DNA from: Pseudonocardia nigra
Lineage (GTDB): Bacteria; Actinomycetota; Actinomycetes; Mycobacteriales; Pseudonocardiaceae
Reading direction: 5' to 3'
NCBI RefSeq assembly: GCF_019396355.1
Contig: NZ_JAHKRK010000009.1
Location: forward strand, 1 to 64,000
DNA length: 64,000 nt
Under the pieces are notes generated by a model. That model did not search any database. It was not told the origin of the DNA and was given only the letters and a program-made list of their open reading frames with translations. The translations under genes were made by a program, and so were the position numbers. Shown here one piece after another: positions 1 to 64,000 of this stretch (positions within the stretch are counted from its first letter, which is position 1; the number at the start of each line of letters is the position of its first letter).

Positions 1-321
1 GGGCCGGCGGCCGACGCCGCCTACGCGCGGCTCACCGACGCCGACCTCGACGCCGACGTCGACGCCGCCGTCACCCACCTGACCTCCCGGATCGGGCTCC
101 CCGCGGCGGCGATCAGCTGCCTCGGCACCGGGTCCGGCGCGGTGCCCGCCGCCCGTGCGGCGCGGCGCCATCCCTTCGCCACGACCGTGGTGCTCGATCC
201 ACCACCCGATGGCGTGGGGACGCCGGCGGGCTCCCACCCCGAGCCCGTCGCGTCGTGGACCGCCGCCGCCGACCGCCTGCACGAGGCGCTCGACCGGCGA
301 CCCCTCCCGCACGCGCAGTGA
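1..321 (+). CDS. C-terminal part of a possible dienelactone hydrolase-like protein (5' truncated)
   Basis: The reading frame is open from the first base and stops with TGA, giving the last 106 residues of a protein whose start lies outside the window. A stretch of alternating Asp/Ala (residues ~12-24) leads into an AVTHL helix, then LGTGSG and TTVVLDPPP. This order loosely resembles the region around the nucleophile elbow of dienelactone hydrolases (G-x-C/S-x-G), but the nucleophile position holds a Thr-Gly-Ser context, so activity cannot be claimed. It lies 79 bases upstream of an MFS transporter on the same strand. The family assignment is tentative; that it is a real coding end is fairly safe. 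Confidence 0.5.
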   Translation, partial: GPAADAAYARLTDADLDADVDAAVTHLTSRIGLPAAAISCLGTGSGAVPAARAARRHPFATTVVLDPPPDGVGTPAGSHPEPVASWTAAADRLHEALDRRPLPHAQ

Positions 322-400
322 CGCACGACCCGGCATCGCCCCGCTGACAGGGCCCTGCCGGACAGGGACACTCCACCACGACCCGCGACAAGGATCCGCC

Positions 401-1777
401 ATGACCACAGCCCGACCCTCGCCGCAGCTCACCAGCGCCGCGCTGGTGGCCCGACTGGAACGCGTCCCGTTCTCCCGATGGCACGTCAAGGTGCGGGTGA
501 TCGTCGGGATCGTCACGTTCTTCGAGGCCTTCGACCAGCTCCTGGTCGCCTACACCCTCCCGGTGATCCGGCAGGAGTGGGCGCTCGCCCCGTGGCAGCT
601 CACCCTCGCCGTGACGGCGGGTTCGGTGGGCATGCTCGTCGGTGCCGTCGCCTCCGGCTGGTCCGCCGACACGTTCGGCCGGGTGCGCACGATCCGGATC
701 GCGCTCGCCATCACGGTCATCGCCAGCCTGGGGCTCGCGATCTGCCCCGGGTTCTGGGCGTTCGTGCTGCTCCGGTTCGTGCAGGGGATGGGCATCGGCG
801 GGGAGGTACCGGTCGCGGCCGCCTACATCGGGGAGCTGGCGAAGGCGAAGAACCGCGGCCGGTTCGTGCTGCTCTACGAGCTGGTGTTCCCGGCGGGCAC
901 CCTGGCCGCCGCCCTGCTGGCGACGTGGATCGTGCCGGCGTTCGGGTGGCGGTGGATCTACCTGGTCGGCGTGCTGCCGGTCGTGATGCTGGTGCTGCTG
1001 CGCCGGGCGGTGCCGGAGTCGCCGCGCTGGCTCGCGGCAAAGGGCAGGCTCGCGGAGGCGGAGGCCGAGGTCGAGCGCATCGAGCGGGCCGTCGAGGCGT
1101 CCACCGGGCGGCCGCTGCCCGCGCCTGCCCCGGCCGCGGCCCCGGTGGCGGCCCCGGCGCCGACCACCCGCCTCGCCGAGCTGTTCCAGGGGATGTACCG
1201 GCGCCGTGTCGTGGTCGTCTCCGCGCTGTGGTTCACCGCGTTCTTCGTCAACTACGGGCTCACGTCGTGGCTGCCGACGATCTACACCGGCACCTACGGC
1301 CTCAGCCTCGACCACGCGCTGCAGCTGTCGCTGCTCAGCACCGTCGCCGGATTCACCGGCTGCGTGGCGGCCGCGTTCACCGTCGACCGGATCGGCCGCC
1401 GTCGCGTGCTGCTGGGCGGGATGAGCCTCGCCGGCCTGGCGCTGCTCGCCCTCGCGGTGACCGGCGCGGGCACGGCCGGGCAGGTGGCGCTGCTGAGCAC
1501 GGTGGCGGCGACGTGCAGCTTTGCGGCCAACATCACGCTCTACCTCTACACCCCGGAGCTGTTCCCGACCCGTTCCCGGGCGCTCGGCACCAGCATCGGG
1601 GCGGCCTGGAACCGGATCGGCGTCATCACCGGCCCGATCGTCGTGGCCGCGGCCGTCACCAGCGGCAGCATCGCCGTCGCGTTCGCGGTGCTGGGTGTGG
1701 TGAGCCTGGTCGGCGTGGTGGTGGCGCTCGCCGGCCCCGAGACCGCCGGCCGGAAGCTGGAGGACGTGTCGCCCTGA
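401..1777 (+). CDS. MFS transporter, sugar/aromatic-acid porter type
   Basis: A 458-residue inner-membrane permease with about 12 hydrophobic segments, the usual size for the major facilitator superfamily. Visible signatures are FFEAFDQLLVAYTLP in helix 1 (an aromatic-acid-porter-like position), the loop 2-3 motif GWSADTFGR (residues ~86-94, form GxxxDxxGR), GIGGEVPVAAAYIGEL in helix 4, and PESPRWL before the central loop, which is typical of the sugar porter and AAHS branches. The central loop is Ala/Pro-rich. The ATG was chosen because AAGGA lies 7 bases upstream; the open frame extends further 5' but without family similarity. It ends 3 bases before a convergent lipoprotein gene. The substrate cannot be told from sequence. 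Confidence 0.9.
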   Translation: MTTARPSPQLTSAALVARLERVPFSRWHVKVRVIVGIVTFFEAFDQLLVAYTLPVIRQEWALAPWQLTLAVTAGSVGMLVGAVASGWSADTFGRVRTIRIALAITVIASLGLAICPGFWAFVLLRFVQGMGIGGEVPVAAAYIGELAKAKNRGRFVLLYELVFPAGTLAAALLATWIVPAFGWRWIYLVGVLPVVMLVLLRRAVPESPRWLAAKGRLAEAEAEVERIERAVEASTGRPLPAPAPAAAPVAAPAPTTRLAELFQGMYRRRVVVVSALWFTAFFVNYGLTSWLPTIYTGTYGLSLDHALQLSLLSTVAGFTGCVAAAFTVDRIGRRRVLLGGMSLAGLALLALAVTGAGTAGQVALLSTVAATCSFAANITLYLYTPELFPTRSRALGTSIGAAWNRIGVITGPIVVAAAVTSGSIAVAFAVLGVVSLVGVVVALAGPETAGRKLEDVSP

Positions 1778-1780
1778 CCG

Positions 1781-2551
1781 TCAGGAGGCCGGGACGAACC
1801 GCACGCGGAACATCGTCGGCCAGAGCTTGCCGGTGATCAGGAACTCCCCGTCGCCCGCCGCCGCGATCCCGTTGAGGACGTCGGCGGCGGCGCGCTGGTC
1901 GGCGTCGAGGAGACCCTCGGCGTCGACCACGGCGGTGACCCGCCCGTCGCCCGGGTCGATGCGGACGATCCGCTCGGTCTGCCACACGTTGGCCCAGACC
2001 TGCCCGGCCACGCACTCCAGCTCGTTGAGCCGGGTCACCGGCTCTCCGTCGAGCGTCACGGTCACCGACCCGGTCTCGGCGAACGTGACGGGGTCGTGGA
2101 AGCGCAGCCGCTCGGTGCCGTCGCTGCGCACGAGCCGGTCGCCGTCGCGGCACAGCCCCCAGCCCTCGCCGTCCATCGGGACCTGCCGCAGCAGCGTGAA
2201 CGTGGCGCGGTCCCATTCGAGCGCCACGCCGTCGCGCCAGGTGAGCTGCCAGATGCGGTCGTCGACGACGGTGATGCCCTCGCCGAACAGTTCACCCGGC
2301 AGGGGGACGGCCCGCAGCACGGCGCCGGTGGCGGGGTCCAGCTCGCGCAGCTGTGACCGCCCCTCCAGCCCCGTGCCCTCGTACAGCCTGCCGTCGGCGA
2401 TCTCGAGGCCCTGGGTGAACGCCGCGGTGTCGTGCGGCACCTCGGCCAGCACCTCGGGCCGCAGGACGGCGGTGGTGGGGGCGGGCGCCGCGGCGGCGCA
2501 TCCCGCCATCACCAGCAGCAGCGCGCCCAGCAGTGCACGGCCGAAGGTCAT
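1781..2551 (-). CDS. Glutaminyl-peptide cyclotransferase (glutamine cyclotransferase), lipoprotein
   Basis: 256 residues. The N-terminus is a lipoprotein signal, a hydrophobic run ending in VMAGC at about residue 17, so the protein is probably anchored outside the cytoplasmic membrane. The remainder matches the plant/bacterial glutamine cyclotransferase beta-propeller: TQGLEI, YEGTGLEGRS, LNELECV, VWANVWQTE and LNGIA occur in the expected order. The family converts N-terminal glutamine of peptides to pyroglutamate. The start at MTFGR is chosen because it opens the signal peptide; the frame continues upstream but encodes no signal. It is divergent from the DUF3027 gene with only 28 bases between the starts. 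Confidence 0.85.
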   Translation of the reverse strand: MTFGRALLGALLLVMAGCAAAAPAPTTAVLRPEVLAEVPHDTAAFTQGLEIADGRLYEGTGLEGRSQLRELDPATGAVLRAVPLPGELFGEGITVVDDRIWQLTWRDGVALEWDRATFTLLRQVPMDGEGWGLCRDGDRLVRSDGTERLRFHDPVTFAETGSVTVTLDGEPVTRLNELECVAGQVWANVWQTERIVRIDPGDGRVTAVVDAEGLLDADQRAAADVLNGIAAAGDGEFLITGKLWPTMFRVRFVPAS

Positions 2552-2579
2552 AGCGGGAGAGGGTGGCACAATTCCTGCG

Positions 2580-3359
2580 ATGAACGCCGTACCGACCCTC
2601 GACGCGCCCACCCGGCTCGTGGACGCGGTGGCGCAGGCCCGGTCCGCCGCCGTCGACGAAGCCGCTGCCGATCTCGGCCGGCAGGCCGCCGCCGACGCGG
2701 TGGGCGAGCACCTGGAGGCCGTCGCGGAAGGGCCGGGCGCGGTCACCCACTACTTCGCCGCCACGCAGGGCGGCTACCGCGGCTGGCGGTGGTCGGTCAC
2801 GCTCGGCTGGGCGGGCGACGACACGCCGGTCACGGTCAGCGAGGTCGTGCTGCTGCCCGGCCCCGACGCGCTCGTCGCGCCCGAATGGGTGCCCTGGCAC
2901 GAGCGGGTCCGACCCGGTGACCTCGGTGTCGGCGACCTGCTGCCCACGCCCGACGGCGACGAGCGCCTCGTCCCCGGCTACCTCGCCTCGGACGACCCGG
3001 CGATCGAGGAGGTCGCCCGCGAGGTCGGCCTCGGCCGGTCGAAGGTGCTGTCGCGGGCGGGCCGGGAGTCCGCGGCGCGGCGCTGGCACGACGGGCCGCA
3101 CGGTCCCCGCTCCGACATGGCCCGCTCCGCCCCCGCCCCGTGTGTCACCTGCGGCTTCCTGCTGCCGCTCGCGGGTTCGATGCGGGGCGCGTTCGGCGTC
3201 TGCGGCAACGAGTACTCCCCGGCCGACGGCGCGGTCGTCGACGTCGCCTTCGGCTGCGGCGCCCACTCCGACGTGCAGCTCGAGCCCGCGTCGCCGGTTG
3301 CGGTCGCCGAGCTCGTCTACGACGACGGGGTCGACCTGGAGCCGAGCGCGAACGCGTGA
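2580..3359 (+). CDS. DUF3027 family protein
   Basis: 259 residues recognised as the actinobacterial DUF3027 family, function unknown. Two parts are visible: an N-terminal alpha/beta half with HYFAATQGGYRGWRW and WVPWHERVRPGD, and a C-terminal half with a cysteine cluster (CVTCGF, GVCGNE, GCGAH) that could bind zinc. The ATG sits seven to eight bases after a CACAAT -10-like hexamer, suggesting a leaderless transcript. In other actinomycetes this gene is found near cold-shock and Hsp90-like genes; here the large Hsp90-like ATPase follows, separated by a palindromic repeat. No enzymatic motif was recognised. Confidence 0.8.
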   Translation: MNAVPTLDAPTRLVDAVAQARSAAVDEAAADLGRQAAADAVGEHLEAVAEGPGAVTHYFAATQGGYRGWRWSVTLGWAGDDTPVTVSEVVLLPGPDALVAPEWVPWHERVRPGDLGVGDLLPTPDGDERLVPGYLASDDPAIEEVAREVGLGRSKVLSRAGRESAARRWHDGPHGPRSDMARSAPAPCVTCGFLLPLAGSMRGAFGVCGNEYSPADGAVVDVAFGCGAHSDVQLEPASPVAVAELVYDDGVDLEPSANA

Positions 3360-3395
3360 GCCGCCCCGCGCGCCACCCCCGCCCGCCGCAGATGC

Positions 3396-3444
3396 CAGCA
3401 AGGTGGCAATACTGCCGTCCAGTGACAGTATTGCCACCTTGCTG
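3396..3444. repeat. Palindromic repeat family A, copy 1
   Basis: Perfect 19-bp inverted repeat, left arm 3396-3414 beginning CAGCAAGGTGGCAATACTG, with an 11-base loop. Two further copies lie at 22953-22995 (opposite orientation) and 26844-26886. It sits between the DUF3027 stop and the next start. It could form a strong hairpin in either strand's RNA and may double as a terminator, although there is no T-tract. Confidence 0.85.
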
Positions 3445-3468
3445 CCGTTCGGGGCCGGGGCGACGGCG

Positions 3469-6345
3469 GTGACGGATCCGTTCGGGACCGGCTCGTTGCG
3501 GGCTGCGGTACTCCAGGCCTGGGGGGCCTCGCCGACCCGGTTCCGGGAGGACGCCAACGCCGAGGAGGACCTGCGCCTCGGCGGCTACGCCGACGCCTGG
3601 TTCGTCGAGCTGGCCCAGAACGCTGCGGACGCCGCCCGCGCCGCCGGGGTTCCCGGCCGCCTGCGCGTCGCGCTCGACGGGAACGAGCTGCGGGTCGCCA
3701 ACACCGGCGCGCCGTTGGACGCGGCCGGCGTCGCGGCGCTCGCGTCGCTGCGCGCGTCCGCCAAGCGGGACGACGCCGGGTCGGTCGGCCGGTTCGGCGT
3801 CGGGTTCGCCGCGGTGCTGGCCGTCTCCGACGCCCCGCGGATCGTCGGCTCGGGAGGTGGCGTCGCCTTCTCCGCGGCCCGCACCGCCGAGGCCGTCGCC
3901 GCGCTCCCCGGTCCGGCTGCCGAGCTGGCCCGCCGCGGCGAGCCGCCGATCCTGCGGCTGGTTTGGCCGGCGGACGAGGAGCCGCCCGCCGGGTTCGACA
4001 CCGAGGTGCGGCTGCCCCTGCGGCCCGGCACCGACGGGGCGGCGCTGCTCGCCCAGGCCCGCGCCACCGCGGCCGACCTGCTGCTCGCCCTGCCCGACGT
4101 CGTCGAGATCGCGGTGGACGGCGAGGTCGTCCGCCGGGAGGACGGCCCGGGCGACGGCGAGGTGACGGTCGGGGGCCGCCGCTTCCGGCTGGTCCGCGCC
4201 ACGGGCACGCTGACCGACGCCGACGCGCTGGGACAGGCCACCGAGCAGCGCGGACGGCGCGACTGGACCGTCTGCTGGGCGCTGCCGCTCACCGCCGAGG
4301 GCGCCCTCGATCCGGTTCGCGACGACGTGCTGCACGCCCCGACCGCGAGCGGCGAGCGGCTGGCCCTGCCCGCCCGGCTGATCGCGACCCTCCCGCTGGA
4401 GCCCGACCGGCGCCGCGTGCGGCCCGGCCCGGCGGCCGACCGCGTGCTGGCCGGTGCCGCGACGGCCTACCTCGACCTGGTCCGCGCCGTCGCGCCCGAG
4501 CAGCGGGTCGCGCTGGTGCCCGAGGCGGGGTTCCCACGTTCCGAGCTCGACGGCCGGCTGCGGGAACTGCTGCTCGACGCGCTGCGCGGCGCGGACTGGC
4601 TGCCCACTGTGACGGGCGCCGAGGTGGCGCCCGGCCGCGCCGAGTGGCTGGACCTGCCCGGCGCCGCCGACCGCCTGCTCGCGCTGCTCGCCAAGGCCGA
4701 TGCCGGGTTCGACGCGCTCCTGGCCACCGACCAGGCCCCGCCCGCAGCGCTCGGCGTGTCCCAGATCGGCACGGCCGCACTGGTGGACCGGCTGCTCGGC
4801 GTCGAGTGCCCGCCGGCGTGGTGGCGTACGGTGTACGCCGCACTGGAACCGCTCGCGGAGACCGTGCCGGGGCTGCTCGACGAGCTGCGTGCCCTGCCCG
4901 TCCCGCTCGGCGACGGCCGTAGCGCGCCGGGCCCGGCCACCGTGCTGCTCCCGCCGCAGCCGCCGTCCGCCGCGGTGGACGCGATCGCGGCGCTGGCCCT
5001 GCCGGGGCTGCACCTCGCAGACCCGGCGGCCCTCCACCCGCTGCTCACCCGGCTGGGGGCGGCCGAGGCCGACCCGGGGGGTCTACTCGAACACCCGGCG
5101 CTGCTCGACGCCGTCGATCGGTCGCTGGACGACGCCGAGGCCGGGCTCGACGTCACCCCGCTCGCCGAGGCCGTGCTGCAGCTCGTCGCCGACCGGGGCG
5201 AGGCGCCCGCGGGCCTCGCCGCGCTGGCGCTCCCCGACGCCGAGGGCCGCCCCGCCCGCGCCGACGAGCTGATGCTGCCCGACGCGGCGCTGCGGCCGCT
5301 GCTCGCCGACGACGTCCCGCTCGACGTGCTGGATGCGGACCTCGCGGCGAAGCTGCCGCGGTCGGCGCTCACCGCCGTCGGGGTGCTGGACGGGTTCACC
5401 GTGGTCGCCGAGGACGACCTGGCAGGCCCCGACCACGACCTCGACGACGAGGACCGTTGGTGGGACGGCCTGGAGGAGCCGCCGGCGCGGTTGGTGGCCG
5501 TCCGGGACCTGGACCTGGTGGCCGACGACGCGTGGCCCGCCGCGCTCGCCGTCCTCGCCGCCGACCGCGACACCCGGGCGGCGATCACCGGCGATGCGCA
5601 CGGCTACACCTCGTGGTGGCTGGCGCGCCACGCCCGGCTCGGCGGCCGCCGCCCCGGGCACTGGCGCCTCCCGTCGGCCGAACACCTCGCCGCCGTCTAC
5701 GACCCGCCCCCGCCCCTCGAGGTCGATGAGGCCGTCCTCGCCGCGATCGGGGTGCGCGCCGACCTCACCGTCGCCGACACCCGCGCGGCCGCCGACCTGC
5801 TGGCCCGCCTCGGCGATCCGGAGCGGCACCCGCACGCCGCGCTCGTCGCCGAGGCGCACGCCGCGCTGGCCGGCGCGGTGGCCGCCGGCCGTGTGCACCC
5901 GGCGGACCTGGAGCTTCCGCAGCAGGTCAGGGCGCTGGACGGGTCGGTCACCGACGTCGAGGTGGCGATGGTGCTCGACGCGCCGTGGCTCGCGGCCGTA
6001 CTCGGAGCGGGCGAGCTCGTGATCGGCGGCGACGACCCGGCCGCGCTGGCGGACCTGCTCGACCTGCCGCTCGCGTCCGACGTCGTCGCGGGCGAGGTGG
6101 AGAGCGACGGCAAGGCCGTGCGCTGGGCGGATGTGGCGGAGGTCGTCGTGGCGTGCCACACGCTGGGGCCGGCGGTCCCGGACGGCGAGCTGATGCTGCA
6201 CGACGAGCTGTGGGTGCGCGTCTCCCGGCCGGTGACCGGGCGGTTCTCGGTCCCGACCTGGAGAGACGGGTCCGGCCGGTGGCACGCGGCCGACCCCGTG
6301 CGCGCGCTGCTCGGCCTGCTCGCCGACGACACTCTTGTGGAGTGA
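3469..6345 (+). CDS. Large GHKL (Hsp90/sacsin-type) ATPase domain protein
   Basis: 958 residues. The N-terminus carries a GHKL ATP-binding fold: [14 protein letters not shown] (residues 48-60, Hsp90 N-box with Asn51 and Asp54), VANTG (77-81, equivalent of the DxGxG strand), and [14 protein letters not shown] (104-117, glycine-rich lid). This is the layout of sacsin N-terminal-like proteins of actinomycetes. The remaining ~750 residues are Ala/Leu/Asp-rich with no motif I recognise. The GTG start ([10 protein letters not shown]) matches the family's usual N-terminus; longer frames run through the palindrome just upstream and are rejected. A chaperone-like or conformational role is inferred from the fold only. 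The frame ends close to mshA. Confidence 0.8.
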
Positions 6346-6373
6346 ACGACTTCGCGGCGTGCTACACAGGGTC

Positions 6374-7687
6374 GTGACTTCCGCGAGCAACCGCGCGTTC
6401 TGGCGACCCCGGCGGGTCTGCCTGCTCTCGGTGCACACCTCGCCGTTGGAGCAACCGGGCACGGGTGACGCGGGCGGCATGAACGTCTACGTCGTGGAGA
6501 CCGCCACCCGGATGGCCCGCCGCGGCGTCGACGTCGAGATCTTCACGCGCGCGACCTCCTCGGACCTCCCGCCGGTGGCCGAGCTGGCGCCGGGCGTGCT
6601 CGTCCGGCACGTCGTCGCGGGCCCGTTCGAAGGCCTCGGCAAGCACGACCTGCCCAGCCAGCTGTGCGCCTTCACCGCGGGCGTCCTCCGCACGGAGGCC
6701 CGCCACGAGCCTGGCTACTACGACGTCGTCCACTCCCACTACTGGCTCTCCGGACAGGTCGGGTGGCTGGCCAAGGACCGCTGGGGCGTGCCGCTCGTGC
6801 ACAGCGCCCACACGCTCGCCCGCGTCAAGAACGCCGCGCTCGCCGACGGTGACGCGCCGGAGCCGAACGTGCGGGTGATCGGCGAGGACCAGGTGGTGGC
6901 CGAGTCCGACCGGCTGATCGGCAACACCGACGAGGAGAGCCGCCAGCTCGTCGAGCTGTACGACGCCGACCCGACGCGTACCGTCACGATCCCGCCGGGG
7001 GTCGACCTCGTCCGGTTCGCCCCGGGTGACCGGCAGGCGGCCCGGCGCGCACTGGGCATCACGCCGGACGCCGTGGTGCTCGCGTTCGTCGGCCGGATCC
7101 AGCCGCTCAAGGCCCCGGACGTGCTGTTGCGCGCCGCGGCGGAACTGCTGCGCCGCGAGCCGGCGCTGCGCTCCCGGCTCGTCGTGCTCGTCGCGGGCGG
7201 CCCGTCCGGCAGCGGGCTCACCGAGCCCACCGCCCTGCACGAGCTCGGAGCATCCCTCGGGATCAGCGACGTGCTGCGCTTCCTCCCGCCGCAGGGCGGC
7301 GCCGGCCTCGTCGACGTCTATCGGGCGGCCGACGTGGTCGCCGTGCCCAGTCACAACGAGTCGTTCGGCCTGGTGGCGCTGGAGGCGCAGGCCTGCGGCA
7401 CCCCGGTGGTCGCGGCCCGCGTTGGGGGGCTGCCGGTGGCCGTGGCCGACGGCCGTTCCGGCCTGCTCGTACCCGGTCACGGCGCCGACCAGTGGGCCGA
7501 CGCGCTGGCCGCGGTGGCGCTGGTGCCCGGGCGGCGCGCCGAGCTGGCCGCGGGAGCGGTCGAGCACGCGCAGAGGTTCTCCTGGGAGCGCACCACCGAC
7601 GCCCTGCTGGAGACCTACACCGACGCCGCCGCCGAGTTCGCCGCCCGCCAGCGGCTGGCGTGCGAGCGGGCGGTCGCGCAGGGATGA
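6374..7687 (+). CDS. mshA: D-inositol-3-phosphate glycosyltransferase MshA (mycothiol synthesis)
   Basis: 437-residue GT-B glycosyltransferase of family 4. It transfers GlcNAc from UDP-GlcNAc to 1-L-myo-inositol 1-phosphate, the first committed step of mycothiol synthesis, in the cytoplasm. Diagnostic stretches are [20 protein letters not shown] (residues 21-40), [23 protein letters not shown], and the E-x7-E donor-site motif in [11 protein letters not shown]. The GTG at VTSASNR is preferred: a TACACA hexamer lies just upstream, allowing a near-leaderless transcript, and the next in-frame option is a TTG inside the preceding gene. A ybjN-like gene follows, as in mycobacteria (Rv0486-Rv0487). 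Confidence 0.93.
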
Positions 7688-7694
7688 TCGCATC

Positions 7695-8189
7695 GTGAGT
7701 ACGGAGGACGGGCGCGCGGTCGACGCGACGGTGACCGCCGCGCTGGCCGAGCTGGAGGTCGACCACCACCGACGCGAACCGGGGCAGTTCATCGTCACGC
7801 TGCCCGGCACGAACCGGCTCCAGACGCACTGCTGGCTGCTGGTCCGCGAGCACGCGCTGTTCGTGCAGGCGTTCGTGTGCCGCAGGCCCGACGAGGGTCA
7901 CGAGGGCGTCTACCGGTTCATGCTGCAGCGCAACGCGCGGCTCTACGGCGTGCACTACGCGCTGGACCGGGTCGGTGACATTCACCTGATCGGCCGCGTC
8001 GGTCTGCACGCGGTCACCGCCGCCGAGCTCGACCGGGTGCTCGGGCAGGTGCTGGAGGCCGCCGACGGTGACTTCAACACCCTGCTGGAGCTGGGCTTCG
8101 CCGCCTCGATCCGGCGCGAGTACGCCTGGCGGCAGGAGCGCGGCGAGAGCCTGGCCAACCTACGGGCGTTCGAGCACCTGTTCTCGTAG
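7695..8189 (+). CDS. YbjN domain-containing protein (Rv0487-like)
   Basis: 164 residues with the YbjN fold, similar to type III secretion chaperones, recognised from PGTNRLQTHCWLLV, LFVQAFVCRRPDE, RNARLYGVHYALD and DIHLIGRVGLHAVT. The mycobacterial counterpart always follows mshA, as here, with 7 bases between the genes, so the two are probably co-transcribed. AGGGA lies about 11 bases before the GTG. The molecular function is unknown; a role as partner or regulator of MshA is guilt by association only. Confidence 0.85.
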   Translation: MSTEDGRAVDATVTAALAELEVDHHRREPGQFIVTLPGTNRLQTHCWLLVREHALFVQAFVCRRPDEGHEGVYRFMLQRNARLYGVHYALDRVGDIHLIGRVGLHAVTAAELDRVLGQVLEAADGDFNTLLELGFAASIRREYAWRQERGESLANLRAFEHLFS

Positions 8190-8257
8190 CGGGTCCCGAG
8201 ATCGGATCGTGACCGCGCCCGGCCAACCGCGGTGCCGGCGGTGGCCGTCCTGGCGCC

Positions 8258-9190
8258 GTGACGGGACGGAAGCGCGGGCGCACGGCGGTGCTGGTCGGGC
8301 TCGGCGCGGTGGTCCTCGTGGTGGTCGCCGTGGCCGTGGCGGGCCTCGGCAGCAGTGGTGGCGCCTCCGCGGGCCGTCCCTCCATCGCGACGGCGGAGCC
8401 CGAGATCGCGATGGAACGCGACGCGAGCACGTCATCCGGCGAGGCGAGCGGCTCCGCTGCCGTGCCGGACGCGCCCGCGCAGGGCGTTCCCGTGGGCGGC
8501 GTGCAGCGCGCGCTGGTGCGCACGGCGCAGCTCACCGTCGAGGTCGAGGACCCGGCGGGGGCGGCGCGACAGGCGCGTACCGCGGCAGCCGGCGCGGGCG
8601 GGTTCGTCACCGAGGAGCAGTCGGGCGACACCGGCAGTTGGCTGGTGCTGCGAGTGCCCGCCGACGCCCTCGATCGCCTGATGGCCGACATCGCTGCGTT
8701 CGGGCACGTCGCCGCGCGCAGCACGCAGACGCTCGACGCCACCGAGGAGGTCGTCGACCTCGACGCGCGCGTCGCGAGCCAGCAGGCGAGCGTGGCGCGG
8801 ATCCGGGCGCTGCTCGCGGAGGCCGAGTCGATCGGCGACGTCGTCGCGATCGAGTCCGAGCTGGCGACTCGGGAGGCCGAGCTGGACTCCCTGACGCGCC
8901 GCCTCGAGATGCTGCGTGACCAGGTGGCGCTGTCGACCCTGACCGTCGACCTCCGGGCGCCCGGCGGCCCGCAGGTGACCGACCCGCCCGCACCGGGCTT
9001 CCTCGACGGCCTCGCGAGCGGGTGGGAGGGGCTGCGGGCGATCGGATCGGTCGCGGCCGCCGCGGTCGGGTTCCTGGTGCCGTTCCTGCCGGCGCTGGCC
9101 GTGCTCGGCGGAATCGCATGGCTGGTGCGCCGCGCGGTGCGGAGGCGGCGGGTATCGGGTGACGGCCCGGTCGCGGACGGGGAGACCTGA
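8258..9190 (+). CDS. DUF4349 membrane protein
   Basis: 310 residues. A single membrane helix near the N-terminus (about residues 9-29) is followed by a Ser/Ala-rich linker, then the extracytoplasmic DUF4349 domain: VRTAQLTVEVED, VLRVPADALDRLM, STQTLDATEEVVDLDARV, with a predicted coiled coil from about 165 to 225 (IRALLAEAESIGDVVAIESE, REAELDSLTRRLEMLRDQV). A second membrane helix near residues 260-285 is followed by a basic cytoplasmic tail. The start is the GTG opening the basic N-terminus. The function of DUF4349 is unknown. A convergent small gene lies downstream. Confidence 0.8.
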   Translation: MTGRKRGRTAVLVGLGAVVLVVVAVAVAGLGSSGGASAGRPSIATAEPEIAMERDASTSSGEASGSAAVPDAPAQGVPVGGVQRALVRTAQLTVEVEDPAGAARQARTAAAGAGGFVTEEQSGDTGSWLVLRVPADALDRLMADIAAFGHVAARSTQTLDATEEVVDLDARVASQQASVARIRALLAEAESIGDVVAIESELATREAELDSLTRRLEMLRDQVALSTLTVDLRAPGGPQVTDPPAPGFLDGLASGWEGLRAIGSVAAAAVGFLVPFLPALAVLGGIAWLVRRAVRRRRVSGDGPVADGET

Positions 9191-9234
9191 GCCGTGCCTC
9201 GTCGCGGCGGGAACTCCCCCGGGTCCTCGGCCGG

Positions 9235-9540
9235 CTACCCGCCGGTGTCGCCCTCCTCGATCGCCCTGCCGGCCTCGACCTCGAGCCGCATCACGTCGCG
9301 TTCGTAGGCCTCCAGCTCGCCGAGGGGGTCGTCCGCGTGCCGGAACGGCTCCGCGGCCAGGTGCGCGAGCTGGAACACCAGCTCGGTCAGCCCGTCCGGG
9401 CCGTGCCGCCGCGAGGTCTCCCGGACGACGTCGTCGACGGCGTGCGGGCGCTCGCCGCTCGCGTCGTCGGCCAGGACGGCCCTGACGGCGGTGATCGCTG
9501 CGTACATCGCCGCGGCCGCGGGTTCCGGGGCTCGTGCCAT
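9235..9540 (-). CDS. Small hypothetical protein
   Basis: 101 residues, mostly helical by composition (AAMYAAITAVRAVLADD, LVFQLAHLAAEPFRH, ELEAYERDVMRLEVEAG), acidic, with no signal peptide or membrane helix. Short helical acidic proteins like this are common orphan genes in actinomycetes and no family is recognised. The ATG at MARAPEP is chosen over an earlier GTG because the extra residues are low complexity. It is convergent with the DUF4349 gene (44 bases between stops). Confidence 0.55.
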   Translation of the reverse strand: MARAPEPAAAAMYAAITAVRAVLADDASGERPHAVDDVVRETSRRHGPDGLTELVFQLAHLAAEPFRHADDPLGELEAYERDVMRLEVEAGRAIEEGDTGG

Positions 9541-9914
9541 GGGGACAGCGTGTCGGACGGCGCGCAAGGACGGATTGGGTCGGTGCGACCGGTGGGGCGG
9601 AGCGGCCCGGGATCTGAGGGGGAGTCATGAACTCGGGCCACTCCGCGGTAACCGCCACAGCCGCGGGATCGGGGGTATCACGCGGGCTGGGCCTCGGTCA
9701 CGGCGAGGGGACGCCGGGACCGGCCCGCCGGCGAGCGAGCTCGTCACGCGGGCCGACCCACCATGGCAGCCGCGTGATTGAGGCGACAACCCTTGAGGGC
9801 TAGGCCGTTCGGGTGGTTCGACTTACGGTGCTCGCAACCGCAACCGGATCTAGCATGATTCGCCCGACCGGTGCGGCCGGTCCATCGGTACGGCAACTCG
9901 CAAGGGAGCGTCGC
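9541..9914. other. Intergenic region with promoter for the CoA-ligase gene
   Basis: 374 bases between a leftward small gene and the rightward ligase. A TAGCAT -10-like hexamer lies at 9853-9858 and CAAGGGAG at 9901-9908 is the ribosome binding site. A 58-codon frame starting at 9627 has a GGGGGAG upstream but poor codon use and no similarity, so it is not called. Nothing else was recognised. Confidence 0.5.
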
Positions 9915-11489
9915 ATGCCAGTCCGCAGCCCCTACCCGGACGTCGAGATCCCCGAGGTCTCGCTGTTCGACTTCCTTTTCACCGATTTCGGTGATCGGGC
10001 GGACGCGCCCGCGCTGATCGACGGCGGATCCGGGGCGGCGGTGACCTTCACCGAGCTGAAGGGCATGGTGCTGAAGATCGCCGCTGCGTTGGCCGAGCGC
10101 GGCATCGGGGCGGGCGACGTCGTCGGCGTGTTCGCGCCCAACACCCCGTACTACGCGGCCGTGTTCCACGGCATCCTGCGGGCGAACGCGATCGTCACCA
10201 GCGCCAACTCGCTCTACACCCCGGGCGAGCTCGCACACCAGCTCTCCGACTCCGGCGCGAAGCTGCTGTTCACCGTGTCCCCGTTCGTGGACCGGGCCGC
10301 AGCGGCCGTCGCCGAGGCGGGCATGCCGGCCGACTCGATCATCGTGCTGGACGGTGCCGAGGGCTACACCTCACTGCGCGACCTGCTGGCCACCTCCGCC
10401 GAGCCGCCCGCCGCGACCGTCGGCCCGGCCGACACGGCCGTGCTCCCGTACTCCTCGGGCACCACCGGCCGGGCCAAGGGCGTGATCCTCACGCACCGCA
10501 ACCTGGTGGCGAACCTCCAGCAGATCAAGCCGCTGGGCAACGTCGGCACCGACACCAAGATCCTCGCGGTGCTGCCGTTCTTCCACATCTACGGCATGAC
10601 GGTGATGATGAACCAGGGCCTGCACGCGCGGGCCACCGTCGTCACGATGCCCAAGTTCGACCTGCCGGAGTTCCTGCGGGTCATCTCCGAGTACCAGGTC
10701 CAGCGGGTCTACATCGCGCCGCCGGTGGCCGTCGCGCTCGCGAAGCACCCGATCGTCGACCAGTACGACCTGTCCTGCGTCGACATCGTCTTCTCCGGCG
10801 CCGCCCCGCTCGACGCCGAGCTCGGCCACGCCGTGGCCAAGCGCCTGAACTGCACCGTGCTGCAGGGATACGGCATGACCGAGCTCAGCCCGGTGAGCCA
10901 CGCGATGCCCGACGACCGGCCCGACATCGACCTCAACAGCGTCGGCGTCGCCATCCCGAACGTGCTGAGCAAGCTCGTCGATCCCGACACCGGCGAGGAG
11001 GTCGGCCCCGGCGGGCGCGGCGAGCTGTGGGTGAAGGGCCCCAACGTGATGGTGGGGTACCTCAACAACCCGGAGGCCACCGCGGCCACCCTGGACGCCG
11101 ACGGCTACCTGCACACCGGCGACGTGGCCACGGTCACCGACGACGGCGTGTTCACGATCGTCGACCGGGTGAAGGAGCTGATCAAGTACAAGGGCTACCA
11201 GGTTCCGCCCGCCGAGCTGGAGGCCCTGCTGCTCACCCACGACAAGATCGCCGACGCCGCCGTGATCGGGGTGCGTGACGAGGAGGGCGAGGAGGTGCCC
11301 AAGGCGTTCGTCGTGCGCCAGGAGTCGGCCGCCGACCTCACCGTCGAGGACGTGATGACCTTCGTCGCCGAGCGAATCGCCCCGCACAAGAAGGTGCGGG
11401 TGGTCGAGTTCATCGAGCAGATCCCCAAGTCGGCGTCGGGCAAGATCCTGCGCAAGGACCTGCGGGCTCGGGAAGCGGCGACGAGCTGA
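9915..11489 (+). CDS. 4-coumarate-CoA ligase-like AMP-forming acyl-CoA ligase
   Basis: 524-residue member of the ANL superfamily. Motifs in order: the AMP-binding P-loop YSSGTTGRAKGV, FFHIYGM, the A5 motif GYGMTELSPVSH, the A7 motif YLHTGDVA, A8 VDRVKELIKYKGYQV, and the catalytic lysine near the end in SASGKILRKDL. GYGMTELSP and KGYQVPPAELE are typical of the 4-coumarate/long-chain branch, so the substrate is likely an aromatic or medium-chain carboxylic acid, activated to its CoA thioester in the cytoplasm. The ATG has a CAAGGGAG binding site 6 bases upstream. The gene stands alone; no neighbour suggests the pathway. Confidence 0.9.
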   Translation: MPVRSPYPDVEIPEVSLFDFLFTDFGDRADAPALIDGGSGAAVTFTELKGMVLKIAAALAERGIGAGDVVGVFAPNTPYYAAVFHGILRANAIVTSANSLYTPGELAHQLSDSGAKLLFTVSPFVDRAAAAVAEAGMPADSIIVLDGAEGYTSLRDLLATSAEPPAATVGPADTAVLPYSSGTTGRAKGVILTHRNLVANLQQIKPLGNVGTDTKILAVLPFFHIYGMTVMMNQGLHARATVVTMPKFDLPEFLRVISEYQVQRVYIAPPVAVALAKHPIVDQYDLSCVDIVFSGAAPLDAELGHAVAKRLNCTVLQGYGMTELSPVSHAMPDDRPDIDLNSVGVAIPNVLSKLVDPDTGEEVGPGGRGELWVKGPNVMVGYLNNPEATAATLDADGYLHTGDVATVTDDGVFTIVDRVKELIKYKGYQVPPAELEALLLTHDKIADAAVIGVRDEEGEEVPKAFVVRQESAADLTVEDVMTFVAERIAPHKKVRVVEFIEQIPKSASGKILRKDLRAREAATS

Positions 11490-11716
11490 GCCGTCGGTCG
11501 CTTCCGGGGCCGTCCACGGGACCGGTGCGGAACAGGCGACTTCCCCGGCACCCACTCAGGCGCCGGGGCACTCGTCGTCCGGATGACTCGTCGAGCATCG
11601 ATCGCGGCGCCGACGGCGGCGCGGTCGAGCAGGCGCGGTGTTCACCGGCTGCGGCGGGAGTCTGAGCGTTCGGGGCCTCACCAGGACGCCGACACTGCAG
11701 GTCAGCAGATGACCGT

Positions 11717-11920
11717 TCAGTGGACGACGCTGTACCAGTGCGCCGCCTCGCCCGGGATCGGGGTCAGTCGCACGTTCGTCCCGCCGGGGTGGTGGAACAG
11801 GCGCACGCCGTCACCGAGCAGCACCGGGGCGACGAACACGAGGACCTCGTCGAGCAGCCTTGCCTCGATGCACTGCTCGGCGACGTTCGCGCCGAGGACG
11901 TTCACGTACTTGTCGCCGGC
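11717..11920 (-). pseudogene. C-terminal remnant of a RibD-type dihydrofolate reductase family gene
   Basis: About 68 codons read KYVNVLGANVAEQC, LLDEVLVFVAPVLLGDG, VRLFHHPGG and a normal stop, the end of the RibD C-terminal/DHFR-like family common in actinomycetes. Upstream of the AGDK position the frame loses all similarity and the N-terminal two thirds are absent, so this is a truncated remnant. It overlaps, in another frame, the tail of a short secreted-protein gene, consistent with a deletion that joined two genes. No start codon or binding site precedes it. Confidence 0.7.
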
Positions 11921-12197
11921 GGCGCTCGGCCGCCTGGTGTCCGCCCGGTGCCGCGTCCGGTTGCCCGGCCGCCCCTGGCCAGGTCGGCAGGCCGTTGCGC
12001 GTCCCGGCGGTCGCGTCGTCGTCCGCGCCCTCGAGCACGTCGAGCAGCGACCCGCGGGCATCCGCAGTGGGCGGGGTCGGGGGTCCGGCGGTCGGCGCGG
12101 CCGCCGCCTGCCCGATGAAGGTGAGCCCGGCGAGCACGGTCAGGACCGCCATCGCGGTGCCCAGCAGGCGCCGAAAACCCCCGGCTGCCTGCTGCAC
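11811..12197 (-). CDS. Short exported protein, probably truncated by a deletion
   Basis: The GTG start has an excellent binding site (GGAGGT, 9 bases upstream), followed by a clear signal peptide: a basic GFRR, a hydrophobic core TAMAVLTVLAGLTFIG, and an AAAAP cleavage region. A Pro/Thr-rich segment and SLLDVLEGADDD follow. The last ~35 residues are Arg-rich and come from reading the DHFR-family remnant in the wrong frame, so the original C-terminus is lost. The parent family cannot be recognised. Possibly expressed but unlikely to be functional. Confidence 0.45.
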   Translation of the reverse strand: MQQAAGGFRRLLGTAMAVLTVLAGLTFIGQAAAAPTAGPPTPPTADARGSLLDVLEGADDDATAGTRNGLPTWPGAAGQPDAAPGGHQAAERRRRQVRERPRRERRRAVHRGKAARRGPRVRRPGAAR

Positions 12198-12352
12198 GAA
12201 TCCGCTACCTCCGTCTTTACCTGCCTTTGACCCTACCGTGTGATCAGCGGCCGCCGCGCCGTCGACCACAGCCGCTTGCCTGCGCGGCAGCCCCGGTGGT
12301 GCACTTTCCCGGTGATCCCCCGGCCGACGTCGCACCGTGCGCCGTCCCGACC

Positions 12353-13111
12353 ATGACCGCGCGGACCCTCGACCGCCTCGCGGGTGAGCCGCTGTGGGCG
12401 CAGCTGCTCGCCGACCTGCGCCGCCGTCTGGAGCACGACGAGTTCACCTCGGCCTTCCCCGGCGAGCTGGCGCTCGTGGCCGAGTACGGCGTCAGCAGGC
12501 ACACGGTGCGCGAGGCGGTGCGCAGACTGCGCGAGGAGGGGCTCGTGATCGCCGGACGCGGCCGCACCCCGCGGCGTGCGGAGCCTGCCGAGATCGAGCA
12601 GTCCCTCGGGGAGATGTTCAGCCTGTTCTCCGCGGTGGAGGCGACCGGGCAGGTGCAGCGAAGCGTCGTGCGCACGCTGGACGTGCGGGCGGACGGGGTG
12701 GTGGCGGCACGGCTCGGGCTGGAGGAGTCGACGCCGCTGGTGCACCTGGAGCGCCTGCGGTTCGCCGACTCCGATCCGCTGGCCGTCGACCGCGTCTGGC
12801 TGCCGGAGGAGCTCGCGGCGCCGCTGCTCGACGTCGACTTCGGGCGCACCGGCCTCTACGCCGAGTACGCGGCGCGCTGCGGCGTGCGCGTCACGGGCGG
12901 CAGCGAGCGGATCCGCGCGGTCGTCCCGGCTCCTGCCGAACGCGAACTGCTCGGCGTCGACGTGGGCGTGGCGGCCTTCGCCATCGACCGGCTCGGCATC
13001 GCAGGCGAGCGGCCCGTCGAGTGGCGGCAGACGCTCGTGCGCGCCGACCGGTTCAGCGTGACCGCGCGCTTCTCCGCCATCGAGGGCTACCGGATGGACA
13101 TCGGGGCGTGA
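12353..13111 (+). CDS. GntR-family transcriptional regulator with UTRA domain (HutC subfamily)
   Basis: 252 residues. An N-terminal winged helix-turn-helix of the GntR type is seen in PLWAQLLADLRRRLE, PGELALVAEYGVSRHTVREA and VRRLREEGLVIAGRGR (residues ~10-75). The rest has UTRA ligand-domain hallmarks: RTLDVRADGVVAARLGL, PLVHLERLRFADSDPLA, GLYAEYAARCGVRVTGG and the terminal FSVTARFS. Such proteins are usually repressors responding to a small acidic or sugar metabolite. The ATG at MTARTLD is chosen because similarity begins there. Its stop lies 9 bases from the convergent VOC gene. The target genes are not evident. Confidence 0.85.
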   Translation: MTARTLDRLAGEPLWAQLLADLRRRLEHDEFTSAFPGELALVAEYGVSRHTVREAVRRLREEGLVIAGRGRTPRRAEPAEIEQSLGEMFSLFSAVEATGQVQRSVVRTLDVRADGVVAARLGLEESTPLVHLERLRFADSDPLAVDRVWLPEELAAPLLDVDFGRTGLYAEYAARCGVRVTGGSERIRAVVPAPAERELLGVDVGVAAFAIDRLGIAGERPVEWRQTLVRADRFSVTARFSAIEGYRMDIGA

Positions 13112-13120
13112 CGCACGGGG

Positions 13121-13630
13121 TCACGCGGTCGCGGCGACCGAGACCCCGATCCCGCCCTTCGTGTCGGCGCCGTACCGGGCGATCTCGGCCTCGAGGTCGA
13201 GCGGTGCCGTGGTCATCTGCACGTCGGGGGTGAGCCGGTCGGCGGGCACCAGCCAGCTGACCTCGAACTCGATCCCGTCCGGGTCGCGGGCGTAGAGCGC
13301 CTTCGTCGACCCGTGGTCGGACACACCGGCGAGCGCGCCACGCCCGCTCAGCACACCGGCGATCCGCTGCAGCTCGGCGAGGGTGTCGACCTCCCACGCC
13401 AGGTGGTAGAGCCCCACGGTCGTGCGGCCAGCCTGCGAGGCGCCCGCGTCGGGGCCGATCGCGAACAGTCCCAGGTCGTGGTCGTTGGTGGAGGACTCGG
13501 CCTGGAGGAAGGCGGCGCGGCCGGGTGCACCGGCGACGACGCGGAACCCGAGGGCCCGGCTGTAGAACTCGACGCTGGCGTCGAGGTCGCGGATGTAGAG
13601 CACGGCGTGGTTGAGGCGCTGGACGGGCAT
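13121..13630 (-). CDS. VOC-family (glyoxalase/dioxygenase-like) protein
   Basis: 169 residues with two beta-alpha-beta-beta-beta modules of the vicinal oxygen chelate superfamily: LNHAVLYIRDLDASVEFY, ALGFRVV, LYHLAWEVDTLAEL and YARDPDGIEFEVSW. Metal ligand candidates are His8, the His of LYHLAWEV and the Glu of IEFEV, so catechol dioxygenase or glyoxalase-like chemistry is possible. The ATG is preferred over a GTG one codon earlier because AGGGG lies 7 bases upstream. It is divergent from a MarR regulator, and the 84-base gap holds a matched pair of operator half-sites, so control by that regulator is likely. Confidence 0.85.
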   Translation of the reverse strand: MPVQRLNHAVLYIRDLDASVEFYSRALGFRVVAGAPGRAAFLQAESSTNDHDLGLFAIGPDAGASQAGRTTVGLYHLAWEVDTLAELQRIAGVLSGRGALAGVSDHGSTKALYARDPDGIEFEVSWLVPADRLTPDVQMTTAPLDLEAEIARYGADTKGGIGVSVAATA

Positions 13631-13645
13631 CACGATCCCCTTTTA

Positions 13646-13691
13646 TTGAGTGTTCAACTAGAACGGTACGGCAGAACACATGAACACTCAA
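13646..13691. promoter_or_regulatory. Putative MarR operator: 11-bp inverted repeat in the divergent VOC/MarR promoter
   Basis: TTGAGTGTTCA at 13646-13656 and its exact complement TGAACACTCAA at 13681-13691, separated by 24 bases (centre to centre 35 bp). The first site is itself near-palindromic (TTGA-N4-TCAA). The second overlaps the -35 region of the marR promoter, whose -10 is TAATCT at 13703-13708. Confidence 0.7.
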
Positions 13692-13714
13692 CTGTCTTCC
13701 CGTAATCTGGGTGT

Positions 13715-14245
13715 GTGAACCGCAACGACGAGCGCTGGCTCGAACCCGACGAGCTGGACGCGTGGCTGTCCTACGTCGCGGCGAGCGCGCTCCTGGAGGC
13801 GGCGCTGGACCGGCAGCTGCAACGCGCCTCCGGCATGCCGCACGCCTACTACCAGATCCTCGCGATGCTCTCCGAGGTCCCGGGCCGCACCCTGCGGATG
13901 AGCGACCTGGCCGCGATCACGCAGAGCTCGCAGAGCAGGCTCTCGCATGCCGTCGCCCGGCTCGAGCGCAACGGCTGGGTGCGCCGGACGCCCTGCCCGA
14001 ACGACCGCCGCAGCACGCTGACCCGGCTCACCGACGACGGGTTCGCCGCACTCGCCGCGGCCGCGCCCGGACACGTGCGGGCCGTGCGCGAGCACCTGTT
14101 CGACCGGCTGACCCCTGAGCAGGTCGGCCAGCTGCGCGACATCTGCCGGGCCGTCGTCTCCGGGTTGTCGCCCGACGCGGAGCCGACGCGGCTGCCGCAG
14201 GCGCTCGCCGAGGCGGACCCGACCGGCACCGACGACACGCACTGA
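13715..14245 (+). CDS. MarR-family transcriptional regulator
   Basis: 176 residues with the MarR winged helix: LPHAYYQIL-like helix, LRMSDLAAITQSSQSRLSHAVARLE (recognition helix around residues 65-85), and the wing GWVRRTPCPNDRRSTLTRLTDDG, which has the conserved Asp-Arg-Arg. The GTG start lies exactly seven bases after a TAATCT -10 hexamer, so the message is probably leaderless. It faces the VOC gene across a shared inverted-repeat operator, the usual arrangement for a MarR repressor controlling itself and a divergent enzyme. The ligand is unknown but probably an aromatic compound, given the VOC partner. Confidence 0.88.
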   Translation: MNRNDERWLEPDELDAWLSYVAASALLEAALDRQLQRASGMPHAYYQILAMLSEVPGRTLRMSDLAAITQSSQSRLSHAVARLERNGWVRRTPCPNDRRSTLTRLTDDGFAALAAAAPGHVRAVREHLFDRLTPEQVGQLRDICRAVVSGLSPDAEPTRLPQALAEADPTGTDDTH

Positions 14246-14324
14246 CGGCGCCCGCCCGACCGGTGTCACCCCTGGTGCCGCGGCCGCGAGTGGGCGACCA
14301 TGTCCCTGATCGGGAGGGGGACCG

Positions 14325-14936
14325 ATGCGGAACGCGGTGCCGCGCGTCGCGCTGGCGCTGGCCGTCGCACTGGCGGCCGCCGGCTGCACCGCCACCGTCG
14401 CCGGCCGCGCCGCCCCGGACCCGGCTGCGCTGTCGACCCCGCCGTCCCCCACCGCCGTACCGCTCCCTCCGCGGGAGGGGGAGTTCACCGACGCGCAGGG
14501 TCGCTTCGCGCTCGTCCCCCCGGCGGGGTGGGTCGCCGACACCAGCGGTGTCCAGAACACGGCCGTGCTGTTCGTCGACCCGCAACCGTTCCACGCCACG
14601 GCCGGCCCGTTCAGCGCCAACATCAACGTCCTGGTGCAGGAGCGGGCGACGGACCTGCAGGCCACCGTCGCCGGGGTGCGCCGCGAGCTGGCGGACGTGC
14701 CGGGATACGGCTCCACGGCCGACGAATCGGTCGTCCTCGCCGACGGCACGCCCGCGCACCTGTTCGGAGGCACGTTCCGCCACCCGGAGATCGGGTTCGA
14801 GCTGCGCAACCTCCAGCTGTTCACCGTGCACGACGGGGCCACCGTCATCATCACCGGCACGGCGCCGGTGGAGGCCTGGGCGGACTACGAAGCGGCCATC
14901 GACACGTCGCTGCGCACCCTGACGGTGGCCGCCTGA
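14325..14936 (+). CDS. LpqN/LpqT-like lipoprotein
   Basis: 203 residues. The signal peptide ends in a lipobox (LAAAGC, Cys about residue 21). A Pro/Thr linker is followed by a domain starting [17 protein letters not shown] with [43 protein letters not shown] and TGTAPVEAW, resembling the mycobacterial LpqN/LpqT (PsbP-like) lipoprotein family. It is probably membrane-anchored on the outer face. The ATG has GGGAGGGGG upstream. Function is not established. It precedes gpmA by 31 bases. Confidence 0.72.
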
Positions 14937-14967
14937 GAAGTCGCCGCCGCCTGGCAGAGTTGCACCC

Positions 14968-15702
14968 ATGGGAACACTGGTGCTGCTGCGACACGGACAG
15001 AGCGTGTGGAACGCCGAGAACCTCTTCACCGGCTGGGTGGACGTGCCCCTGTCCGAGACCGGCGAGCAGGAGGCGCGCCGCGGCGGCGAGCTGATGCGCG
15101 AGACCGGGCTCCTGCCGGACGTCGTGCACACGTCCCTGCTGCGCCGGGCGATCTCCACGGCGAACCTGGCGCTGGACGCCTGCGACCGGCACTGGATCCC
15201 GGTGCGGCGCGACTGGCGACTCAACGAACGGCACTACGGCGCCCTACAGGGCAAGGACAAGAAGCAGACCCTCGAGCAGTTCGGCGAGGAGCAGTTCATG
15301 GAGTGGCGCCGCTCCTACGACGTCCCGCCGCCCCCGATCGAGCCGGGCTCGGAGTTCGACCAGGACGGCGACCCGCGCTACGCGCCCGGCGAGGTGCCGC
15401 GCACCGAGTGCCTCGCCGACGTCGTGCAGCGGTTCCTGCCGTACTGGGAGGAGTGCGTCGTCCCCGACCTGCGCGCGGGCAAGGTCGTGCTGCTCGCCGC
15501 GCACGGCAACTCGCTGCGGGCGCTCGTCAAGCACCTGGACCAGATCTCCGACAGCGACATCGTCGGGCTGAACATCCCCACCGGCATCCCGCTGCGCTAC
15601 GAGCTCGACGAGGACCTGCGCCCGACGGTCAGCGGCGGCACCTACCTCGACCCGGAGGCGGCGGCGACGGCAGCGGCGGCGGTGGCGTCCCAGGGGCGCT
15701 GA
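14968..15702 (+). CDS. gpmA: 2,3-bisphosphoglycerate-dependent phosphoglycerate mutase
   Basis: 244 residues, standard for dPGM. It interconverts 3- and 2-phosphoglycerate in glycolysis. Visible motifs: [12 protein letters not shown] with the phospho-accepting His9, [40 protein letters not shown] with the acid/base Glu, and [15 protein letters not shown] with the second catalytic His. A CAGAGT hexamer ends about seven bases before the ATG, consistent with a leaderless transcript. It is followed by the senX3-regX3 pair, as in mycobacteria (gpm1-senX3-regX3). Confidence 0.95.
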
Positions 15703-15755
15703 GCGGAGCTTGCGGAGCGAACCGGGAGAGCTGAGCGGAGCTCGCGGGGCGGACC
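15698..15755. repeat. Short direct repeat after gpmA
   Basis: Two copies of a ~25-base unit starting GCTGAGCGGAGCT, about 33 bases apart; the first overlaps the gpmA stop codon. The core CGCTGAGCGGAGCT recurs at the end of the gene that stops at 41754, so it may be a genome-wide 3'-end-associated motif. Function unknown. Confidence 0.5.
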
Positions 15756-15784
15756 CGTGCTGACCGGACGGGTTCCCCGACCGG

Positions 15785-15801
15785 GTGAACTCTGTGTGAA
15801 C
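15785..15801. promoter_or_regulatory. PHO-box-like direct repeat upstream of senX3-regX3
   Basis: GTGAAC at 15785-15790 and again at 15796-15801, exactly 11 bases apart. On the other strand this reads GTTCAC-N5-GTTCAC, the form of the 11-nt direct-repeat units bound by actinomycete PhoP/RegX3 regulators. It lies 95 bases upstream of the senX3 start, where autoregulation by RegX3 would be expected. Confidence 0.6.
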
Positions 15802-15895
15802 GAGGGCGGAAATCTGCCGTTTTCCGACGTCAGCAGCGTCACGGCGGGGCCTGTGGACTGGCCTTCCGACCCGTCGGCCTGCCTACGATGCGGCC

Positions 15896-17089
15896 GTGAA
15901 CGCGCTGCTGTGGGTGGCGATCGCCGCCGGGGCGCTCGCGCTCGGCCTGGTGCTCGGGGCCCGCTGGGGTACCCGGCAGGCCGAGGGCGCCCCCGCCCCT
16001 GTGGAGGACCTGCCGGGCCCGCCGGTGGCGGACCTGCTGCAACGGGTGTTCCGCTCGTCGGACGAGGGCCTCGCGGTGCTGAACCGCAGCGGCGACGTGG
16101 TGCTGCACAACGAGCGCGCCGAGGAGCTCGGCGTTGTCCGGGCGGGGCGCCCTGACGCCCGGGCCGCCGCCGCTGGGCAGCAGGTGCTGCAGGCCGGCAC
16201 CACGATCGCGGTCGACCTGTCCCCGCTGGACCACCGGGGCCGTCAGCCGGCCGCGGTGCTCGCCCACGTCCGGCCGCTCGGCGACGGGTTCAGCATGGTG
16301 GAGGCCGACGACACGTCGGAGGCCGTGCGGCTGGAGGCGACCCGCCGCGACTTCGTCGCGAACGTCAGCCACGAGCTGAAGACGCCGGTCGGCGCCGTCG
16401 GGCTGCTGGCCGAGGCGGTGCTCGACGCGGCGGACGACCCCGAGGAGGTCCGCCGGTTCGGCACGAAGATCCTCAACGAGGCCACGCGGCTGGGCAACCT
16501 CGTCACCGAGCTGATCGCGCTCTCCCGGCTCACCGGCGCCGAGCGGCTGCCCGAGCTGTGCACCGTCGACGTCGACGAGGTCATCCGGGAAGCACTGGCC
16601 CGGTGCAAGCTGTCGGCGGAGTCGGCGGGGATCGAGATCATCGTGGACGCGCCGTCGGGCCTCGAGGTCGACGGCGATCGGACGCTGCTGGTCACCGCCC
16701 TGTCCAACCTCGTGGAGAACGCGATCGCCTACTCGCCGGCCGAGGCGTCGGTGTCGGTGTCGCGGCGCCGGGCGGGGGACTGGGTGGAGATCGCGGTGAC
16801 CGACCGGGGCATCGGCATCGCCCCGGAGCACCAGAAGCGGGTGTTCGAACGGTTCTTCCGCGTCGACCCCGCCCGGTCGCGCGCCACCGGCGGGACGGGG
16901 CTCGGGCTCGCGATCGTCAAGCACGTGCTCGCCAACCACGGCGGCGAGGTGCGCCTGTGGAGCAGCCCGGGCACCGGCTCGACCTTCACCATGCGGCTGC
17001 CCGTCTCCACCGTGTCCGACGACGAGGCCGGGGACGAGCCCGACGGCGCCGTCCGCCGCACCGCAGACCTACCCGACCGCGTCGGGTGA
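15896..17089 (+). CDS. senX3: Phosphate-sensing sensor histidine kinase SenX3
   Basis: 397 residues. One or two N-terminal membrane helices (residues ~3-23), a PAS-like segment (~45-140), then the dimerisation/phosphoacceptor box FVANVSHELKTPVGAVGLLA with His159, and a GHKL ATPase domain with N-box LVENAIAYSP, DRGIGIAPEHQKRVFERFFR, and GGTGLGLAIVKHV. SenX3 with RegX3 governs the phosphate-starvation response. The GTG follows a TACGAT -10 hexamer by seven bases, so translation is probably leaderless. A PHO-box-like direct repeat lies upstream. regX3 follows 14 bases after the stop. Confidence 0.93.
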   Translation: MNALLWVAIAAGALALGLVLGARWGTRQAEGAPAPVEDLPGPPVADLLQRVFRSSDEGLAVLNRSGDVVLHNERAEELGVVRAGRPDARAAAAGQQVLQAGTTIAVDLSPLDHRGRQPAAVLAHVRPLGDGFSMVEADDTSEAVRLEATRRDFVANVSHELKTPVGAVGLLAEAVLDAADDPEEVRRFGTKILNEATRLGNLVTELIALSRLTGAERLPELCTVDVDEVIREALARCKLSAESAGIEIIVDAPSGLEVDGDRTLLVTALSNLVENAIAYSPAEASVSVSRRRAGDWVEIAVTDRGIGIAPEHQKRVFERFFRVDPARSRATGGTGLGLAIVKHVLANHGGEVRLWSSPGTGSTFTMRLPVSTVSDDEAGDEPDGAVRRTADLPDRVG

Positions 17090-17103
17090 GTTGAGAGGAT
17101 CAC

Positions 17104-17793
17104 ATGACCAGGGTGCTCATCGTGGAGGACGAGGAGTCCTTCGCCGACCCGCTCGCGTTCCTGCTCCGCAAGGAGGGGTTCACCACGGCCATCGCCACCA
17201 CGGGGCAGGACGCGCTGGAGGAGTTCGACCGCAACGGCGCCGACATCGTGCTGCTCGACCTCATGCTCCCCGGCATGAGCGGCACCGACGTCTGCAAGGC
17301 GCTGCGCACCCGCTCGGCCGTCCCCGTGATCATGGTGACCGCCCGGGACAGCGAGATCGACAAAGTCGTCGGCCTGGAGCTCGGCGCCGACGACTACGTC
17401 ACCAAGCCCTACTCGGCCCGCGAGCTGATCGCCCGGGTGCGCGCCGTGCTCCGCCGCGGCGGCGAGGGCGGACCCGAGACCGACGGGCTGCCCGGCGTGT
17501 TGGAGGCCGGCCCCGTGCGGATGGACGTCGAGCGGCACGTGGTCGCGGTGAACGGCGCCGAAATCGCCCTGCCGCTCAAGGAGTTCGACCTGCTCGAGTA
17601 CCTCCTGCGCAACGTCGGGCGGGTGCTCACCCGCGGCCAGCTCATCGACCGGGTGTGGGGGGCCGACTACGTCGGCGACACCAAGACCCTCGACGTGCAC
17701 GTCAAGCGGCTGCGGTCGAAGGTGGAGTCGGACCCGAGCGCACCGCAGCACCTGGTGACGGTGCGCGGGCTGGGCTACAAGTTCGAGAGCTGA
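17104..17793 (+). CDS. regX3: Phosphate response regulator RegX3 (OmpR/PhoB family)
   Basis: 229 residues. The receiver domain has the acidic pair Glu8-Asp9, phosphoacceptor Asp52 in LLDLMLPGMSG, Thr of MVTARD, and the conserved Lys of VTKPYSARELIARV. The C-terminal winged helix has EFDLLEYLLRNVGRVLTR, LIDRVWG, and TLDVHVKRLRSKVE, closing with the typical VRGLGYKFES. It should bind PHO-box-type direct repeats such as the one before senX3. It is the second gene of a two-gene operon; a hairpin-forming repeat lies 38 bases beyond the stop. Confidence 0.95.
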   Translation: MTRVLIVEDEESFADPLAFLLRKEGFTTAIATTGQDALEEFDRNGADIVLLDLMLPGMSGTDVCKALRTRSAVPVIMVTARDSEIDKVVGLELGADDYVTKPYSARELIARVRAVLRRGGEGGPETDGLPGVLEAGPVRMDVERHVVAVNGAEIALPLKEFDLLEYLLRNVGRVLTRGQLIDRVWGADYVGDTKTLDVHVKRLRSKVESDPSAPQHLVTVRGLGYKFES

Positions 17794-17831
17794 GCGGCCG
17801 GCGCGCGGTGTCTGCGCGATGTCGACGAAAG

Positions 17832-17899
17832 CCCGCTGATCAAGGCGCCGATGTCCTTTGTTGATCTGTCAGGGCGACGTCTGCGCCTTGATCAGCGGG
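17832..17899. repeat. Palindromic element family C, copy 1
   Basis: A 17-bp perfect inverted repeat (arm 17832-17848, beginning CCCGCTGATCAAGGCGC) around a 34-base centre. Read on the minus strand, the element is about 88% identical over ~70 bases to the element at 18955-19027, so the two are inverted copies flanking the DUF559-like gene. It can also form a terminator-like hairpin after regX3. Confidence 0.85.
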
Positions 17900-17939
17900 G
17901 TTCCGAGGCACGCAGCGTCGCCGCTTCACCTCGGCGGGG

Positions 17940-18851
17940 TCAGCGACGGGAGCGCCGGTCGATCGCCGCTCCGACCTTGGCCATGAGGTCGCCGAAGTCG
18001 CGGTAGACGTCCAGGTCGGTGGCGTAGAACATCGACCAGCCGTCGTCCTGCAGGAAGTTGTGGCGGCGGCGGTCGGAGCGCCGGCGGTCCGGCGTGTCGT
18101 CGTGGTACTGCTCCCCGTCGTACTCGATGCCGACCTTGACCTCCTCCCACCCCAGGTCGATCCACCGGCAGGCCTTTCCGCGTGCGTCCGGGACCGGTAG
18201 TTGGAGCGTCGGTGGCGGCAGCCCGGCGTCGTGGCAGCGCAGGCGCAGGCGGGACTCCTGCGGCGACTCGGGGCGGTGGTCGGCGAGCGGGATCAGCTCG
18301 CGGGCCTGCCGCACGCCGCGCAACCCGGCATGCCGTTCCACCTCTGCTGCCAGCGACTCCGGGGTGCAGACACCTGCCGCCGAGGCCGCGTCGAGCACCG
18401 GCAGCACGTCCAGCCGGGGAGCAGGCGGGCGAGGTCGACGGCGGTGCGGTCGGCGGAGGTGGCGAGTGGCCCCGCAGCGCAGCGTGACCACGTCGCGCGG
18501 GGCGAGGGCGAGTTGGTGGGGCCAGAGCCCGTCCCGATGCCGACACGGAAGGTCGGTTCCGACCGCGACGTGTGTGACGGGGTCGTCGAGCACCCCGAAG
18601 CCGTGCAGCTCGGCGGCGGTGTGGAGGCATGCCGGGACCGGCCGGCCGATGCTGAGCACGGCGGCGGCGGCGAGCCGGAGCCGGGCATTTGGCTCGCTCG
18701 TCCGGCAGCGGTACGTGCGCTCGTGCACCGGTAGCCAGCGCCCAGCGCTCACTCGGGAGCGGAGCTCGCGCGGGCTGTAGCAGGTGACTGCCTGACGGGC
18801 GCTGAACGCGCCGTGTTGGGCCGCGGCGATGGCGCGGAGCGGGCTTCGCAT
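17940..18851 (-). CDS. DUF559/AbiEi-like protein with PD-(D/E)XK-type nuclease-like C-terminus, with a compensated double frameshift
   Basis: 303 residues as read. The N-terminus (AIAAAQHGAFSARQAV, RVSAGRWLPVHERTYR) resembles the AbiEi-type antitoxin winged helix, common in actinomycetes. The C-terminus (WIDLGWEEVKVGIEYDGEQYH, followed by RRRHNFLQDDGW) matches the DUF559/Vsr-like endonuclease fold with candidate catalytic Asp/Glu in IEYDGEQYH. Between 18416 and 18476 the frame reads Arg/Pro-rich nonsense while the neighbouring frame reads ATSADRTAVDLARLLP, the family's expected sequence. One extra G in a G4 run and one missing C in a C run would explain this. The gene is flanked by inverted palindromic elements. 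The ATG at MRSPLRA is chosen by similarity. Confidence 0.75.
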   Translation of the reverse strand: MRSPLRAIAAAQHGAFSARQAVTCYSPRELRSRVSAGRWLPVHERTYRCRTSEPNARLRLAAAAVLSIGRPVPACLHTAAELHGFGVLDDPVTHVAVGTDLPCRHRDGLWPHQLALAPRDVVTLRCGATRHLRRPHRRRPRPPAPRLDVLPVLDAASAAGVCTPESLAAEVERHAGLRGVRQARELIPLADHRPESPQESRLRLRCHDAGLPPPTLQLPVPDARGKACRWIDLGWEEVKVGIEYDGEQYHDDTPDRRRSDRRRHNFLQDDGWSMFYATDLDVYRDFGDLMAKVGAAIDRRSRR

Positions 18852-18954
18852 GCCGAGACGATGGCGCCGGAGCCGTCGTCGTGGGGCCCGATCCACGAAG
18901 CTGTGGACAACCCGGAGGGCATGTGGACAACCCTCGCAACTGGGCGCCCGCTCG

Positions 18955-19027
18955 AACCCCCGCGATCAAGGCGAAGACGTCGCTCTGACAGATCGACAAG
19001 GGACGTCAGCGCCTTGATCAGCGGGGT
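18955..19027. repeat. Palindromic element family C, copy 2
   Basis: Inverted copy of the element at 17832-17899, sharing AGACGTCGC, CTGACAGATC and GCGCCTTGATCAGCGG with about eight differences over 70 bases. The arms here are less perfect (three mismatches near the AACCCC end), so this copy has decayed more. Confidence 0.82.
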
Positions 19028-19099
19028 TCGGCTCACCCGGAAGTGCGGACCGGCGGACTTGGTCACGAGATCATCACGACGGGGCAGTAGCCTGGGCCC

Positions 19100-20110
19100 G
19101 TGCGCCTCGGTGTGATCGACGTCGGTTCCAACACCGTCCACCTCCTCGTCGTGGACGCGCACCGCGGTGGCCACCCCACCCCGATGACGTCCGACAAGAC
19201 CGAGCTGCGGCTCGCGGAGAACCTCGACGCGTCGGGCGCGCTGACGAAGGTGGGGGCGGACGCGCTGATCCGCGCCGTGCACCGGGCCAACGCCGCCGCG
19301 GCGGAGGCGGGCTGCACCGATCTGCTCGCGTTCGCCACCTCCGCGCTGCGCGACGCCACGAACTCGGCGGCTGTGCTGGCGAAGGTGCGGGACCAGACCG
19401 GGGTGGCGCTGCAGGTCCTCCCCGGGGAGGACGAGGCGCGGTACACGTTCCTCGCCGTCCGCCGGTGGTACGGCTGGTCGGCGGGGCGCCTGCTGGTGCT
19501 CGACATCGGTGGTGGCTCCCTCGAGCTCGCCGCGGGCCTGGACGAGCTGCCCGCCGCGGCCGCGTCGCTGCCGCTGGGTGCGAGCAGGCTCACCCGGGAC
19601 TGGTTCCGCTCCGACCCGCCCGCCCGCAGGGACATCGCTGCGCTCCGCGACCACCTCGACGCGCAGCTGGCCCCGGTGGCGCGCAGGCTGCGACGCGCCG
19701 GCGATCCCGAGCTCGCGGTCGGCACCTCGAAGACGTTCCGCTCGCTGGCCCGGCTCACCGGGGCGGCGCCGTCGAGCGCGGGGCCGCGGGTCCGCCGGGT
19801 GCTCACCGACGTCGGGCTCCGGCAGCTCGCCTCGTTCATCACGCGGATGTCCGCGGGCGACCTCGCCGAGCTCGAGGGCGTCAGCGCGAGCAGGTCGCGG
19901 CAGCTGGTGGCCGGGGCGCTCGTCGCGGAGGCGGCGATGCGCGCGCTGCGGGTCACACAGCTCGAGATCTGCCCGTGGGCGCTGCGCGAAGGCGTCATCC
20001 TTCGGAGGCTCGACACGCTCGATGGGACGGCTCAGATCGACCGCTCGGCGCAGGACGCGCCGGACGGGCTTGGACGCTTGACGACGTACGAGGCACGGTG
20101 TACTGGATGA
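19100..20110 (+). CDS. ppx: Exopolyphosphatase / pppGpp phosphohydrolase (Ppx/GppA family)
   Basis: 336 residues, the short actinobacterial form. The sugar kinase/Hsp70-type ATPase fold is shown by LGVIDVGSNTVHLLV (phosphate 1 motif), SALRDATNS, LPGEDEARYTFLAV, and LVLDIGGGSLELA (phosphate 2 motif). Family members remove terminal phosphate from polyphosphate or pppGpp; mycobacterial orthologues differ in preference, so the substrate is not settled. The GTG starts seven bases after a TAGCCT -10 hexamer (leaderless). The stop overlaps the next start (ATGA). Location near senX3-regX3 fits a phosphate theme. Confidence 0.9.
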   Translation: MRLGVIDVGSNTVHLLVVDAHRGGHPTPMTSDKTELRLAENLDASGALTKVGADALIRAVHRANAAAAEAGCTDLLAFATSALRDATNSAAVLAKVRDQTGVALQVLPGEDEARYTFLAVRRWYGWSAGRLLVLDIGGGSLELAAGLDELPAAAASLPLGASRLTRDWFRSDPPARRDIAALRDHLDAQLAPVARRLRRAGDPELAVGTSKTFRSLARLTGAAPSSAGPRVRRVLTDVGLRQLASFITRMSAGDLAELEGVSASRSRQLVAGALVAEAAMRALRVTQLEICPWALREGVILRRLDTLDGTAQIDRSAQDAPDGLGRLTTYEARCTG

Positions 20111-21174
20111 GTCCCGAGACCGATCAGCCACGCCAGCGCACGGTCGCCGAGCTGCTCGCCCAGCACGGCGACGCCGGTGCCACCGGTCGTCGGCGCCGCA
20201 GGCGGGAAGCCGACGGGGACGAGGAGGAGGCCCGCCCGGTCAACGGCAACGGCAACGGCGCAGCGCCCTGGCACGTCGCACCGGCTCCGGAGCCCGACCG
20301 TTCGGTGCTGCGGGAGCGGGTGGCCGACCCACAGGCCCGGGAGCAGGGCGGTCGCAGGCGCGCACCCGAGCCCGAGCCGCTTGAGCCGATGCCCTGGGAG
20401 GTTCCGGCGCGGGAGGCGCCCTCCCGGGAGACGCCGCTGCCGAACTTCGCGGTCGAATCGGACCAGGGCAGGCCGCCACCCCCCGCCGCCCGCCGGTCCG
20501 CGCCGGCGCCCGAGCCGGTGCGCGAGCGCCCCACGGAGCAGATCCCGCGCTTCCGGGAGGAAGCGGCCGCCGACGCCGGCCTCACCGCCCCCATCCAGCA
20601 GCAACGGCCGGTCGACGACGCCGAGCCGCAGCACGACGCCGCCGACGACGGCGGACGGTCCACCATGGTCGGCGCGGCCCCGGCCGGCGCGGAGGCGTGG
20701 CACCGCGCCCGCACCGCGTCCCGGCGCGACGAGCCGGACGACGGCGGGCCGCCCACCGAGGCGGCGGCACCGGTGGACTTCGACGACCGTCCCGCCGGAC
20801 TCGGCGCCGCCGATCTCGACGAGGCGGAGCCGGCGTACGCCGACGAGCCAGACGACGAGGCCGCCGGCGCCGAGCGGCCCCGGCGCGGGCTCAGGCAGAT
20901 GGCCGAGGGGTCGGCGGGCCAGGCCTGGGCCGCGGTGCTGGCCCAGTGGATCGCCGGCGCACTCGGCGGGGCGGTGCTGTGGGTGGCCTTCCGGTTCCTG
21001 TGGCGCAGCCTGCCGGTGGTGGCGCTGGCGGCGGCGGTGCTCGTCACCGTGGGGCTCGTCGTGGTCGTCCGCGCGCTGCTGCGCAACGACGACATGCGCA
21101 CCACGGCGTTCGCCGTGCTCGTCGGCCTGCTCTTGACGGTGTCCCCGGCGATACTCGTGCTGCTGGGACAATGA
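20107..21174 (+). CDS. Membrane protein with long disordered cytoplasmic region (Rv0497-like)
   Basis: 355 residues. Residues 1-270 are Pro/Glu/Arg/Asp-rich and probably disordered, beginning with TVAELLAQHGDAG, a start also seen in mycobacterial Rv0497. Two membrane helices follow near the C-terminus (AQWIAGALGGAVLWVAFRFL and LPVVALAAAVLVTVGLVVVV) and a third hydrophobic stretch ends the protein. It overlaps ppx upstream and the isomerase downstream by ATGA, so the three are translationally coupled. Function is unknown; position rather than sequence conservation identifies it. Confidence 0.78.
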   Translation: MSPETDQPRQRTVAELLAQHGDAGATGRRRRRREADGDEEEARPVNGNGNGAAPWHVAPAPEPDRSVLRERVADPQAREQGGRRRAPEPEPLEPMPWEVPAREAPSRETPLPNFAVESDQGRPPPPAARRSAPAPEPVRERPTEQIPRFREEAAADAGLTAPIQQQRPVDDAEPQHDAADDGGRSTMVGAAPAGAEAWHRARTASRRDEPDDGGPPTEAAAPVDFDDRPAGLGAADLDEAEPAYADEPDDEAAGAERPRRGLRQMAEGSAGQAWAAVLAQWIAGALGGAVLWVAFRFLWRSLPVVALAAAVLVTVGLVVVVRALLRNDDMRTTAFAVLVGLLLTVSPAILVLLGQ

Positions 21175-22025
21175 ACGCCGCGCTGCCCGCGATGCGGCCC
21201 GCCCCACCCGTCGCCCTGTCCACCGCGTCGGTCTACCCCGAGCGGGTCGAGGCGGCGTTCGAGCTGGCGGCCGAGCTCGGGTACGACGGCGTCGAGCTGA
21301 TGGTGTGGACCGACCCGGTCAGCCAGGACGTGCCCGCGGTGGCCCGGCTCGCCGAGCGGTACGGCGTGCCCGTGCTGGCCGTCCACGCCCCGTGCCTCGT
21401 CGTCACCCAGCGGGTGTGGGGTGCCGACCCGATCGGCCGGATCCGGCGGTCGGTCGCCGCGGCGGCCGCGCTGGACGCGCGCACCGTGGTGCTGCACCCG
21501 CCGTTCCGGTGGCAGCGTCGCTACGCCGAGGAGTTCGCTGCCGAGGTGGCGCGCGCCGGTGAGCACGCCGGGGTCGCCCTCGCGGTGGAGAACATGTTCC
21601 CGGTGGTCCGTGGCCGGGTCCGCAGCGTCCCGTACAGCCCGGGCTTCGATCCCACCGAGGTCGGGCACGCCCACTACACACTCGACCTGTCGCACACCGC
21701 CGCCGCCGGGTCAGACGCGCTCGCGATGCTCGACCGGATGGGGCAGTCGCTCACGCACGTGCACCTCGCCGACGGCAGCGGGGCGCCGCGCGACGAGCAC
21801 CTGGTCCCCGGGCGGGGCAACCAGCCGTGCGCCGAGGTGTGCGAGCGGCTCACCGAGCGTGGGTTCGGCGGTGTCGTCGTCATCGAGGTGAGCACCCGGC
21901 GGTGCCGCACCCGGCAGGAGCGCACCGCGGTGCTGGCCGAGTCGCTGCTGTTCGCCCGGCTGCACCTGCAGCCCACGGCAGGTGAGCGTCCGGCGCCGCG
22001 GCCCGACCCCGCGCCCGCGCGTTAG
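21171..22025 (+). CDS. Sugar phosphate isomerase/epimerase family protein (Rv0498-like)
   Basis: 284 residues with the xylose-isomerase-like TIM barrel: LSTASVYPERVEAAFELA, LGYDGVELMV, VLAVHAPCLV, ARTVVLHPPFRW, ALAVENMFP, HYTLDLSHTAAAG, THVHLADG and VVVIEVS. Candidate metal ligands are the Glu of VEN, the Asp of LDLSH, His of VHLAD and Glu of IEVS. The substrate is unknown. The gene is third in the ppx operon, overlapping the upstream membrane-protein gene by ATGA, as in mycobacteria (Rv0496-0498). Confidence 0.83.
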   Translation: MNAALPAMRPAPPVALSTASVYPERVEAAFELAAELGYDGVELMVWTDPVSQDVPAVARLAERYGVPVLAVHAPCLVVTQRVWGADPIGRIRRSVAAAAALDARTVVLHPPFRWQRRYAEEFAAEVARAGEHAGVALAVENMFPVVRGRVRSVPYSPGFDPTEVGHAHYTLDLSHTAAAGSDALAMLDRMGQSLTHVHLADGSGAPRDEHLVPGRGNQPCAEVCERLTERGFGGVVVIEVSTRRCRTRQERTAVLAESLLFARLHLQPTAGERPAPRPDPAPAR

Positions 22026-22078
22026 ACGTCGGTCACATCGCCCCCGGCCCGCCGCACCGCGGTGATACCTCTTGTCGG

Positions 22079-22930
22079 ATGCGCCAGCACTCCGCCGTCG
22101 ACACCGCCGACGCCGAGGTCGACCGGGCCCAGCCCTTCCGCGACGCCGTGGCGATCGAGCCGCTCGGCGAGGGGCGCTACGGCGCCGAGCTGGGTCCGCT
22201 GTGGACCGTGGGGACGAAGGCGCACGGTGGCCTGCTGCTCGCGCTCCTGACCCGGGCCGGGCTGGCGCGCCTCGACGCCGACGCCCCGGGCGCCGCGCCC
22301 GACCCGCTGGCCATCGCCGCCGACTTCCTCCGCGCCCCCGACCCGGGGCCCGTGGAGCTGCGCACCGAGGTGCTCAAGGCGGGCCGCACGGCGTCGGTCG
22401 TGGCGGTCCGGATGACGCAGGGCGACCGGCCGATGCTGGCCGCCACGGTCACCGCGGGGCGCCTGCCCGCGGACGAGCCGCAGTGGGCCGACCTGCCGGA
22501 CCTGGCGCCCGAGCCGACCGCCGATGCGACCGACCCCGGTGCGGACGGCCGCGTCTTCGGCCTGGCCTCGGCGTGCGACCTGCGCCTCGACGAGTCGACC
22601 GCCGCGTTCCGCCGGGGCGAGCAGGCCCCTCCGGTGCTGCGCGGATGGGTGCGCCCGCGCGGCGAGCCGGCCGACGTGCTGTTCGCGCTGCTCGCGGGCG
22701 ACATCCTGCCGCCCACGGTGTTCAACGTCGGCGGCCGGTTCGGCTGGGCCCCCACGGTCCAGCTCACCGCCCTGCTGCGCGCCCACCCGGCGCCCGGGTG
22801 GTTGCGCCTGGAGTCGCGCTCGACGGTGGTGGCGGGCACCTGGTTCGACGAGGACGTCGCGGTGGTCGACGCGGCGGGCCGGCTGGTCTGCCAGGCGCGG
22901 CAACTGGCCCTGGCCCCACTGCAGCGCTGA
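22079..22930 (+). CDS. Acyl-CoA thioesterase-like (double hotdog) protein
   Basis: 283 residues. The N-terminal half reads LGPLWTVGTKAHGGLLLALL followed by ADFLRAPDPGPVELRTEVLKAGRTASVV, the hotdog signature of TesB-like acyl-CoA thioesterases; the second half (GWVRPRGEPADVLFALLAGDILPPT, FGWAPTVQLTALL, LRLESRSTVVAGTWFDEDV) is the second hotdog. It probably hydrolyses acyl-CoA esters in the cytoplasm; chain-length preference is unknown. The ATG is very close to a TACCTC -10-like hexamer. The gene stands between the ppx operon and proC; its mycobacterial counterpart also precedes proC. Confidence 0.8.
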   Translation: MRQHSAVDTADAEVDRAQPFRDAVAIEPLGEGRYGAELGPLWTVGTKAHGGLLLALLTRAGLARLDADAPGAAPDPLAIAADFLRAPDPGPVELRTEVLKAGRTASVVAVRMTQGDRPMLAATVTAGRLPADEPQWADLPDLAPEPTADATDPGADGRVFGLASACDLRLDESTAAFRRGEQAPPVLRGWVRPRGEPADVLFALLAGDILPPTVFNVGGRFGWAPTVQLTALLRAHPAPGWLRLESRSTVVAGTWFDEDVAVVDAAGRLVCQARQLALAPLQR

Positions 22931-22952
22931 GGTGCCGCCTGGGAGGCGCCAG

Positions 22953-22995
22953 CAAGGTGACAATGCTGCCACTGGACGGCAGCATCGCCACCTTG
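22953..22995. repeat. Palindromic repeat family A, copy 2 (inverted)
   Basis: Arms CAAGGTGACAATGCTGCC and GGCAGCATCGCCACCTTG with two mismatches and a seven-base loop. The centre carries CACTGGACGG, the reverse complement of the loop of copies 1 and 3, so this copy lies in the opposite orientation. Confidence 0.8.
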
Positions 22996-23048
22996 CCGGC
23001 ACTGGGCGGACGCCGGTACCGCCGGGCGCTGCGGCTACCGTCAGCGCC

Positions 23049-23861
23049 ATGACACGGATCGCGCTGCTCGGGGCCGGGAAGATCGGTGAGGCGCTGCTCG
23101 CGGGACTCGTCGCGTCGGGGCAGGCCCCGGAGGATCTGGTGTTCGTCGAGCGGCACCCGGAGCGGGTCGCCGAGCTGACCGGCCGCCACGGCGTGACCGC
23201 GGTGGACGTGCCGGCGGCCGTCGAACGCTCCGACATCGTGGTGGTCGCGGTCAAGCCGCAGGACATCACGCCCGTCCTCGCCGAGCTCGCCCCGGCGCTG
23301 CGCCCCGGCACCCTGGTGGTGTCGCTGTGCGCGGGCCTGCCCACCGCGCTCTTCGAGGACGCGCTGCCGGCCGGCACGCCGGTCGTGCGGGTCATGCCGA
23401 ACACCCCGATGGTCGTCGGAGAGGCGATGAGCGCGATCTCCCCGGGCACTCACGCCACCGACGAGCAGCTCGCCGTCGTCGAGAAGATGCTCGGCGCGGT
23501 CGGGCGGGTCGTCCGGGTGCCGGAGTCGCAGCAGGACGCGGTGACGGCGCTGTCGGGTTCCGGTCCCGCCTACTTCTTCTTCCTGGTCGAGGCGATGATC
23601 GACGCCGGCATCCTGCTCGGCCTGCCGCGCACGGTCGCGGCCGACCTCATCGTGCAGTCGGCCTTCGGCGCCGCGACGATGCTGCGGGAGTCCGATGACC
23701 ACCCGGTGATCCTGCGCGAGGCGGTCACCTCGCCGGCCGGGACGACGATCGCCGCGATCCGAGAGCTGGAGAAGCACGGGGTGCGGGCGGCCCTCATCGC
23801 GGCGATCGAGGCGGCGCGGGACCGATCGGTCGAACTGGGCCGCGCCGCGGAACGCCGCTGA
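23049..23861 (+). CDS. proC: Pyrroline-5-carboxylate reductase
   Basis: 270 residues. Catalyses the last step of proline synthesis, reducing 1-pyrroline-5-carboxylate with NAD(P)H. Signatures: the Rossmann motif IALLGAGKIGEALLAGL at the N-terminus, VVVAVKPQDI, VVRVMPNTPMVVGEAM, the catalytic-domain TALSGSGPAYFFFLVEAM, and LREAVTSPAGTTIAAIRELE near the end. The ATG is eight bases after a TACCGT -10 hexamer, indicating a leaderless transcript. A family A palindrome lies just upstream. Confidence 0.96.
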   Translation: MTRIALLGAGKIGEALLAGLVASGQAPEDLVFVERHPERVAELTGRHGVTAVDVPAAVERSDIVVVAVKPQDITPVLAELAPALRPGTLVVSLCAGLPTALFEDALPAGTPVVRVMPNTPMVVGEAMSAISPGTHATDEQLAVVEKMLGAVGRVVRVPESQQDAVTALSGSGPAYFFFLVEAMIDAGILLGLPRTVAADLIVQSAFGAATMLRESDDHPVILREAVTSPAGTTIAAIRELEKHGVRAALIAAIEAARDRSVELGRAAERR

Positions 23862-24053
23862 CGCGAGCGCACCGACACAGCGGTGCCCCCATCGGGCGAG
23901 ATGCATCACCCTGACGCGGAACTGAACTCCACCGCGGAGTGAGTGGCCTGTCGAAGTCGTCACAGGCGCACCGCTAAGCTCACCGGGAACATCAGGCGCG
24001 TGCCCGACCGCGGAGCCGGGGACGTCCGGTGCGACCACGAAAGCGGTGATCGG

Positions 24054-24263
24054 ATGCCGTCCGAGCCCTCTGAGATCCACCTCGCTCAGGTGCAGTTCCT
24101 GACCGTGGCCGAGGTCGCGTCGATGATGCGGGTCTCGAAGATGACCGTGTACCGCCTGGTGCACGGGGGCGATCTGCCCGCCGCCCGGGTCGGCCGCTCC
24201 TTCCGGGTGCCCAAGCGGGCCGTGGAGGAGTACCTCCGCAACGCCTACTTCGACGCCGGCTGA
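24054..24263 (+). CDS. Small MerR/excisionase-type helix-turn-helix protein (Rv0500A-like)
   Basis: 69 residues, essentially one winged helix: [48 protein letters not shown]. It looks like a phage excisionase domain but the context (proC upstream, bS22 and SDR downstream) is the chromosomal location of mycobacterial Rv0500A, so it is a housekeeping DNA-binding protein of unknown target. A TAAGCT -10-like hexamer at 23975-23980 would give a ~65-base leader. Confidence 0.85.
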
Positions 24264-24472
24264 GCCTCCCGGGCGTACCCCGTCCGGGCGGACGTCGGCG
24301 CGAGCCGGTCGTTCCGCAGCGGTGGGCGCGGGGCGGCGGGAACCCCCCGGTAGAGTGGGCCCCCGGTCCTCGCCCGGCCACGCGTGCGCTCGTCGCACGC
24401 TCTCCGGCCGGGCATCCCCACCGCATGAGCGGCCCGCACGGGCCGTACCACGACCAGGAAGGGTCCCGACGC

Positions 24473-24574
24473 ATGGGCTCAGTCATCAAGAAGCGCCGCA
24501 AGCGGATGTCGAAGAAGAAGCACCGCAAGCTCCTTCGCAAGACCCGCGTGCAGCGTCGCAGGCTCGGCAAGTGA
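24473..24574 (+). CDS. 30S ribosomal protein bS22 (AURKAIP1/COX24-domain)
   Basis: A 33-residue, extremely basic protein beginning [19 protein letters not shown] and ending RRRLGK, the signature of the tiny actinobacterial ribosomal protein found in mycobacterial ribosome structures (Rv0500B). A strong binding site (AGGAAGGG) precedes the ATG by 9 bases. The codons are strongly G/C-ending, as in highly expressed ribosomal genes. It is easily missed because of its length. Its position between the HTH gene and the SDR gene is conserved in mycobacteria. Confidence 0.93.
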
Positions 24575-24690
24575 CGTGCGGCGGCCGGTGGTGACCCGCC
24601 GGCCGCGCCACGGCTCCTCGCTGGGCCTGCGCTTCGCGCAGGCGCTGTGTCGATGATTCGGCTCGCCGTGGCACACGTCTAGTCCGTGAG

Positions 24691-24721
24691 TTGCCCGCGG
24701 GCGCGCCGCGGGGACTAGCAT
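24691..24721 (+). promoter_or_regulatory. Probable housekeeping promoter for the SDR-acyltransferase pair
   Basis: TTGCCC at 24691-24696 and TAGCAT at 24716-24721, with a 19-base spacer, 42 bases before the SDR start. Supported by match to actinobacterial sigma-70 consensus only. Confidence 0.45.
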
Positions 24722-24762
24722 CGGTCACTCGCCGCATCCGTCCGCATCCCTGGGGTAGGCCT

Positions 24763-25800
24763 GTGACGCCGTCCGTCGTGCTCGTCACCGGGGTCAGTCG
24801 CTTCCTCGGTGGTCACCTCGCCGCTCGTCTCGCGGCGAACCCCGACATCGATCGCGTCCTCGGCGTCGACACCGTGCCGCCGCCCCGGGATCTGCTGCGC
24901 CGGATGGGGCGCGCCGAGTTCGTGCGCGCCGACATCCGCAACCCGCTGATCAGCAAGGTCATTTCCCACGCGTCGGTCGACACCGTCGTCCACGCGTCGC
25001 TCTCGGCCAACCCCGGCTCGTCCGGGGGCCGGGTGACGATGAAGGAGATGAACGTCATCGGCACGATGCAGCTGCTCGCGGCGTGCCAGAAGGCGCCGTC
25101 GGTGCGGCGGATGGTGCTCAAGTCCACCACGGCCGTCTACGGTTCCAGCCCGCGCGACCCGGCGCTGTTCAACGAGACCATGACGCCCAAGGACCTCCCG
25201 TCCGGGGGCTACGCCAAGGACGCGGCGGAGATCGAGGGCTACCTGCGCGGCTTCGCCCGCCGTCGCCCCGACGTCTCGGTCACGGTGCTGCGGTTCGCCA
25301 ACTTCATCGGCCCCCGCATCGACACCGTGTTCACCCGCTACTTCGCGCTGCCCGTGGTGCCCACCGTGCTCGGCTACGACGCGCGCGTGCAGCTGATCCA
25401 CGAGGAGGACGGGCTCGCGGTCCTCGAGCGCGCCGCCAGCCAGGAGATCCCGGGCGTCTTCAACGTCGCCGCCGACGGGGTGCTCCTGCTGTCGCAGGCC
25501 ATCCGACGGGCCGGTCGCGTCCCGCTGCCGGTGCCGAGCCCGGCCGTCGGCCCGGTGAGCCGGCTCTTCCGCAGCGCCCGCCTGGTCGACTTCTCCCCCG
25601 AGCAGATGCGGCTGCTGAACTTCGGCCGGGTGGTCGACAACGGGAGGCTGCGCCGCCAGTTCGGGTTCACGCCGCGCTGGACCACGGTGCAGGCGTTCGA
25701 CGACTACGTGCGCGGCCGCGCGCTGCGGCCCGTGCTCGGGCCCGAGCAGGTCGAGTCGCTGGAGCGTGGCCTGCTCGCCCTGGCCAGGGCCGTGCGATGA
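24763..25800 (+). CDS. SDR-family NAD(P)-dependent oxidoreductase/epimerase (Rv0501-like)
   Basis: 345 residues of the extended short-chain dehydrogenase/GalE type: VVLVTGVSRFLGGHLAARL (dinucleotide-binding), FVRADIRNP, VDTVVHASL, KSTTAVYGSS, GGYAKDAAEIEGYL (Tyr and Lys of the active site, YxxxK here as YAKDA, imperfect), RFANFIGPR and FNVAADG. Annotated galE2 in mycobacteria, but the substrate is unproven. The GTG at VTPSVVL is selected because the Rossmann strand follows immediately. The stop overlaps the region of the acyltransferase start, so the pair is an operon. Confidence 0.83.
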   Translation: MTPSVVLVTGVSRFLGGHLAARLAANPDIDRVLGVDTVPPPRDLLRRMGRAEFVRADIRNPLISKVISHASVDTVVHASLSANPGSSGGRVTMKEMNVIGTMQLLAACQKAPSVRRMVLKSTTAVYGSSPRDPALFNETMTPKDLPSGGYAKDAAEIEGYLRGFARRRPDVSVTVLRFANFIGPRIDTVFTRYFALPVVPTVLGYDARVQLIHEEDGLAVLERAASQEIPGVFNVAADGVLLLSQAIRRAGRVPLPVPSPAVGPVSRLFRSARLVDFSPEQMRLLNFGRVVDNGRLRRQFGFTPRWTTVQAFDDYVRGRALRPVLGPEQVESLERGLLALARAVR

Positions 25801-25820
25801 CCCCGCGGAAGGAGGCCGGC

Positions 25821-26807
25821 GTGTCCGAGGCCCGCGTCATCCCGCTGCACGCCGACGGCGCAGGCGGCCGTGCGCGTTGGCGGCTCGACGGCGCGTCCCG
25901 CCCCGCGGCCGATGCCTCCGACGCCGGCGAGCAGGGGCCGCCCCCGACCGCTGATCCGGAGGGGCCGGAGTGGGAGGACGCGCTCGTCAACGCGCTGGCG
26001 TTCCTGCGCAGGCGGCTGTCGGGCGACTATGCGGTCGACGAGTTCGGGTTCGACGCCGACCTCACCGACAACCTGCTCCTGCCCGCGCTGCGCCCGCTGT
26101 ACGAGAAGTGGTTCCGGGTCGAGACGATCGGTATGCACCACGTACCCGACGAGGGTGGTGCCCTCGTGGTGGCCAACCACTCCGGCACGCTGCCGCTGGA
26201 CTCGCTGATGGCCTCGGTGGCCCTGCACGACGACCACCCGGCGCAGCGGCACCTGCGGATGCTCGGCGCCGACCTGATGTTCCGGCTGCCGGTGATGGGC
26301 CCGCTCGCCCGCAAGCAGGGCAGCACGCTGGCCTGCAGTCCGGACGCCGAGCGGCTGCTGTCGAGCGGCGAGCTCGTGGGGGTGTGGCCGGAGGGCTTCA
26401 AGGGCATCGGCAAGCCGTTCCGGGACCGCTACAAGCTGCAGCGGTTCGGGCGGGGCGGGTTCGTGTCGGCCGCTCTGCGCACCGGCGTGCCGATCATCCC
26501 GTGCGCGATCGTGGGCGCCGAGGAGATCTATCCCAAGATCGGCGATCTGAAGCCGCTCGCCCGGCTGTTCGGAGCCCCGTACTTCCCGGTCACACCGCTG
26601 TTCCCGCTGCTCGGTCCGCTGGGCCTGATCCCGCTGCCGTCGAAGTGGTACATCGAGTTCGGCGAGCCGATCCGCACCGACACGATCGGCGCGGCCGAGG
26701 CCGACGACCCGATGACGGTGTTCAACCTCACCGACCAGGTGCGCGAGACGATCCAGCACACCCTCTACCGGCTGCTGAGCCAGCGCCGCAACGCCTTCCT
26801 CGGCTGA
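25821..26807 (+). CDS. PlsC-type lysophospholipid acyltransferase family protein (Rv0502-like)
   Basis: 328 residues. The glycerophospholipid acyltransferase motifs are present: block I NHSGTLPLD (H-x4-D), block III WPEGFKGIGKPF, and block IV VPIIPCAIVGAEEIYP. It probably acylates a lipid or lysolipid at the inner membrane face. The GTG at VSEARVI is chosen because AAGGAGG ends five bases before it; the alternative ATG 24 bases upstream overlaps the SDR stop (ATGA) but has no such site. The N-terminal ~60 residues are Pro/Gly-rich. The mycobacterial Rv0501-Rv0502 pair has the same order. Confidence 0.83.
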   Translation: MSEARVIPLHADGAGGRARWRLDGASRPAADASDAGEQGPPPTADPEGPEWEDALVNALAFLRRRLSGDYAVDEFGFDADLTDNLLLPALRPLYEKWFRVETIGMHHVPDEGGALVVANHSGTLPLDSLMASVALHDDHPAQRHLRMLGADLMFRLPVMGPLARKQGSTLACSPDAERLLSSGELVGVWPEGFKGIGKPFRDRYKLQRFGRGGFVSAALRTGVPIIPCAIVGAEEIYPKIGDLKPLARLFGAPYFPVTPLFPLLGPLGLIPLPSKWYIEFGEPIRTDTIGAAEADDPMTVFNLTDQVRETIQHTLYRLLSQRRNAFLG

Positions 26808-26843
26808 ACGTCAGGCGTCCGCTCGCGCCACCCGTCGTGCAAT

Positions 26844-26886
26844 CAAGGTGGCAATACTGCCATCCAGTGACAGTATTGCCACCTTG
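26844..26886. repeat. Palindromic repeat family A, copy 3
   Basis: Perfect 16-bp arms (CAAGGTGGCAATACTG and complement) with an 11-base loop differing from copy 1 in one base. It lies between the convergent acyltransferase and HAD phosphatase genes, where it can act as a bidirectional terminator. Confidence 0.85.
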
Positions 26887-26906
26887 CTGGCGTTTCCCGA
26901 CGCGGC

Positions 26907-27860
26907 TCAGCGCTTCCGGTACGCCAGGCCTGCCGCCACCGCGCCGGCCACGGCGCCGGCGCCCAGCACCGAGGGCACGCCGATCCTCGCCGCCTTGCGA
27001 CCGGTGCGGAAGTCGCGGATCTGCCAGCCGCGCTCCTTCGCGACGTCGCGCAGCTCCGAGTCGGGGTTGACGGCGACGGCCGTGCCGACCGCCGAGAGCA
27101 TCGGCACGTCGTTGACCGAGTCGGAGTAGGCGGTGCAGCGGCGCAGGTCCAGCCCCTCGGTGACGGCGAGGGCACGCACCGCGTGGGCCTTGGCGGGCCC
27201 GTGCAGGATCTCGCCGACGAGGCGCCCGGTGTAGTGCCCGTCGACGCTCTCCGCGACGGTGCCCAACGCACCGGTGAGGCCCAGCCTGCGCGCGATGATG
27301 AGGGCGAGCTCGACGGGGGTGGCCGTGACGAGCCAGACGCGCTGCCCGGCGTCGAGGTGCATCTGCGCGAGCGCGCGGGTGCCCGCCCAGATCCGGTCGG
27401 CCATCAGCTCGTCGTAGATCTCCTCGCCCAGCTCGGTGATCTCCGCGACCGGGCGGCCCGCGACGAAGGACAGCGCGGTGTCGCGGCCGGTCGTCGTCGA
27501 GTACTTGGTCTCGCGACCGCCCGCCCGGAACTTGAACTGCTGCCAGGCGAAACCGAGGAGGTCGGCGGTGGTGAAGAACTTCCGGGCGGCGAGTCCGCGG
27601 GCGAAGTGGAAGATCGAGGCGCCGATCATCATCGTGTTGTCGACGTCGAAGAAGGCGGCGGCCGTGAGGTCGGTGGGAGGAACCTCCGGTGGCCCGCTGT
27701 CCCCGGCCGCGACCGCCGCGGCGGCAGCCGCCTCGCCGGCCCGGACCGCCGGATCGGCGGCGGTGGCGGAGTCGAGCACGCCGGGCGACTCCGTGGCTCC
27801 GGTCAGCTCGCCGTCACCGGTGGGCGTGAGGGGCTCGGGCCGCTCTTCTTCTCCTACCAC
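26907..27860 (-). CDS. HAD-superfamily phosphatase, SerB1/HAD-IB type
   Basis: 317 residues. After ~65 Ala/Pro-rich residues the HAD core appears: [15 protein letters not shown] (motif I, DxD), [11 protein letters not shown] (motif II), [11 protein letters not shown] (motif III Lys) and [15 protein letters not shown] (motif IV). The HAD-IB family includes phosphoserine phosphatases and polar-lipid phosphatases; mycobacterial Rv0505c is called serB1 but its activity is debated. The C-terminus has a hydrophobic segment ([17 protein letters not shown]). The GTG has GGAGG seven bases upstream. Confidence 0.85.
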
Positions 27861-28012
27861 CTGCGGGCCTCCGGATGGGGGACGTGTCGTTCCAGCCTAC
27901 TGGCGGCGCACCCGGTCGACGGGTGTGGTCACGACCGCCCGGGAAGACACCGAGGCCGCCTCGGGACGACGTCCCACGGCGGCCTCCGGCGCACGTCCCG
28001 TTGGTTGCCGCG

Positions 28013-29428
28013 TCAGCCGATCGTGATCCCCGGCATGCCCGGGAGCAGCGGGGGGAGCGTGATCGGCGGCAGCAGCGGGAGCGGCACCGAGATCTGCGGG
28101 TCCTCCTCCGCCGAACCCGGTGCCGTGGTGGTGGTGGGCGTCGTCGACTGCCCGTCGGGGGTCTCGGAGGACTCGGCCTCCGACGACTCGTCGTCGCGAC
28201 CGAGGTCGGGGAGCAGGCCGCCGCCACCGCGGTCCTCGTCCTCCTCGGAGCCAGGAGTGCTCGTGGCCGAGCCGGAGGGTGCCTCCGAGCCGTCCGGGGT
28301 GGTGGAGCTCCCCGCGTCGGGCTCGTCCGTGGTGCCGTCCTCGGCGCCGCCGGTCGCGTCGGCGGAGCCGGAGGTGCCCGGGTCGGGGCTGCCCGGTGCG
28401 GACACGCCCGTGTCGGCCTGGGCGGTGCGACCGGCGAGCTGCTCGAGCTGGGCGATGGCGGTGTCGGCGTCGTCCGTGGCCGGGGCGGGCAGTACCGGGC
28501 GCAGCTCGGCCAGCCGGTCGGACTGCGCGCCCGCCCACGAGTGCAGGTCGTCCAGTGCGGCCGGGTCGCCCGCGTCCTGCGTGCTCAGCAACATCCGCGA
28601 GCCCTCGTCGGTCGCGACGTCGAACTCCTGGATGGCGGACGTGACGAGCTCGGGGTCGACGGTCGAACCGCCCCGGACCAGCCGCTCCACCTCGTCCAGC
28701 CGGGTGGTGGCCATCTCCAGGTGCCGCTGGGCCCGCTCCGTGTCGTCGAACGTGAGGGCGAGGCCTGCCGACTCGGCGGCGCGCTTGATCCCGTAGAGCG
28801 CGTCGCCCGGGAGCGCGTCGCGGCTCGCGAAGATCCCAGCCCCGGTCAGCACGACCATCATGACGAGCGCGGCGGCGCCGACGAAGGCGGTGCGCCTGCG
28901 CATGCTGCCCTGACCGGGTCGCCGGGAGCCGCGGGGCGCACCGCTGGGCCGGCTCGGCATGCTGTGCCGGGCCCGACGCCCCGGCCGGCTCAGCTTGCCG
29001 GGGGTGCCCCCACCGCCCGCCTCCGGCGCGTCGCCGCCGTCCGGGTGTTCGGTCACCGGCGCCATGCGCGCGGTCACGGCCGTGGCGTCGACGTCGTCGC
29101 GCGCTGCGGCGAAGGGGGTCTCGCGGATCCGTCCGATGGGCGCGGTCCGCTCGGCCGCCGACTCCACGGGCGGTCGCGGTCCGTCCGGCGCGTCGCCCGC
29201 CTCGCCCGGGTCGGCGGCGAGCGCGGCCATGAGCCGCTGCTTGGCGCGCGCCTTGGCGTCAGCGTCCGGCGCGGAGGCCGCTCCCCGGGACCGCAGCATC
29301 GCCACGATCTCCAGATCCCGCGCGAGCTCGGCGTCGCCTGCGGCGCCCGGGGGTGTCCCGAGCTCCACGGCGGCGTCGAACCGCTCTGCGTCCTTGCCCT
29401 GTGCGGCGGGCATGTTGGCCGTCCTCAC
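28013..29428 (-). CDS. DUF5667 membrane protein, RsbN-like anti-sigma factor partner of BldN
   Basis: 471 residues. A cytoplasmic N-terminal segment (ERFDAAVELG, LARDLEIVAMLRS) resembles the anti-sigma part of Streptomyces RsbN; a membrane helix follows (TAFVGAALVMMVVLTGAGIF, residues ~178-197), then the DUF5667 domain (SRDALPGDALYGIKRAAESA, HLEMATTRLDEVERLV) outside the cell, and a long acidic Ser/Thr/Pro/Gly-rich tail. It lies directly downstream of the BldN-type sigma gene on the same strand. In the 172-base gap a sigma-BldN-type promoter is visible, so the sigma factor would drive its own inhibitor. The GTG is chosen for the AGGGA five bases upstream. Confidence 0.75.
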   Translation of the reverse strand: MRTANMPAAQGKDAERFDAAVELGTPPGAAGDAELARDLEIVAMLRSRGAASAPDADAKARAKQRLMAALAADPGEAGDAPDGPRPPVESAAERTAPIGRIRETPFAAARDDVDATAVTARMAPVTEHPDGGDAPEAGGGGTPGKLSRPGRRARHSMPSRPSGAPRGSRRPGQGSMRRRTAFVGAAALVMMVVLTGAGIFASRDALPGDALYGIKRAAESAGLALTFDDTERAQRHLEMATTRLDEVERLVRGGSTVDPELVTSAIQEFDVATDEGSRMLLSTQDAGDPAALDDLHSWAGAQSDRLAELRPVLPAPATDDADTAIAQLEQLAGRTAQADTGVSAPGSPDPGTSGSADATGGAEDGTTDEPDAGSSTTPDGSEAPSGSATSTPGSEEDEDRGGGGLLPDLGRDDESSEAESSETPDGQSTTPTTTTAPGSAEEDPQISVPLPLLPPITLPPLLPGMPGITIG

Positions 29429-29490
29429 TGCATCCCTGCGCTGTCTGTCCTCGCGCCGTGGCGGTGGTGCGCGACGCGACGTTCAGCCGT

Positions 29491-29518
29491 ACAACGAGCC
29501 AGGACCCGGCCGGTTACG
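29491..29518 (-). promoter_or_regulatory. Predicted sigma-BldN-dependent promoter of the rsbN-like gene
   Basis: On the minus strand CGTAAC (29518-29513), a spacer of exactly 16 bases, and CGTTGT (29496-29491). The sigma-BldN consensus known from Streptomyces (bldM p1 and others) is CGTAAC-N16-CGTTGA, so 11 of 12 positions fit. Transcription would begin about 55 bases before the GTG start. Confidence 0.7.
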
Positions 29519-29600
29519 GGCTGAGGACCGTTCACCGCATCGAGTCGTTCGTTCGTCGCACCCGTAACGCCGGGGCTTGTTCCGACGATGGCGTGTTCGG

Positions 29601-30347
29601 TCATCGCAGCCCCTCCGGAAGCAGCTGGGCGAGCCGACGGACCGCCCGGTGCTGCAGGGCCTTGACGGCCCCCTCGTTGCGGTCCATGATCCGCGCCGTT
29701 TCGGCGACGGACAGGCCCTGCAGGAAGCGGAGCTGGATGCATTCCTGCTGGTCGGGGTTCAGCTTGCGGACGCACCGCAGGAGCTCGTCGTTCGTGGCGC
29801 CGTCGAGCACCTGCTGCTCCGGGCCACCGGTGCTCGGCGAGAGCTCGACGATCTCGCTGGTGGTCTGCTCGAGCCGGTACCGGCTCGACTTCACGTGGTC
29901 GAAGATCAGGTTGCGGGCGATCGTGACGAACCAGGCCCCGATGTCGCGACCCTGGTAGCTCACCGAGGTGATCCGGCGCAGGGCGCGGACGAACGTCTCC
30001 TGCGTGACGTCCTCGGCCAGCGTGCGGTCGCCCATCCGGAACAGGACGTAGCGGTAGACCACGTCGTAGTACCGGTCGAACAGCTCGCCGAAGGCGACCA
30101 TGTCCCCGGCCTGGGAGGCCTTGACCAGCGCCCAGGCGCCGGTCTCGTCGGGGTGGTCAGCCGCTTCTCCGGCGTGGGCGCCGGCGGTCACGGCATCGTC
30201 GGGGCCTGCGGCGACGTCGGCGGCGTCGGCGCGCCGGTCGGGGGGAGCGGTTGCCGCCGGGTGGTCGGACGGCGCCGGCGACTCGACCGGGCTGTGCGGT
30301 CGCTGCCGGGGTACCGGCGGGCCGGGGGGAGCGGTGGTCGGGGGCAT
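29601..30347 (-). CDS. bldN: BldN-type ECF sigma factor
   Basis: 248 residues. An N-terminal Pro/Ala-rich extension of ~70 residues, as in the pro-sequence of Streptomyces sigma-BldN, precedes region 2 (ASQAGDMVAFGELFDRYYD, YVLFRMGDRTLAEDVTQETF, RALRRITS) and region 4 (LNPDQQECIQLRFLQG, ETARIMDRNEGAVKALQHRA). BldN controls hydrophobic-sheath and developmental genes during aerial growth in Streptomyces. The ATG is chosen because GGAGAGG ends five bases before it; an in-frame ATG 72 bases earlier is possible and overlaps a short upstream frame. The DUF5667/RsbN-like gene follows. Confidence 0.82.
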   Translation of the reverse strand: MPPTTAPPGPPVPRQRPHSPVESPAPSDHPAATAPPDRRADAADVAAGPDDAVTAGAHAGEAADHPDETGAWALVKASQAGDMVAFGELFDRYYDVVYRYVLFRMGDRTLAEDVTQETFVRALRRITSVSYQGRDIGAWFVTIARNLIFDHVKSSRYRLEQTTSEIVELSPSTGGPEQQVLDGATNDELLRCVRKLNPDQQECIQLRFLQGLSVAETARIMDRNEGAVKALQHRAVRRLAQLLPEGLR

Positions 30348-30821
30348 CTGTACCTCTCCACCCGCCGGGCGGCGGGGGGCGTCGGTGGGGAGCAGCCGGG
30401 GGCGCATCGGGTGGGTCATGGCTCCCGGCGAGCCTCGCAGCCGTGTCGGACAGGACCCCGCGGGACGGCCCGCGGTGTGCTGACAACAACAGGCTGCATG
30501 CCACTCCCTTGGGTGAGACTCGCGACGGATCGGTGCGTCGGGGCGTTAGGTCGGCTGTAGCGGCGGAGCATACGGCCGCCCAGGTGTGGCGAAACACGCA
30601 CCACCGCTCGCCGTGGGCATGTTCCGGTGAGCGGACGACTACGCGCGGTCAACGTCATCGGTGACCGCCTGTCGTCGTGGACGGAGGTTGCCCGGGGTGC
30701 GCCGAGCGTCATCGCCGCCGCGCCGCCCGGTTCGTGCCAGACTCGGAGCCAGGCCATCTCGGCCGAAGGCCTGCGAGCAGCGCCGGTCAGCTCCGACAGC
30801 CGCGCCGATCCCTGGAGAACC
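30348..30821. other. Divergent control region between bldN and the acyl-CoA synthetase
   Basis: 474 bases between divergent starts. It holds the likely bldN promoter, a 27-codon frame with a good binding site that ends on the alternative bldN ATG (listed separately), and on the right CTGGAGAA just before the ligase GTG. No palindromic repeat was seen. Confidence 0.5.
30416..30499 (-). CDS. Possible leader peptide upstream of bldN
   Basis: A 27-residue frame beginning MQPVVVSTPRAV with AAGGGAG five bases before the ATG. Its TGA overlaps an ATG (ATGA) that would start a 24-residue longer BldN. Coding is suggested only by the binding site and the overlap; codon use (GTT GTT, ACA) is unlike the neighbours. 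Confidence 0.3.
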   Translation of the reverse strand: MQPVVVSTPRAVPRGPVRHGCEARREP

Positions 30822-32390
30822 GTGGACAGCACGAGCCGTGAGAACCCCGAGGAGCGGGCACCGGAGTCGGTGGCCGACCTGGTGACCCGGGCCGCCTCCC
30901 GGGTGCCCGAGCACCCCGCGATCGTGGACGTGACCAGCGGAAACACCCTCAGCTGGGAGGTCCTCGACGGCGCAGTCACCGCGGAGGCCGTCCGCCTGGC
31001 CGCCGCGGGCGTCACGGCGGGCGATCGGGTGCTCGTCCGGCTCGGCAACGGCGCGGCGTTCTGTGTGGCGGTGCTCGGCGCATTGCGCGCCGGCGCGATC
31101 GCCGTGCCGCTCGGTCCGATCGCCGTCGCGCGCGAGCTGGAGATCGTCACCGACGACTGCCGGCCCGCCGCGGTCGTGACTGCGGAGGGTGACGGCGACG
31201 CCGTCCGGTGCGCCGCGACCGTGGCGGGCGCCGTGCTCCCGCCGCCGGACGTCACGGCGCGCACGGACGAGCAGGCGCCGCAGGTCGCCCGGGGGGGTGA
31301 TGACATCGCCCTGCTGATCTACACATCGGGCACCACGGGGAGCCCGCGCGGTGTCCGCCTCTCCCACCGGGCGGTGCTCGCCAACCGGGAGCAGGCGGCG
31401 GCGCTGCGCCCGGCGCCGGTGACCCCGGTGGACCGCGTGCTGCTCTCGCTGCCGCTGTTCCACGTCTTCGGCCTGGCGGCGGGCTTCCTCCAGGTCTGCT
31501 GGGCCGGGGCCACCGCGGTGATCACCGAGCGGTTCGAACCCGAGCACGTCGCCGCGGTGCTCGTGGAGCAGCGGGTGAGCGGCGTCGCGGCGGTGCCGAC
31601 GATGTTCCGGTCGCTGCTCGACCTGCCGCCCGACCGGCTGCGGAGCGCCACCGCAGGGCTGCGGCTGTGCACCTCGGGCGGGGCGCCGCTGCCGCCGCAG
31701 CTGCTCGCGGACTTCCGGGCGGCCACCGGGCTGCCGATCTACGAGGGCTACGGGCTCACCGAGGCCGGCCCGGTGGTCACCACCACCGCCATCGGCGGGG
31801 TCGCGAAGCCGGGGTCGGTGGGCCGCGCGCTGCCGGGCGTCGAGCTGCGCCTGGTCGACCCCGACGGCAGGCCGATCGACACGGTGCCCGAGCCGGACCC
31901 CGAGGAGATCGCCGACGACGTGTTCGACCCGGCCCAGGACACCGGGCTGGTCGCGGTGCGCGGGCCCAACCTGTTCTCCGGCTACTGGCCCGGCGGGGCG
32001 GGCGGTCCGGACGCCGACGGCTGGTTCGTCACCGCCGACGTCGGGTTCCTCGACGCCGACGGCGACCTGCACCTCGTCGACCGGTCCTCCGACCTCGTGA
32101 TCGTCAACGGGTTCAACGTCTACCCGCGCGAGGTCGAGCAGGTGCTCGCCGAGCTGCCGGGGGTGGCGGAGGCCGCGGTCGTGGGCGTGCCGGACGAGCG
32201 GTCCGGGGAGGCGGTCAAGGCCGTGCTCGTGCTGACGGGCGGCGCGGAGCTCACCGAGGACGAGGTGCGGGCGCACTGCGTCGAGCGGCTGGCCCGGTTC
32301 AAGGTGCCCACGGTGATCGAGTTCATCGATGCGCTGCCGAGGACGCCGACCGGCAAGGTGGCGCGCCGGCAGCTGGCGGGGCGGTCGTGA
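30822..32390 (+). CDS. AMP-dependent acyl-CoA synthetase/ligase
   Basis: 522 residues of the ANL superfamily: IYTSGTTGSPRGVRLSHRA (P-loop), LPLFHVFGLAAG, LCTSGGAPLPPQ, YEGYGLTEAGPVVT, GWFVTADVGFLDADG, VNGFNVYPREVEQV and terminal PRTPTGKVARRQL with the catalytic Lys. A 15-residue acidic insert (PEPDPEEIADDVFDPAQD) between A5 and A7 is unusual for the family. The product is an acyl-CoA or acyl-adenylate; the substrate is unknown. The GTG is chosen because GGAGAA lies just upstream. It overlaps the glutaredoxin gene by GTGA, so they are coupled. Confidence 0.85.
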   Translation: MDSTSRENPEERAPESVADLVTRAASRVPEHPAIVDVTSGNTLSWEVLDGAVTAEAVRLAAAGVTAGDRVLVRLGNGAAFCVAVLGALRAGAIAVPLGPIAVARELEIVTDDCRPAAVVTAEGDGDAVRCAATVAGAVLPPPDVTARTDEQAPQVARGGDDIALLIYTSGTTGSPRGVRLSHRAVLANREQAAALRPAPVTPVDRVLLSLPLFHVFGLAAGFLQVCWAGATAVITERFEPEHVAAVLVEQRVSGVAAVPTMFRSLLDLPPDRLRSATAGLRLCTSGGAPLPPQLLADFRAATGLPIYEGYGLTEAGPVVTTTAIGGVAKPGSVGRALPGVELRLVDPDGRPIDTVPEPDPEEIADDVFDPAQDTGLVAVRGPNLFSGYWPGGAGGPDADGWFVTADVGFLDADGDLHLVDRSSDLVIVNGFNVYPREVEQVLAELPGVAEAAVVGVPDERSGEAVKAVLVLTGGAELTEDEVRAHCVERLARFKVPTVIEFIDALPRTPTGKVARRQLAGRS

Positions 32391-32638
32391 CCACGCCACC
32401 GAGCCCGCGGGTCACGGTCTACACGCGCGCCGGGTGCACCGCGTGCGTGGCCGCCGAGGCCGACGTGGCCCGGATCTGCGGCGATCTCGGCCAGGGCTGG
32501 ACGGCCGTCGACGTCGACTCCGACCCGGAGCTGCGGGCGGAGTACGGCGACCGCGTGCCCGTCATCGAGGTGGACGGGCGCGAGCACGGCTTCTGGCGGG
32601 TCGAGGAACAGCGGCTGCGGGCGGCCCTGCAGTCCTGA
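32387..32638 (+). CDS. Glutaredoxin-like protein (Rv0508-like)
   Basis: 83 residues with a thioredoxin fold of the glutaredoxin DUF836 type: VTVYTRAGCTACVAAEADVAR with a CxxC active site (CTAC), DVDSDPELRAEYGDRVPVIEVDG with the cis-Pro, and a short C-terminal helix. It is probably a small cytoplasmic thiol-disulfide protein. It overlaps the ligase stop (GTGA). The mycobacterial orthologue also precedes the haem cluster, but there hemA is immediate, whereas here a molybdoenzyme, a fasciclin gene and rex intervene. Confidence 0.85.
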   Translation: MTTPPSPRVTVYTRAGCTACVAAEADVARICGDLGQGWTAVDVDSDPELRAEYGDRVPVIEVDGREHGFWRVEEQRLRAALQS

Positions 32639-32662
32639 TCGCGCGACTCGCACGCCCGGATC

Positions 32663-32774
32663 GCCCGACTCGCGGAAGCGGTGCCGTTCCCCCGCGAGTC
32701 GGGCTGTGAGGGTGCGCGAGTCGGGCTGTGAGGGTGCGCGAGTCGGGCTGTGAGGGTGCGCGAGTCGGGCTGTG
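32663..32774. repeat. 22-bp minisatellite with an inverted leading copy
   Basis: From 32693, about 3.7 tandem copies of a 22-base unit (core GAGTCGGGCTGTGAGGGTGC), identical from copy to copy. In front of it GCCCGACTCGCGG (32663-32675) is an inverted match to the first unit, forming a 13-bp stem. Related 22-base arrays lie at 45223-45278 and 46174-46231. Confidence 0.88.
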
Positions 32775-32821
32775 GGGCCGCGCACGTGAACCGCAACCGC
32801 CGGGCGGACGAACCTCTTGAC

Positions 32822-34411
32822 GTGAGCGCCACAGCAGCACCGCACACCACCCGACCGGCACGGCCCGGCGTCCCCCTGGGGTGGGCCGCCGCGATCGGGG
32901 TGCTGGCAGTCGGGGCCGCGCTCGCTGCCGGGCACCTGGTGGCGGCCATCGTCTCGCCGTCGTCGTCGCCCTACCTCGCGGTGGGCGACTGGGTGATCCG
33001 GCTGTCCCCGCAGTGGCTCACGGAGTTCGCCAAGACGACGTTCGGCACGGCCGACAAGCCGATCCTGCTCGCCGGGATGGGCGTGGTCATCGCGATCATC
33101 GCCGCCGCGGCCGGCATCGCGTCCCGCCGGAGCCCGACCCCGGGCGTCGTCGTCGTGGCGGTGCTGGGTGTGCTGGGTTTCCTCGCGGTGCTGTTCGCGC
33201 CCGCCTTCGCGCCGCTCGACCTGGTGGCGCCTGCGGTGTCGCTGGTCGTGGGCGTCGGTGTGTTCCGTCTGCTGCACGGCCTGGCGCTCCGCACGACCGA
33301 GGGGCCCGAGCAGCCCGCGTCCGGCGCCGGGGTGTCGCGGCGCAACGTCCTGATCGGGTCGTCCGCCGCGGTCGGTGTGGCGTCGCTCGGCGCCGCGGCG
33401 GGCGGCGTGCTGCTCGGCGGCGGGGTCACGAACTCCCGGCAGACGGTCACCGCGCAGCTCGCGCGGGCCGGGCTGGTCGAGCGGGCCCCGGCGATCCCGC
33501 CGGACGCGGCGTTCCCGGGGCTCGGGACGCCGACGTTTCTCACGCCGAACCCGGACTTCTACCGCGTCGACGTGGCGCTGCGGATCCCGACCCAGGCCGC
33601 GCAGGACTGGTCGATGCGCATCCACGGGATGGTGGACGAGGAGCTGACGCTCACCTTCGACGACTTGCTCGCCCGTCCGCTCGTCGAGCGGGCGATCACG
33701 TTGACCTGCGTGTCCAACGAGGTGGGCGGGCCGTACATCTCCACCGCGAACTTCATCGGGGTGGACCTGCGGGAGCTGCTGCTCGAGGCCGGGGTCCGCC
33801 CGGACGCGGAACAGCTGTTCTCCACGAGCATCGACGGGTGGACGGCGGGCACTCCGGTCGACGTCGTGATGGAGGAGGGCCGCGACTCCATGCTCGCGAT
33901 CGGGATGAACGGGGAGGCGCTGCCGCCCGAGCACGGGTTCCCGGTGCGGATGGTGGTGCCGGGGCTGTACGGGTTCGTGTCGGCGACGAAGTGGCTCACC
34001 GACCTGGAGGTCACCACCTTCGACGCCAAGCAGAGCTACTGGCTGCAGCGCGGGTGGGCGCAGCGCGCCCCGATCAAGACGCAGTCCCGGATTGACAGCC
34101 CGCGGGCGTTCGAGGAGGTGCCCGCCGGGCGGGTGACCGTCGCGGGGATCGCCTGGTCCCAGCCGGTCGGGATCAGCAAGGTGGAGGTCCGGGTGGACGG
34201 CGGGCCCTGGCAGGAGGCCGAGCTCGGGGCGCCGGTGAACACCGACACGTGGCGGATGTGGCACATCGCGCTCGACCTCGCTCCGGGCAGCCACACCATC
34301 CAGTCGCGGGCGACGGACCGCAACGGGGTCACCCAGACCGAGGTACGAGTGCCCCCGATCCCGGACGGCGCGTCGGGCTGGCCGTCCCTCATCATCCGGG
34401 TCGCATCCTAG
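32822..34411 (+). CDS. Membrane-anchored molybdopterin-dependent oxidoreductase (sulfite-oxidase family)
   Basis: 529 residues. Four membrane helices fill the first ~165 residues (WAAAIGVLAVGAALAAGHLV, ILLAGMGVVIAIIAAAAGIA and two more), followed by a basic SRRNVLIGSSAAVGVASLG segment. The catalytic domain has the Mo-binding cysteine in LTCVSNEVGGP, FIGVDLRELLLEAG, HGFPVRMVVPGLYGF and YWLQRGW, then an Ig-like dimerisation domain. Active site faces outside. A fasciclin lipoprotein follows, a pairing common in actinomycetes. The start is uncertain: GTG at 32786 is equally in frame; the later GTG is chosen because it begins nearest the first helix. Confidence 0.83.
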   Translation: MSATAAPHTTRPARPGVPLGWAAAIGVLAVGAALAAGHLVAAIVSPSSSPYLAVGDWVIRLSPQWLTEFAKTTFGTADKPILLAGMGVVIAIIAAAAGIASRRSPTPGVVVVAVLGVLGFLAVLFAPAFAPLDLVAPAVSLVVGVGVFRLLHGLALRTTEGPEQPASGAGVSRRNVLIGSSAAVGVASLGAAAGGVLLGGGVTNSRQTVTAQLARAGLVERAPAIPPDAAFPGLGTPTFLTPNPDFYRVDVALRIPTQAAQDWSMRIHGMVDEELTLTFDDLLARPLVERAITLTCVSNEVGGPYISTANFIGVDLRELLLEAGVRPDAEQLFSTSIDGWTAGTPVDVVMEEGRDSMLAIGMNGEALPPEHGFPVRMVVPGLYGFVSATKWLTDLEVTTFDAKQSYWLQRGWAQRAPIKTQSRIDSPRAFEEVPAGRVTVAGIAWSQPVGISKVEVRVDGGPWQEAELGAPVNTDTWRMWHIALDLAPGSHTIQSRATDRNGVTQTEVRVPPIPDGASGWPSLIIRVAS

Positions 34412-34593
34412 CCCGTTCGACCTAAATAGCTCCTCCGACTGGCGCAGCTGCGGGCGACGCTTGGATGATCCCGGCAGCCCGCCCCGCGGCCGTAGTCGAA
34501 TCGTTACACACTGTAAGTGAACTGCCTTTGGCTCGAAGCCGAAGGTTCTGATGACAGGCCCGGATCTACCGGGCCGTGCTCGAGGAGGAACAC

Positions 34594-35289
34594 GTGCGAA
34601 AGATCCAGCGACTGGCCGCCGTCGGCACGATGGCGGCCCTGACCGTGGCGCTGGCGGCCTGTGGCGGCTCCGAGCAGCCGGCCGACACCGGTGCCGGTGC
34701 CGACACGGGCGGCGACACGGCGGCCACCAGCAGCGCTGCCGCGCCGACGTCGGACATGGCCGCCGCGGGTGGCGACGGGGTCACCCAGACCTCCGACATC
34801 TTCGGCCCGGCCTGCGACCAGGTCCCGACCGAGGGCGAGGGGTCGGCCGAGGGCATGGTCGATGACCCGGTGGCCACCGCCGCGTCGAACAACCCGCTCC
34901 TCTCGACTCTGGTCACGGCGGTCGGGGCCGTCGACGGGCTCGCCGACACGCTGAACTCCGCCGAGGCGCTGACCGTCTACGCGCCGTACAACGGAGCGTT
35001 CGAGGCGCTGGGTGAGGAGACCGTCAACACTCTGGTCGCCAACCCCGACCAGCTCGCCCCGATCCTGCAGTACCACGTCACCGACACCCGCTACGACGCC
35101 GAGGGCCTGGTCGAGGCCGGCACCACGACCATGCTGAACGGCGGCGAGGTGACCATCGGCGGCACCGCCGACGCCCCCACGCTGACCGACGCCATGGGCA
35201 ACACGGTCAACGTGCTCTGCGGCAACATCCCCACCGCGAACGCCACCGTGTTCGTGATCGACAATGTGCTGATGCCGGCCGCGAGCTGA
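34594..35289 (+). CDS. Fasciclin (FAS1)-domain lipoprotein
   Basis: 231 residues. The signal peptide ends in a lipobox (LAACGG). A Thr/Ala/Gly-rich linker is followed by one FAS1 domain: PLLSTLVTAVGAVDGLADTL, LTVYAPYNGAFEAL, LVANPDQLAPILQYHVTD and NATVFVIDNVLMPA. Such proteins (MPT70/MPT83 in mycobacteria) are cell-surface or adhesive proteins. AGGAGG five bases before the GTG decides the start. It follows the molybdoenzyme; in many actinomycetes this pair lies next to sigK-rskA, which are absent here. A strong terminator follows. Confidence 0.88.
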   Translation: MRKIQRLAAVGTMAALTVALAACGGSEQPADTGAGADTGGDTAATSSAAAPTSDMAAAGGDGVTQTSDIFGPACDQVPTEGEGSAEGMVDDPVATAASNNPLLSTLVTAVGAVDGLADTLNSAEALTVYAPYNGAFEALGEETVNTLVANPDQLAPILQYHVTDTRYDAEGLVEAGTTTMLNGGEVTIGGTADAPTLTDAMGNTVNVLCGNIPTANATVFVIDNVLMPAAS

Positions 35290-35314
35290 TCATCGGGTAG
35301 TACGCAGCACGTCC

Positions 35315-35350
35315 GCAGGGGCGGTCCCGGGATTCCGGGGCCGCCCCTGC
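35315..35350 (+). terminator. Stem-loop terminator after the fasciclin gene
   Basis: GCAGGGGCGG (35315-35324) pairs with CCGCCCCTGC (35341-35350), and an inner CCCGG/CCGGG pair stacks on it, giving about 15 G-C rich pairs. There is no T-tract, normal for actinomycetes. Confidence 0.75.
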
Positions 35351-35458
35351 TGCGTTGTCCGGAACCGGCGCGGCTGCGCCGAGCGGGCCTTCCGAAGCGA
35401 CCACTGGTGCGGGCTGCGAGCAGGCCGCGCGAGCACGATCCCGTTCATGATCGCAACT

Positions 35459-35487
35459 TTGTGCATGCCTTCACAAGCGACTACCGT
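35459..35487 (+). promoter_or_regulatory. rex promoter with overlapping Rex operator
   Basis: TTGTGCATGCCTTCACAA (35459-35476) matches the 18-bp Rex operator form TTGTG-N8-CACAA. Its left end serves as -35 (TTGTGC), followed after 17 bases by TACCGT (35482-35487). Rex bound here would block polymerase, so autorepression of the rex-hemACD operon is expected. Confidence 0.8.
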
Positions 35488-35597
35488 GTAATCCAGTCGC
35501 CGTCAACGCCCGAACCCGGGGTACCCCATCGGTACATCCGGCTGTGCGGTGTGGCCGTCGGCCGCCCGTCACGCATCACCGAGGAGACGCAACCGTC

Positions 35598-36340
35598 GTG
35601 AGCACGCCGCCGCAGGCCGGCTCCGAGGATACGGCCGCCGAGAGGCTGCGGTCCATTCCCGAAGCCAGCGTCGCCCGGCTCGCCGTCTACCTCCGGATGC
35701 TCGGCGAGCTCGCCGAGCAGGGCGCGGAGACCGTCTCCAGCGACGAGCTCGCCGCCGCCACCGGGGTCAACCCCGCGAAGCTGCGCAAGGACCTGTCCTA
35801 CATCGGGTCCTACGGCATCCGCGGCGTCGGCTACGAGGTGGCCGCACTGGTCCGCCAGCTGGAGCGCACGCTCGGGCTCAACCACCGGCAGGCCGTCGCG
35901 GTGGTCGGGGTCGGCAACCTGGGCCACGCGCTCGCGGGCTACGGCGGGTTCGGCGGGCGCGGCTTCCCGGTGGTCGCGCTGTTCGACGTCGACCCGGACC
36001 TCGTCGGGATCCACATCAACGGCATCCTCGTCGAGCACGTCCGGTCGATCCCGCAGGTGTGCGCCGAGCGGGGCGTCACGATCGGGTTGATCGCGACCCC
36101 CGGCCCGGCCGCACAGGCCGTGTGCGACCTGCTCGTGGAGTGCGGCGTGCGGTGCATCCTGAACTTCGCGCCGGTCGTCCTGCAGGTGCCCGGTGAGGTC
36201 GAGGTTCGCAAGGTCGATCTGGCCGTCGAACTGCAGATCCTGGCCTTCCACGTGGCCCGCAAGCACCTCGCCGGTGCCGCCGGTGCTGCCGCTCCGGAGG
36301 TCAACGGGCATGCGGTGATCGGGTCTGGAGGGTTCGTGTC

Positions 36341-36344
<4 letters not shown>
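35598..36344 (+). CDS. rex: Redox-sensing transcriptional repressor Rex
   Basis: 248 residues. A winged helix ([52 protein letters not shown]) is joined to a Rossmann NADH-binding domain ([56 protein letters not shown]). Rex represses respiratory and haem genes until NADH/NAD+ rises. The GTG is preceded by GAGGAG. A canonical Rex operator sits in its own promoter. hemA overlaps by GTGA, giving the rex-hemA-hemC-hemD operon known from Streptomyces. Confidence 0.94.
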
Positions 36345-37710
<1,366 letters not shown>

Positions 37711-37714
<4 letters not shown>

Positions 37715-38658
37715 CCCTTCGCATCGGTACCCGGCCCAGCGCCCTCGCCATGGCGCAGACCGGCCAGATCGCCGACCGGCTCCGCGCGGCGGGGCACGCC
37801 GTCGAGCTCGTCGAGATCAGTACGTCCGGCGACCGCTCGAGTGCGCCCGTCGCCCAGCTCGGCGTCGGCGTGTTCGTCTCGGCGCTGCGCGACGCCCTGC
37901 ACCGGGGCGAGGTCGACGTGGCGGTGCACTCCTACAAGGACCTGCCCACGGCCCCCGACCCGCTGCTGCGTCTCGCGGCCGTCCCGCAGCGGGAGGACCC
38001 CCGCGACGCGCTCGTCGCCCGCGACGGGTTGGTCCTCGGCGAGCTGCCCGCCGGGGCGCGGGTCGGCACCGGCTCGCCGCGGCGCGCAGCGCAGCTCGAG
38101 GCGCTGGGCCTCGGGCTGGAGGTCGTCGCGATCCGCGGCAACGTCGACACCCGGATCGGCAAGGTCCGCTCCGGGGAGCTCGACGCCGTCGTCGTGGCCG
38201 CGGCCGGGCTGCGCAGGCTCGGCCGGATCGACGAGGCCACCGAGCTGCTCGACCCCGTGCAGATGCTGTCGGCGCCCGCGCAGGGGGCGTTGGCCATCGA
38301 GTGCCGGGCCGTCGACCTCGAGCTGGCCCGCGCGCTCACCGCCGCACTGGACGACGGGTTCACCCGGGCCGCCGTCACCGCCGAACGCGCGGTGCTGGCG
38401 ACCCTGGAAGCAGGCTGCAGCGCGCCGGTCGGCGCGCTGGCCGACGTGGTGTCCGACCTGGACGACGAGGGACGTGCGGTCGACCGCGTGTCGCTGCGCG
38501 CCGTGGTCGGCACGACCGACGGAGGGCTGCTGCGCGCCTCCGTCACCGGAGACATGGACGACGCCGAGAAGCTCGGAGCCGCGCTGGCCGCCGAGCTGCT
38601 CGACATGGGGGGCCTCGACGCCCTGCCCAGAACCGCTGGATCGGGAGTTCCGAGATGA
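37711..38658 (+). CDS. hemC: Hydroxymethylbilane synthase (porphobilinogen deaminase)
   Basis: 315 residues. Joins four porphobilinogen molecules to hydroxymethylbilane in the cytoplasm. Motifs: [26 protein letters not shown] with the catalytic Asp, [37 protein letters not shown], and the cofactor-binding Cys236 in [11 protein letters not shown]. Starts on ATGA overlap with hemA and ends on ATGA overlap with the hemD fusion gene. Confidence 0.96.
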
Positions 38659-40196
38659 ACCGAGCACCTACCACCCCGGGACGGGTCGCCTTCGTGGGCA
38701 GTGGCCCCGGCGACTCCGGCCTGCTGACCGTGCGCGCCAGGGAGGCCCTCGGCAGCGCCCCGCTGGTCGTCACCGACGCGGACGTCCCCGAGGTGATCCT
38801 CGCGCTCGTGGCCGAGGGCGCCGAGGTGCGCCCCGCGGTGGGCGAGCCCGCCGACGTCGCGCGGGACCTCGTCGAGGAGGCCCGGTCCGGCCGCACCGTC
38901 ACGCGGCTGATCAGCGGCGACCCGCTGACCACCGACTCTGTGGTGGCCGAGGCGGTCGCGGTCGCGGGCGCCGGCGTGCCGTTCGACGTCGTGCCCGGTG
39001 TCCCGGCCACCACCGCCGTCCCGGCCTACGCCGGCGTGCCGCTGGGCTCGGCCCACATCGAGGCCGACGTCCGGACGGGAGTGGACTGGGCCCGGCTCGC
39101 CGCCGCACCCGGCCCGCTCGTGCTGCACGCCACCGCGTCGCACCTGGCGGAGGCGGCCGCCGCGCTCACCGAGCACGGGCTCGCTGCGCAGACCCCGGTC
39201 GCGGTCACCGTGAGCGGCACCGCCACCACGCAGAAGACCGTGCAGGCCACGCTCGGCACGATGGCGCAGCAGGCGGCCGACCTGGAGGGCCCGCTCGTGC
39301 TCACCGTGGGCGACCAGGTGGGGCTGCGCGGCGAGCTGTCCTGGTGGGAGTCGCGCGCGCTGTACGGCTGGCGGGTGCTGGTGCCGCGCACGAAGGACCA
39401 GGCCGGCGTGATGAGCGACCGGCTGGGGATCCACGGCGCCACCGCCGAGGAGGTGCCGACGATCGCCGTCGAGCCCCCGCGCTCGCCCACGCAGATGGAG
39501 CGCGCGGTCAAGGGCCTGGTCGACGGCCGCTACCAGTGGGTGGTCTTCACCTCCACCAACGCGGTGCGTGCGGTGTGGGAGAAGTTCGCCGAGTTCGGGC
39601 TCGACGCCCGCGCGTTCTCCGGCGTCAAGATCGCCTGCGTCGGCACGGCGACCGCCGAGAAGGTGCGCAGCTTCGGCATCGTCCCGGAGCTGGTGCCCTC
39701 GATCCAGGAGTCGCAGGAGTCCTCGTCGGAGGGGCTGCTGGAGATCTTCCCGCCGCACGACGACGTCCTCGACCCGGTGGACCGCGTCCTGCTGCCGCGG
39801 GCCGACATCGCCACCGAGACCCTCGCTGCAGGCCTCCGCGACCGCGGCTGGGAGATCGACGACGTCACCGCGTACCGCACGGTGCGCGCGGCGCCGCCGC
39901 CTGCCCCGATCCGTGAGGCGATCAAGACCGGCGGGTTCGACGCGGTGTGCTTCACCTCGTCGTCCACGGTGCGGAACCTGGTCGGCATCGCCGGGAAGCC
40001 GCACGCTCGCACGATCGTCGCGTGCATCGGCCCGCAGACGGCCGAGACCGCCCGCGAGTTCGGCCTCCGTGTGGACGTGCAGCCGGAGGAGGCCCGCGTC
40101 CCCGCGCTGGTCGACGCGCTGGCCGCCCACGCGGCGCGGCTGCGCGCCGAGGGCGCCCTCCCGCCCCCGCGGAAGGCCAAGGCCCGCCGCCGCTGA
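38655..40196 (+). CDS. hemD: Fused uroporphyrinogen-III methyltransferase-like / uroporphyrinogen-III synthase
   Basis: 513 residues. The N-terminal ~245 residues have the tetrapyrrole methylase fold ([47 protein letters not shown]) but several CobA/SUMT signatures are altered ([11 protein letters not shown] rather than GDPxxFGRG), so methyltransferase activity should not be assumed. The C-terminal ~260 residues are uroporphyrinogen-III synthase ([62 protein letters not shown]-like), which cyclises hydroxymethylbilane. The fusion is usual in actinomycetes. It ends the rex operon. Confidence 0.92.
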
Positions 40197-40283
40197 TTGG
40201 TGCCGCCGCGGGTCCGCTCCCCTCTGGCGTTCGGGGCGGGGCGCGGCGGCGGGCGGGGCCCACCGGGGTCGTAACCTGGTCCT

Positions 40284-41264
40284 ATGGGGTTTCCCTCTTC
40301 GCGGCCGCGGCGGCTGCGCACCACGCCCGCCCTCCGCAGGCTCGTCGCCGAGACCGACCTGCGGCCCCGGCACCTCGTCCTGCCGATGTTCGTCCGTGAG
40401 GGCGCGAGCGAGCCGGTGCCGATCGCCTCGATGCCCGGCGTCGTCCAGCACACCCGCGACACGCTGCGCAAGGCCGCCGCGGAGGCCGTGTCCGCGGGCG
40501 TCGGCGGGCTGATGCTGTTCGGGGTGCCCGCGCACAAGGACGCGAGCGGGTCGGGCGCCGTCGACCCCGACGGGGTGCTGAACGTCGCGCTGCGCGACGT
40601 GCGCGCGGAGGTCGGCGACGCCACCGTCGTGATGGCCGACACCTGCCTCGACGAGTTCACCGACCACGGCCACTGCGGGGTGCTCGACGCCGACGGCCGC
40701 GTGGACAACGACGCCACGCTCGCCGTCTACGCCGACATGGCGGTGGCCCAGGTCGAGGCCGGGGCCCACATGCTCGGGCCGAGCGGGATGATGGACGGCC
40801 AGGTCGGCGTGATCCGCGAGGCGCTCGACGCGGCGGGACACACCGACGCCGCGATCTTCGCCTACACCGCCAAGTACACGTCGGCGTTCTACGGGCCGTT
40901 CCGGGACGCGGTGGAGTCGTCGCTGCAGGGCGACCGCAAGACCTACCAGCAGGACGGCGCCAACGTCCGGGAGTCGCTGCGGGAGCTGGCGCTCGACCTC
41001 GCCGAGGGTGCCGACCTCGTCATGGTCAAGCCCGCCATGGCCTACCTCGACGTGCTGCGGGCCGTCGCCGAGGTGTCGGACGTGCCCGTCGGCGCCTACC
41101 AGGTGTCCGGGGAGTACGCGATGATCGAGGCGGCCGCCGCCAACGGCTGGCTGGAGCGCGACCGCGCGATCCTGGAGACCCTCACCGGCATCCGGCGCGC
41201 CGGCGCCGACGTCGTGCTCACGTACTGGGCCACGGAGGTCGCCCACCGCCTCGCCGCGGAGTGA
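40284..41264 (+). CDS. hemB: Porphobilinogen synthase (delta-aminolevulinate dehydratase)
   Basis: 326 residues. Condenses two 5-aminolevulinate molecules to porphobilinogen. Catalytic lysines: Lys197 in [16 protein letters not shown] and Lys249 in [12 protein letters not shown]. The metal loop is [14 protein letters not shown] (Cys121, Asp123, Cys131): two of the three cysteines of the zinc type are kept and one is Asp, a mixed site also seen in other actinobacteria. A TAACCT -10 hexamer ends seven bases before the ATG, so the transcript is probably leaderless and separate from the rex operon, 87 bases downstream of hemD. Confidence 0.95.
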
Positions 41265-41307
41265 TCGGCGGGATACGATCGCGCCCCTTGATCACAGGAG
41301 GTGTGCG

Positions 41308-41754
41308 ATGACGTACGACCCCGGTTCGTCCGGCGAGCACCCGCAGCAGGGCAACCCGGGCTGGCCGACCGGCGGGCAGCCCGGGTACCCCGGCGGGTAC
41401 GGGCAGCAGCCCGGCTGGGGCCCGCCGCCCGGGCAGCCCGGCTACGGGATGCAGCCGGCGCCGCCGCCGCGGCGAGGGGCGTTCTCGGCCCTGTTCGACT
41501 ACAGCTTCTCCAGCTTCGCGACCCCCGGACTGGTGAAACTGCTGTACATCGTCGGCTCTGTGCTGATCGTGCTCGGCTGGCTGGGCTACGTCATCGCCGC
41601 GTTCACCATCCCCGAGGTCGGCGCCATGATCGGCATCCTGACCCTGGTCTTCGGGTCCGTCCTGGTGCTGTTCATGCTCGCCATGCTGCGGGTCTCGCTC
41701 GAGTTCTACTTCGCGGTCGTGCGGATGTCGGAGGACATCCACCACAAGCGCTGA
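41308..41754 (+). CDS. DUF4282 membrane protein
   Basis: 148 residues. A Gly/Pro/Gln-rich N-terminus (~55 residues) precedes the DUF4282 domain: FSALFDYSFSSFATPGLVKLLYI, then two membrane helices (VGSVLIVLGWLGYVIAAF and LVFGSVLVLFMLAMLRV) and a conserved ending RVSLEFYFAVVRMSEDI. Function unknown. The binding site AGGAGGT six bases before the ATG is perfect. A second membrane protein with a Gln-rich N-terminus follows, suggesting a pair. Confidence 0.85.
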   Translation: MTYDPGSSGEHPQQGNPGWPTGGQPGYPGGYGQQPGWGPPPGQPGYGMQPAPPPRRGAFSALFDYSFSSFATPGLVKLLYIVGSVLIVLGWLGYVIAAFTIPEVGAMIGILTLVFGSVLVLFMLAMLRVSLEFYFAVVRMSEDIHHKR

Positions 41755-41800
41755 GCGGAGCTGCGTGGACAGCAGTTGATGTCCGCTCTACGGTGTCGCC

Positions 41801-42616
41801 GTGAGCACTCCGTCCGACCCGCACCGCGGGGGCCAAGAGCCCGACCAGGGCCCCTACGGCGAGCAGCCGGACGCCGGGCAGCAGCAGGAGCCGGGGCAGT
41901 ACGGCCAGCAGCCCGGGCAGTACGGCCAGTACGAGCAGCAGCCCGGGCAGTACGGCCAGCAGCCCGGGCAGTACGGCCAGCAGCCCGGCCAGTACGGCCA
42001 GTACGGCCAGCAACCGGGGCAGTACGGCCAGTACGGCCAGTACGGGGCGCAGCAGCCGTACCCGGGTCAGCCGTACGGCGGCGAGCAGGGCGGTCACCAG
42101 TACGCCTACAACCCGTATGGCACGTCCTATCCGGCCGGCCTGGACGACGACTCGGACACGCCGGCGCCCCGGCCGGGTGTGATGCTCCTCGGGCTGGTGC
42201 TGCTGATCCTCAGCACGGTGCCGTTCCTGGCCTTCGGCACGCTGATCCTCTTGGTGCCCATCGACACCAGCGTGCTGCCGCCGGAGCTCAACCTCGAGCA
42301 GCAACTCGCCCAGGCAGGTCTCACACTCGAGACGTTGGTCTCGTTCCTGCGGGTGGTCGGCGCGGTCGCGCTCGTGCTCGCCCTGCTCTACATCCTCTTC
42401 GCGGTGCTGGCCTTCCGGGGCCGCAACTGGGCGCGCATCGCCCTCACCGTCATGACCGTGCTGTTCACGATGCTGCTGCTCCTGAGCACGTTCGGCGGCG
42501 CCGCGGGCGACCCGGGGAGCCTGCTGATCCTGCTGCTGATCGTGGCGGCGTCGGTCGGTGGCACGATCACCTACTTCCTCCCGGACTCCAGCCGGTTCTT
42601 CGCCTCGCGGCGCTGA
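41801..42616 (+). CDS. Membrane protein with a Gly-Gln-Tyr repeat N-terminus
   Basis: 271 residues. Residues ~25-85 consist of imperfect repeats of GQYGQQP and GQYGQY, encoded by near-identical 21-base repeats between about 41893 and 42050. Such Tyr/Gln/Gly tracts are prion-like low-complexity sequences. Three to four membrane helices follow ([80 protein letters not shown]). Function is unknown. A TACGGT -10 hexamer ends seven bases before the GTG (leaderless). Repeat number is likely to vary between strains. Confidence 0.75.
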
Positions 42617-42668
42617 CCTGCCCCCACCCCTGAGGCAGGGGCGCAGGGCGGCTGTAAGACTGGGAGCC

Positions 42669-44003
42669 GTGGGCAGCACGTCATCCGGCATCGCCATCGA
42701 CACCTCCCGCGCGCTCTTCGACCGCGCCTGCGCCGCGATCCCCGGCGGGGTGAACTCGCCGGTGCGCGCGTTCAGCTCGGTCGGTGGCACGCCGCGGTTC
42801 ATGGTCTCCGCCGAGGGGCCGTGGCTCACCGACGCCGACGGCAACCGCTACGTCGACCTGATCAGCTCGTGGGGCCCGATGATCCTCGGCCACGCGCACC
42901 CCGCCGTGGTCGAGGCCGTGCGGGCGGCGGCGGGCGGCGGTCTGTCCTTCGGCGCACCGACGGCGGCCGAGATCGAGCTGGCCGAGGAGATCATCGGGCG
43001 GGTCGCGCCGGTGGAGCAGGTGCGGCTGGTCAACTCCGGCACCGAGGCGACGATGAGCGCCATCCGGCTCGCGCGCGGGATCACCGGCCGCAAGGTCGTG
43101 GTGAAGTTCGCGGGGTGCTACCACGGGCACGTCGACGCACTGCTGGCCCAGGCCGGCTCCGGCGTCGCCACGCTGGGCCTGCCCACGAGCCCCGGGGTCA
43201 CCGGTGCGCAGGCCGCCGACACCGTGGTGCTCCCGTACAACGACCTGGACGCCGTGCGCGCGGTGTTCGCCGAGCGCGGCGACGAGATCGCCTGCGTGAT
43301 CACCGAGGCGGCCGCGGGGAACATGGGCGCGATCGCCCCGCGCCCCGGCTTCAACGCCGGGCTGCGCGAGATCTGCCACGCCGCCGGCGCATTGCTCGTG
43401 ATCGACGAGGTGATGACCGGGTTCCGGGTCTCGCCGGCGGGCTGGTTCGGCCTCGACGGTGTGGCGGGCGACCTCTACACCTTCGGCAAGGTGATGTCGG
43501 GTGGGCTGCCCGCGGCGGCGTTCGGCGGCGCGGCATCGCACATGGCGCACCTCGCCCCGGCCGGACCCGTCTACCAGGCGGGCACGCTGTCCGGGAACCC
43601 GGTCGCCGTCGCCGCGGGGCTCGCCACACTGCGGGCCGCCGACGCCGGCGTCTACGCCGCGCTCGACGCCAACGCCCAGCGGCTCGGAGCGATGATCGGC
43701 AACGCGCTGCGCGCCGAAGGCGTGCCGCACCGCGTCCAGTTCGCGGGGAACCTGGTCTCGGTGTTCTTCACCGAGGACGAGGTGCACGACTACGCCGGCG
43801 CGCAGGCCGCCGCCACGTGGCGCTTCCCGGCGTTCTTCCACGCGCTGCTGGAGCGCGGCGTGTACGCGCCGCCGAGCGCGTTCGAGGCATGGTTCGTCTC
43901 GGCCGCCCTCGACGACGAGACCTGGCAGGTGATCGAGGCCGCCCTGCCCGCCGCGGCGCAGGCGGCCGCCACCGCGATCTCCCCGGCCGAGGCGGCCCAA
44001 TGA
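42669..44003 (+). CDS. hemL: Glutamate-1-semialdehyde 2,1-aminomutase
   Basis: 444-residue PLP enzyme that turns glutamate-1-semialdehyde into 5-aminolevulinate. Seen: [60 protein letters not shown] and the PLP lysine, Lys274, in [17 protein letters not shown]. The GTG is taken as start because family similarity begins there and a TAAGAC -10-like hexamer is close upstream. Stop overlaps the next gene (ATGA), starting the hemL-phosphatase-tlpA run found in mycobacteria (Rv0524-0526). Confidence 0.95.
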
Positions 44004-44635
44004 CGAGCGAGCGCAGCGTGGTGCACCTGCTGCGCCACGGCGAGGTGCACAACCCGGACGGCATCCTCTACGGGCGCCTGGAGGGGTTTCGGCTCTCGGA
44101 GAACGGTCGCGACCAGGCCGAGATCGTGGCCAAGACCCTCGCCGGGCACGACCTCGCCGCCGTCGTCGCGTCCCCACTGCAGCGGGCGCAGGAGACGGCG
44201 GCCCCGATCGCCGCGGCGCACGACCTCGAGATCGTCACCGACGAACGGCTGATCGAGGCGGACAACCGGTTCGAGGGCAAGAAGTTCTCGGTGGGCGACG
44301 GCGCGCTGCGCAGCGTGCGCACGTGGCCGCTGCTGCGCGACCCGTTCACGCCGTCGTGGGGTGAGCCGTACCTGCAGATCGCCCACCGCATGCTGGGCGC
44401 GGTGCACCGGGCCCGCGCGCTGGCGGAGGGCAGAGAGGCGGTGTGCGTTTCCCACCAGCTGCCGATCTGGACGCTGCGCCGGTTCCTCACCGGCCAGCGG
44501 ATGTGGCACGACCCGCGGAAGCGGCAGTGCGCACTGGCGTCGCTCACCTCGCTCGTGTTCACCGGCACCGAGCTGACCCAGCTGCGCTACTGCGAGCCCG
44601 CAGGCGCGAGCGACCCGGGGCAGACGGGCGCATGA
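44000..44635 (+). CDS. Histidine phosphatase family protein (Rv0525-like)
   Basis: 211 residues of the phosphoglycerate-mutase-like branch 1: [20 protein letters not shown] with the phospho-accepting His, [27 protein letters not shown], and the second His in [16 protein letters not shown]. The substrate is unknown; despite the fold, it lacks the dPGM-specific sequence around the acid/base Glu. It overlaps hemL upstream and tlpA downstream (ATGA both), so expression is coupled. Confidence 0.87.
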
Positions 44636-45216
44636 GGAGGACGATGCGCCGGATCGCGCTCGCACTGGCGGCACTGCTGCTGCTCGCGGCCTGCTCGACC
44701 AGCCAGGACGCAGTTGCGACGGGAGGGGAGTTCCGGTTCGTCGCCCCCGACGGGCAGACGACGATCCACTACGACCCGCCCGGGAACCGCGGCCGTGTGA
44801 CCGGGCTGGAGGGCGAGAGCCTGCTGCACCCGGGCACCACGGTGGGACTGGACGACTACCCCGGCCAGGTCGTCATCCTCAACATCTGGGGCTCCTGGTG
44901 CGGCCCGTGCCGCGAGGAGATGCCGGACCTGCAGTTCGTGCAGGACCAGACCGAGGCCGTGGTGCTCGGGATCGACGTGCGCGACGACCGCGAGGCCGCC
45001 GCCGACTTCGTCCGGTCGCGGGGCCTCACCTTCGACTCGATCTTCGACAACCCGGGACGCACGTTGCTGCAGCTCAAGGGCTACCCGCGCAATGCCGTGC
45101 CCTCCACGATCGTGCTGGACGAGGAGCACCGGGTGGCCGCGGTCTACCTGCTCCCGATCCGTCCGTCCGAGGTGATCGCACTGGTGGAGCGCCTCGAGTC
45201 CGAACCCGCCGCCTGA
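44632..45216 (+). CDS. TlpA/ResA-like thiol-disulfide lipoprotein (cytochrome c biogenesis)
   Basis: 194 residues. Lipobox LLAAC at Cys21. Thioredoxin fold: VVILNIWGSWCGPCREEMPDL with the CxxC pair Cys90/Cys93, VLGIDVRDDREAAADFV, and cis-Pro in AVPSTIVLD. It probably reduces apocytochrome c haem-binding cysteines outside the membrane, receiving electrons from CcdA. The first ATG overlaps the phosphatase stop; a second ATG four codons later has AGGAGG only three bases upstream. A 22-bp-period repeat follows, before ccdA. Confidence 0.88.
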   Translation: MRRTMRRIALALAALLLLAACSTSQDAVATGGEFRFVAPDGQTTIHYDPPGNRGRVTGLEGESLLHPGTTVGLDDYPGQVVILNIWGSWCGPCREEMPDLQFVQDQTEAVVLGIDVRDDREAAADFVRSRGLTFDSIFDNPGRTLLQLKGYPRNAVPSTIVLDEEHRVAAVYLLPIRPSEVIALVERLESEPAA

Positions 45217-45222
45217 CCCCGG

Positions 45223-45278
45223 GAGTCGGGCTCTGAGCGTGCGCGAGTCGGCATGTGAGCGCGCGCGAGTCGGACGAT
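45223..45278. repeat. 22-bp-period repeat, diverged copy
   Basis: GAGTCGG recurs at 45223, 45245 and 45267, exactly 22 bases apart, with GGCTCTGAGCGTGCGC and GCATGTGAGCGCGCGC between: diverged versions of the unit tandemly repeated at 32693. It fills the gap between tlpA and the ccdA promoter. Confidence 0.8.
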
Positions 45279-45371
45279 CCGTGCGCGCAGGCGCGCCGCG
45301 GGTGCTGATCGACTACACGTTGTAGAACCCGGTGCGCGGGCCGGTGCGGCTGCCGCTTACCCTCGATGGTG

Positions 45372-46148
45372 ATGGACCCCTCGACCACCCTCGCGGTCTC
45401 CGGCCCGCTGCTGGTCGCGGCCGTGGTGGCCGTGCTGGCGGGCGCGGTGAGCTTCGCGTCCCCGTGCGTGGTCCCGCTCGTCCCCGGCTACCTCGCGTAC
45501 CTCGCCGGCCTGGTCGGCGCGGACGCACCGCCGGCCACGGAGTCGGAGGCCGAGCGGAAGCGGTCGGGGAAGTGGCGCGTCGCGGGCGCCGCCGGGCTGT
45601 TCGTCGCCGGGTTCACGGTCGTGTTCGGCGCGATCCTGGTCGGCGTCGTCTGGCTGGCGGACGCGCTGGTGGCCAACGAGGCCGTGCTGCAGCGCGTCGG
45701 CGGTGTCGTCATGATCGCGATGGGGCTGGCGTTCGTCGGCCTGATCCCGCTGCTGCAGAACGAGCGTCGCGTGCACTGGGTGCCGCGCGCCGGCCTCTGG
45801 GGTGCCCCGCTGCTCGGCGCGGTGTTCGGGCTCGGCTGGGTGCCGTGCATCGGCCCGACGCTCGCGGGCGTCGTCGCGGTGGCGGCGGGTACCGGTGGCG
45901 GGTCGATGCGCGGCGTGGTGCTCACGCTGGCCTACTGCGCGGGGCTCGGGCTGCCGTTCGTGCTGATCGCGCTCGGGGCCTCCCGGGCGGTGCGCGCACT
46001 CGGCTGGCTGCGCCGCCACACCCGCGGCATCCAGATCGGCGGCGGCGTGCTCATGGTCGCCGTCGGGCTGCTGCTGGTCAGCGGCCTGTGGGGCGGGCTA
46101 CTCGCGCAGCTGCAGACGTCCGTCGCCGGCTTCACCCCGGTGCTGTAG
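45372..46148 (+). CDS. ccdA: Cytochrome c biogenesis protein CcdA
   Basis: 258 residues with six membrane helices. Carries electrons across the membrane from cytoplasmic thioredoxin to TlpA/ResA-type proteins. The two redox cysteines are in SFASPCVVPLVPGYLAYL (helix 1) and GLGWVPCIGPTLAG (helix 4). ATG at 45372 is chosen over that at 45366 because a TACCCT -10 hexamer (45358-45363) would start transcription at about 45370. It is followed two bases after its stop by resB. Arrays of the 22-bp repeat in opposite orientations lie on both sides of this gene. Confidence 0.93.
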   Translation: MDPSTTLAVSGPLLVAAVVAVLAGAVSFASPCVVPLVPGYLAYLAGLVGADAPPATESEAERKRSGKWRVAGAAGLFVAGFTVVFGAILVGVVWLADALVANEAVLQRVGGVVMIAMGLAFVGLIPLLQNERRVHWVPRAGLWGAPLLGAVFGLGWVPCIGPTLAGVVAVAAGTGGGSMRGVVLTLAYCAGLGLPFVLIALGASRAVRALGWLRRHTRGIQIGGGVLMVAVGLLLVSGLWGGLLAQLQTSVAGFTPVL

Positions 46149-46150
46149 CG

Positions 46151-47788
46151 ATGGCCACCGACACCGAGACCCCGACTCGCGCGCACGGACACCCCGACTC
46201 GCGCGCACCCAGGGCCCGACTCGCGGTGCTGCGGAACGCCTGGCGCGCGCTCACGTCGATGCGCACCGCGCTCATCCTGCTGTTCCTGCTGGCGCTGGCC
46301 GCGCTGCCGGGGGCCCTGCTGCCGCAGCGTTCGCTCAACCAGGCGCTGGTCGACCAGTACTTCGCCGACTACCCCTGGCTCGCCCCCACGCTCGACCGCC
46401 TGGGCTTCTTCGACGTCTTCGCCGCACCGTGGTTCGCCGCGATCTACCTGCTGCTGATGGTGTCGCTGATCGGGTGCGTGCTGCCCAGGACGGTCGAGCA
46501 CGCCAAGGGGCTGCGCGCGGTGCCGGTCACGACGCCGCGCAACCTCGGGCGGCTGCCGCACCACGCCACCGGCACCCTGGACGGCGGGCCCGACGAGGCC
46601 ACCGCCCGGGTGCGCGGGATGCTGCGCGGCTGGCGCGTCGTGCAGCGCCCGGACGGTGCCGGGCGCACGCTCTCGGCCGAGAAGGGCTACCTGCGCGAGG
46701 CGGGCAACCTGCTGTTCCACCTGAGCCTGATCGGGCTGCTCCTCGGCTTCGCCGCCGGCAAGCTGTTCGGCTACGAGGGCCAGGTCATCGTGCTGTCGAA
46801 CGGCGGCCAGTTCTGCAACACCAGCATCCTCGGCTACGACAGCTTCCGCGCCGGGCTGCGGGTGGACGGCACGAACCTCGACCCGTTCTGCCTCCGCGTG
46901 GAGGACGTCGAGGCCGAGTTCCTGCCGAGCGGGCAGGCCGACAGCTACCGCACGACCGTGGGCTACCAGACCGCCGCCGACCTCGAGGCGGGCCGGGTGG
47001 ACCAGTGGCGCCCCGCCGAGATCGCCGTCAACCACCCGCTGCGGCTCGACGGCACCCGCGTCTACATGCTCGGCCAGGGGTACGCGCCGATCTTCACCGT
47101 CACCTTCCCGGGCGGGGAGCAGCGCACCGGCGTGGTCCAGTGGCGCCCGGTCGACCAGGCGACCCTGCTGTCGGAGGGTGCCACGAAGTTCGAGCCGCCC
47201 GGCATCACCGACGAGGAGGAACGGCGCACGAGCCAGCTCGCGATCACCGGGCTGCTCGCGCCCACGAGCTCCGGTGGCGCCGTCGTGACTTCGGTGTTCC
47301 CCGACCTGCTCGCGCCCGAGGTGGCGGTGGACGTCCTCCGCGGCGACCTCGGCCTCGACGACGGCCGTGGGCAGTCGATCTTCCAGGTGGACCAGGGCAA
47401 CATCGAGTCCGGTGAGCTCGTCCGGGTGGCGCGCGAGAACCTGGTGCCGGGCGAGTCGGTCACGCTCGACGACGGCACGGTCGTGACGTTCGACGGCGTC
47501 CGGGACTGGGTGAACCTGCAGGTCAGCCACGACCCCGGGCAGGTCTGGGTCCTCGTGTTCGCCGTGCTCGTGCTCGTGGGCCTGGGGCTGTCGCTGAGCA
47601 TCCGCAGGCGGCGCTTCTGGGCCCGGATCACGCCAACCGACGCCGGCGCCCGTACGGTCGTCGAGATCGGCGGCCTGGCCCGCACCGACCGGGCGGGCTA
47701 CGGCGAGGAGTTCGACCGTATGCGGGCAGCGCTGCTGGGAAGTCCGACCACCGCCTCCGAGAACACGGCACCCGAGAAGGACGACTGA
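46151..47788 (+). CDS. resB: Cytochrome c biogenesis protein ResB
   Basis: 545 residues. System II haem handling protein: three N-terminal helices (MRTALILLFLLALAALPGAL, PWFAAIYLLLMVSLIGCVLP, LLFHLSLIGLLLGFAAGKLFG), a large outside domain with GYLREAGN before it, and a last helix near residue 470 (VWVLVFAVLVLVGLGLSLSI). It works with CcsB to deliver haem to apocytochromes c. The first ~30 residues are encoded by three 22-base repeat units (46174-46231), giving an Arg/Pro/His-rich head. resC/ccsB follows with a TGATG overlap. Confidence 0.92.
   Translation: MATDTETPTRAHGHPDSRAPRARLAVLRNAWRALTSMRTALILLFLLALAALPGALLPQRSLNQALVDQYFADYPWLAPTLDRLGFFDVFAAPWFAAIYLLLMVSLIGCVLPRTVEHAKGLRAVPVTTPRNLGRLPHHATGTLDGGPDEATARVRGMLRGWRVVQRPDGAGRTLSAEKGYLREAGNLLFHLSLIGLLLGFAAGKLFGYEGQVIVLSNGGQFCNTSILGYDSFRAGLRVDGTNLDPFCLRVEDVEAEFLPSGQADSYRTTVGYQTAADLEAGRVDQWRPAEIAVNHPLRLDGTRVYMLGQGYAPIFTVTFPGGEQRTGVVQWRPVDQATLLSEGATKFEPPGITDEEERRTSQLAITGLLAPTSSGGAVVTSVFPDLLAPEVAVDVLRGDLGLDDGRGQSIFQVDQGNIESGELVRVARENLVPGESVTLDDGTVVTFDGVRDWVNLQVSHDPGQVWVLVFAVLVLVGLGLSLSIRRRRFWARITPTDAGARTVVEIGGLARTDRAGYGEEFDRMRAALLGSPTTASENTAPEKDD
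46174..46231. repeat. 22-bp-period repeat inside the start of resB
   Basis: GACTCGC recurs at 46174, 46196 and 46218, exactly 22 bases apart. On the minus strand these are units of the same family as the arrays at 32693 and 45223. Because 22 is not a multiple of three, each unit is read in a different frame. Confidence 0.83.
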
Positions 47789-48723
47789 TGCTCCTCGAAC
47801 TCGCCACGTACAGCGACTGGCTGTACATGGCCGCCGCCGGGATCTACGTCTTCGCCATGGTCCTGCACGGGGCCGAACACGCCTCCGAGCGCTCGGCGAA
47901 GCCCGTACTCGTCGGGGCGGGCGGCCCGGAGAGCACGGTCGGCGGGGAGCCGGCCGTCGAGGACGAGCCCGGGGGTCGCAGCAGGTCGGAACGCTTCGGC
48001 CGGATGGCCGTGGCGCTGGTCGTGCTCGGGGCGGCGCTGCACCTCGGCTCGATCGTCCTGCGGGGGTTCGCCGCCGGCCGCTGGCCGATGGGCAACATGT
48101 ACGAGTTCATCTCGGCGATCTGCCTGGCCGCCGTGGTGACGTGGCTGGTGGTGCTGCGACGGGCGTTCGCGGCCCGACCGGCGGGGATCTTCGTGCTGCT
48201 CCCCGTCGTCATCCTCATGTTCCTCGGGGGCACGTCGCTGTACACGGCCGCGGCGCCGGTGATGCCGGCCCTGCAGTCGTACTGGCTCGTCATCCACGTC
48301 ACGACCGTCAGCATCTCGTCGGGGCTGCTGCTGGTGCCCGGCGTCGCGAGCCTGCTGTACCTCCTGCGCCGGTCGGCCCGGACGGGTGGGCTGATCGCGA
48401 AGCTGCCCGAGGCGGACGTGCTCGACCGGCTCGCCTACCGCACCACGATCATCGCGTTCCCGCTCTACACGTTCGCGATCATCACGGGCGCGATCTGGGC
48501 AGAGGCGGCGTGGGGCCGGTTCTGGGGCTGGGATCCCAAGGAGACCGTCGCGTTCGTCGCGTGGGTCATCTACGCCGGCTACCTGCACGCCCGGGCCACC
48601 GCGGGGTGGCGCACCGCGCGGGCCGCGTGGATCAACGTGGTCGCCTTCGCTACGATGATCTTCAACCTGTTCTTCATCAACCTGGTCGTCGCCGGCCTGC
48701 ACAGCTACGCCGGGGTCGGTTAG
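47788..48723 (+). CDS. ccsB: Cytochrome c biogenesis protein CcsB/ResC
   Basis: 311 residues, about eight membrane helices. Contains the haem-handling WWD-type motif as WGRFWGWDPKETVAFVAWVIYAGYLH, and conserved His candidates in VIHVTTVSIS and GYLHARAT. With ResB it forms the system II cytochrome c synthase. Also GNMYEFISAICLAAVVTWLV near residue 95. Start overlaps the resB stop (TGATG), so the two are coupled, as in Rv0528-Rv0529. Confidence 0.93.
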   Translation: MLLELATYSDWLYMAAAGIYVFAMVLHGAEHASERSAKPVLVGAGGPESTVGGEPAVEDEPGGRSRSERFGRMAVALVVLGAALHLGSIVLRGFAAGRWPMGNMYEFISAICLAAVVTWLVVLRRAFAARPAGIFVLLPVVILMFLGGTSLYTAAAPVMPALQSYWLVIHVTTVSISSGLLLVPGVASLLYLLRRSARTGGLIAKLPEADVLDRLAYRTTIIAFPLYTFAIITGAIWAEAAWGRFWGWDPKETVAFVAWVIYAGYLHARATAGWRTARAAWINVVAFATMIFNLFFINLVVAGLHSYAGVG

Positions 48724-48790
48724 GAACGAGACGCGCCGACACCCGTCCGCGCCTCGACCCCGAGCAGTCACGCGACTACCGTCGGCTTCC

Positions 48791-48841
48791 ATGCACGGGT
48801 TCAACGGTCGACGCAACGGGTTCGGCGGGATGTACCGATGA
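48791..48841 (+). CDS. Possible 16-residue leaderless leader peptide before the ParA-like gene
   Basis: ATG at 48791 lies nine bases after a TACCGT -10 hexamer (48777-48782). The frame reads MHGFNGRRNGFGGMYR and its TGA overlaps the ParA-like ATG (ATGA). Evidence is promoter position plus overlap only. Confidence 0.35.
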   Translation: MHGFNGRRNGFGGMYR

Positions 48842-50115
48842 CGGAGCGTGAGTCCGGGAACGAGCGCGACTACCCGGACGGGTCAGTGGGCCGCTACGTG
48901 CGGGAACGTTGGGGGGCCGCGCCGGCCAGCGCGACGCGCCCCTATGTGCCGCCGCCGGAGCCGCCCGCCCCGCGGGCATCCGAGCCGGAGGCGCGTGACG
49001 TCGACACGGCCACCCCGCCGTCCGGGGCGCCGCCGCTGCAGGCCGACGAGGAGCCCACGACGGGCCTGCCGGCCGCGCGCTCGGAGGAGGCTGCCGACCC
49101 CGCCAGGCGCACCCCGCCGCGGGGTACCCCGCGGTGGACCGACCCCGGCGCGGTGGCCGCGCAGGAGGCGCAGCGCGCCCGCAGCGACTCCGAACGGCCG
49201 GACCTGTCCTCGGCCCGCCTCCTGCGCCCGACCAAGCGACCGCCGCAGTCGGGCTGGCGCCGGATGGTCTACGTCCTGTCCGGGCGGCTGATCAACCCGG
49301 GGGAGAGCCCTGCCGACATCCGGCGTCGCGAGCTGACCGCGCGCGTCAACCAGCCGCTGCTGGGCTGCTACAAGATCGCGATGCTGAGCCTGAAGGGCGG
49401 GGTGGGCAAGACCACGGTGACGGCTACCCTCGGGGCGACGTTCGCGTCACTGCGTGGTGACCGGGTGGTGGCCGTGGACGCGAACCCCGACCGCGGGACG
49501 CTCAGCCAGAAGATCCCGCTGGAGACGAGCGCCACGGTGCGTCACCTGCTGCGCGACGCGCAGCGGGTGCGCCGCTACACCGACGTGCGGGCCTACACCT
49601 CGCAGGGCCCGTCGCGGCTGGAGGTGCTGGCGAGCGAGCAGGACCCCGCGGTGTCGGAGGCGTTCAGCGAAGGCGACTACCGGCGCACGGTCACGCTGCT
49701 CGAGCACTTCTACAACATCGTGCTCACCGACTGCGGCACCGGACTCATGCACTCGGCCATGTACGGCGTGCTCGGCCTGGCCGATCAGCTGATCATCGTG
49801 TCGTCCGGCTCGATCGACGGCGCACGGAGCGCCTCGGCGACGATGGACTGGCTGGACGCGCACGGGCACGGGGACCTGGTGCGGAACTCGGTCGCAGTGA
49901 TCAACAGCGTGCACCGGTGGTCCGGCGGGGTGGACCTGGACCGCGTGGCGGAGCACTTCGCCGCCCGTTGCCGGGCCGTGGTGCGGATCCCGTTCGACGC
50001 GCACCTCGAGGAAGGTGCCGAGGTGGACCTGGATCGGCTGGAGCCAGCGACGCGCCTGGCGCTGCTCGAACTGGCCGCGGCCGTGGCGGACGCCTTCGAG
50101 GGCCCGCCCGTCTGA
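48838..50115 (+). CDS. MinD/ParA-family ATPase with a disordered N-terminus (Rv0530-like)
   Basis: 425 residues. Residues 1-135 are Pro/Arg/Glu-rich. The deviant Walker A motif of the MinD/ParA family is at 186-192 (KGGVGKTT), followed by VVAVDANPDRGTLSQKI (Walker A' Asp) and YNIVLTDCGTG (Walker B). Similar architecture occurs in EspI-like proteins of type VII secretion and in mycobacterial Rv0530, which sits at the same place after ccsB. Role unknown; septum or pole positioning or secretion support are possibilities. A convergent terminator lies 15 bases after the stop. Confidence 0.85.
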   Translation: MTERESGNERDYPDGSVGRYVRERWGAAPASATRPYVPPPEPPAPRASEPEARDVDTATPPSGAPPLQADEEPTTGLPAARSEEAADPARRTPPRGTPRWTDPGAVAAQEAQRARSDSERPDLSSARLLRPTKRPPQSGWRRMVYVLSGRLINPGESPADIRRRELTARVNQPLLGCYKIAMLSLKGGVGKTTVTATLGATFASLRGDRVVAVDANPDRGTLSQKIPLETSATVRHLLRDAQRVRRYTDVRAYTSQGPSRLEVLASEQDPAVSEAFSEGDYRRTVTLLEHFYNIVLTDCGTGLMHSAMYGVLGLADQLIIVSSGSIDGARSASATMDWLDAHGHGDLVRNSVAVINSVHRWSGGVDLDRVAEHFAARCRAVVRIPFDAHLEEGAEVDLDRLEPATRLALLELAAAVADAFEGPPV

Positions 50116-50130
50116 TCCGCCTGCCTGACC

Positions 50131-50160
50131 CGTCCGCCCGACCGTGTGGTCAGGCGGACG
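50131..50160. terminator. Bidirectional terminator between convergent genes
   Basis: CGTCCGCCCGACC pairs with GGTCAGGCGGACG across a four-base loop (GTGT): a 13-bp stem with one mismatch. Its right arm overlaps the stop codon of the leftward 70-residue gene. Confidence 0.75.
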
Positions 50161-50362
50161 GGGGCTCGTCGCGCCTGCGGACCTTCTCGTCGAGCTGACG
50201 CAGGAAGTCGGGATCGTCGTCCGGACCGCTCACCCGGGGCCGGGCGGGTCGCACGACGGGCCGCCGGGCCACCCGCGCCACCTCGATGCCGCCGGGGTTC
50301 ATCGCCTTCCACAGCACCAGCGCTACGAGGGCGGCGCCGACGAATGCGATGAGGAACAACAT
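50150..50362 (-). CDS. Small single-pass membrane protein
   Basis: 70 residues: an N-terminal membrane helix (MLFLIAFVGAALVALVLWKA) and a basic then acidic tail ending DPDFLRQLDEKVRRRDEPP. GGAGGTGG lies just upstream of the ATG, an excellent binding site. It lies downstream of bldC in the same orientation, 70 bases away. The family was not recognised. Confidence 0.7.
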   Translation of the reverse strand: MLFLIAFVGAALVALVLWKAMNPGGIEVARVARRPVVRPARPRVSGPDDDPDFLRQLDEKVRRRDEPPSA

Positions 50363-50432
50363 GGAACCACCTCCGCAACCGAGATTAGCGGAGGGTGAAC
50401 TATGAGGGACGTGAAGTGTGCTACCAGATCCA

Positions 50433-50669
50433 CTAGGGCCGGGTGGGCGCGACGGTGGCCTCGCTCGTGAGCTCGGCCAGCATGGTGCGCACCTCGGACT
50501 CGCGGAAGCGCCGGTGCCCGCCAGGGGTGCGGATGGAGCCGATGCGCCCTGCCGACGCCCACCGGGTGACGGTCTTGGGGTCGACGCGGAACAGCGATGC
50601 CACCTCGCCCGGGGTGAGCAGGCGCTCGTTGTTGCCGGACTGGACCATCGCTGACGTTGGCACTGCCAT
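50433..50669 (-). CDS. bldC: BldC-family developmental transcription regulator
   Basis: 78 residues, one MerR-like winged helix: RLLTPGEVASLFRVDPKTVT, RWASAGRIGSIRTPGGHRRF and ESEVRTMLAEL. BldC binds head-to-tail direct repeats and delays the entry to development in Streptomyces; orthologues are found across actinobacteria. The ATG is decided by GGAGGT six bases upstream. It stands without obvious partners apart from the small membrane gene downstream. With the BldN/RsbN-like pair at ~29 kb, it marks the organism as probably filamentous. Confidence 0.9.
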   Translation of the reverse strand: MAVPTSAMVQSGNNERLLTPGEVASLFRVDPKTVTRWASAGRIGSIRTPGGHRRFRESEVRTMLAELTSEATVAPTRP

Positions 50670-50845
50670 GTGGGGACCTCCACCGCGAACTGTTTCCCGG
50701 CCATCGTGACACCTCGGACCCCGGGTACTCGAACGGTTGTCCGGAGGTAAAGGCCTCTTCAAGGACGAAGCGGACAAGGCGGGCGGCCGCGTGCGTCGCC
50801 GGTTCCGGACGCCGGGTTCGCGGCGAGGGGTCGTACCCTCGGGGT

Positions 50846-51178
50846 ATGGCTTCTCCGTCCGCCGGGCAGGACCCGGGCCTGGGCGTCACGGTCGCGCTCT
50901 ACACGCTGGCACGGCTCGGGCTCGTCGCCGTCGTCACGGCGCTCCTGCTGGTGGCCGGGGCGCCGCTGGTCATCAGCGTGCTCGTGGGTCTGATCGTCGC
51001 GCTGCCGCTGTCGATGGTGCTGTTCCGCGGGTTGCGCGGACGGCTGGACACCGCGCTGGCCGCGGCGCAGCACCGGCGGGCCACGGAGCGGGACGCGCTC
51101 CGGGCGCGGCTGCGCGGTGAGGGGCCGTCCGCCTCAGACGAACCGCCCCAGCAGGAGCCCGACGGCCGTCAGGGCTGA
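50846..51178 (+). CDS. DUF4229 membrane protein
   Basis: 110 residues. Two membrane helices (VALYTLARLGLVAVVTALLLVA and PLVISVLVGLIVALPLSMVLF) precede a basic helix (GLRGRLDTALAAAQHRRATERD). DUF4229, function unknown; a mycobacterial counterpart lies before menA. A TACCCT -10 hexamer ends seven bases before the ATG, so it is probably leaderless. Its last 45 bases overlap the 3' end of menA on the other strand. Confidence 0.82.
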   Translation: MASPSAGQDPGLGVTVALYTLARLGLVAVVTALLLVAGAPLVISVLVGLIVALPLSMVLFRGLRGRLDTALAAAQHRRATERDALRARLRGEGPSASDEPPQQEPDGRQG

Positions 51179-52015
51179 CCAGGCCAGCAGCAGCAGGCTC
51201 GTCTGGGCGAGCACGCGGATGAGCTTCCGGCCCGTGGCGCCGCCCAGCACGTCACGGATCGGCAGCACGGCGAGCGGCACTGCGAGCAGCGCGAGCAGCA
51301 TCGGCCAGCTGCGCAGGCCCGCGGCCACCGACAGCAGGAACGGCCCGGCGGCGAGCGCTGCGTACAACCTGCGCGTGTCGGTGTCGCCGAGCAGGACCGC
51401 GAGAGTGCGCTTGCCCACCACCTCGTCGGTGGGGATGTCGCGCAGGTTGTTGGCCACCAGCACCGCGCACGCCAGCAGCCCGACGCCCACCGCACCGACG
51501 ATCGCGAGCGCCCCCGGCGGCCCGCTCTGGGTGAGCACCGTGCCGAGCACGCCGACCGGGCCGAAGAAGAGGAAGACCGCGACCTCACCCAGCCCCGCGT
51601 ACCCGTAGGGTCGCTTGCCACCGGTGTAGTACCAGGCGCCGAGGATGCACAGCGCGCCGACGGTGATGAGCCACCACTGCCTGCTCAACGACACGAGGGT
51701 GAGCCCGGCGAGGCCGGCGACCGACAGCGCGACGATCGCCGCGGCGCGCACCGCCGACGGCGCCGCGGCCCGCGACCCGACGAGCCGCAGCGGACCCACC
51801 CGCTCGTCGTCGGTGCCCCGGATCCCGTCGGAGTAGTCGTTGGCGTAGTTGACGCCGACGATCAGGGCCAGCGCGACGACGAGCGCCAGCAGCGCGCGGC
51901 CCGGTGCGACGACGCCGGAGCCGATCGCCGCACCGGTGCCGACCAGTACCGGGGAGACGGCGATCGGGAGGGTGCGCGGGCGCGCCCCCTCGATCCACTG
52001 CACCATGGTCGCCAC
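51134..52015 (-). CDS. menA: 1,4-dihydroxy-2-naphthoate polyprenyltransferase
   Basis: 293 residues, UbiA-family membrane prenyltransferase with about eight helices. Attaches the polyprenyl chain in menaquinone synthesis. The two Asp-rich motifs are NYANDYSDGIRGTDDERVGP and NNLRDIPTDEVVGKRTLAVL; the start QWIEGARPRTLP is family-typical. GTG (VATMVQW) is chosen because relatives start with the same M-A-T; an internal ATG three codons later is possible. Ten bases separate it from the upstream secreted-protein gene. The 3' end overlaps the DUF4229 gene. Confidence 0.93.
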   Translation of the reverse strand: MATMVQWIEGARPRTLPIAVSPVLVGTGAAIGSGVVAPGRALLALVVALALIVGVNYANDYSDGIRGTDDERVGPLRLVGSRAAAPSAVRAAAIVALSVAGLAGLTLVSLSRQWWLITVGALCILGAWYYTGGKRPYGYAGLGEVAVFLFFGPVGVLGTVLTQSGPPGALAIVGAVGVGLLACAVLVANNLRDIPTDEVVGKRTLAVLLGDTDTRRLYAALAAGPFLLSVAAGLRSWPMLLALLAVPLAVLPIRDVLGGATGRKLIRVLAQTSLLLLAWSALTAVGLLLGRFV

Positions 52016-52025
52016 GGCAGGAACG

Positions 52026-53333
52026 TTATCCGGCGTCCTCCGCGGCGTTCGCGGGTGTGCCCGTGTCCTCGTCCGTGTCCTCGCCGGTGTCCTGGGGCGC
52101 ACCCTCGGGCGCGCAGTCGTCCACCTTCCCGACGTCGCGTACCGCGGTGGCGGGCAGGTACTGGTCGACGCCGACCCGCAGCCAGCGCTCCTCACCCGAG
52201 CCGAGCGCGCACTCGACGGGGACGGCGGCGCCTTCCGCGGCGACGCCCACGACCTCGGCCTCGGCGTCCGGTGCCGCGCGGAGCGGCTGCTCGGCGCCGA
52301 CCTTCGACAGCCGCAGCAGGCCGGTCCACAGGTAGTCGACCTGCACCCAGGAGTTCTTCTGCAGCCCGAGGGCGTCCCAGAACAGCCCGTCGGCCAGGTC
52401 GATGCCCGCCGGGTTGGCCACCTTGCGGCCGTACTGGTCCCTGCCGCGGTTGTAGCCGTTCTCCTTGGCGGCCTGGGCCTGCGGCAGGCCCTGCGGCAGG
52501 TCGCGCCACTCCCGCCGCTGGTGCGGCGGGTTCCAGTAGTCGTCGCGGGTGTTCCACGGGCCGACGTCCCACACCGGTGCGAACGCGCAGCGCCCGTTCG
52601 GCGCGCACACCTTCACCGAGTAGTCGCTGGTGCCGCGTGGCGACAGCGCCCGTCGCGACGGCAGCGCGACGAAGTGGTCGCGCGGGCCGATGACGTGCCC
52701 GTTCGCCGTGGTGCGCCCGACGAGGCCCTCCCGGGTCGCGAACACGCGGTAGCTCAACGGCAGCACCTGCTCGGCCCCGGACTCCGCAAGCGGTGCGGTC
52801 GGGGGAAGGGCGGTGAACGTGACGCCACGCACCGCGGGTGCCGCGGCGTCCGAGCCGGTGAGCACGAGCCTGCCCTGCACGTCCGAGGCAGGTTCGGGAA
52901 GGACGGCGGCGGACCCTTCCGCGCCTCCGATCGCGGGCACCCACTCGGACCAGCCTCCCGTGGCGCGCCTGCCCCGGACGTCCACGGTGGCGGTGGCGCC
53001 CGGCGGGACATCGCCCGTGACCGCGGCGCCGATCCGGTCCGTCGGGGTCGTGAGCTCCCGCACCGGGAGCGTGAGCAGACCCATGGGCTCGGCCTCGGCC
53101 TCGGCCTCGGTGGACCGGCCCTCCCCGGCGGGGGCCGGGAACGCCGCCGCGGGATCGAGGCGTGCAGTGCCGCCGTCCACGGTGACCCCGACGGCGTCGC
53201 CGGCGGCGAGATCCGGTGACCAGGTGGCAGGAGGTTCCTCGCGTGCGGAGGCGGGCGCCGGGACCCCGACCGCGAGCGCGCCGCTGAGCGCGCTCGTGAT
53301 GGCCAGCAGTGCCGTCGCCGTACCCCACCTCAT
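52026..53333 (-). CDS. Secreted hypothetical protein with a C-terminal SH3-like domain
   Basis: 435 residues. A signal peptide (TATALLAITSALSGALAVGV, ending PASA) is followed by an Ala/Glu-rich part with a GGWSEW sheet, a central segment (DYSVKVCAPNGRC, AFAPVWDVGPWNTRDDYWN, GRDQYGRKVANPAGIDLADG) that looks like a compact cell-wall-related domain, and an SH3b-like end (LRAAPDAEAEVVGV, WLRVGVDQYLPATAV). Binding site GGGGAG is eight bases before the ATG. A cell-wall or peptidoglycan-binding role is inferred; the family is not named. It lies between menE and menA on the same strand. Confidence 0.72.
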   Translation of the reverse strand: MRWGTATALLAITSALSGALAVGVPAPASAREEPPATWSPDLAAGDAVGVTVDGGTARLDPAAAFPAPAGEGRSTEAEAEAEPMGLLTLPVRELTTPTDRIGAAVTGDVPPGATATVDVRGRRATGGWSEWVPAIGGAEGSAAVLPEPASDVQGRLVLTGSDAAAPAVRGVTFTALPPTAPLAESGAEQVLPLSYRVFATREGLVGRTTANGHVIGPRDHFVALPSRRALSPRGTSDYSVKVCAPNGRCAFAPVWDVGPWNTRDDYWNPPHQRREWRDLPQGLPQAQAAKENGYNRGRDQYGRKVANPAGIDLADGLFWDALGLQKNSWVQVDYLWTGLLRLSKVGAEQPLRAAPDAEAEVVGVAAEGAAVPVECALGSGEERWLRVGVDQYLPATAVRDVGKVDDCAPEGAPQDTGEDTDEDTGTPANAAEDAG

Positions 53334-53426
53334 GCCGATGCTCCCCGTGTGACTGCTGTGACGAATGTGCCGCTTGGGGCGCAGCAGATCGCATGGACGG
53401 GTAGTGGTCAATCAACGCAGAGTGAG

Positions 53427-53449
53427 CGCCACCATGGGGTGGAGTGGCG
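53427..53449 (-). terminator. Weak hairpin after menE
   Basis: CGCCAC (53427-53432) and GTGGCG (53444-53449) form a 6-bp stem with an 11-base loop immediately after the menE stop on the minus strand. No T-tract. Confidence 0.35.
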
Positions 53450-53450
53450 T

Positions 53451-54605
53451 TTAGGGGAGCTCTCGGCCCGGGTGGCGGACATCGGCGAGCAGGCGCGCGA
53501 CCGCTGCGCGGTCCGGTTTGCCCACCCCGCGCAGCGGGATCTCGTCGACGCCCCGCACGACGCGGGGCACCGCCGCCCGCCCGAGTGCGGCCCGCACGGC
53601 CGAGCGCAGCCGGTTCTCGTCCACCGGGTCGCCGGGCCGGAGGACGACGGCCGCGGCGACGACCTGCCCCCACTCGGCGTCCGGCAGCCCCACCACGCAC
53701 GCGGCGCGCACCCCGGGCTCCGCCCCGAGCACGCGTTCCACGGCCGCCGGGGCGACCTTCTCGCCCCCGGTGTTGATCACGTCGTCGGCGCGGCCGAGCA
53801 CCTCGAGGCGGCCGTCGCGCCACCGCCCCAGGTCATCGGTGCGGAACCAGCCGTCCGCGAAGACATCCGCGGTCCGCTCCGGGTCGCCGAGGTAGCCGCC
53901 GGCGAGCGTGGGGCCGCCGAGGCGGATGCGGCCGTCGGCGCCGAGGTCGACGCGCACGTCCGCCAGCGGGACCCCGTCGTAGACGCACCCGCCCGACGTC
54001 TCGCTCATCCCGTACGTGGTGACCACCCGCACCCCGGCGGCGCCCGCGCGTGCGTGCAGCCCCGGGTCCAGCGCGGCCCCGCCGACGAGCACGCCGTCAT
54101 AGCTGCGCAGCGCGTCGAGGCCGGCGCGCCCCGCGTCCAGGAGCCTGCCGAGCTGGGTGGGGACGAGGCTCGTGCAGCGCCTGCCGTCGCCGAGCTCCGC
54201 CGTCGCGGCCGCGAAGCCCTCGGGCCGGAAGCCGCCTCGCACGTCCTGCACGACGGGCGGCCGCCCGGCCAGCAGCGCGCGCACGATCACCTGGACGCCC
54301 GCCACGTGCTCGGCCGGCAGTGCCAGCAGCCACCGCGCCCGCCCGCCCAGCCGTTGCGCGGTGGCGAGCGCGGACGCCCGCAGCGCGGCGGCGGGGAGCA
54401 CCACGAGCTTGGGGCCACCGGTCGAACCGGACGTGGCGATCACCAGTGCCGTGCCGGGTTCGGGCTCGGCGGCCGGTGTCACCGACGCGCCGGGGCCGAC
54501 CGGGAGCACGGGCGGGCCGCCGCCGAGGGCGGCGTCCACGGCGGCGACCAGTTCGTCGACCCGTTCGGGGGAACCGTCGACGGGGACGCAGCGCAGCCGT
54601 TCCAT
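53451..54605 (-). CDS. menE: o-Succinylbenzoate-CoA ligase
   Basis: 384 residues, the short actinobacterial MenE. It activates o-succinylbenzoate for naphthoate ring closure by MenB. ANL motifs: LVIATSGSTGGPKLVVL, LPAEHVAGVQVIVRAL, TYGMSETSGGCVYDG, GWFRTDDLGRW, GRADDVINTGGEKVAPAAVE and the final PLRGVGKPDRAAV with the catalytic Lys. The ATG is decided by AGGAG six bases upstream. It lies near menA and menB on the same strand, the mycobacterial men region. Confidence 0.92.
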   Translation of the reverse strand: MERLRCVPVDGSPERVDELVAAVDAALGGGPPVLPVGPGASVTPAAEPEPGTALVIATSGSTGGPKLVVLPAAALRASALATAQRLGGRARWLLALPAEHVAGVQVIVRALLAGRPPVVQDVRGGFRPEGFAAATAELGDGRRCTSLVPTQLGRLLDAGRAGLDALRSYDGVLVGGAALDPGLHARAGAAGVRVVTTYGMSETSGGCVYDGVPLADVRVDLGADGRIRLGGPTLAGGYLGDPERTADVFADGWFRTDDLGRWRDGRLEVLGRADDVINTGGEKVAPAAVERVLGAEPGVRAACVVGLPDAEWGQVVAAAVVLRPGDPVDENRLRSAVRAALGRAAVPRVVRGVDEIPLRGVGKPDRAAVARLLADVRHPGRELP

Positions 54606-54762
54606 GACCACTCCTCGATCGACCCGGGTGAACGAGCCGTCACAGTGCCACGACCGGGAGGCCGGCGGGCGCCGAGGGCGTCACGCGCGATCGAGCCGGC
54701 GCTGCTCGATCCTCGTGACCGAACCCTGCGGCGCCCCGCTCATGACCACGACATCGTGGCGG

Positions 54763-55629
54763 TCAGGGCGCGATGTCGAGCGCGGCCAGACGTTGCGGGT
54801 CGGCCAGGATGTCGATCTCCACGATCAGCCCGTCCGCGACCGTGAACGCCAGCACCGCCACCGGTCGGCCGTCGATCGTGGACACGATGCCGGGGCCGCC
54901 GTTGACCACCGCGAACCGCGCCCGGAGCCCGGCCGCCCGGTACATCGTCGCCTGCCCGGCGACCTCGGCCGCGCCCCGGACGAGCTTCGAACCCGCGCCG
55001 CCGGTGTCGACGCGCAGCACGGCGTCCGGATGCAGGAGCGCGACCAGCCCCGCGAAGTCACCGCCGCGTGCCGCCGCGAGCCAGGCGTCGACGATCTCCC
55101 GCTGCCGGGCACGATCGGGCTGCCCGCCAGACGTTGCACCCTGGACCCGCCGCCGGGCCCGGCTGGCCAGCTGCCGGGCCGCGGCCGGCGTCCGCCCCAC
55201 CATCGGGGCGATTTCCTCGAACGGCACCGCGAACATGTCGTGCAGCACGAACGCGAGCCGCTCCGCGGGGTCGAGCGCCTCCAGCACGACCAGCAGCGCG
55301 AGCCCGACGGAGTCGGCGAGGACACCCTGCTCGGCCGGGTCGACCCCGTCGCCGGACTCCACGACCGGATCGGGCACCCGCACGTCCAGCGGGTCCTCGC
55401 GTCGGGTCTCCCGCGAGCGGAGCATTTTGAGGCACTGGCGCGAGACGATCGTCGTGAGCCAGCCGCCGACGTTCTCCACGTCGTCGCCCGACGCGCGCGA
55501 GACCCGCAACCAGGCCTCCTGCACCGCGTCCTCGGCCTCGGCGAACGAGCCGAGCATCCGATAGGCCACGGCCCGCAGGCGGGATCGGTGCTCCTCGAAC
55601 TGCGCCGCCCAGAATTCGTTGTCCTGCAC
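54763..55629 (-). CDS. ECF41-type RNA polymerase sigma factor with SnoaL-like domain
   Basis: 288 residues. Region 2 (FEEHRSRLRAVAYRMLGSFAEAEDAVQEAWLR, GGWLTTIVSRQCLKMLRSR) and region 4 (PAERLAFVLHDMFAVPFEEIA, TPAAARQLASRARRRV) are followed by a ~100-residue NTF2/SnoaL-like regulatory domain, the ECF41 layout. The DGxP-type loop (TIDGRPVAV) and the terminal ILADPQRL (NPDKL-like) are present; the interdomain WLPEP motif is reduced to RVPDPV. ECF41 factors have no anti-sigma protein and act on a divergent carboxymuconolactone-decarboxylase/AhpD-like gene, which is exactly the neighbour here. Confidence 0.88.
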   Translation of the reverse strand: MQDNEFWAAQFEEHRSRLRAVAYRMLGSFAEAEDAVQEAWLRVSRASGDDVENVGGWLTTIVSRQCLKMLRSRETRREDPLDVRVPDPVVESGDGVDPAEQGVLADSVGLALLVVLEALDPAERLAFVLHDMFAVPFEEIAPMVGRTPAAARQLASRARRRVQGATSGGQPDRARQREIVDAWLAAARGGDFAGLVALLHPDAVLRVDTGGAGSKLVRGAAEVAGQATMYRAAGLRARFAVVNGGPGIVSTIDGRPVAVLAFTVADGLIVEIDILADPQRLAALDIAP

Positions 55630-55630
55630 C

Positions 55631-55657
55631 TGTCACATCCTCTTGATCCGGCGGGTC
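55631..55657 (+). promoter_or_regulatory. Predicted ECF41 target promoter
   Basis: TGTCACA at 55631-55637, then 16 bases, then GGTC at 55654-55657. The ECF41 consensus described for such loci is TGTCACA-N16-CGTC, so one base differs. It faces the AhpD-like gene, which starts ~48 bases downstream. Confidence 0.65.
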
Positions 55658-55705
55658 ACCCCCATGACCGCCCGGACGGGGCGAACGTGACAGCAGGAGG
55701 ACATG

Positions 55706-56161
55706 ATGCAGGCTCGGATGACCCACCCCATGATGGTGCTGCCGGACGCGATGAAGGCGCTGCTCGCGCTGAGCAAGTCCGCGCAGCCGGGCGCCGTTCC
55801 CGAGACCACGCACAAGCTGATCCACCTGCGGGTGAGCCAGATCAACGGCTGCAGCCTGTGCGTGGACATGCACGCGAGAGAGCTCAAGGACGCCGGTGAG
55901 AAGGACGAGCGGATCTGGGGCGTCGGCGCGTGGCGGGAGTCGCCGTACTTCAACGACGCCGAACGGGCCGCGCTCGCGCTCGCCGAGTGCGTGACCCGGC
56001 TCGCGGACCGGACGGACGGCGTCCCCGACGCCGTCTGGGACGACGCCGCCGACCACTACGACGAGAAGGAGCTCTCGTCGCTGCTGGTGTCGATCGGGGC
56101 GATCAACGTCTGGAACCGGCTCAACGCCGCTGTTCGGCAGCCTGCCGGCTCAGCCTGGTGA
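55706..56161 (+). CDS. Carboxymuconolactone decarboxylase/AhpD-family peroxidase-like protein
   Basis: 151 residues. AhpD-like helical fold with the CxxC and His of the active site in INGCSLCVDMHARELKD (Cys49, Cys52, His56), preceded by TTHKLIHLRVSQ and followed by ALALAECVTRLAD. Likely a thiol peroxidase/disulfide reductase; members divergent from ECF41 genes are their main target. The second of two adjacent ATGs is used because AGGAGG is five bases upstream of it. A perfect 30-base palindrome downstream ends the transcript. Confidence 0.87.
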   Translation: MQARMTHPMMVLPDAMKALLALSKSAQPGAVPETTHKLIHLRVSQINGCSLCVDMHARELKDAGEKDERIWGVGAWRESPYFNDAERAALALAECVTRLADRTDGVPDAVWDDAADHYDEKELSSLLVSIGAINVWNRLNAAVRQPAGSAW

Positions 56162-56214
56162 GACGGGGTCGAACCCCAGCTGGTGCCCCGCCCGCGGAGA
56201 CACCGGCCTGGACA

Positions 56215-56244
56215 ACCACCCCCGGCGCCGGCGCCGGGGGTGGT
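56215..56244. terminator. Bidirectional terminator (perfect palindrome)
   Basis: ACCACCCCCGGCGCC followed directly by its complement, 15 bp arms without a spacer (the actual loop would take a few central bases). It lies between the convergent AhpD-like and menB genes. Confidence 0.8.
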
Positions 56245-56286
56245 CGGCCCGGGTGTGCCATCAGGTGACCCGGGCGTGGCGCTGGT

Positions 56287-57198
56287 TCAGTAGTGCCACG
56301 GGAACGGCGCCCAGTCGGGTTCGCGCTTCTGCAGGAACGCGTCCCGGCCCTCGACCGCCTCGTCGGTCATGTACGCCAGGCGCGTGGCCTCGCCGGCGAA
56401 CAGCTGCTGGCCGACCAGGCCGTCGTCGATGAGGTTGAAGGCGTACTTGAGCATCCGCTGCGCCGTCGGCGACTTGCCGTTGATCTCCCGGGCCCACTCG
56501 AGGGCGACCTCCTCGAGCTCGGCGTGCGGGACGACGGCGTTCACCATGCCCATCCGGTGCGCGTCCTCGGCGGAGTACTCGCGGCCGAGGAAGAAGATCT
56601 CCCTCGCGAACTTCTGGCCCACCTGCCGCGCCAGGTAGGCCGACCCGAAGCCGCCGTCGAAGCTGCCCACGTCGGCGTCGGTCTGCTTGAACCGCGCGTG
56701 CTCGGCGCTGGCCAGCGTCATGTCCGCCGTGACGTGCAGGGAGTGCCCGCCGCCCGCCGCCCAGCCGGGGACGACGGCGATCACGACCTTCGGCATGAAC
56801 CGGATGAGCCGCTGGCACTCCAGGATGTGCAGGCGCCCGGCGCGGGCCGGGTCCACCGTCTCCGCGGTCTCACCGGATGCGTACTGGTAGCCGGTGCGTC
56901 CGCGGATGCGCTGGTCACCGCCGGAGCAGAACGCCCAGCCGCCGTCCTTGGGCGACGGCCCGTTGCCGGTCAGCAGCACGCACCCGACGTCGGGGGTCTG
57001 GCGCGCGTGGTCCAGCGCCCGGTACAGCTCGTCCACCGTGCCCGGGCGGAACGCGTTGCGCACCTCCGGACGGTCGAACGCGATGCGCACGGCCCCGGTG
57101 TCGATCGCCCGGTGGTAGGTGATGTCGGTGAAGTCGAAGCCCTCGACCTCCCGCCACGCGGCGGGGTCGAACAGCTCGGACGGCGCAGCGGTGCCCAC
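56287..57198 (-). CDS. menB: 1,4-dihydroxy-2-naphthoyl-CoA synthase
   Basis: 303 residues of the crotonase family. Closes the second ring in menaquinone synthesis. Seen: FTDITYHRAIDTGAVRIAFD, RPEVRNAFRPGTVDELYRAL, LTGNGPSPKDGGWAFCSGGD, VPGWAAGGGHSLHVTADMTLA (oxyanion hole), KQTDADVGSFDGGFGSAYLA and terminal DAFLQKREPDWAPFPWHY. No ATG is available near the expected N-terminus; the GTG at VGTAAPSELF is the best start, with AAGG about nine bases upstream. It follows the DUF1360 gene by 25 bases. Confidence 0.93.
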   Translation of the reverse strand: MGTAAPSELFDPAAWREVEGFDFTDITYHRAIDTGAVRIAFDRPEVRNAFRPGTVDELYRALDHARQTPDVGCVLLTGNGPSPKDGGWAFCSGGDQRIRGRTGYQYASGETAETVDPARAGRLHILECQRLIRFMPKVVIAVVPGWAAGGGHSLHVTADMTLASAEHARFKQTDADVGSFDGGFGSAYLARQVGQKFAREIFFLGREYSAEDAHRMGMVNAVVPHAELEEVALEWAREINGKSPTAQRMLKYAFNLIDDGLVGQQLFAGEATRLAYMTDEAVEGRDAFLQKREPDWAPFPWHY

Positions 57199-57223
57199 GA
57201 CGAGCGACCTTATGTCGACCGGG

Positions 57224-57748
57224 TCATTCCGCCGACTGCTGGGCCTTCGCGTAGGCGAGCTGGAGGAAGTCGGCACCCGCCAGGGCGGTGAAGGTGGTGG
57301 CGACGAGGCGGGTGAACCGCGGCGCGAACACAAACCCGATCGCGAAGCCGGTGGCGATCCACATGTCGAGACAGAACGGACAGGTGACGAGCTCGCCGAG
57401 GGCGTGCCGCAGTCCGCTCGAGTGCCGGGCCTCCTCCATCACCTCGGCGGGTCCGCCGGTCCCCGAGTACCGCGTGAACGGGGCGCGCAGCGGGCTCGTC
57501 ACCGCGTCCTTCGACAGCGTGCGCGACAGCTTGTGCGTGCCCATCGTCAGCAGCAGGACGTCCCACGGCCGGATGGACGGGGGCAGCCGCCGCCCGGTGA
57601 GCGCGGCGAGCCCGGCCGCACCCGCTATGAGCGCGCCGAACACCGCCATCACGGCGACGTAGCCGCCCAGCGGCCGGTCCTCGCCCTGCCGGTACTCCTC
57701 GGCCTCCTCGCGCGCGGTCGTCGTCACGCCGTTGCCGCTCTGCTGCAT
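57224..57748 (-). CDS. DUF1360 membrane protein
   Basis: 174 residues. DUF1360, named from Bacillus sporulation-associated membrane proteins: LLTMGTHKLSRTLSKDAVTSPLRAPF is the conserved block, followed by LVTCPFCLDMWIATGFAIGFV with a CxxC at the membrane edge, and one further helix. Three membrane segments in all. AAGGAA lies seven bases before the ATG. It is first in an operon with menB; the functional link is unclear. Confidence 0.85.
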   Translation of the reverse strand: MQQSGNGVTTTAREEAEEYRQGEDRPLGGYVAVMAVFGALIAGAAGLAALTGRRLPPSIRPWDVLLLTMGTHKLSRTLSKDAVTSPLRAPFTRYSGTGGPAEVMEEARHSSGLRHALGELVTCPFCLDMWIATGFAIGFVFAPRFTRLVATTFTALAGADFLQLAYAKAQQSAE

Positions 57749-57832
57749 GTCCAGTTCCTTCCATCGGGTCCAGGTCCCGGACTACCCGCTCGCGGCGGTC
57801 GCACCCACCGTCGCGCTGGCAGGATCGGGGAG

Positions 57833-58960
57833 GTGCAGACCCTCTCCAAGGGCGCGAACGTGCCCCTCCCCGCCGGTCCCGTCGCGGTGCGCGTCGCGGC
57901 GGCTGTGTCCGTCGACATCTCCGCGCTGCTCGTGACGGACACGGGGAAGGTCCGCGGCGACGCCGACTTCGTCTTCTACAACCAGCCGGAGGCGCCCGGC
58001 GTGCGCTACCGGGCGGACGGGGTGGACGTCGACCCCGGCGCGGTCGAGCAGGCGGTCGAGCGCGTGGTCGTCATCGCCAGCCTGGACGGCCGCGGCCGGG
58101 CGACGTTCGGTGCGCTCGGCGGGTTGCGCCTCGACGTCGCGGTGGCCGGGGAGCCGGTCGCGCAGTTCACGCCCGACGGGCTGGGGGCGGAGACCGCGTT
58201 GCTGTGCGTGGAGATCTACCGCCGGAACAATCAGTGGAAGGTGCGTGCGGTCGGGCAGGGCTACGCGAACGGGCTGGCCGGGATCGCCACCGACTTCGGC
58301 ATCACCGTCGAGGACGAGCCCGCGCCCGAGCCGGTCCCGGCCCCCGCCGCCCCGGCCGCCGGGAAGATCACCCTCGACAAGGGGAAGGTGTCGCTGACGA
58401 AGCGGCAGACGGTCTCCCTCACCAAGGGCGGCGCACCGGCCCTGCGCCGGGTGGCGATGGGGCTGGGGTGGGACCCGGCGGCGGGCGGGCGCAGCATCGA
58501 CCTCGACGCATCCGCGATCCTGATCGACGGCCGCGGGCGCAAGACCGACGCGGTCTGGTTCATGAGCAAGCAGGCGCTGCGCGGGCTCGTGGCCCACTCC
58601 GGCGACAACGTCACCGGCCACGGGGCCGGCGACGACGAGACGATCACCGCGGACCTGCACGCGCTGCCGGCCGACGTCACGGCGATCGTGTTCGTCGTCA
58701 ACTCGTTCCGCGGCCAGAAGTTCACCGAGGTGGCCAGCGCCTACTGCCGGCTCCTGGACCTCGACAGCGGCGCGGAGCTCGTCCGCTTCGACCTCAGCGA
58801 CTCCGAGCCGCGGACGGGCGTGGTGATGAGCGTGCTGCGCCGCAACGGGGCCGCGTGGGAGATGACGGCGATCGGCGAGTTCCACGACGGCAAGACGGTG
58901 CGGGCGATGTACGGGGTGGCCGAGGACGTGGTGCGCGGGCTGCCGGCCGCCGCCACCTGA
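57833..58960 (+). CDS. Double TerD-domain protein
   Basis: 375 residues with two TerD (calcium-binding, stress/tellurite-type) domains. Domain 1 (residues 1-170): VQTLSKGANVPLPAG, TGKVRGDADFVFYNQPEAPG, CVEIYRRNNQWKVRAVGQGYANGL. Domain 2 (~200-375): LTKGGAPALRRVAMGLGWDP, DLDASAILIDGRGRKTDAVW, NSFRGQKFTEV. Each has the typical Asp clusters. A Pro/Ala/Glu linker separates them. Such proteins occur as stress-linked surface-sensing modules in actinomycetes, but here without the rest of a ter operon. The GTG is next to GGGGAG. Confidence 0.88.
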   Translation: MQTLSKGANVPLPAGPVAVRVAAAVSVDISALLVTDTGKVRGDADFVFYNQPEAPGVRYRADGVDVDPGAVEQAVERVVVIASLDGRGRATFGALGGLRLDVAVAGEPVAQFTPDGLGAETALLCVEIYRRNNQWKVRAVGQGYANGLAGIATDFGITVEDEPAPEPVPAPAAPAAGKITLDKGKVSLTKRQTVSLTKGGAPALRRVAMGLGWDPAAGGRSIDLDASAILIDGRGRKTDAVWFMSKQALRGLVAHSGDNVTGHGAGDDETITADLHALPADVTAIVFVVNSFRGQKFTEVASAYCRLLDLDSGAELVRFDLSDSEPRTGVVMSVLRRNGAAWEMTAIGEFHDGKTVRAMYGVAEDVVRGLPAAAT

Positions 58961-59045
58961 TCGTTTGGTCGGGTGCGCATGCGTTGACGAGTGGGGCCGC
59001 AGATGCGACGGTCGGGAAGTCTTCCCCTCACCGTCGAGAGGACCC

Positions 59046-59861
59046 ATGATGGCGACTGCGAACAAGGTGAGCGTGATCCCCTGCGGGGCCATGACCGCGG
59101 ACCTGACCTGGCTGTTGCTGAAGCCGGGCCGGTCGATCGTCGACCGCAGCAACAAGAGCGCCCCGGCCCCGTGGGTCGACGTCCCCACGCACTGCGTCCT
59201 GGTGGAGACCTCGGAGGGCAAGCTCCTGTGGGACACCAGCTGCCCGCGGGACTGGGAGGAGCGCTGGGGCCCGACGGGCCTGCAGGAGTTCTTCCCCTAC
59301 GACAACGTCAGCGACGAGGAGTACCTCGACGCGCGGCTGCAGCAGATGGGCGTGGGCCTCGACGAGATCGACTACGTGGTTCTCTCGCACCTGCACTTCG
59401 ACCACGCGGGCAACGCGCAGATGTTCAAGAACACCGGCGCCAGGCTCGTCTGCCACCAGCGCGAGAAGGACTTCGCGTTCGGCTTCGACGGGCTCTTCAC
59501 CGGCGCCCACCTCAAGACCGACTACGAGGGGCTGGAGTTCGAGACCGTCTCCGGCGACACGGAGCTGCTGCCCGGCGTCACGCTGATCGAGACGCCGGGC
59601 CACACGGTGGGGTGCATGTCGATGCAGGTGGACCTGCCCGAGACCGGCACCATGATCTTCACCTCCGACGCCGTGTACATGGGGGAGAGCTACGGGCCCC
59701 CCGCGGTGCCCGCGGCGATCGTCAACAACCTGGAGCAGTTCTACTCGTCGGTGGAGAAGCTGCGCGGCATCCAGGAGCGCACGAACGCCACGATGGTGTT
59801 CGGCCACGACGCCGAGCAGATCCACCAGCTGCGCGTCGCTCCGGAGGGGGCGTACACGTGA
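59046..59861 (+). CDS. Metallo-beta-lactamase-fold lactonase (AttM/AHL-lactonase family)
   Basis: 271 residues. Two-zinc site motifs are complete: SHLHFDHAGN (H-x-H-x-D-H), a His in ETPGHTVGCMS, the bridging Asp in FTSDAVY, and a last His in VFGHDAEQ. The start region (VSVIPCGAMTADLTWLLLKPG) and size are those of N-acyl-homoserine lactonases including AttM/BlcC, which hydrolyses gamma-butyrolactone. Two ATGs are adjacent; GAGAGG is upstream of both. It overlaps the transhydrogenase gene by GTGA. In that company a gamma-butyrolactonase role is more likely than quorum quenching, an inference. Confidence 0.85.
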   Translation: MMATANKVSVIPCGAMTADLTWLLLKPGRSIVDRSNKSAPAPWVDVPTHCVLVETSEGKLLWDTSCPRDWEERWGPTGLQEFFPYDNVSDEEYLDARLQQMGVGLDEIDYVVLSHLHFDHAGNAQMFKNTGARLVCHQREKDFAFGFDGLFTGAHLKTDYEGLEFETVSGDTELLPGVTLIETPGHTVGCMSMQVDLPETGTMIFTSDAVYMGESYGPPAVPAAIVNNLEQFYSSVEKLRGIQERTNATMVFGHDAEQIHQLRVAPEGAYT

Positions 59862-61147
59862 CCTCGCAGGAGCTCACCGAGGAGACAATCTTCACCTGGG
59901 GTGCCCCGCCGCTGAAGTTCGGCGCGGGTGCCTCCGACGAGGTCGGCTTCGAGATGTCCGGGTACGGCGTGCGGCGGGTGCTGATCGTCACCGATCCGGG
60001 GATCAACGCGATCGGCATGCCGCAGCGGATCGCCGACAACCTGCGCCGCTACGACATCGAGTCGGAGATCTTCGACGGCGTGCACGTCGAGCCCACCGAC
60101 GACTCGATGAACAAGGCCACCGAGTACGCCCGCGCGCAGGGCCCGTGGGACGGGTTCGTGGCCGTCGGCGGCGGGTCGGCGATCGACACGGCCAAGGCCG
60201 TCAACCTGCTCACCAGCCATCCCGGTGAGCTGATGGACTACATCAACAAGCCGATCGGCAACGCGAAGGTGCCCCCGGGGCAGCTCAAGCCGCTCATCGC
60301 GATCCCCACCACGGCCGGCACGGGCTCGGAGTCCACCGCGATGTGCGTGCTGGACATCCTGTCCATGAAGGTCAAGACGGGGATCAGCCACTGGCGGCTG
60401 CGCCCCACCCTGGCGGTGGTCGACCCGCTGCTGACCATGTCGCTGCCGCCGGAGGTCACCGCGGCGTCCGGGATGGACATCGTCTGCCACGCGCTGGAGT
60501 CCTACACCGCGCGCTGGTACACGACCTTCGACCGGAAGAAGCCCGAGGAGCGGGTCACCTACTGCGGCTCGAACCCGGTGTCCGACCTGTGGTGCGAGAA
60601 GTCGATGACGCTGCTGGCGAAGTCGTTCCGCACGGCGGTGCACCGCGGCGCCGACGACGTGGCGGCGCGCTCGGACATGATGATGGCGGCCACCTTCGCC
60701 GGCATGGGCTTCGGCAACTCGGGCGTGCACATCCCGCACGCCAACGCCTACCCGATCGCGGGCATGGTGAAGGACTACCGGCCCGCCGGCTACCCGCAGG
60801 ACGAGCCGATGGTGCCGCACGGGCAGTCCGTGTCGCTGACGGCGCCCGAGGCGTTCCGGTTCTCGTTCGAGAGCGCCCCGGAGCGGCACCTGCGGGCGGC
60901 GGAGCTGATGGACCCCGGTGCGGACAAGGTGAACGACGCGCGCGAGCAGCTGCCGTCGGTGCTGATCCGCCTGATGCGCGACATCGGCATCCCGAACGGG
61001 ATCGGCGGCGTCGGCTACACCGAGGCCGACGTCCCCGACCTCGTCCCGGGAACCATGAAGCAGCAGCGGCTGCTCGCGACCTGCCCGAAGACGCCCACCG
61101 AGGACGACATCGCCGACATCCTCACCAAATCCGTCGAGAACTGGTGA
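59858..61147 (+). CDS. Iron-containing alcohol dehydrogenase of the hydroxyacid-oxoacid transhydrogenase (ADHFE1/HOT) type
   Basis: 429 residues. Group III metal-dependent alcohol dehydrogenase: RRVLIVTDPGIN, FVAVGGGSAIDTAKAVNL (nucleotide loop), IAIPTTAGTGSESTAM, SGMDIVCHALESYT and GVHIPHANAYPIAG (metal ligands Asp, His, His, His). The inserts KTGISHWRLRPTLAVVDPLL, TYCGSNPVSDLWCEKSM and VPHGQSVSLTAPEAFRF are characteristic of mammalian-type HOT, which couples 4-hydroxybutyrate oxidation to reduction of 2-oxoglutarate, giving succinic semialdehyde and D-2-hydroxyglutarate, with bound nicotinamide. Coupled to the lactonase gene by overlap. Confidence 0.85.
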   Translation: MTSQELTEETIFTWGAPPLKFGAGASDEVGFEMSGYGVRRVLIVTDPGINAIGMPQRIADNLRRYDIESEIFDGVHVEPTDDSMNKATEYARAQGPWDGFVAVGGGSAIDTAKAVNLLTSHPGELMDYINKPIGNAKVPPGQLKPLIAIPTTAGTGSESTAMCVLDILSMKVKTGISHWRLRPTLAVVDPLLTMSLPPEVTAASGMDIVCHALESYTARWYTTFDRKKPEERVTYCGSNPVSDLWCEKSMTLLAKSFRTAVHRGADDVAARSDMMMAATFAGMGFGNSGVHIPHANAYPIAGMVKDYRPAGYPQDEPMVPHGQSVSLTAPEAFRFSFESAPERHLRAAELMDPGADKVNDAREQLPSVLIRLMRDIGIPNGIGGVGYTEADVPDLVPGTMKQQRLLATCPKTPTEDDIADILTKSVENW

Positions 61148-61165
61148 CGAGCGCCGGAGGCGCCC

Positions 61166-61621
61166 ATGCCGATCTACGTGTTCAAGTGTGAGTGCGGGCT
61201 GCGGTTCGAGCAGCTCACCTCGTTCGACGCCGCGCCGCCAGGTTGCCCGGAGTGCGGCGGGGCCACCCGGAAGATCCCGGCGGGGTTCAGCCTCGGAGGC
61301 CAGGCCGACGCGGGTCTGGCCAAGGAGCAGATGCCGCAGACCTGGCGCGGCACCTACGAGGGCAACCGCGAGTACGTCACCGGGATGCGACGGCAGTGGG
61401 ACCGCCGGCAGCGGCTCGAGGCGAAGCACCCGGAGCTCGCCGGGGACCAGCGCCCGATCGTCGCGCACGAGGGCCGCTACCACGGTGCGCCGCTCCGCGC
61501 CGGGGACCCGGTGATCGGCGGGACGGCGGGCCATGGGCACGGACACGGGCACGGACACGGACACGGCGGCCCGGCCGCAGCTCCGCCGTCGAGCCCACCC
61601 GCGTCCGGGGGCTCTGACTGA
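61166..61621 (+). CDS. FmdB-type zinc-ribbon protein with a His-rich tail
   Basis: 151 residues. The first 40 form a FmdB/CxxC regulatory zinc ribbon: PIYVFKCECGLRFEQL and PGCPECGGATRKIPAGF. The rest is basic and polar (REYVTGMRRQWDRRQRLEAK), ending in an alternating Gly-His run near residue 125 that could bind nickel, zinc or iron. FmdB was first found with formamidase genes and regulates or supports metal enzymes. Between a metal-dependent HOT enzyme and a Fe-S enzyme it may assist metal supply. GGAGG lies about six bases before the ATG. Confidence 0.82.
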   Translation: MPIYVFKCECGLRFEQLTSFDAAPPGCPECGGATRKIPAGFSLGGQADAGLAKEQMPQTWRGTYEGNREYVTGMRRQWDRRQRLEAKHPELAGDQRPIVAHEGRYHGAPLRAGDPVIGGTAGHGHGHGHGHGHGGPAAAPPSSPPASGGSD

Positions 61622-61625
61622 CGCC

Positions 61626-64000
61626 GTGACCGTGTCCCGCTCCGCCCTGCCGCCCGACGTCGCCGATCTGCACGCCGACCTGGTCCGGGCCGTCCGGGGC
61701 CCGGTCCGGTTCGACACCGCGACGCGCGCCATGTACTCCGCGGACGCGTCGAACTACCGCCGCGTTCCGCTCGGCCTCGTCACCCCGGTCGACACCGACG
61801 ACGTGGAAGCCGCGGTGTCGGTGTGCAGCACGCACGAGGTGCCGGTGCTGCCGCGCGGGGCGGGCACGAGCATCGCAGGCCAGGCCGTCAACACCGGCGT
61901 GGTGCTCGACTTCACCCGGCACCTGAACCGCGTGCTGGAGATCGATCCGGCCGCCCGGACCGCCCGCGTCGAGGCCGGGGTCGTGTGCGACGCGCTGCGC
62001 GACGCCGCGCGCCCGCACGGGCTGACGTTCGGGCCCGATCCGTCCACGCACAACCGCTGCACGCTCGGCGGGATGATCGGCAACAACGCCTGCGGCTCGC
62101 ACTCGGTGGCCTGGGGCAAGACCGTCGACAACGTGCACGGCCTCGACGTGCTCACCTATCGCGGCGAGCGGCTGGAGCTGGGCCGCGGGACGCCGAGGGG
62201 CGGCCGGATCCCGGAGGCGTTGCGGGCGCTGGCGGACCGGGTCGGCGACGACGTGCGGCGCGCGTTCCCCGACCTCACCCGGCGCGTCTCCGGCTACAAC
62301 CTGGACCAGCTGCTGCCCGAGAACGGGTTCGACCTGGCCCGCGCGCTCGTCGGCACCGAGGGCACCTGTGCCACCGTGCTGGAGGCGACGGTGCGGCTCG
62401 TGGAGTCGCCGCCCGCCCGCGCGCTGGCCGTGCTCGGGTTCCCCGACGCCTACACCGCCGCCGATCACGTCATGGTCGTGCGCGAGCTGGGCCCGCTCAC
62501 GATCGAGGGCATGGACGCCGGGCTGATCGCGGCGCTGCGCGCGTCCAACCCGGTGGAGACGGCGTCGCGGGCGTTGCCCGAGGGCGGCGGCTGGCTGTAC
62601 GTGGAGACCGGTGGCGCGACCCGCGAGGAGGCCCACGCGGCGGCAGAGGCCGTCGCCACTGCGATGAAGCCTTACGCGACGGCGAGCGTGGTCGTCAGCG
62701 ACCCGGCGCAGATGAAGGCCCTGTGGCGGATCCGCGAGGACGGCGCGGGCATCCTCACGCGTTCGCCGGACGGCGGCGAGGCCTGGCCCGGCTGGGAGGA
62801 CGCCGCGGTGCCGCCGGAGCGGTTCGGCGCCTACCTGCGGGAGTTCGACGCCCTGCTGACCCGCCACGGCCGCCGCGGCGCGTACTACGGCCACTTCGGC
62901 GACGGCTGCCTGCACGTCCGGATCGACTTCGACCTGCTCAGCCGGGCCGGCATCGCGAACTTCCGGGGGTTCATGGAGGACGCGGCCGACCTGGCCGTGG
63001 CGCACGGCGGCTCGCTGTCTGGCGAGCACGGCGACGGCGCCGCGCGTGCCGAGCTGCTGCCGCGGATGTACCCGCCGGAGATCATCGCCGCGTTCGAGGA
63101 GTTCAAGGGGGTCTGGGACCCGGACGACCGGATGAACCCCGGCCGCGTCGTGCGCCCCGCGAAGCTCGACGAGGACCTGCGGGTCTTCGTCGGCATGCCC
63201 ACCCTGCCCGACGAGCCGGAATGGGCGTTCTCCCACGACCGCGGCTCCTTCACCCGCGCCACCCGCCGCTGCCTGGGGGTGGCCAAGTGCGTCACCGAGC
63301 ACGGCGGCGTGATGTGCCCGAGCTACCGCGCGACGGGCGAGGAGATGCACTCGACGCGCGGGCGGGCGCGGCTGCTGTTCGAGATGGCCTCCGGCGAGGT
63401 GGTCGGCGGCGGCTGGCAGTCGCCGGAGGTGGCCGAGGCGCTGGACCTGTGCCTGTCGTGCAAGGGCTGCAAGCGCGACTGCCCGGTGGGCGTGGACATG
63501 GCCGCCTACAAGACCGAGTTCCTCGCCCAGCGCTACAAGCGCAGGCTGCGGCCCGCGGCGCACTACTCGATGGGCGCGCTGCCGCGGTGGCTGCGGCTGG
63601 CCCGGCGCCTGCCCGCCCGCGCGGTGGACGCCCTCAACGCGGCCGCCCGCGGCCCGTTGGGTGCGCTGGCGAAACGGGTGGGTGGGATCGCGCGGGAGCG
63701 GGCGATCCCCCCGTTGGCCCGGCGCCCGTTCACCGCCGCCCGTTGCAGCAAAGCCACTTTCACGCAACCCGATGGCATGAAAGTGGCTTTGCTGCAATCG
63801 CGGCGCCGGGTGCTGCTGTGGCCGGACACGTTCAGCAACCACTTCGACCCGGCGATCCTCGGCTCCGCCGTCGCCGTGCTCGAGGAGCTCGGGTACGTCG
63901 TCGAGGTCCCGCCGCGGGACATCTGCTGCGGGCTCACCTGGACCTCCACCGGGCAGCTCGACGCCGCCCGCCGGGTGCTGCGGCGCAGCCTGCGCACGAT
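61626..64000 (+). CDS. FAD-linked oxidase/4Fe-4S fusion, YdiJ-type D-2-hydroxyacid dehydrogenase (3' truncated)
   Basis: 791 codons are visible before the window ends; YdiJ-type proteins have about 1000. Domains: FAD-binding PCMH (LPRGAGTSIAGQAV, GGMIGNNACGSHSVAWG, ALVGTEGTCATVLEA), FAD-oxidase C-terminal (WRIREDGAGIL, YYGHFGDGCLHVRIDF, LSGEHGDGAAR), 4Fe-4S ferredoxin part (CLGVAKCVTEHGGVMCPSY, CLSCKGCKRDCPVG) and the start of the CCG region (RDICCGLTW). E. coli YdiJ oxidises D-2-hydroxyglutarate, the co-product of the upstream HOT enzyme. A palindrome (63744-63796) is read in frame. The GTG starts four bases after the zinc-ribbon gene's stop. Confidence 0.86.
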   Translation, partial: MTVSRSALPPDVADLHADLVRAVRGPVRFDTATRAMYSADASNYRRVPLGLVTPVDTDDVEAAVSVCSTHEVPVLPRGAGTSIAGQAVNTGVVLDFTRHLNRVLEIDPAARTARVEAGVVCDALRDAARPHGLTFGPDPSTHNRCTLGGMIGNNACGSHSVAWGKTVDNVHGLDVLTYRGERLELGRGTPRGGRIPEALRALADRVGDDVRRAFPDLTRRVSGYNLDQLLPENGFDLARALVGTEGTCATVLEATVRLVESPPARALAVLGFPDAYTAADHVMVVRELGPLTIEGMDAGLIAALRASNPVETASRALPEGGGWLYVETGGATREEAHAAAEAVATAMKPYATASVVVSDPAQMKALWRIREDGAGILTRSPDGGEAWPGWEDAAVPPERFGAYLREFDALLTRHGRRGAYYGHFGDGCLHVRIDFDLLSRAGIANFRGFMEDAADLAVAHGGSLSGEHGDGAARAELLPRMYPPEIIAAFEEFKGVWDPDDRMNPGRVVRPAKLDEDLRVFVGMPTLPDEPEWAFSHDRGSFTRATRRCLGVAKCVTEHGGVMCPSYRATGEEMHSTRGRARLLFEMASGEVVGGGWQSPEVAEALDLCLSCKGCKRDCPVGVDMAAYKTEFLAQRYKRRLRPAAHYSMGALPRWLRLARRLPARAVDALNAAARGPLGALAKRVGGIARERAIPPLARRPFTAARCSKATFTQPDGMKVALLQSRRRVLLWPDTFSNHFDPAILGSAVAVLEELGYVVEVPPRDICCGLTWTSTGQLDAARRVLRRSLRT
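63744..63796. repeat. Palindromic repeat (family B) within the FAD-oxidase coding sequence
   Basis: Perfect 19-bp arms (left arm TGCAGCAAAGCCACTTTCA) with a 15-base loop. The whole 53 bases is translated in frame as CSKATFTQPDGMKVALLQ between RRPFTAAR and SRRRVLLW. It resembles family A in arm length and the AGCAA/TTGCT ends. Confidence 0.88.

Follow-up and report, generated by a model that had tools for sequence, protein, structure and literature searches.

What does a lactonase do beside an iron alcohol dehydrogenase and a large FAD/iron-sulfur protein? Four tightly packed plus-strand genes pose this question at the end of the 64-kb stretch of DNA analysed here, from the soil-type actinobacterium Pseudonocardia (the window; Table 1). 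A first-pass annotation read them as a module oxidising lactones through 4-hydroxybutyrate. The gene types and their pairings support that reading in part, but its AttM label is too loose, tetrahydrofuran is not supported as the substrate source, and the neighbouring succinate-semialdehyde dehydrogenase (SSADH) that it proposed to look for was not found in the window or the next 12 kb.

Table 1. Features of the operon (window coordinates)
Feature	Position	Strand	Remarks
Lactonase, metallo-beta-lactamase fold	59046..59861	+	271 aa; Pfam Lactamase_B
HOT-type iron alcohol dehydrogenase	59858..61147	+	429 aa; Pfam Fe-ADH, ADH_Fe_C
FmdB-family zinc ribbon protein	61166..61621	+	151 aa; Pfam Zn_ribbon_8
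YdiJ-type FAD/4Fe-4S/CCG dehydrogenase	61626..64000 in window	+	FAD_binding_4, FAD-oxidase_C, Fer4, CCG
Palindromic repeat in YdiJ coding sequence	63733..63809	no strand	Linker between 4Fe-4S and CCG domains, in frame

Gene types in the operon

The open reading frames and the Pfam domains, which score over curated cut-offs in all four proteins, confirm the packing and the types first described: the lactonase and alcohol dehydrogenase genes share a 4-base GTGA overlap, and gaps of 18 and 4 bases precede the zinc ribbon and FAD/4Fe-4S genes. The window end truncates the last gene, which the contig (82,100 bases) carries to 64526, giving 966 aa with no stop.

The alcohol dehydrogenase has metal ligands D207, H211, H294 and H321 and a GGGS motif at G104-S107 (Pfam PF00465 and PF25137). 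Its ligand spacings are 4/83/27, against 4/66/14 in BlcB and the 4/84/27 that follows from the human HOT residue numbering in passages of PMC5125639. Those passages define the HOT subfamily by insertions of 19 and 13 residues. Both are present in the window protein: the first, between ligands 2 and 3, makes that spacing 17 residues longer than in BlcB (83 vs 66), and the second, between ligands 3 and 4 (27 vs 14), appears as a 13-residue gap against methanol dehydrogenase. BlcB has neither, and the call of a HOT-type rather than BlcB-type enzyme stands; by the two-insertion criterion the protein fits the HOT subfamily (cd08190), with transhydrogenase activity predicted. Its Asp46, a position aligned without the human sequence, is consistent with a preference for NAD under the rule that those passages give. 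HOT-annotated proteins from haloarchaea (spacings 4/83/14) and from Peribacillus (4/79/14) lack the second insertion and were tallied separately as one-insertion proteins. Mammalian HOT uses a tightly bound cofactor to oxidise gamma-hydroxybutyrate while reducing 2-oxoglutarate, and in 2016 the activity of non-animal HOT proteins was stated to be unknown (passages of PMC5125639). A HOT protein rises in engineered Aspergillus, in an excerpt of PMC10061894 that cites the animal enzyme.

The YdiJ-type protein holds FAD_binding_4, FAD-oxidase_C, 4Fe-4S and CCG domains in one chain by Pfam. It is 28% identical to Escherichia coli YdiJ and scores 452 bits against the NCBIfam YdiJ equivalog NF049975, below the cut-off of 1350, so we file it as YdiJ-like and not as YdiJ. 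The zinc and C1-carboxylate residues of D-2-hydroxyglutarate dehydrogenase (D-2-HGDH) given in passages of PMC7801405 (Arg386, His434, His441, Glu475 and His476) all have conserved equivalents. The C5-carboxylate ligands of the human enzyme, Lys401 and Thr390, are replaced by Trp and Ala; Lys401 is also absent from E. coli YdiJ. At the Asn443 position 12 of 12 aligned YdiJ-type proteins, that of E. coli included, have Arg, against Ile, Leu and Tyr in the compared LDHD, glycolate oxidase and LctD structures. The original FAD/4Fe-4S assignment is upheld, with a conserved 2-hydroxyacid site of the D-2-HGDH kind that would fit a 2-hydroxy-dicarboxylic acid as predicted substrate; judged from sequence, the protein is probably a dehydrogenase of D-2-hydroxyglutarate or a related 2-hydroxy-dicarboxylate.

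In the lactonase the HxHxDH metal motif reads HLHFDH. Its best structural-chain match is 6cgy_A (E 2e-44; 'Beta-lactamase' to its depositors), and it matches the GcL lactonase 6n9q with E 3.5e-43. It falls under the equivalog cut-offs of both NCBIfam AhlS (153.7 bits, cut-off 475) and AttM (111.6 bits, cut-off 390), and its identity to AttM is 27%. By these alignments it is a member of the AHL-lactonase superfamily, nearer the GcL/AhlS branch than AttM, and 'AttM-like' was too loose a label. The zinc ribbon protein ends in a His-rich GHGHGH tail.

Conservation of the gene partnership

In the genus, HOT is found in 53 of 60 genomes, and in all 41 that also have the lactonase the two genes lie 0-71 bp apart. 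A lactonase of at least 77% identity occurs in 42 genomes, the exception (G023) being a 710-contig draft without a HOT match. Paralogs of 52-55% identity lie away from HOT in G014, G029, G036, G037, G042, G043, G053, G055 and G057, and occur in G061 and G076, which have no HOT match. The FmdB gene follows HOT at most examined genus loci, as well as in Actinomycetospora and at two Streptomyces loci; at one locus (L165) it lies between HOT and YdiJ.

The proposed co-occurrence of HOT and YdiJ genes is found in 40 of the 53 genus genomes with HOT (YdiJ within 5 kb; 13 without) and recurs in other lineages, although many HOT loci lack partners; 10 examined genus loci carry lactonase, HOT and FmdB without YdiJ. 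In a phylum sample of 198 genomes, our own included, the six lactonase matches with E of 1e-30 or less all have HOT no more than 3 kb away (hypergeometric 2e-6 with our genome and 2e-5 without, relatedness uncorrected); in G193 and G268 the two genes are on opposite strands. By hand count, 15 of the 24 other HOT genomes in this sample have YdiJ within 16 kb; 13 of the 15 fall in one family, f30, where the mixed cluster neighbours (a glycine betaine-type ABC transporter, asparagine synthase, an enolase-superfamily protein and an AMP-binding enzyme) pointed to no clear substrate.

Farther afield, a lactonase lies beside HOT-type genes in Actinomycetospora, Streptomyces, a Rubrobacter metagenome-assembled genome (MAG), Deinococcus wulumuqiensis, two Haladaptatus and three other haloarchaea. 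These partners differ, with identities to AttM of 71% in Deinococcus, 58% at locus L162 and 30-32% in two haloarchaea, against 27% in the window. Further HOT-YdiJ pairs occur in two Nocardioides, two Aeromicrobium and one MAG. At L162 an aldehyde dehydrogenase (50% identical to BlcA), an SDR, HOT, an AttM-like lactonase and YdiJ form one same-strand run whose order differs from that of the window. Among 80 named loci, YdiJ lies within 6 kb of 6/24 two-insertion HOT genes, 0/14 one-insertion genes and 0/41 no-insertion iron alcohol dehydrogenase genes (Fisher 0.0016, two-insertion vs no-insertion); the unmeasurable fragment L146 was excluded from the last class, which would otherwise number 42. 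Either partner, lactonase or YdiJ, is found at none of these 41 loci. By our thresholds 15 of the 24 two-insertion loci lack both, one of them (L070) having a partial lactonase match. In 10 annotated plasmid neighbourhoods of HOT, whose gene tables are incomplete, a lactonase adjoins HOT in three and an annotated YdiJ in none; two of the three Deinococcus plasmid neighbourhoods lack both.

Proposed pathway and alternatives

On balance we favour an operon for the oxidation of gamma-lactones and 4-hydroxybutyrate, with 2-oxoglutarate/D-2-hydroxyglutarate as the electron carrier, a reading drawn from gene content and residues. The lactonase, to go by its family, would open the ring of gamma-butyrolactone, or of a lactone like it, and so yield 4-hydroxybutyrate. 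The HOT-type enzyme, with its bound nicotinamide cofactor, would pass the hydride of 4-hydroxybutyrate to 2-oxoglutarate, yielding succinic semialdehyde and D-2-hydroxyglutarate. The YdiJ-type flavoprotein, in which the active-site residues are seen, would reoxidise D-2-hydroxyglutarate to 2-oxoglutarate and, by way of its FeS/CCG part, pass the electrons on to an acceptor in respiration that is probably quinone. Since this step regenerates 2-oxoglutarate, the latter would act as a catalytic electron carrier. By redox reasoning the oxidation of 4-hydroxybutyrate is uphill with NAD+; here respiration would pull it forward, in what we infer to be a closed loop without free NADH.

The last step, from succinic semialdehyde to succinate, would fall to an aldehyde dehydrogenase that is missing here and present in the operons of some relatives. 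An SSADH sought just past the window end did not appear: in tblastn, BlcA, two Rhodococcus ruber aldehyde dehydrogenases and the M. dioxanotrophicus SSADH had no match at E <= 1e-5 anywhere in the window or between contig positions 64001 and 76000. The four downstream reading frames scanned encode a methyltransferase, a lactate permease, an aldo/keto reductase and a solute-binding protein. Elsewhere, one of seven aldehyde dehydrogenases near HOT, that of M. dioxanotrophicus (L067), reaches the SSADH cut-off; those at L046, L065, L050, L039, L052 and L055 fall below.

More tentatively, dedicated HOT and YdiJ operons in several phyla may form a 2-oxoglutarate/D-2-hydroxyglutarate shuttle that feeds electrons from primary alcohols into respiration with no free NADH involved. 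Various lactonases and cyclic-ether degradation clusters would have been linked to it repeatedly, and the shuttle might be the general role of bacterial HOT.

It is unlikely, in our estimate, that 4-hydroxybutyrate is not the main substrate, the lactonase opening delta-valerolactone, an N-acyl-homoserine lactone or a native gamma-butyrolactone signal and HOT oxidising the matching hydroxyacid. The nearest lactonases, GcL/AhlS, carry annotation as quorum-quenching N-acyl-homoserine lactonases, HOT-type genes pair with differing lactonase subgroups, and the presence of HOT throughout most of the genus makes a rare solvent an unlikely substrate. Tetrahydrofuran, the source first suggested, is not supported in this strain: the sole match to the tetrahydrofuran monooxygenase (thm) alpha subunit has 43% identity, and two of the 60 genus genomes carry 99% orthologs, on the same 66.9-kb contig as the HOT-YdiJ pair in G017 and on a separate contig in G044. 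Set against the frequency of HOT, this means that tetrahydrofuran is not the general substrate of the module. Plasmids of M. dioxanotrophicus and R. pseudokoreensis, considered as cyclic-ether plasmids, were rejected because neither record matched the thm alpha subunit at E <= 1e-20; in R. pseudokoreensis HOT has no adjoining YdiJ. Three observations nevertheless argue for 4-hydroxybutyrate. AttM-type lactonases (58-71% identical to AttM) take the lactonase place beside HOT in D. wulumuqiensis and at L162. On plasmid pYYL1.1 of R. ruber YYL a HOT-YdiJ pair without lactonase lies about 6 kb from thm-type monooxygenase genes, with aldehyde dehydrogenases also there, and passages of PMC7758286 describe tetrahydrofuran degradation via gamma-hydroxybutyrate. 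Finally, two further plasmids carry an SSADH-annotated gene at a distance of 2-4 kb from HOT.

Less probable again is the absence of a loop: the alcohol dehydrogenase would be an ordinary enzyme of the BlcB kind, oxidising 4-hydroxybutyrate with NAD, and the YdiJ-type protein would separately act on D-lactate, glycolate or another 2-hydroxyacid imported by LctP. An LctP-family lactate permease gene begins 1 kb past YdiJ and is also found downstream of it in G005 and G007, which is compatible with a lactate-related role; the best structural alignments of the YdiJ FAD part are with glycolate oxidase and D-lactate dehydrogenase, and the genus loci without YdiJ fit as well. Both HOT insertions tell against it, as does the Arg at 443, and YdiJ-HOT pairs also occur at loci where no LctP match was found. 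The idea that these are chance neighbours in a compact genome, held together by vertical descent alone, draws on the conservation within one genus and family f30 and on the many HOT loci with neither partner, but it is already disfavoured, and very improbable, given the varied gene orders, the non-orthologous lactonases, a YdiJ subgroup at 36-39% identity in other lineages and the partnerless no-insertion loci.

Comparison with known systems

The partners of HOT (lactonase, YdiJ and aldehyde dehydrogenase) give a specific prediction for a non-animal HOT role. D-2-hydroxyglutarate is termed an oncometabolite in an excerpt of PMC8651671. If the favoured pathway is true, some bacteria would use this compound routinely as a redox intermediate, and tetrahydrofuran degraders would gain candidate enzymes for their 4-hydroxybutyrate oxidation step. 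In the literature searched, which did not extend to subscription papers and so leaves an earlier mention possible, neither HOT-YdiJ nor HOT-lactonase operons were seen described for bacteria.

The Agrobacterium blcABC operon, also named attKLM, resembles the window operon in combining a lactonase with an iron alcohol dehydrogenase, and the versions in some relatives also in having an aldehyde dehydrogenase. The window operon lacks the blcABC set of a BlcB-type NAD alcohol dehydrogenase, SSADH and AttM lactonase: BlcB is 32% identical to the window HOT and differs in insertions and spacings as described above, no YdiJ is annotated in the 32 kb surrounding blc, and the window operon has no SSADH. 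E. coli YdiJ has the same FAD and FeS architecture and active-site set, including Arg at 443; it is distant in sequence, and the annotation of the 9 kb surrounding ydiJ shows neither HOT nor a lactonase.

The thm cluster was reportedly the subject of a study by Thiemer in 2003. In the thm-type cluster of pYYL1.1, HOT and YdiJ are 80% and 75% identical to those of the window, but no lactonase or FmdB homologue was found in the 41 kb covered there, and the window strain in turn has no thm ortholog. Mammals pair HOT (ADHFE1) with a D-2-HGDH, two enzyme types common to the window operon; the mammalian D-2-HGDH is without the FeS part, whereas the window has a YdiJ-type FAD/FeS/CCG fusion and genes clustered with a lactonase. 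The enzymes are of known kinds, and their partnership recurs in distant microbes.

Gene content and proposed pathway

The operon lies on an 82.1-kb contig (window, bases 1-64000) of an 8.5-Mb draft genome. The first-pass annotation had described four tightly packed genes; they are present as described, on the plus strand, with the last running past the window to contig base 64526, and Pfam and NCBIfam searches confirmed the domains.

Genes of the candidate lactone operon, in contig coordinates
Feature	Position	Strand	Evidence
Lactonase	59046-59861	+	ORF, Pfam and NCBIfam domains
Iron alcohol dehydrogenase (HOT)	59858-61147	+	ORF, Pfam and NCBIfam domains
FmdB zinc ribbon	61166-61621	+	ORF, Pfam and NCBIfam domains
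FAD/4Fe-4S protein (YdiJ-like)	61626-64526	+	ORF, Pfam and NCBIfam domains

The simplest reading of the operon is a sequence lactonase, HOT, YdiJ, in which the lactonase would open a lactone to 4-hydroxybutyrate, the hydroxyacid-oxoacid transhydrogenase (HOT) would oxidise this with 2-oxoglutarate as acceptor, and YdiJ would regenerate the 2-oxoglutarate. The scheme is attractive energetically, as such an alcohol oxidation is uphill with NAD+ and roughly neutral with 2-oxoglutarate, and would then be pulled by quinone. The sequences show the genes present, their subfamily features and their conserved linkage; the enzyme activities and electron acceptor of this scheme are predictions, as are a role for FmdB and a final succinate-semialdehyde dehydrogenase (SSADH) step.

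Conserved linkage in chromosomes and plasmids

The genus survey took in 100 relatives, 60 of them in the genus (own genome counted). HOT orthologs occur in 53 of the 60 and the window-type lactonase (at least 77% identity) in 42; all 41 genomes holding both place them 0-71 bp apart, and in 40 of the 53 YdiJ is no more than 5 kb from HOT, linkage counts that are inflated by relatedness, as are those for family f30 of the phylum sample. Among the 13 exceptions are ten examined loci that read lactonase-HOT-FmdB with YdiJ absent, and five of the 13 carry a YdiJ of at least 72% identity elsewhere in the genome. Lactonase paralogs (52-55% identity) in nine genus genomes never adjoin HOT; G061 and G076, two members of the order, also encode one but gave no HOT match. 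An aldehyde dehydrogenase gene falls between FmdB and YdiJ in G005 and between HOT and YdiJ in G007. At two loci lacking YdiJ after FmdB (L027, L030) an aldo/keto reductase gene follows within 300 bp; its homologue on the window contig starts 2.8 kb past the end of YdiJ.

An evenly drawn phylum sample of 198 genomes, own included, was searched with cut-offs of E <= 1e-75 (HOT), 1e-100 (YdiJ) and 1e-30 (lactonase), giving matches in 25, 53 and 6 genomes, respectively. None of the six lactonase matches is more than 3 kb from HOT, and two are on the opposite strand. Setting the own genome aside, 24 genomes have HOT; by hand count, 15 of them have a YdiJ-type gene within 16 kb of it (6 within 3 kb), and 13 of these 15 belong to f30. 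One f30 locus, L162, encodes consecutively on one strand an aldehyde dehydrogenase (50% to BlcA), an SDR, HOT, an AttM-like lactonase and YdiJ.

Eighty named genome loci were sorted by the insertions of their iron alcohol dehydrogenase: two in 24, one in 14, none in 41, and one unmeasured fragment. YdiJ is nearby in 6/24, 0/14 and 0/41, and lactonase in 3/24, 3/14 and 0/41, respectively, though many loci are short and the absences weak. Lactonase is thus near 6/38 loci with an insertion vs 0/41 without (Fisher, 0.01), and for the two-insertion class alone 3/24 vs 0/41 (Fisher, 0.046). One more lactonase, in Streptomyces (L070), is a partial match only.

The HOT-YdiJ pair on the Rhodococcus ruber YYL plasmid pYYL1.1 is 80% and 75% identical to the window proteins. 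Some 6 kb away are genes with a diiron monooxygenase annotation, which we take to be the thm tetrahydrofuran genes; aldehyde dehydrogenase genes are also present. Tn3 transposase, SDR and methyltransferase proteins of the same accessions flank both sides of the segment with the monooxygenase genes and HOT-YdiJ (1013-32791 of the plasmid locus, L066), which suggests a mobile unit. No lactonase was found near HOT-YdiJ in the 41-kb stretch examined. This fits, since 2-hydroxytetrahydrofuran can reach gamma-hydroxybutyrate via the aldehyde (PMC7758286).

The HOT and YdiJ genes of an M. dioxanotrophicus plasmid share 4 bases; 4 kb from them is a gene for an SSADH that scores above the NCBIfam cut-off. 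Among ten further annotated plasmid HOT neighbourhoods, lactonase is beside HOT in three (two Haladaptatus, one D. wulumuqiensis) and not in seven; YdiJ is annotated in none of the ten.

Lactonase and flavoprotein features

Among solved structures the lactonase comes closest to 6cgy_A, which was deposited under the name 'Beta-lactamase' (E 2e-44), and then to GcL lactonases (from E 3.5e-43). It scores 153.7 bits with the NCBIfam AhlS model and 111.6 bits with the AttM model, each under its cut-off, and is 27% identical to AttM.

The assignment of the flavoprotein as YdiJ-type stands as to its domain set, which is that of E. coli YdiJ (28% identity), but the protein scores far below the NCBIfam YdiJ cut-off. 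We aligned it with human D-2-HGDH, taking residue roles from PMC7801405. The Zn and C1-carboxylate residues are conserved, Lys401 and Thr390 are not, and Asn443 is replaced by Arg, as in all 12 aligned proteins of the YdiJ type, among them that of E. coli. This position is Ile in D-lactate dehydrogenase, Leu in glycolate oxidase and Tyr in LctD structures. We take this pattern to favour a 2-hydroxy-dicarboxylate such as D-2-hydroxyglutarate as the probable substrate. YdiJ may still have a lactate-related role, since an LctP-family lactate permease is encoded 1 kb downstream (1488-3299 of the contig continuation L010; contig 65488-67299), with a methyltransferase gene in between. LctP also lies 3' of YdiJ in G005 and G007.

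A palindromic repeat at 63733-63809 (AAAGCCACTTTC, 17-base spacer, GAAAGTGGCTTT) lies in frame within the YdiJ gene. Its exact pattern has 60 copies in the genome (backward control, 0); of 15 other copies tested, 14 fall in no coding-like frame and the remaining one is close to the border of such a frame. Judged by eye, five other genus members (L026, L028, L046, L047, L048) hold different palindrome-like inserts in the same linker of YdiJ, with the frame kept in all. Short palindromes therefore seem to have landed in this linker repeatedly and become part of the protein.

HOT subfamily and the blc operon

The best named match to the window HOT is from Actinomycetospora (81% identity). The spacings of successive D-H-H-H metal ligands are 4/83/27 in the window protein and in its counterparts from R. 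ruber, Deinococcus (two) and L162, and 4/82/27 in M. dioxanotrophicus. Human HOT, as numbered in PMC5125639, has 4/84/27. This 2016 survey of the iron alcohol dehydrogenase family reports two insertions, of 19 and 13 residues, as defining the HOT subfamily. Insertions, metal ligands and the NCBI annotations of near relatives argue for membership of the HOT subfamily, in a comparison among prokaryotic sequences.

Two haloarchaeal proteins annotated as hydroxyacid-oxoacid transhydrogenase (L149, L152) have only the first insertion when aligned. The same holds, with spacing 4/83/14, for this pair and the haloarchaeal L095, L096 and L097, and several of these five loci adjoin a lactonase gene. Either the transhydrogenase name is applied too widely in haloarchaea, or a HOT enzyme can do without the second insertion.

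The first-pass annotation had set the operon apart from the Agrobacterium blc operon by its dehydrogenase, and this contrast is borne out, because the HOT-type spacings of the window enzyme (4/83/27) are absent from BlcB, whose spacings are 4/66/14.
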